From positions 1 through 11,483 of the forward strand of contig CAMOZD010000011.1 of assembly GCA_946630645.1 (NCBI GenBank): a stretch of 11,483 nt of DNA, in the 5' to 3' direction. The notes beneath the pieces were generated by a model, which saw only the letters and a program-made list of their open reading frames with translations, did no database searches and had not been told where the DNA came from. Both the position numbers and the translations under genes were made by a program. Below are positions 1-11,483 of this stretch, in pieces. Each line of letters opens with the position of its first letter. The stretch's first letter is position 1. The stretch is from an uncultured Lachnospiraceae bacterium. Lineage in GTDB: Bacteria; Bacillota; Clostridia; Lachnospirales; Lachnospiraceae.

Positions 1-2150
1 AGATGGAAAAATATAACGATGCTCCCGACGAAGACCTGTGGACCGATGTGATCGAAGGATCCGGGGACAGGATCTATGCCATAGCAGAGCTCTTAAGCAG
101 GGGCAACCATACCAGGACCATCTGGGAGAAGACGGAAATCGACCGCTTTTTCCTGGATAAAATCGCCAACATCATAGAGGAAGAAAAACTGCTGAAGGAA
201 TGCAGGCACCTGGCCTGGGTCTGGAAAGACCAGGCTGGACCAGGGGAAGATCAGGAAGCAACGGAGGTAGGCCAGGGAGAATCGGTGACAGTCCAGGGAA
301 AGCCGGCGGCAGGTCAGGCAGGCCCAGTGGCAGGTAAGGAAGAACCGAAGGGAGATCTGAAAAAATCAGCACCAGACCAGGCAAGGATGGATAAAGACCT
401 GCTGGCGGCCCTGTGGTCTGCCAAGCGGATGGGCTTTTCCGATATGGCCATCGCCTATTTCTGGGAAGTGACAGAGAAGGACGTCTTCCAGATGCGTCGG
501 CAGGAAAATATATTTCCTATATATAAAATGATCGATACCTGTGCCTCGGAATTTGAGAGCTATGTTCCTTATTTTTACTCTACCTATGAGGGAGAGAATG
601 AGTCCATTGTCTCAGATCGGCCCAAGGTGATCGTCCTGGGTGCCGGCCCTATCCGGATCGGCCAGGGCGTGGAGTTCGACTACTCTACGGTCCATGCGGT
701 CCAGACCATCAAGGCGGCCGGCTATGAGGCCATTGTCATTAATAATAATCCGGAGACTGTTTCGACAGACTACACCACCTCCGACAAACTTTATTTTGAA
801 CCTTTATGGATCGAGGATGTCATGAACATCATCGAGTTAGAGAAGCCGGAAGGGGTCATCGCCACCTTAGGCGGCCAGACGGCAGTCAACCTGGCCCAGC
901 CCCTCCATGACCGGGGTGTTAAACTGATCGGGACCGACTGTGAGGCCATCGAGCGGGCAGAGGACCGGGATCTGTTTGAAAAGTTACTTGCCGATCTGGG
1001 TATCCCCGAGCCCCAGGGCTATGCGGTGACCGATATTGAAGCGGGCGTCAAGGCGGCCGAGGAGATTGGTTACCCAGTCCTGGTAAGACCCAGCTTCGTC
1101 CTGGGCGGCCGGGCCATGCAAATCGTATCCAAGGAAAAGGATTTGAGACATTACCTGCAGACAGCGGTTGAGATCGATGAGGACAAGCCGGTTTTAGTGG
1201 ACCGCTACATCAGCGGCAAGGAGCTGGAGGTGGATGCAGTCTGCGACGGTCAGGAAGTCTTTATCCCCGGCATCATGGAGCTGGTGGAGCGGACCGGAAT
1301 TCATTCGGGAGACTCCATCAGTGTCTATCCTACCTTCAGTGTATCCGACCAGGTTAAGGAAACGATCAGGGACTACACCAGAAGGCTGGGTCTTGGCATA
1401 GGCATCAAGGGACTCTTCAACATCCAGTTTATCGTGGATAAGGAGGACCATGTCTATATCATCGAGGTTAATCCCCGGTCGTCAAGAACCGTACCCTTCC
1501 TGTCCAAGGCCACCGGTTATCCCCTGCCGGATATCGCCACCAGGGTCAGCCTGGGCCAGTCCTTAAAGGACCAGGGTATCGAAGACCTCTGTCCCAAACC
1601 AGGGGATAAATGGTTCGTAAAGGCCCCGGTATTCTCCTTCTCCAAGCTGTCGGGCATGGACGCCTACCTGTCCCCGGAGATGAAGTCTACGGGAGAAGCC
1701 ATCGGTTATGACTACAAGCTGCACCGGGCCATGTTCAAGGCCCTGGTGGCTTCCGGCATCGAGATTCATAATTACGGGACGGTAATCTTTACCCTGGCTG
1801 ACGAGGACAAGGAGGAGGCCCTCCCCCTGGCCAGACGGTTTTATGATATGGGCTTTAATATAGAGGCCACAACCATGACCGCCAAATATATGAAGGAGCA
1901 CGGCGTGAAGACCCGGCTCCGCCATAAACTAAGCGAGGGAAGCACGGAAATCCTCGATTCCATAAAAGCCGGCTATGTCTCCTATGTGGTCAATACCCGG
2001 GCCATTCTGTCCGGTGTTCACTATGAGGACGGCGTGGCCATCAGAAGCTGCGCCAGCCAGCAGCGGGTGACCATGTTCACCTCCCTGGATACGGTCAGAG
2101 TCCTCCTGGATGTCCTGGAGGAGATGACCATCGGTGTTATGCCCATCTGA
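1..2150 (+). CDS. carB: Carbamoyl-phosphate synthase large subunit, 5'-truncated by the window
   Basis: The large chain of carbamoyl-phosphate synthase makes carbamoyl phosphate from bicarbonate, ATP and glutamine-derived ammonia for pyrimidine and arginine synthesis in the cytoplasm. About 715 residues are visible; the E. coli protein has about 1073, so roughly the first 350-400 residues (first ATP-grasp half) lie off the left edge. The ATG at position 3 is an internal Met, not the start. Visible in order: the oligomerisation domain (about residues 1-180), then the second synthetase half starting with LGAGPIRIGQGVEFDY and NNNPETVSTDY, an ATP-grasp domain with GYPVLVRPSFVLGGRAM and IIEVNPRSSRTVPF, and the C-terminal MGS-type allosteric domain (about residues 590-715). 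The identity is certain. The odd point is a roughly 55-residue Gly/Gln/Pro/Glu-rich insertion at residues 76-131, inside the oligomerisation domain, made of 21-bp repeats. A strong hairpin terminator follows the gene. Confidence 0.97.
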   Translation, partial: MEKYNDAPDEDLWTDVIEGSGDRIYAIAELLSRGNHTRTIWEKTEIDRFFLDKIANIIEEEKLLKECRHLAWVWKDQAGPGEDQEATEVGQGESVTVQGKPAAGQAGPVAGKEEPKGDLKKSAPDQARMDKDLLAALWSAKRMGFSDMAIAYFWEVTEKDVFQMRRQENIFPIYKMIDTCASEFESYVPYFYSTYEGENESIVSDRPKVIVLGAGPIRIGQGVEFDYSTVHAVQTIKAAGYEAIVINNNPETVSTDYTTSDKLYFEPLWIEDVMNIIELEKPEGVIATLGGQTAVNLAQPLHDRGVKLIGTDCEAIERAEDRDLFEKLLADLGIPEPQGYAVTDIEAGVKAAEEIGYPVLVRPSFVLGGRAMQIVSKEKDLRHYLQTAVEIDEDKPVLVDRYISGKELEVDAVCDGQEVFIPGIMELVERTGIHSGDSISVYPTFSVSDQVKETIRDYTRRLGLGIGIKGLFNIQFIVDKEDHVYIIEVNPRSSRTVPFLSKATGYPLPDIATRVSLGQSLKDQGIEDLCPKPGDKWFVKAPVFSFSKLSGMDAYLSPEMKSTGEAIGYDYKLHRAMFKALVASGIEIHNYGTVIFTLADEDKEEALPLARRFYDMGFNIEATTMTAKYMKEHGVKTRLRHKLSEGSTEILDSIKAGYVSYVVNTRAILSGVHYEDGVAIRSCASQQRVTMFTSLDTVRVLLDVLEEMTIGVMPI
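228..395 (+). repeat. In-frame 8 x 21-bp degenerate repeat within carB
   Basis: Eight consecutive 21-bp units start at 228, 249, 270, 291, 312, 333, 354 and 375. Six begin with a G-N-Y-CAGG type heptamer (for example GACCAGG, GATCAGG, GGCCAGG). Because 21 is a multiple of three, the array encodes diverged seven-residue units (DQAGPGE, DQEATEV, GQGESVT, VQGKPAA, GQAGPVA, GKEEPKG, DLKKSAP, DQARMDK) and keeps carB open. The conserved family sequence resumes at DLLAALWSAKRMGFSD. The units were aligned by eye. Confidence 0.8.
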
Positions 2151-2194
2151 GAAAACAGCTTTTGAACAGGGAGCAGGAAAGGCATGTATCATAT

Positions 2195-2229
2195 TTGATA
2201 TAGTTAATATATATTTATAATCTTATAAT
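2195..2229 (+). promoter_or_regulatory. Possible sigma-A promoter downstream of carB
   Basis: TTGATA (2195-2200) lies 15 nt before TATAAT (2216-2221), and a second TATAAT lies at 2224-2229. The surroundings are very AT-rich, so this may be fortuitous. If active, it would make a short RNA of about 115 nt ending at the hairpin at 2316-2343 and containing the duplicated 23-bp element. No convincing reading frame with a ribosome binding site lies in that interval. Confidence 0.25.
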
Positions 2230-2268
2230 GGCAAAAAGAATATTACACTTTGAATACCCATAGCTTAT

Positions 2269-2312
2269 TCAGGTTTGTATAAGTAATATAGTCAGGTTTG
2301 TATAAGTAATAT
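2269..2312 (+). repeat. Perfect 21-nt direct repeat, two copies with 23-bp period
   Basis: The 21-mer TCAGGTTTGTATAAGTAATAT occurs at 2269-2289 and again at 2292-2312, separated by AG. It sits directly upstream of the carB-side terminator hairpin. It may be a simple tandem duplication or a paired protein-binding or RNA element; nothing in the sequence assigns a role. Confidence 0.85.
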
Positions 2313-2315
2313 GAA

Positions 2316-2347
2316 GCAGGCAGGTCAGTATTGACCTGCCTGCTTTT
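2316..2347 (+). terminator. Rho-independent terminator after carB
   Basis: A perfect 12-bp stem, GCAGGCAGGTCA (2316-2327) with TGACCTGCCTGC (2332-2343), closes a GTAT tetraloop and is followed by TTTT. It lies 166 nt after the carB stop codon. Part of the spacing is the AT-rich stretch and the duplicated 23-bp element. Confidence 0.85.
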
Positions 2348-2350
2348 GCT

Positions 2351-2381
2351 ATTTAAAAATCCCGCAGGTTTTGCCTGCAGG
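2351..2381 (-). terminator. Terminator for the minus-strand GNAT-domain gene
   Basis: Read on the minus strand, CCTGC (2378-2374) pairs with GCAGG (2368-2364) around a short loop, with two further outer C-G pairs across one mismatch. It is followed by ATTTTTAAAT (2360-2351). It lies about 60 nt beyond the stop codon at 2441 and is back to back with the carB terminator, as expected between converging genes. A second perfect palindrome, CGGATTTGGAAATCCG (2390-2405), lies between them but has no T-run. Confidence 0.6.
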
Positions 2382-2440
2382 ATGATTGCCGGATTTGGAA
2401 ATCCGATAAGGTCTGTATAGGTAGTAAGCGGCTTTCTGTT

Positions 2441-2938
2441 CTATTCTGCCATGGCCTTTATAATCTTCCTGGCGTAAGTGCACTCCGGCACGATTCTGGC
2501 CTGGGCCTTCTGGGCTTCCGCCACGATCAGGAGTACCATCCTTTTAGCGATATTCTGGTTGCGGTAGATGCTCTTTACATAGGTGTGGCCGATGGTCCAG
2601 ATGGGGCCTTTGACAGTGTAGGTACATTCCCCCACCAGGTTGTCCCCGTCGTAGGCAGCGGCTCTTTGCTTGCCCTTCTGATAAACGACGGTAACTTCCC
2701 TTTTCTCGTCCACATAATCTTCATCAAAGTAGATGGTCTTCCCATCCTTTGATGCCCGGGCAGCCACGCCCCGGGCCGCGAAATAGGCGATGACAAACTC
2801 TACAACATCAGCATTGGCCTCGTCGATGGAAAAGTAAAGACCACCTCCACAGGTATCGTGAATATGAAGATTAACTTTAAATTGCTCCCAGATATATTTT
2901 TTTAATTTAACCGCTTCTGAAAATGTTATGACAACCAC
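2441..2938 (-). CDS. Two-domain protein: HDxCGG-type N-terminal domain plus GNAT-like acetyltransferase domain
   Basis: A 165-residue cytoplasmic protein of unknown substrate. Residues 80-165 look like a short GNAT domain of the YjdJ type. IGHTYVKSIYRNQNIAKRMV fits the final strand plus the acyl-CoA-binding loop and helix, and PECTYARKII matches the C-terminal 'CPYA' segment of that group. The loop reads YRNQNIA rather than the usual RGQGIA, and the proline after the cysteine is Thr, so activity is not assured. Residues 1-73 form a separate small domain with the motif HIHDTCGGGLYF (25-36). It resembles small stand-alone clostridial proteins that I associate, unverified, with the RDAC name. 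The start is GTG at 2938, chosen because AGGAGG lies 7 nt upstream. The gene converges on carB and is divergent from the fructosamine-kinase gene. The domain call is fairly sure; the physiological role is unknown. Confidence 0.8.
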   Translation of the reverse strand: MVVITFSEAVKLKKYIWEQFKVNLHIHDTCGGGLYFSIDEANADVVEFVIAYFAARGVAARASKDGKTIYFDEDYVDEKREVTVVYQKGKQRAAAYDGDNLVGECTYTVKGPIWTIGHTYVKSIYRNQNIAKRMVLLIVAEAQKAQARIVPECTYARKIIKAMAE

Positions 2939-2945
2939 TGGTCAA

Positions 2946-2985
2946 CCTCCTTCTCCTTAAAATATAGATTAGTGATATTGTACCA
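2946..2985 (-). promoter_or_regulatory. RBS and extended -10 for the GNAT-domain gene
   Basis: On the minus strand a consensus AGGAGG (2951-2946) sits 7 nt before the GTG start. Upstream, TGG-TACAAT (2985-2977) forms an extended -10 element; no good -35 was seen. The RBS decides the GTG start. Confidence 0.6.
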
Positions 2986-3061
2986 TAAATCGCAGCCGAC
3001 GGGAAGAAAGGACAAGAAATCTTTCGAAAAGGAAACATTTTTCTGCTCAAGAAGGTATCGA

Positions 3062-3091
3062 TTTGGCAAAAGAGCAAAACACCTTGCCAAA
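3062..3091. repeat. Overlapping inverted and direct repeat in the divergent promoter region
   Basis: TTTGGCAA (3062-3069) and TTGCCAAA (3084-3091) form a perfect 8-bp inverted repeat with 14-nt spacing. The same segments are near-identical direct repeats differing at one base (TTGGCAAAAGAG and TTGCCAAAAGAG). It lies between two divergently transcribed genes, so a regulator site is possible; no family can be named. Confidence 0.45.
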
Positions 3092-3146
3092 AGAGAAAAT
3101 TACTATAGTAAAAGGAAATAATCCATAGGTCGGGGTCTGTCAATTA

Positions 3147-3155
3147 TGGTAAAAT
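3147..3155 (+). promoter_or_regulatory. Extended -10 promoter element for the fructosamine-kinase gene
   Basis: TG-G-TAAAAT forms an extended -10 about 50 nt upstream of the start codon. No clear -35 is present. A small 6-bp hairpin (CCTGCC 3173-3178 with GGCAGG 3184-3189) lies between it and the AAAGGAG ribosome binding site at 3192-3198. Confidence 0.4.
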
Positions 3156-3205
3156 AAAAAGAAGAAAAAGAGCCTGCCGCCAGGGCAGGGCAAAGGAGAA
3201 CGCAC

Positions 3206-4099
3206 ATGTTTCAAAGTCTGAAGGAGGCCGTCAGGGCCTGCTGTGGGGAGGACCGGAAGATTCTCAGCCGGCAGCCGGTCTATGGCGGGGATATCAATGA
3301 GGCTGTCTGCCTCCATCTGTCCGGGGGAGACAAGCTCTTCCTCAAGAAAAACAGCATAGGAAATGCCGGATTTTTCCGGGCCGAGGAGGCCGGACTGGAG
3401 GCCATCAGAGAGACAGGGGTCATACCGGTTCCCCGGATCTACGGCTATGGCATCGACCGGGAGGAAGGATTTTCTTTCCTGCTCATGGATTATATAGAGG
3501 CCCATGGCAGGGCCGGTGACTACTGGGAAGGACTGGGGAAGAACCTGGCCCGGATGCACCAGGCCTCTACAGAAGGCCTCTCCGGGAACCCTGACCTGGC
3601 CTACGGCTTTGCCGAGGATAATTATATAGGGGCCAGTCCCCAGATTAACCGGCCGGCCGGGACCTGGATCAGCTTCTTCCGGGAGGCCAGGCTGGAGCCC
3701 CAGATCCGCATGGCGGACAGGAATTTCAATGCCAGCCAGAGGAAAAAGCTGCTTTCATTGCTGGATCAGTTGGATCGTTTCCTCATGGAGCCGGACCGGC
3801 CCGCCCTCCTTCACGGGGACCTGTGGGGAGGAAATGTAATCTGTGGTTCAGACGGGCAGGCCTGGTTGATCGACCCGGCCGCCTATGTGGGCCACCGGGA
3901 GGCAGACCTGGCCATGACCCAGCTTTTCGGAGGTTTCCCGGCTGCCTTTTACAGGGCTTATAAGGACCGGTACCCCATGGACCCAGGTTATGAAGACCGG
4001 CGGGACCTCTATAACCTTTACCACCTGCTCAACCATCTCAATCTTTTTGGCCGGGGCTACCTGGCCAGCGTAGTCAATGTTTTGAACAGGTATGTTTAA
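3206..4099 (+). CDS. Fructosamine kinase family protein (ketosamine-3-kinase-like)
   Basis: A 297-residue cytoplasmic protein of the fructosamine-kinase family, which phosphorylates sugar adducts on protein or free amines so that they can be released (deglycation). Seen in sequence: an N-terminal lobe with GGDINEA (26-32) and an FLKKN lysine segment; the catalytic loop LHGDLWGGNV with His203, Asp205 and Asn210; then LIDPAAYVGHREADLAM with the metal-binding Asp at 223; and the family-typical C-terminal YHLLNHLNLFG helix. The length is normal for the family. The ATG at 3206 is preceded by AAAGGAG with 7-nt spacing. It appears monocistronic: degenerate repeats follow, and the next gene has its own RBS. 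The substrate (bacterial protein adducts or imported Amadori compounds) cannot be read from the sequence. Confidence 0.92.
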   Translation: MFQSLKEAVRACCGEDRKILSRQPVYGGDINEAVCLHLSGGDKLFLKKNSIGNAGFFRAEEAGLEAIRETGVIPVPRIYGYGIDREEGFSFLLMDYIEAHGRAGDYWEGLGKNLARMHQASTEGLSGNPDLAYGFAEDNYIGASPQINRPAGTWISFFREARLEPQIRMADRNFNASQRKKLLSLLDQLDRFLMEPDRPALLHGDLWGGNVICGSDGQAWLIDPAAYVGHREADLAMTQLFGGFPAAFYRAYKDRYPMDPGYEDRRDLYNLYHLLNHLNLFGRGYLASVVNVLNRYV

Positions 4100-4101
4100 G
4101 G

Positions 4102-4309
4102 GCAGACAGGGCAGACCATAGAGCCCATCAAAGAAAGCAGGAAGGTCATCAGACAGACAGAATAGACTGTTAAAGAAAACAGACAGGCTATCATCCAGGA
4201 CAAAAAGTCCAATAAAGAAACCAGGAAACATTAAAGCAGATCAGGAAGGATATGAAGAGACCGGGAAGGCCATCGAGCAGATTAGGAAGGCCATCAGACA
4301 GAAGAAAAG
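4102..4309 (+). repeat. Degenerate purine-rich 21-bp tandem repeat between two genes
   Basis: Units start at 4102 (weak), 4123, 4144, 4165, 4186, 4207, 4228, 4249 (19 bp), 4268 and 4289. The best copies begin GGYCATC (4144, 4268, 4289; GCCCATC at 4123; GGCTATC at 4186) and end in forms of AGGAA. The region fills almost the whole gap between the fructosamine-kinase gene and the AraC fusion gene. It contains no gene and no terminator that I can see. The period matches that of the repeat embedded in carB. Confidence 0.75.
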
Positions 4310-4346
4310 ACCTCAGCCGATTTTCCAGTATATAGAGGGGAAAGCT

Positions 4347-5567
4347 ATGGATAGAGAGACGATTTTAAAAAAACTGCATGCCCAGATCAATGTCAACGGC
4401 CATATTATCGGGGCTTCCGTAGGGTCCGGCATGACGGCCCGCTATGTGGCCATGGGCGGGGCAGACCTGCTGCTGGCCTTAAGTGCCGGACGTTACCGGA
4501 TCATGGGGAGGAGCTCTTATACCAGCTACCTCTGCTACGGCAACAATAATGACACAGTCATGGAGATGGGCCGGAAGGAGTTATTTCCCATCATAAAAGA
4601 TGTTCCCATCCTCTTTGGCCTTATGGCCTCAGACCCATCTATCCATATCTATGAATATCTCAAGGAAATCCGGGATAACGGTTTTTCCGGCATTGTGAAT
4701 TTCCCCACCCTGGCCCTGGTGGACGGTCAGTTCCGGGAAGGCCTGGAGGAGGAGGGAACCAGCTATGACCTGGAGGTGGAGGCCGTCAACCTGGCCCATC
4801 ATCTGGACCTCTTCACGGTTGCCTTTGTGACCAGCCTGGAGGAGGCTGAAAAGATGCTGGAGGCCGGGGCAGATGTCATCTGTGTCCACTTCGGCATGAC
4901 CAAGGGAGGTTTTCTGGGAGCCAGGAATTATATCAGCCTGGAGGAATCCCGGCGGAGGACCGAGGAAATCTATGCCTACTGCCAGGACAAGGCGCCCCAT
5001 GTGATCCGTATGATCTACGGCGGTTCGGCCAACACCCCGGTGGAAATGCAGTATCTTTATAACCACACTGCCTGCCAGGGTTTTATGGGCGGGTCCAGCT
5101 TTGACCGGATTCCTATAGAGCGGGCCCTTTATAATACTACCAGGGCCTTCAAGAGCGGCGGCAGTTTTAAGGAGGACGATCCGGTCATGGCCCTTCTCAA
5201 CGGGGACTGGCACTCCGGCAACTATATCGACTATATCAAGAATTATATAGAGGATAATTACAACCGGGAGATCCAGCTCAGTGACCTGGCCATCCTGGCC
5301 CATGTATCCCCCTCCTACCTCAGTATCAAATTTAAGAAGGAAATGGGCATCAGCTTTTCTGAGTATATGGTCCGCTTTCGCCTGGCCAAGGCCAAAAAGA
5401 TGCTGGAGGAGTCCCGCGTCGGCTGCCGGGAGATCGCCGAGAGAGTGGGCTATAAGGATTATGCCCATTTTTCCAAAATTTTTAAAAAATATACCGGTCT
5501 GTCCCCTGTCGGCTGGAGAAAAGCTGCCAGACAAGCTGAAGAAAGCGCTGGAAAAATGGAAGAGTAA
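4347..5567 (+). CDS. AraC-family regulator with an N-terminal PEP hydrolase-like TIM-barrel input domain
   Basis: A 406-residue fusion. Residues 1 to about 280 form the TIM-barrel 'phosphoenolpyruvate hydrolase-like' domain (PF09370 type). It aligns along its length by eye with the stand-alone protein at 7281-8111, sharing SGMTA, AGRYRIMGR, GFSGIVNFPT, DGQFREGLEE, GADVICVHFGMTKGG and GGSSFDRI. Residues 295-398 form a complete AraC DNA-binding domain with two helix-turn-helix units (DLAILAHVSPSYLSIKFKKE and REIAERVGYKDYAHFSKIFKK, ending TGLSP). The expected role is a transcriptional regulator whose barrel binds a small molecule. Compared with the stand-alone copy, YNSGR is LSAGR (45-49) and the His of CHGG is Tyr224, so the barrel may bind rather than turn over ligand. 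The start at 4347 follows GAGGGG with 6-nt spacing. The tail beyond the HTH is short and charged. The likely targets are the genes that follow; this is inferred from neighbourhood. Confidence 0.9.
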   Translation: MDRETILKKLHAQINVNGHIIGASVGSGMTARYVAMGGADLLLALSAGRYRIMGRSSYTSYLCYGNNNDTVMEMGRKELFPIIKDVPILFGLMASDPSIHIYEYLKEIRDNGFSGIVNFPTLALVDGQFREGLEEEGTSYDLEVEAVNLAHHLDLFTVAFVTSLEEAEKMLEAGADVICVHFGMTKGGFLGARNYISLEESRRRTEEIYAYCQDKAPHVIRMIYGGSANTPVEMQYLYNHTACQGFMGGSSFDRIPIERALYNTTRAFKSGGSFKEDDPVMALLNGDWHSGNYIDYIKNYIEDNYNREIQLSDLAILAHVSPSYLSIKFKKEMGISFSEYMVRFRLAKAKKMLEESRVGCREIAERVGYKDYAHFSKIFKKYTGLSPVGWRKAARQAEESAGKMEE

Positions 5568-5625
5568 GCTACAGGCAAAACTGCAGGAGTTGCTGCGGAA
5601 AAAGACCAGGGAAAGCTTGGAGAAG
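5521..5625 (+). repeat. Weak 21-nt periodicity over the end of the AraC fusion gene
   Basis: Five 21-nt blocks can be laid out from 5521. In the +1 frame relative to the gene they read as amphipathic heptads (KLPDKLK, KALEKWK, SKLQAKL, QELLRKK, TRESLEK). The true gene stops at 5567 in its own frame, so the +1 reading is probably not expressed. The DNA similarity between blocks is much weaker than in the other arrays. Confidence 0.3.
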
Positions 5626-5797
5626 GGGACTTGAACTTAGAAAAACAGCTAAAGAAAATGACAGAAAATAGACAGATAAACACTAGAATACATAATAATT
5701 GTCTGAAAATTTATAAATAAAACATAAAGACAACTTTTATAAAAAACGGCCACCCCAAACAAAATATAAACACAAATATAAGTAATTTAAACACATT

Positions 5798-5905
5798 TAC
5801 TTTCGGAAATATCCTTTATAGAATATAGATACCGATAATAGCATCCGATGCTTTTAGCTGGTATATAGATCTATATCCTGTAAATATTTCCGAAAGTATT
5901 TTTTT
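5798..5905 (+). promoter_or_regulatory. Nested inverted repeat ending in a T-run: attenuator or structured leader candidate
   Basis: Perfect 15-nt arms, TACTTTCGGAAATAT (5798-5812) and ATATTTCCGAAAGTA (5884-5898), are followed at once by seven T residues (5899-5905). Between the arms are nested pairings: TATAG/CTATA (5824-5828/5871-5875), ATACC/GGTAT (5829-5833/5860-5864) and a small AGCAT/ATGCT hairpin (5840-5844/5848-5852). ATATAGATCTATAT (5863-5876) is itself a perfect palindrome and could form a competing fold. It lies 40-60 nt upstream of the UPF0261 start. Possible identities are an attenuator or riboswitch-like leader, the terminator of the AraC fusion gene with an unusually large apical region, or a small MITE-like insertion. 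I matched it to no known riboswitch class. Confidence 0.55.
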
Positions 5906-5923
5906 GGCAGGAAGGAGCCTGCC
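5906..5923 (+). promoter_or_regulatory. Small hairpin with an SD-like loop upstream of the UPF0261 gene
   Basis: GGCAGG (5906-5911) pairs perfectly with CCTGCC (5918-5923). The six-nt loop is AAGGAG, a ribosome-binding-site sequence displayed away from any start codon. The functional AGAAAGGAG lies downstream at 5942-5950. The role is unknown. Confidence 0.4.
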
Positions 5924-5956
5924 GACCGTTTATATTTCCCCAGAAAGGAGATGGCT

Positions 5957-7174
5957 ATGAAAACAATAGCGGTTTTAGGAACCTTTGATTCCAAAGGACC
6001 GGAATTCCTGTATCTCAAAGGATTGATCGAAGATCTGGGCCTTAAGGCATATACGATTCATACAGGAGTATTTGAGCCGACTTTTACGCCGGATGTAAGC
6101 AATGCGGAAGTTGCAGCAGAAGCAGGATATGACATCAAGGAAGTAGCCGCAAAGAAGGACCGGGCCCTGGGAACAGAGGTCATGTCTAAAGGAACCAAGG
6201 CCATCGTGCCCAGACTCTATAAGGAAGGTAAGTTTGACGGCATCATTTCCATGGGCGGTTCAGGAGGAACAGCCCTGGCGACACCGGCCATGAGGACTCT
6301 TCCTGTAGGTGTGCCCAAGGTGATGGTTTCCACCATGGCCTCCGGTGATGTGGCCAGGTATGTAGGCACCAGTGACATCATGATGATGCCTTCCATCGTA
6401 GACGTGGCAGGCTTGAATAAAATATCGAAAATCATTTTCAAAAATGCGGTTCATGCCGTGGCAGGTATGCTGACCCTGGGCCAGGACAAGGAAGAGGCCG
6501 CAGGTGATGAAAAGCCTTTGATTGCTGCCACCATGTTCGGCGTGACCACTCCCTGTGTGGAGCAGGCTAAGGCTTACCTGGAAGACAAGGGCTATGAAGT
6601 CCTGGTATTCCATGCTACCGGAACCGGCGGCAGGACCATGGAGTCCCTGGTGGACGCAGGCTTCTTTACCGGAGTTCTGGACCTGACCACCACTGAGTGG
6701 TGTGATGAGATCTGCGGCGGTATCCTCAATGCCGGTCCGGACCGGTGTGCTGCCCCGGTCAGAGCAGGAGTTCCCCTGGTTGCTTCCGTGGGAGCCTGTG
6801 ATATGTGTAACTTCGGCCCCATGGACTCGGTGCCGGAAAAATACAAGGACAGGAACCTCTACAAGCATAATCCGGAGATTACCCTCATGCGGACCACCGT
6901 GGAAGAAAATGTTGAGATCGGCAAAGAGCTGGCAGACAAGTGGGACAAGGCAGAAAGAGAAATCGTCATTCTTCTTCCCAAAAAGGGCGTGTCCATGATC
7001 GATGCGGAAGGCCAGCCCTTCGACGGCCCGGAAGAGAGAGAAACCCTCTATGCCACCATCAAAGACAACATTTCCAATGACAAGGTTAAGATTATCGAGA
7101 TGGACAACAACATCAACGATCCGGAATTTGCCCTGACCGCAGCCAAAGAGCTGGTCCGGCTGATCGAGGAATAA
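5957..7174 (+). CDS. UPF0261 / Tm-1-like ATP-binding domain protein
   Basis: A 405-residue cytoplasmic protein of the UPF0261 family (Tm-1-like ATP-binding domain). The family is named from the N-terminal half of the tomato Tm-1 virus-resistance protein; its bacterial reaction is not established. Seen in sequence: the N-terminal strand MKTIAVLGTFDSKGPEF, the glycine-rich loop MGGSGGT (99-105) followed by TPAMRTLPVGVPKVMVST, the segment GTSDIMMMPSIVDVAG, and in the second half FHATGTGGRTMESL, a CDMC cysteine pair (Cys281, Cys284) and a C-terminal GQPFDGPEERETL segment. The length fits the family. The ATG at 5957 was chosen over the ATG at 5951 because AAAGGAG ends at 5950, leaving proper spacing only for 5957. 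The stand-alone TIM-barrel gene follows after 106 bp with no terminator between, so the two are probably one transcript. Confidence 0.92.
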   Translation: MKTIAVLGTFDSKGPEFLYLKGLIEDLGLKAYTIHTGVFEPTFTPDVSNAEVAAEAGYDIKEVAAKKDRALGTEVMSKGTKAIVPRLYKEGKFDGIISMGGSGGTALATPAMRTLPVGVPKVMVSTMASGDVARYVGTSDIMMMPSIVDVAGLNKISKIIFKNAVHAVAGMLTLGQDKEEAAGDEKPLIAATMFGVTTPCVEQAKAYLEDKGYEVLVFHATGTGGRTMESLVDAGFFTGVLDLTTTEWCDEICGGILNAGPDRCAAPVRAGVPLVASVGACDMCNFGPMDSVPEKYKDRNLYKHNPEITLMRTTVEENVEIGKELADKWDKAEREIVILLPKKGVSMIDAEGQPFDGPEERETLYATIKDNISNDKVKIIEMDNNINDPEFALTAAKELVRLIEE

Positions 7175-7280
7175 GAAGGACAAGCGCAAATTGGTAATAT
7201 TAAGGACAAACGACAATAACAATACCACTTCAATATATTATAGAAACACATAAATTATAGAAAACAGGAGGAAAAAAAAC

Positions 7281-8111
7281 ATGTTAAGAAAAAGCAGAAG
7301 TGAGATTTTAGCAGATTTTGATGCCCAGGTTAAGGCTGGAAAGATTCTTGTAGGCGTTGGCGCCGGAACCGGTATCACAGCTAAGTGTTCCGAGGCAGCA
7401 GACGTTGATATGCTGATCATCTATAACTCCGGCCGTTTCAGAATGGCAGGCCGCGGCTCCTTATCAGGACTCTTATCCTACGGCGATGCCAATGCCATCG
7501 TTCAGGAGATGGGCCAGGAGGTTCTTCCCATCGTTAAGAAGACACCGGTTCTGGCTGGCGTATGCGGCACAGACCCCTTCCGTGTGATGGACATTTTCTT
7601 AAAGCAGCTGAAGGACCAGGGCTTCAATGGCGTTCAGAATTTCCCGACTGTTGGACTGATCGATGGAAAATTCCGTGCCAACCTGGAAGAGACAGGTATG
7701 GGTTATGGTCTTGAGGTAGATATGATCCGTGAAGCTCATAAGCTTGACATGCTGACCTGTCCTTACGTATTTGATCCGGACCAGGCCAAGGCTATGGCAG
7801 AGGCAGGCGCAGACATCCTGGTTGCCCACATGGGCCTGACCACCAAGGGCAGCATCGGCGCCGAGACCGCCGTTACTTTGGATGACTGCTGTGTGAAGAT
7901 CCGTGAGATCATCGCAGCCGGAAGAGAAGTGAATCCGGATATCAAGGTTATCTGCCACGGCGGACCGATCGCAGATCCTGAGGACGCAGCTTATGTGATC
8001 AAGAATGTTCCGGAAATCGACGGCTTCTTTGGCGCTTCCTCCATCGAGCGTCTGGCTTCTGAGAGAGGCATGACAGCCCAGGCTGCAGCCTTCAAGGCCA
8101 TCGAGAAATAA
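7281..8111 (+). CDS. Phosphoenolpyruvate hydrolase family TIM-barrel protein
   Basis: A 276-residue single-domain cytoplasmic TIM barrel of the PEP hydrolase-like family (PF09370 type). The family label is historical; I would not state the reaction. Motifs: [10 protein letters not shown] (25-34), [13 protein letters not shown] (48 onward), [58 protein letters not shown] with His226, and GASSIERL near the end. The ATG is preceded by AGGAGG (7267-7272) with 8-nt spacing. It lies downstream of the UPF0261 gene and ends in a strong terminator. Arginine codons, counted by eye, are CGT 6, AGA 5, CGC 1 and no CGG or AGG. The AraC-fused paralogue uses CGG or AGG for 14 of 24. This suggests high expression of the enzyme copy and low expression of the regulator copy. 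Confidence 0.93.
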
Positions 8112-8141
8112 ATGATCCTTAGTCACTCCTAAAAAATCTTT

Positions 8142-8189
8142 AAGGCACGACCATGGCCTCTTGCCCAAAGGCCATGGTCGTGCCTTTTT
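8142..8189. terminator. Strong bidirectional terminator between converging genes
   Basis: A perfect 18-bp stem (8142-8159 with 8169-8186) closes a 9-nt loop. The plus-strand transcript ends in TTTTT (8185-8189). The minus-strand transcript from the SorC gene meets AAAGATTTTTT just beyond the stem. It lies 30 nt after the TIM-barrel stop and 8 nt after the SorC-gene stop, so it can serve both. Confidence 0.93.
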
Positions 8190-8194
8190 CATAG

Positions 8195-9145
8195 TTATTT
8201 TAAAGCCAGCAGGGCCCTGCCCAAACCCTCATCAGCCACCAGGCAGTCCACAAAGCCACCCTTTATGGCCCCGTGGAGGACGGCGGCCTTGTCCTTGCCG
8301 GCAGCGACACAGATTTTTAAAGGGATGGCTCGCAGCTGGTCTAAGGGCAGGCTGATCCTTCTGTCAGCCAGGTCCTGGTCTACGATATTGCCCTCGAAGT
8401 CAAAGTAGCCGGAGGCGATATCTCCCACAGCTCCCCTGGCCTGGAGAGTCTCGAAAAGACCATGGTCCAGAAAGCCCGATTTTGCCATGATGGAATCCTG
8501 GTCCATCCTGCCGGTACTGAAGATGGCCAGGTCAGACCTGGCAGCCAGGTCCAGGATGGCCTTGATGCCGGAGTCATTGCGCAGCAGGCCTGCCGTCTGG
8601 ATGTCATCCACAATCACAGGGGATGGGATGGTATAACCCTGGCCGCCGGTGGCGGCAATCAGAGCCCTCACCATGTCATCGGCCCCCTGGGCGGCTTCCA
8701 CATCGGCGCAGCGGCCATTGAGCTGGACCACCTTGACATCCCGGGCATCCAGATGATCGATACAGGAAGCCAGACATTTCATCGTATTACCCCAGGCCGT
8801 AGCTATGACGGCCCCGGAAGTCAGCTGGTCCTGAAGCAGGCTGGCGGCAGCCTTGCAGGTATCCAGAAGCACCGCCTGGGGATCGTCAAGGACAACCGGT
8901 ACGATGATCACTTTGGCAAGCCCAAAGACCCGGCCGACCTCCTCTGCCAGCTCCTCCTCTGACAGAAAACTATAATCGATGGAGATCTTGACATAACCGG
9001 ATTCTATGGCCCGGTTGATCATGCGGCTGACCGTAGGGACAGAAATCCCTTCCTCTTTTGCGATATCCTTCTGGTTCATATGCTGGATATAATATTTTGA
9101 CGTGACGCGAAGCATCTGTAATAATTTATTCTTATTCATAAACAT
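8195..9145 (-). CDS. SorC/DeoR-family sugar-binding transcriptional regulator
   Basis: A 316-residue DNA-binding regulator. The N-terminal helix-turn-helix lies at about residues 24-45 (MNQKDIAKEEGISVPTVSRMINRA). Residues from about 60 on form the SorC-type effector-binding domain (PF04198), with AIFSTGRMD, ASGYFDFEGNIVD and the C-terminal ICVAAGKDKAAVLHGAIKGG-FVDCLVADE pattern typical of the family. Members usually bind phosphorylated sugars or related metabolites and control nearby catabolic genes. Here the obvious candidates are the tannase-like gene, divergently transcribed across a 286-bp gap, and the UPF0261/TIM-barrel pair on the other side; this is inference. No Shine-Dalgarno sequence precedes either N-terminal Met (9145 or 9139), unlike every other gene in the window, so the exact start is uncertain and translation may be weak or leaderless. 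Confidence 0.9.
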   Translation of the reverse strand: MFMNKNKLLQMLRVTSKYYIQHMNQKDIAKEEGISVPTVSRMINRAIESGYVKISIDYSFLSEEELAEEVGRVFGLAKVIIVPVVLDDPQAVLLDTCKAAASLLQDQLTSGAVIATAWGNTMKCLASCIDHLDARDVKVVQLNGRCADVEAAQGADDMVRALIAATGGQGYTIPSPVIVDDIQTAGLLRNDSGIKAILDLAARSDLAIFSTGRMDQDSIMAKSGFLDHGLFETLQARGAVGDIASGYFDFEGNIVDQDLADRRISLPLDQLRAIPLKICVAAGKDKAAVLHGAIKGGFVDCLVADEGLGRALLALK

Positions 9146-9174
9146 AGTTTAGCTTATAGCAGACCAATCGTCAA
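9146..9174 (-). promoter_or_regulatory. Candidate promoter abutting the SorC-gene start
   Basis: On the minus strand TTGACG (9174-9169) and TAAACT (9151-9146) are separated by 17 nt, the ideal sigma-A spacing. The -10 box touches the annotated ATG, so transcription would begin near the second ATG (9139-9137). This fits the lack of an RBS and suggests a leaderless transcript. TATAAG (9158-9153) is a competing -10 with poor spacing. Confidence 0.4.
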
Positions 9175-9384
9175 TAAATCCAGAAAAATAGTGAAAATAT
9201 TTACCCTTTTTAGGGAAGAAAACATATACAAATAAAAATATTTTAAATAATATATACAAGTAAATATCAGTCTTCCTGGGTGTCACTGTCTAAAATTACA
9301 AGAAAAAAGAGTAGATTTTTGTCCATATAAGTATTCTTCCTTCTTTTATCCCGTATTTTTCTAATTCTGACCAGACAAAGGGTT
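9175..9384. repeat. AT-rich intergenic DNA with a spaced direct repeat
   Basis: ATATACAAATAAA (9224-9236) and ATATACAAGTAAA (9252-9264) are near-identical and 28 bp apart. The palindrome AAAATATTTT (9235-9244) lies between them. AAATATTTAC (9195-9204) is the exact reverse complement of GTAAATATTT found at 5880-5889 in the UPF0261 leader. These could be operator sites for the SorC or AraC regulator, but such AT-rich matches also arise by chance. No gene was seen here. Confidence 0.3.
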
Positions 9385-9426
9385 TATAATGGTAAATGGA
9401 AAAATATGTTTTTTAATATAAAGGAG
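9385..9426 (+). promoter_or_regulatory. -10 box and RBS of the tannase-like gene
   Basis: TATAAT (9385-9390) is a consensus -10. The only -35 at ideal spacing is the weak TAATTC (9362-9367), which fits an activator-dependent or regulated promoter. AAGGAG (9421-9426) lies 5 nt before the ATG at 9432 and fixes the start. Confidence 0.5.
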
Positions 9427-9431
9427 ATCGC

Positions 9432-10994
9432 ATGGGAAAATTACAGATTGAGGCGGAGAGTCTCTATCATTGGATTCATACAGAGGGCCTGGAGGATGTG
9501 GACTGTATCCACAGCAGGGCAAATGTGCCCTTTATCCAGCAGCTGATCGATGCCCTGACAGGGGACCTGCCGGAGCTTTCGGACCTTAAGGTAACCGAAG
9601 TGGAATATTTTGACCATAATTACCAGGAAAACGGGACGCCGACCCTGACCAACCTGCTGCCCTTTTACCGGGTGCAGCTGCAGAAGCCCCTGACGGAAGT
9701 GGACCTTACCACCATCACTGTCTGGCTTCCTGTAAAATGGAACGGCCGTTTTATCGGTCTTGCCGGGACCGGCTCCAACACGGATTGTGCCTGGCGCCAG
9801 GCCATAGGGACTAATATCCTGACCTGGCCCCTGGCTGTCAATAACGGCTTTGCCTGTGCCTCCACCGATGGAGGACTGGGAGAGCTGGACAGCTTCAACT
9901 GGGGCTTTTGCCGGGATGGCAGTCTCAACCAGGCCCAGCTGGAAAGCTGGTGCCACCGGGCGACCCATGAGATGACCGTGGCTGGGAAAATGCTGGTCCA
10001 AGGCCTTTATGGCCAGGCTGCCGAAAAGTCCTACATGCACGGGACTTCCGGAGGAGGAAGACAGGCCATGGAAGAGGTGCAGCGGTACCCGGAGGACTAT
10101 GACGGGGTCTGGGCCGACTCGCCGGCCATGGATTATAACCGGCTTAACTTTTCAGCCCTCTGGGCTGCCATCGTGATGAATAATGAAAACCACCCCATCC
10201 CTCTGGTCAAGTTCCAGACCGTCTATGACTGGATGCTGGGCCACTATTCTGACAATGGGGAATACATTGCCGGCCTGCGCCAGTCCTGGATTCCCAAAAA
10301 GGAGGAACTTTGCGGACTTATCACTCCTGCCGGAGCCATCAGCCAGGAAGACTACCGGATCATGAGAAAGATCTGGGAGGGACCCGTAGCTGCCGATGGG
10401 ACCAGGATGGGCTACGGCTTTGGCCCGGAGATCATCCAGTGGCCCTACGACAGCCATCCCTATGGATATCTCCAGTACAATGAGGCCGGGGACCTGATTC
10501 TCATGGCTCCTGCCGAGCAGGCCATGCGCTGGTACAGCGGCGACCCCCAGTGGAACTGGAAGACCTGCAGCTACCAGGAATTTGAAAGCCTTTACCGGAA
10601 GGCCCAGGAAGACTTTGCCCACATAACCGCCTACAATCCAGACCTAAGAGCCTTTACGGACAAGGGCGGCAAGCTGCTGATCACCCATGGCAGCGGCGAC
10701 CCGGTCATCTCCTGGAAAATATCCGCAGAATATTACCATCAGGCCCTGCAGTATTTTGACAATGAGGAAGCCCTGCAGGCCCATATCCGACTCTTCATCC
10801 AGCCGGGAGCCGGCCACACGACCCTGGGCTGGGCCGGACCCACCGTCTGTAATGCCTATGGCATGGCAGCCCTGATGAACTGGGTGGAAGAAGGCCAGGC
10901 CCCACAGATCCTCATCACCGTCAAATATGACATTTACTCAGATACCGTCAAAGACCAGTTCGCCTCCCAGTGCTTCAACACCTGGATGATCTGA
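9432..10994 (+). CDS. Tannase/feruloyl-esterase family alpha/beta hydrolase, cytoplasmic, cysteine-less active site
   Basis: A 520-residue hydrolase of the tannase/feruloyl esterase family (PF07519), whose characterised members cleave esters of gallic or hydroxycinnamic acids. Seen in sequence: FYRVQLQKPL and VWLPVKWNGRF near the N-terminus; the nucleophile elbow GTSGGGRQAMEEVQRYPEDYDGV with Ser206; the acid HGSGDPVISW with Asp423; and the base GAGHTTLGW with His462. In characterised members Cys residues next to the catalytic Ser and His form a disulfide (CS-D-HC motif). Here both positions are Thr (205 and 463). The N-terminus is hydrophilic, with no signal peptide, in contrast with many secreted relatives. 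The gene stands alone, with its own -10 and RBS, divergent from the SorC regulator. The family is clear; the substrate is not. Confidence 0.88.
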   Translation: MGKLQIEAESLYHWIHTEGLEDVDCIHSRANVPFIQQLIDALTGDLPELSDLKVTEVEYFDHNYQENGTPTLTNLLPFYRVQLQKPLTEVDLTTITVWLPVKWNGRFIGLAGTGSNTDCAWRQAIGTNILTWPLAVNNGFACASTDGGLGELDSFNWGFCRDGSLNQAQLESWCHRATHEMTVAGKMLVQGLYGQAAEKSYMHGTSGGGRQAMEEVQRYPEDYDGVWADSPAMDYNRLNFSALWAAIVMNNENHPIPLVKFQTVYDWMLGHYSDNGEYIAGLRQSWIPKKEELCGLITPAGAISQEDYRIMRKIWEGPVAADGTRMGYGFGPEIIQWPYDSHPYGYLQYNEAGDLILMAPAEQAMRWYSGDPQWNWKTCSYQEFESLYRKAQEDFAHITAYNPDLRAFTDKGGKLLITHGSGDPVISWKISAEYYHQALQYFDNEEALQAHIRLFIQPGAGHTTLGWAGPTVCNAYGMAALMNWVEEGQAPQILITVKYDIYSDTVKDQFASQCFNTWMI

Positions 10995-11158
10995 GACTTC
11001 GGGATTTGCGGGGAAATGTATCAGCAGGCCGAGTCCTTCCCAGGTCAGTCTGAGATTGGCAAAGTCAGGTATAAGGGAAGCCCTGCAGACTTTAAAGAAA
11101 GCCGGGAGATTAATAGCTTAATGTGTTGAGCAGACTAGTGGAATTAGCAGGGAAAGTA

Positions 11159-11167
11159 TGGTATAAT
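11159..11167 (+). promoter_or_regulatory. Extended -10 promoter element upstream of the tandem array
   Basis: TG-G-TATAAT is a perfect extended -10. A weak -35 (TGGAAT, 11139-11144) lies at 17-nt spacing. Transcription from here would place the whole 23/24-bp array in the 5' leader of the gene starting at 11398. Confidence 0.55.
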
Positions 11168-11242
11168 TTTAAGATAGTCTGAAGGCTATATAAAAGAAGC
11201 CGGTCCATCCATCCGGATAAGAGAGCTCCGGGAAGAGGCAGA

Positions 11243-11384
11243 GACCGGAAGCCAAAAGACGGCAGAGACCGGAAGCGAAAGACAGTTGAGACCGGAAGCG
11301 AAAGACAGTTGAGACCGGAAGCTAAAAGCCAGTTGAGACAGGAAGCCAAAAGACGACAGAGACCGGAAGCCAAAAGACAGCAGA
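11243..11384 (+). repeat. Six-unit 23/24-bp tandem array in a 5' leader
   Basis: Units span 11243-11266, 11267-11289, 11290-11312, 11313-11336, 11337-11360 and 11361-11384. Each begins GACCGGAAGC (GACAGGAAGC in unit 5). Units 2 and 3 are identical 23-mers; units 1, 5 and 6 share CAAAAGAC after the core. A further degenerate copy may precede at about 11223-11242. Unlike a CRISPR array there are no spacers. The array ends 13 nt before the next start codon. Confidence 0.9.
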
Positions 11385-11397
11385 TGAGGTGGCAGCC

Positions 11398-11483
11398 ATG
11401 TTAAAGTATAGATTGGTCCAGAAGACCAAGGTATTAGAAGAAATACATGCCATAAGATTACTCCCCGCCCTGTGCAGGGAAAA
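11398..11483 (+). CDS. Start of an unidentified protein, truncated by the window
   Basis: The ATG at 11398 is preceded by GAGGTGG with 7-nt spacing, and the frame stays open to the right edge for 28 codons (MLKYRLVQKTKVLEEIHAIR then LLPALCRE). The in-frame upstream stop is the TAA at 11323-11325, and no alternative ATG lies between. The short N-terminus is basic and then amphipathic, and I do not recognise a family. The codon mix looks ordinary for the window. Confidence 0.55.
   Translation, partial: MLKYRLVQKTKVLEEIHAIRLLPALCRE

What the first reader, a model, noticed from the sequence alone, without database searches (positions are those of the whole stretch)
4347..5567. AraC regulator whose sensor is a PEP hydrolase-like TIM barrel, next to the matching enzyme
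Seen: a complete PF09370-type barrel (residues 1 to about 280) joined to a complete AraC DNA-binding domain (295-398), with a stand-alone paralogue of the barrel two genes downstream. Established: AraC regulators usually carry cupin-type or periplasmic-binding-type sensors, so an enzyme-fold barrel is unusual. Inference: the enzyme was duplicated and recruited as the sensor of its own substrate or product, giving a self-contained metabolite-sensing circuit.
Basis: partly seen in the sequence, partly recalled or inferred. Interest (0 to 1): 0.8.

Follow-up and report, generated by a model that had tools for sequence, protein, structure and literature searches.

The report
Enzyme-derived sensor with swappable regulator output
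A bacterial gene switch uses a relative of an uncharacterised enzyme as its sensor and sits right in front of the genes that include that enzyme; other bacteria keep the same sensor and target but attach a different kind of switch, with a matching change in the DNA it acts on.

Summary
Confirmed: ORF 4347-5567 is a PF09370 barrel (residues 6-270) joined to an AraC DNA-binding domain, followed by UPF0261 and a stand-alone PF09370 barrel. The 120 best of 606 homologues all have this architecture. The order fusion-UPF0261-barrel on one strand holds in 21 of 23 fusion loci read.

What is new here is the wiring. AraC-type loci share a 21-bp direct repeat, ACATAAACAC-N11-ACATAARCAC, next to a -35, 17-bp spacer and -10 in front of UPF0261; window 5764-5824. 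It matches once per genome in 12 of 15 genomes, not at all in 3, and once in the window's own incomplete assembly. Other Firmicutes carry the same sensor on a sigma54 activator; there a -24/-12 site lies in the same place (19 of 19; 0 of 19 AraC-type, 0 of 22 without fusion). All fused barrels form one clade apart from the stand-alone ones, keep most pocket residues, and replace Tyr48 and His226.

So a self-contained circuit is supported, a local duplication is not, and the ligand is untested. New variant of a known kind (enzyme-derived sensors such as MocR/GabR).

The parts
4347..5567 (+). regulator: PF09370 barrel fused to AraC DNA-binding domain, 406 aa
4362..5156 (+). sensor part: PF09370 barrel, residues 6-270
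5226..5522 (+). AraC-type DNA-binding domain, about residues 294-392
5764..5794 (+). predicted operator: direct repeat with half-sites 5764-5773 and 5785-5794, 21 bp apart
   Evidence: (D2)
5796..5824 (+). predicted promoter of the UPF0261-barrel operon: -35 TTTACT 5796-5801, 17-bp spacer, -10 TAGAAT 5819-5824
   Evidence: same offset in 24 of 27 regions with a site
5798..5905 (+). long hairpin (arms 5798-5812 / 5884-5898 and 5815-5830 / 5869-5884) followed by T7; read as the regulator gene's terminator, overlapping the operon promoter
5951..7174 (+). UPF0261 (Tm-1-like) gene, first gene of the target operon (start may be the second ATG, 5957)
7281..8111 (+). stand-alone PF09370 barrel, second gene of the target operon

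Best explanation
A dedicated one-operon switch. Shown by sequence: a PF09370 barrel is joined to an AraC DNA-binding domain; a 21-bp direct repeat beside a promoter lies between it and the UPF0261-barrel operon; the repeat is found once in most genomes tested; and where the same barrel is joined to a sigma54 activator, a sigma54-type site lies at the same place. Inferred: the regulator binds the repeat with two DNA-binding domains and activates transcription from the promoter whose -35 lies next to the second half-site (like araI1-araI2 at araBAD, recalled). The barrel is a ligand sensor that has lost catalysis: two positions fixed in the main stand-alone barrels (Tyr48, His226) are replaced in all fused barrels examined, while Arg54, Ser60, Asn71, Asp98, Asn120, Glu145, Asp178 and Ser253 stay. 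The ligand is most likely the substrate or product of the UPF0261-barrel pair, whose reaction is unknown. The hairpin over the promoter probably ends the regulator's own transcript, while the operon transcript starts inside it and lacks its 5' arm.
For: Domains. Block order in 21 of 23 loci; neighbours outside the block are shared by few loci. Operator: paired-half-site search on 24 regions from 9 families best at spacing 21 (376; next 309 among spacings 12-30; 138-147 in six shuffled sets, those for spacings 18-24 with fewer restarts). Score of 12 or more in 24 of 29 AraC-type regions (24 of these 29 trained the matrix), 0 of 5800 shuffles, and best -0.5 in 16 sigma54-type and 0.9 in 22 fusion-free loci. 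Loci not used in training: L246, L247, L249 and L250 score 16.7, 12.5, 18.5, 17.6. Exactly one match per genome in 12 of 15, reversed control 0; one in the own assembly. Sigma54 form: site in 17 of 18 genomes against 0 of 19 AraC-type, 0 of 22 without fusion and 3 of 73 other genes of the same loci; the one miss and the one left out show it when more sequence is read. Sigma54 domain confirmed in 17 of these 19. Pocket. One sensor clade.
Against: No binding, ligand or expression data. AraC-type loci without a convincing operator: L016/L075 (3.5), L083 (5.9), L248 (-9.5); weak ones: L187 (9.1), L085 (8.6); L099 has no UPF0261 in the stretch read. In the window a site inside the tannase gene (10621-10651) scores 14.5, above the operon site's 13.4, and has TTTACG at the -35 place; I take it as chance but did not test it. 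The -10 count broke ties in favour of the common offset, the sigma54 weights and cut-off of 17 were mine and the cut-off was set, where L075 reached 17.0 inside the UPF0261 coding start; a fusion-free locus reached 16.5. Thirteen of the 19 sigma54 genomes are one genus.
Confidence: 0.72

Rival explanations
1. The sensor works by protein contact: the fused barrel mimics the stand-alone barrel, docks onto free UPF0261 protein, and so measures how much UPF0261 is without a partner, or its ligand state.
For: UPF0261 and the barrel co-occur (491 of 504 bacterial genomes with the barrel also have UPF0261) and co-evolve, and are one protein in plants (PMC5028733, passages and section 5). The operon always read here has UPF0261 directly after the fusion in 21 of 23 loci.
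Against: The residues kept are those at the strand ends of the barrel, as expected for a small-molecule pocket; surface contacts were not analysed. L099 has a fusion but no UPF0261 in the stretch read.
Confidence: 0.18
2. The fused barrel is still an enzyme, and the protein is a bifunctional enzyme-regulator (trigger enzyme).
For: Most conserved polar residues of the pocket are kept.
Against: Tyr48 and His226 are replaced in 25 of 25 and 149 of 149 fused barrels of a partly overlapping set, against 42 of 42 kept in the main stand-alone barrels. Which residues catalyse is not known, so this is indirect.
Confidence: 0.1
3. The hairpin at 5798-5905 is an RNA switch or attenuator of the operon, and the AraC-type regulator acts elsewhere.
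For: Strong fold, z -6.67 against shuffles, followed by T7; hairpins with a T-run in 26 of 33 AraC-type loci.
Against: No Rfam family reaches its gathering score. In 22 of 33 loci the 5' arm begins upstream of the expected start, so the operon RNA would lack it; in 4 it begins after, in 7 none was found. The window's arm sequence is found only in the window and L003 among 14 regions, and L003 has shorter perfect arms (13 against 15 nt). The operator beside it is conserved.
Confidence: 0.07
4. The regulator controls many genes, and the operon is just one of them.
For: A second site of good score in the tannase gene of the window; strict patterns miss diverged sites, for instance those of G889 and G1103.
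Against: One match per genome in 12 of 15 and one in the own assembly, 75.6% complete.
Confidence: 0.1

Closest known systems
MocR/GabR regulators (aminotransferase-fold sensor on a GntR-type DNA-binding domain; PMC5320631 and PMC6917764, starts of abstracts in a search listing only)
   Same: An enzyme-fold domain serves as the sensor of a one-component regulator of metabolic genes.
   Different: Other enzyme fold (PLP aminotransferase), other DNA-binding family, domain order reversed; no case with a matching enzyme gene as target was looked for.
AraC activators with sites next to the -35, such as AraC at araBAD (recalled)
   Same: AraC-type DNA-binding domain, two direct-repeat half-sites 21 bp apart, the second beside the -35.
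   Different: AraC's sensor is a cupin-type domain (recalled); here it is a TIM barrel. DNA looping was not examined.
Sigma54 activators with a PF09370 sensor (Pfam's older description, recalled; plu1011 of Photorhabdus annotated so, PMC2422844, one passage)
   Same: Same sensor clade and same target operon.
   Different: Output is an AAA+ sigma54 activator with a -24/-12 promoter instead of an AraC domain with a sigma-A-like promoter.
Tm-1 of plants (UPF0261 and the barrel in one protein; PMC5028733, passages, sections 5 and 19)
   Same: The two genes of the operon correspond to its two halves.
   Different: Separate genes here, with a dedicated regulator; Tm-1 has no DNA-binding domain in that description.

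Membership tests
PF09370 (PEP_hydrolase-like barrel) | Profile match over the curated cut-off, full length | tested here: met
   316.9 bits against 33.8, profile 2-266 of 267
PF09370 (PEP_hydrolase-like barrel) | Enzyme activity | not testable with these tools
   Reaction unknown; Tyr48 and His226 replaced
AraC/XylS regulators | AraC-type double helix-turn-helix domain | tested here: met
   HTH_18 and HTH_AraC over cut-offs; fold match 3lsg
AraC/XylS regulators | DNA binding at direct repeats next to a promoter | tested here: inconclusive
   Repeat and promoter found by sequence; binding not measured
Sigma54 activators with a PF09370 sensor | AAA+ sigma54 interaction domain | tested here: not met
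   Absent from the window protein; present in relatives such as L091 and 18 further long or cut fusions
MocR/GabR regulators | Aminotransferase-fold sensor and GntR-type domain | tested here: not met
   No such Pfam match; the resemblance is one of principle
Known riboswitch or leader RNA at 5798-5905 | Rfam match over the gathering score | tested here: not met
   5 matches up to E 1 in the window, all below gathering scores, none at this place

The most novel reading that the evidence does not exclude
One enzyme-derived sensor has kept its target operon while its output was exchanged between two unrelated transcription systems (AraC with a sigma-A-type promoter, and a sigma54 activator with a -24/-12 promoter), the promoter changing with it; and the sensor reads a metabolite of the Tm-1-like UPF0261-barrel pair, whose chemistry is unknown.
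Probability: 0.6. Interest if true: 0.75.

Novelty: new variant of a known kind. Interest (0 to 1): 0.62.

Why it matters
The UPF0261-PF09370 pair is found in bacteria, archaea and fungi and, fused, in land plants, where tomato Tm-1 inhibits a virus (PMC5028733), yet none of my searches showed a known reaction for it. A regulator that carries a relative of the barrel gives a way in: the small molecule that switches it on is a good candidate for the substrate or product. The exchange of output domain and promoter at one operon is also a clear natural case of circuit rewiring.

Tried and rejected
Rejected: recent local duplication of the neighbouring barrel. Rejected as evidence: Asp69, which looked diagnostic; 2p10 has Asn there in the alignment, 6 of 15 divergent stand-alone barrels have Asn, and the wider AraC-type set varies (N 76, E 53, S 6, D 6 among 142). 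Glu136 also varies there (E 78, Q 57), so it is not counted as kept. Rejected: a known RNA family. Led nowhere: neighbours as a guide to the substrate; they differ from locus to locus.

Literature: PF09370 alone, PEP hydrolase with AraC, and two searches for TIM-barrel sensors with AraC found no paper. Searches list 13 distinct papers; I opened two (PMC5028733: passages, sections 5 and 19; PMC2422844: one passage); 70 papers held at least 3 terms, 20 listed, two opened (PMC6615313: passages and section 5; PMC12316311: passages). PMC6615313 lists sensor domains of sigma54 activators in 57 Clostridiales and PF09370 is not among them (section 5); its supplements were not seen. The domain drawings of Figure 3 in PMC5028733 are not held and may show fused forms. 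JGI already names one homologue 'predicted TIM-barrel enzyme/AraC-like DNA-binding protein', so the architecture itself is annotated. 'Not in print' for the wiring rests in an open-licence library.

Limits of counts: 40 neighbourhoods were chosen by me from the hits. The 29 intergenic regions are those left of 43 after removing identical ends; 5 near-duplicates were dropped for training. L228 scores low because my 40-nt margin cuts its site. Regulator type was set by hand; one search confirms the domain in 17 of 19 sigma54 and 15 of 19 AraC genomes, the rest rest on frame length. G1017 is left out of the 19: its fusion is cut by contig ends, a sigma54 piece lies at one end (L169), and it has a site. 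Of the 19, 13 are genus g200 and 6 come from 4 other families. In one search of 47 stand-alone rows 46 have Tyr48 and 44 His226; one with Leu and Tyr is probably the cut fusion L168, not checked. overlaps the tree set. The tree is a quick one with long branches. The Mantel test does not remove species history.

Full report
Observation. The 406-aa ORF at 4347-5567 carries PF09370 over residues 6-270 and an AraC DNA-binding domain over about 294-392. Two genes follow on the same strand: a UPF0261 (Tm-1-like) protein at 5951-7174 and a stand-alone PF09370 protein at 7281-8111. The window is the whole of its contig, from an assembly of 1.63 Mb, 75.6% complete, in which PF09370 occurs only in these two genes. 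A Lachnospiraceae MAG has the same order, its fusion 97% identical (L003). The predicted structure is a barrel followed by an AraC-type domain, with the linker of low confidence (272-276 and 281-288 under 50). The best solved match is 2p10, a putative phosphonopyruvate hydrolase; indole-glycerol-phosphate synthase, phosphonopyruvate hydrolase, 2,3-dimethylmalate lyase and PEP mutase follow at much lower similarity.

How common. Of 606 database homologues the 120 best, those listed, all carry PF09370 plus AraC domains. PF09370 matches over the cut-off were found in 5 of 294 genomes of the order, 18 of 392 of the class and 37 of 398 of the phylum, own genome included each time, and in 21 of 40, 13 of 96, 1 of 29 and 22 of 98 genomes of four families. 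In a fifth family, 3 of 22 genomes hold a near full-length match to the fusion itself. It is thus patchy. I chose 40 neighbourhoods from these hits. With L003 and the window, 23 loci have a fusion: 16 of AraC type and 7 longer ones, which are sigma54 activators: PF09370 + Sigma54_activat + HTH_8 in L091, and the sigma54 part in all 7. In 21 of 23 the order is fusion, UPF0261, barrel on one strand; all 23 hold a second barrel. The exceptions are L083, where the fusion points the other way and the barrel gene is 6.3 kb off in a cluster with a sugar-type ABC transporter, and L099, with no UPF0261 in the stretch read. One long fusion, in L114, is interrupted. Genes outside the block are shared by few loci. 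Barrel and UPF0261 without a fusion are common too (22 genomes).

Origin of the sensor. In a tree of 82 barrels, the 57 stand-alone ones lie on one side of a supported branch and the 25 fused ones (16 AraC, 9 sigma54) on the other; the AraC-fused ones form one group (SH-aLRT 96 each). I read this as one old split and later exchange of the output domain, not a copy made beside the window's enzyme. The root is not known. In one family (f69) one genus carries the sigma54 form and two carry the AraC form, by frame length, confirmed by domains wherever a fusion locus was fetched. Distances among regulators follow those among their partner barrels (Spearman 0.82, Mantel p 0.001, 20 pairs), which shared species history may explain.

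Sensor pocket. Against 42 main stand-alone barrels, the 25 fused ones keep Asp43, Arg54, Ser60, Asn71, Asp98, Asn120, Glu145, Asp178, His183 and Ser253. Tyr48 (42 of 42) is Leu or Phe in 25 of 25, and His226 (42 of 42) is Tyr in 25 of 25. In a wider, partly overlapping set of 149 fused barrels (142 AraC, 7 sigma54) both changes are present in all; Arg54, Ser60, Asn71, Asp98, Asn120, Glu145, Asp178 and Ser253 are kept in all, Asp43 in 148 and His183 in 145. Of 15 divergent stand-alone barrels 13 keep Tyr48 and 14 His226. By the strands of the model many of these positions lie at or just after the ends of strands, where a TIM barrel has its active site. I infer a pocket that binds but no longer catalyses; which residues catalyse is not known.

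AraC-type operator. Regions from the fusion to UPF0261 share a direct repeat, ACATAAACAC-N11-ACATAARCAC. A paired-half-site search on 24 of 29 distinct regions, 9 families, was best at spacing 21 (376; next 309 among spacings 12-30; 138-147 in six shuffled sets). The repeat abuts a -35-like TTTAC(A/T) in most, and a -10 lies at the same offset in 24 of 27 regions with a site (ties were broken in favour of that offset), giving a 17-bp spacer. In the window: half-sites 5764-5773 and 5785-5794, -35 5796-5801, -10 5819-5824. Scores of 12 or more: 24 of 29 AraC-type regions and 0 of 5800 shuffles; the best upstream of UPF0261 was -0.5 in 16 sigma54-type and 0.9 in 22 fusion-free loci. Of loci fetched later and not used in training, L246, L247, L249 and L250 score 16.7, 12.5, 18.5 and 17.6, and L248, where UPF0261 is divergent, has none. 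L016/L075 and L083 have none. Over whole genomes, 12 of 15 have exactly one match, 3 have none, and the reversed control has none; the pattern was drawn from such loci, so the single occurrence is the informative part. By coordinates all 12 lie at the end of the fusion gene. The own assembly has one, at 5764-5800. Against this: in the window a site inside the tannase gene, 10621-10651, scores 14.5, more than the operon site's 13.4, and has TTTACG at the -35 place. The pattern does not hit it. I take it as chance, untested.

Sigma54-type promoter. With the sigma54 form, a -24/-12 site lies upstream of UPF0261 in 17 of 18 genomes, against 0 of 19 AraC-type, 0 of 22 without fusion, and 3 of 73 other genes in the same loci. 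The one miss (74 nt available) and the one left out (no UPF0261 on the stretch) both show a site once more sequence was read: 19 of 19. Thirteen of these are one genus, 6 are from 4 other families. The weights and the cut-off were mine; the nearest fusion-free score was 16.5 against 17, and with 60 coding bases included one AraC-type locus reached 17.0. The promoter type thus follows the regulator type in front of the same operon.

Hairpin. The stretch 5780-5950 folds at -52.7 kcal/mol, z -6.67; arms 5798-5812 and 5884-5898 are perfect and T7 follows. In 22 of 33 AraC-type loci a hairpin with a T-run begins upstream of the expected operon start, in 4 after it, and in 7 none was found. The simplest reading is a terminator of the regulator gene with the operon promoter inside it.

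What it works like, and membership. It works like an AraC activator placed as at araBAD (recalled), with an enzyme-derived sensor in the manner of MocR/GabR (listing only). By profile it is a member of PF09370 and of the AraC family; it is neither a sigma54 activator nor a MocR protein. The sensor on sigma54 activators was known to Pfam (recalled) and is noted for Photorhabdus (PMC2422844, one passage); a census of Clostridiales activators does not list it (PMC6615313, section 5).

What is not known. No ligand, reaction or binding data. That UPF0261 and the barrel act together rests on co-occurrence (491 of 504 genomes) and co-evolution in print (PMC5028733) and on the operon here.

Verdict. 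The architecture and circuit are real and recurrent. New variant of a known kind; interest 0.62.

Noticed in passing
L088, L095, L096, L098, L100 and L109: A RuBisCO-like protein (PF00016 shown in L096 and L109; the others by clustering) sits beside UPF0261 and PF09370 barrels, with a 2-phosphosulpholactate-phosphatase-like gene in L096 and a like gene in L088; a possible lead to the substrate.
   Followed up: partly
L083:6259-19844: Barrel gene in a cluster with MmgE/PrpD, periplasmic-binding protein, ABC transporter, dehydrogenases, phosphofructokinase and a transaldolase-like gene, with a divergent AraC-type fusion and UPF0261.
   Followed up: partly
L091:10997-14449: A sugar-type ABC transporter lies directly upstream of the sigma54-type fusion, on the same strand.
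   Followed up: no
8195-10994: A SorC/DeoR-type regulator (minus strand) and a tannase/feruloyl-esterase-like gene (PF07519) follow the block; in L003 an iron-type alcohol dehydrogenase comes next.
   Followed up: no
10621-10651: A good match to the operator matrix inside the tannase gene (score 14.5).
   Followed up: partly
L114, fusion gene upstream of UPF0261: The sigma54-type fusion is interrupted: two barrel pieces with a 417-aa open frame between them.
   Followed up: no
L248:3361-7049: Another arrangement: AraC-type fusion, a 472-aa frame with a barrel beside it, and UPF0261 on the other strand, without a recognisable operator.
   Followed up: no
3-2150: C-terminal half of a carbamoyl-phosphate synthase large chain at the left edge of the contig, probably cut by the contig end.
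   Followed up: no
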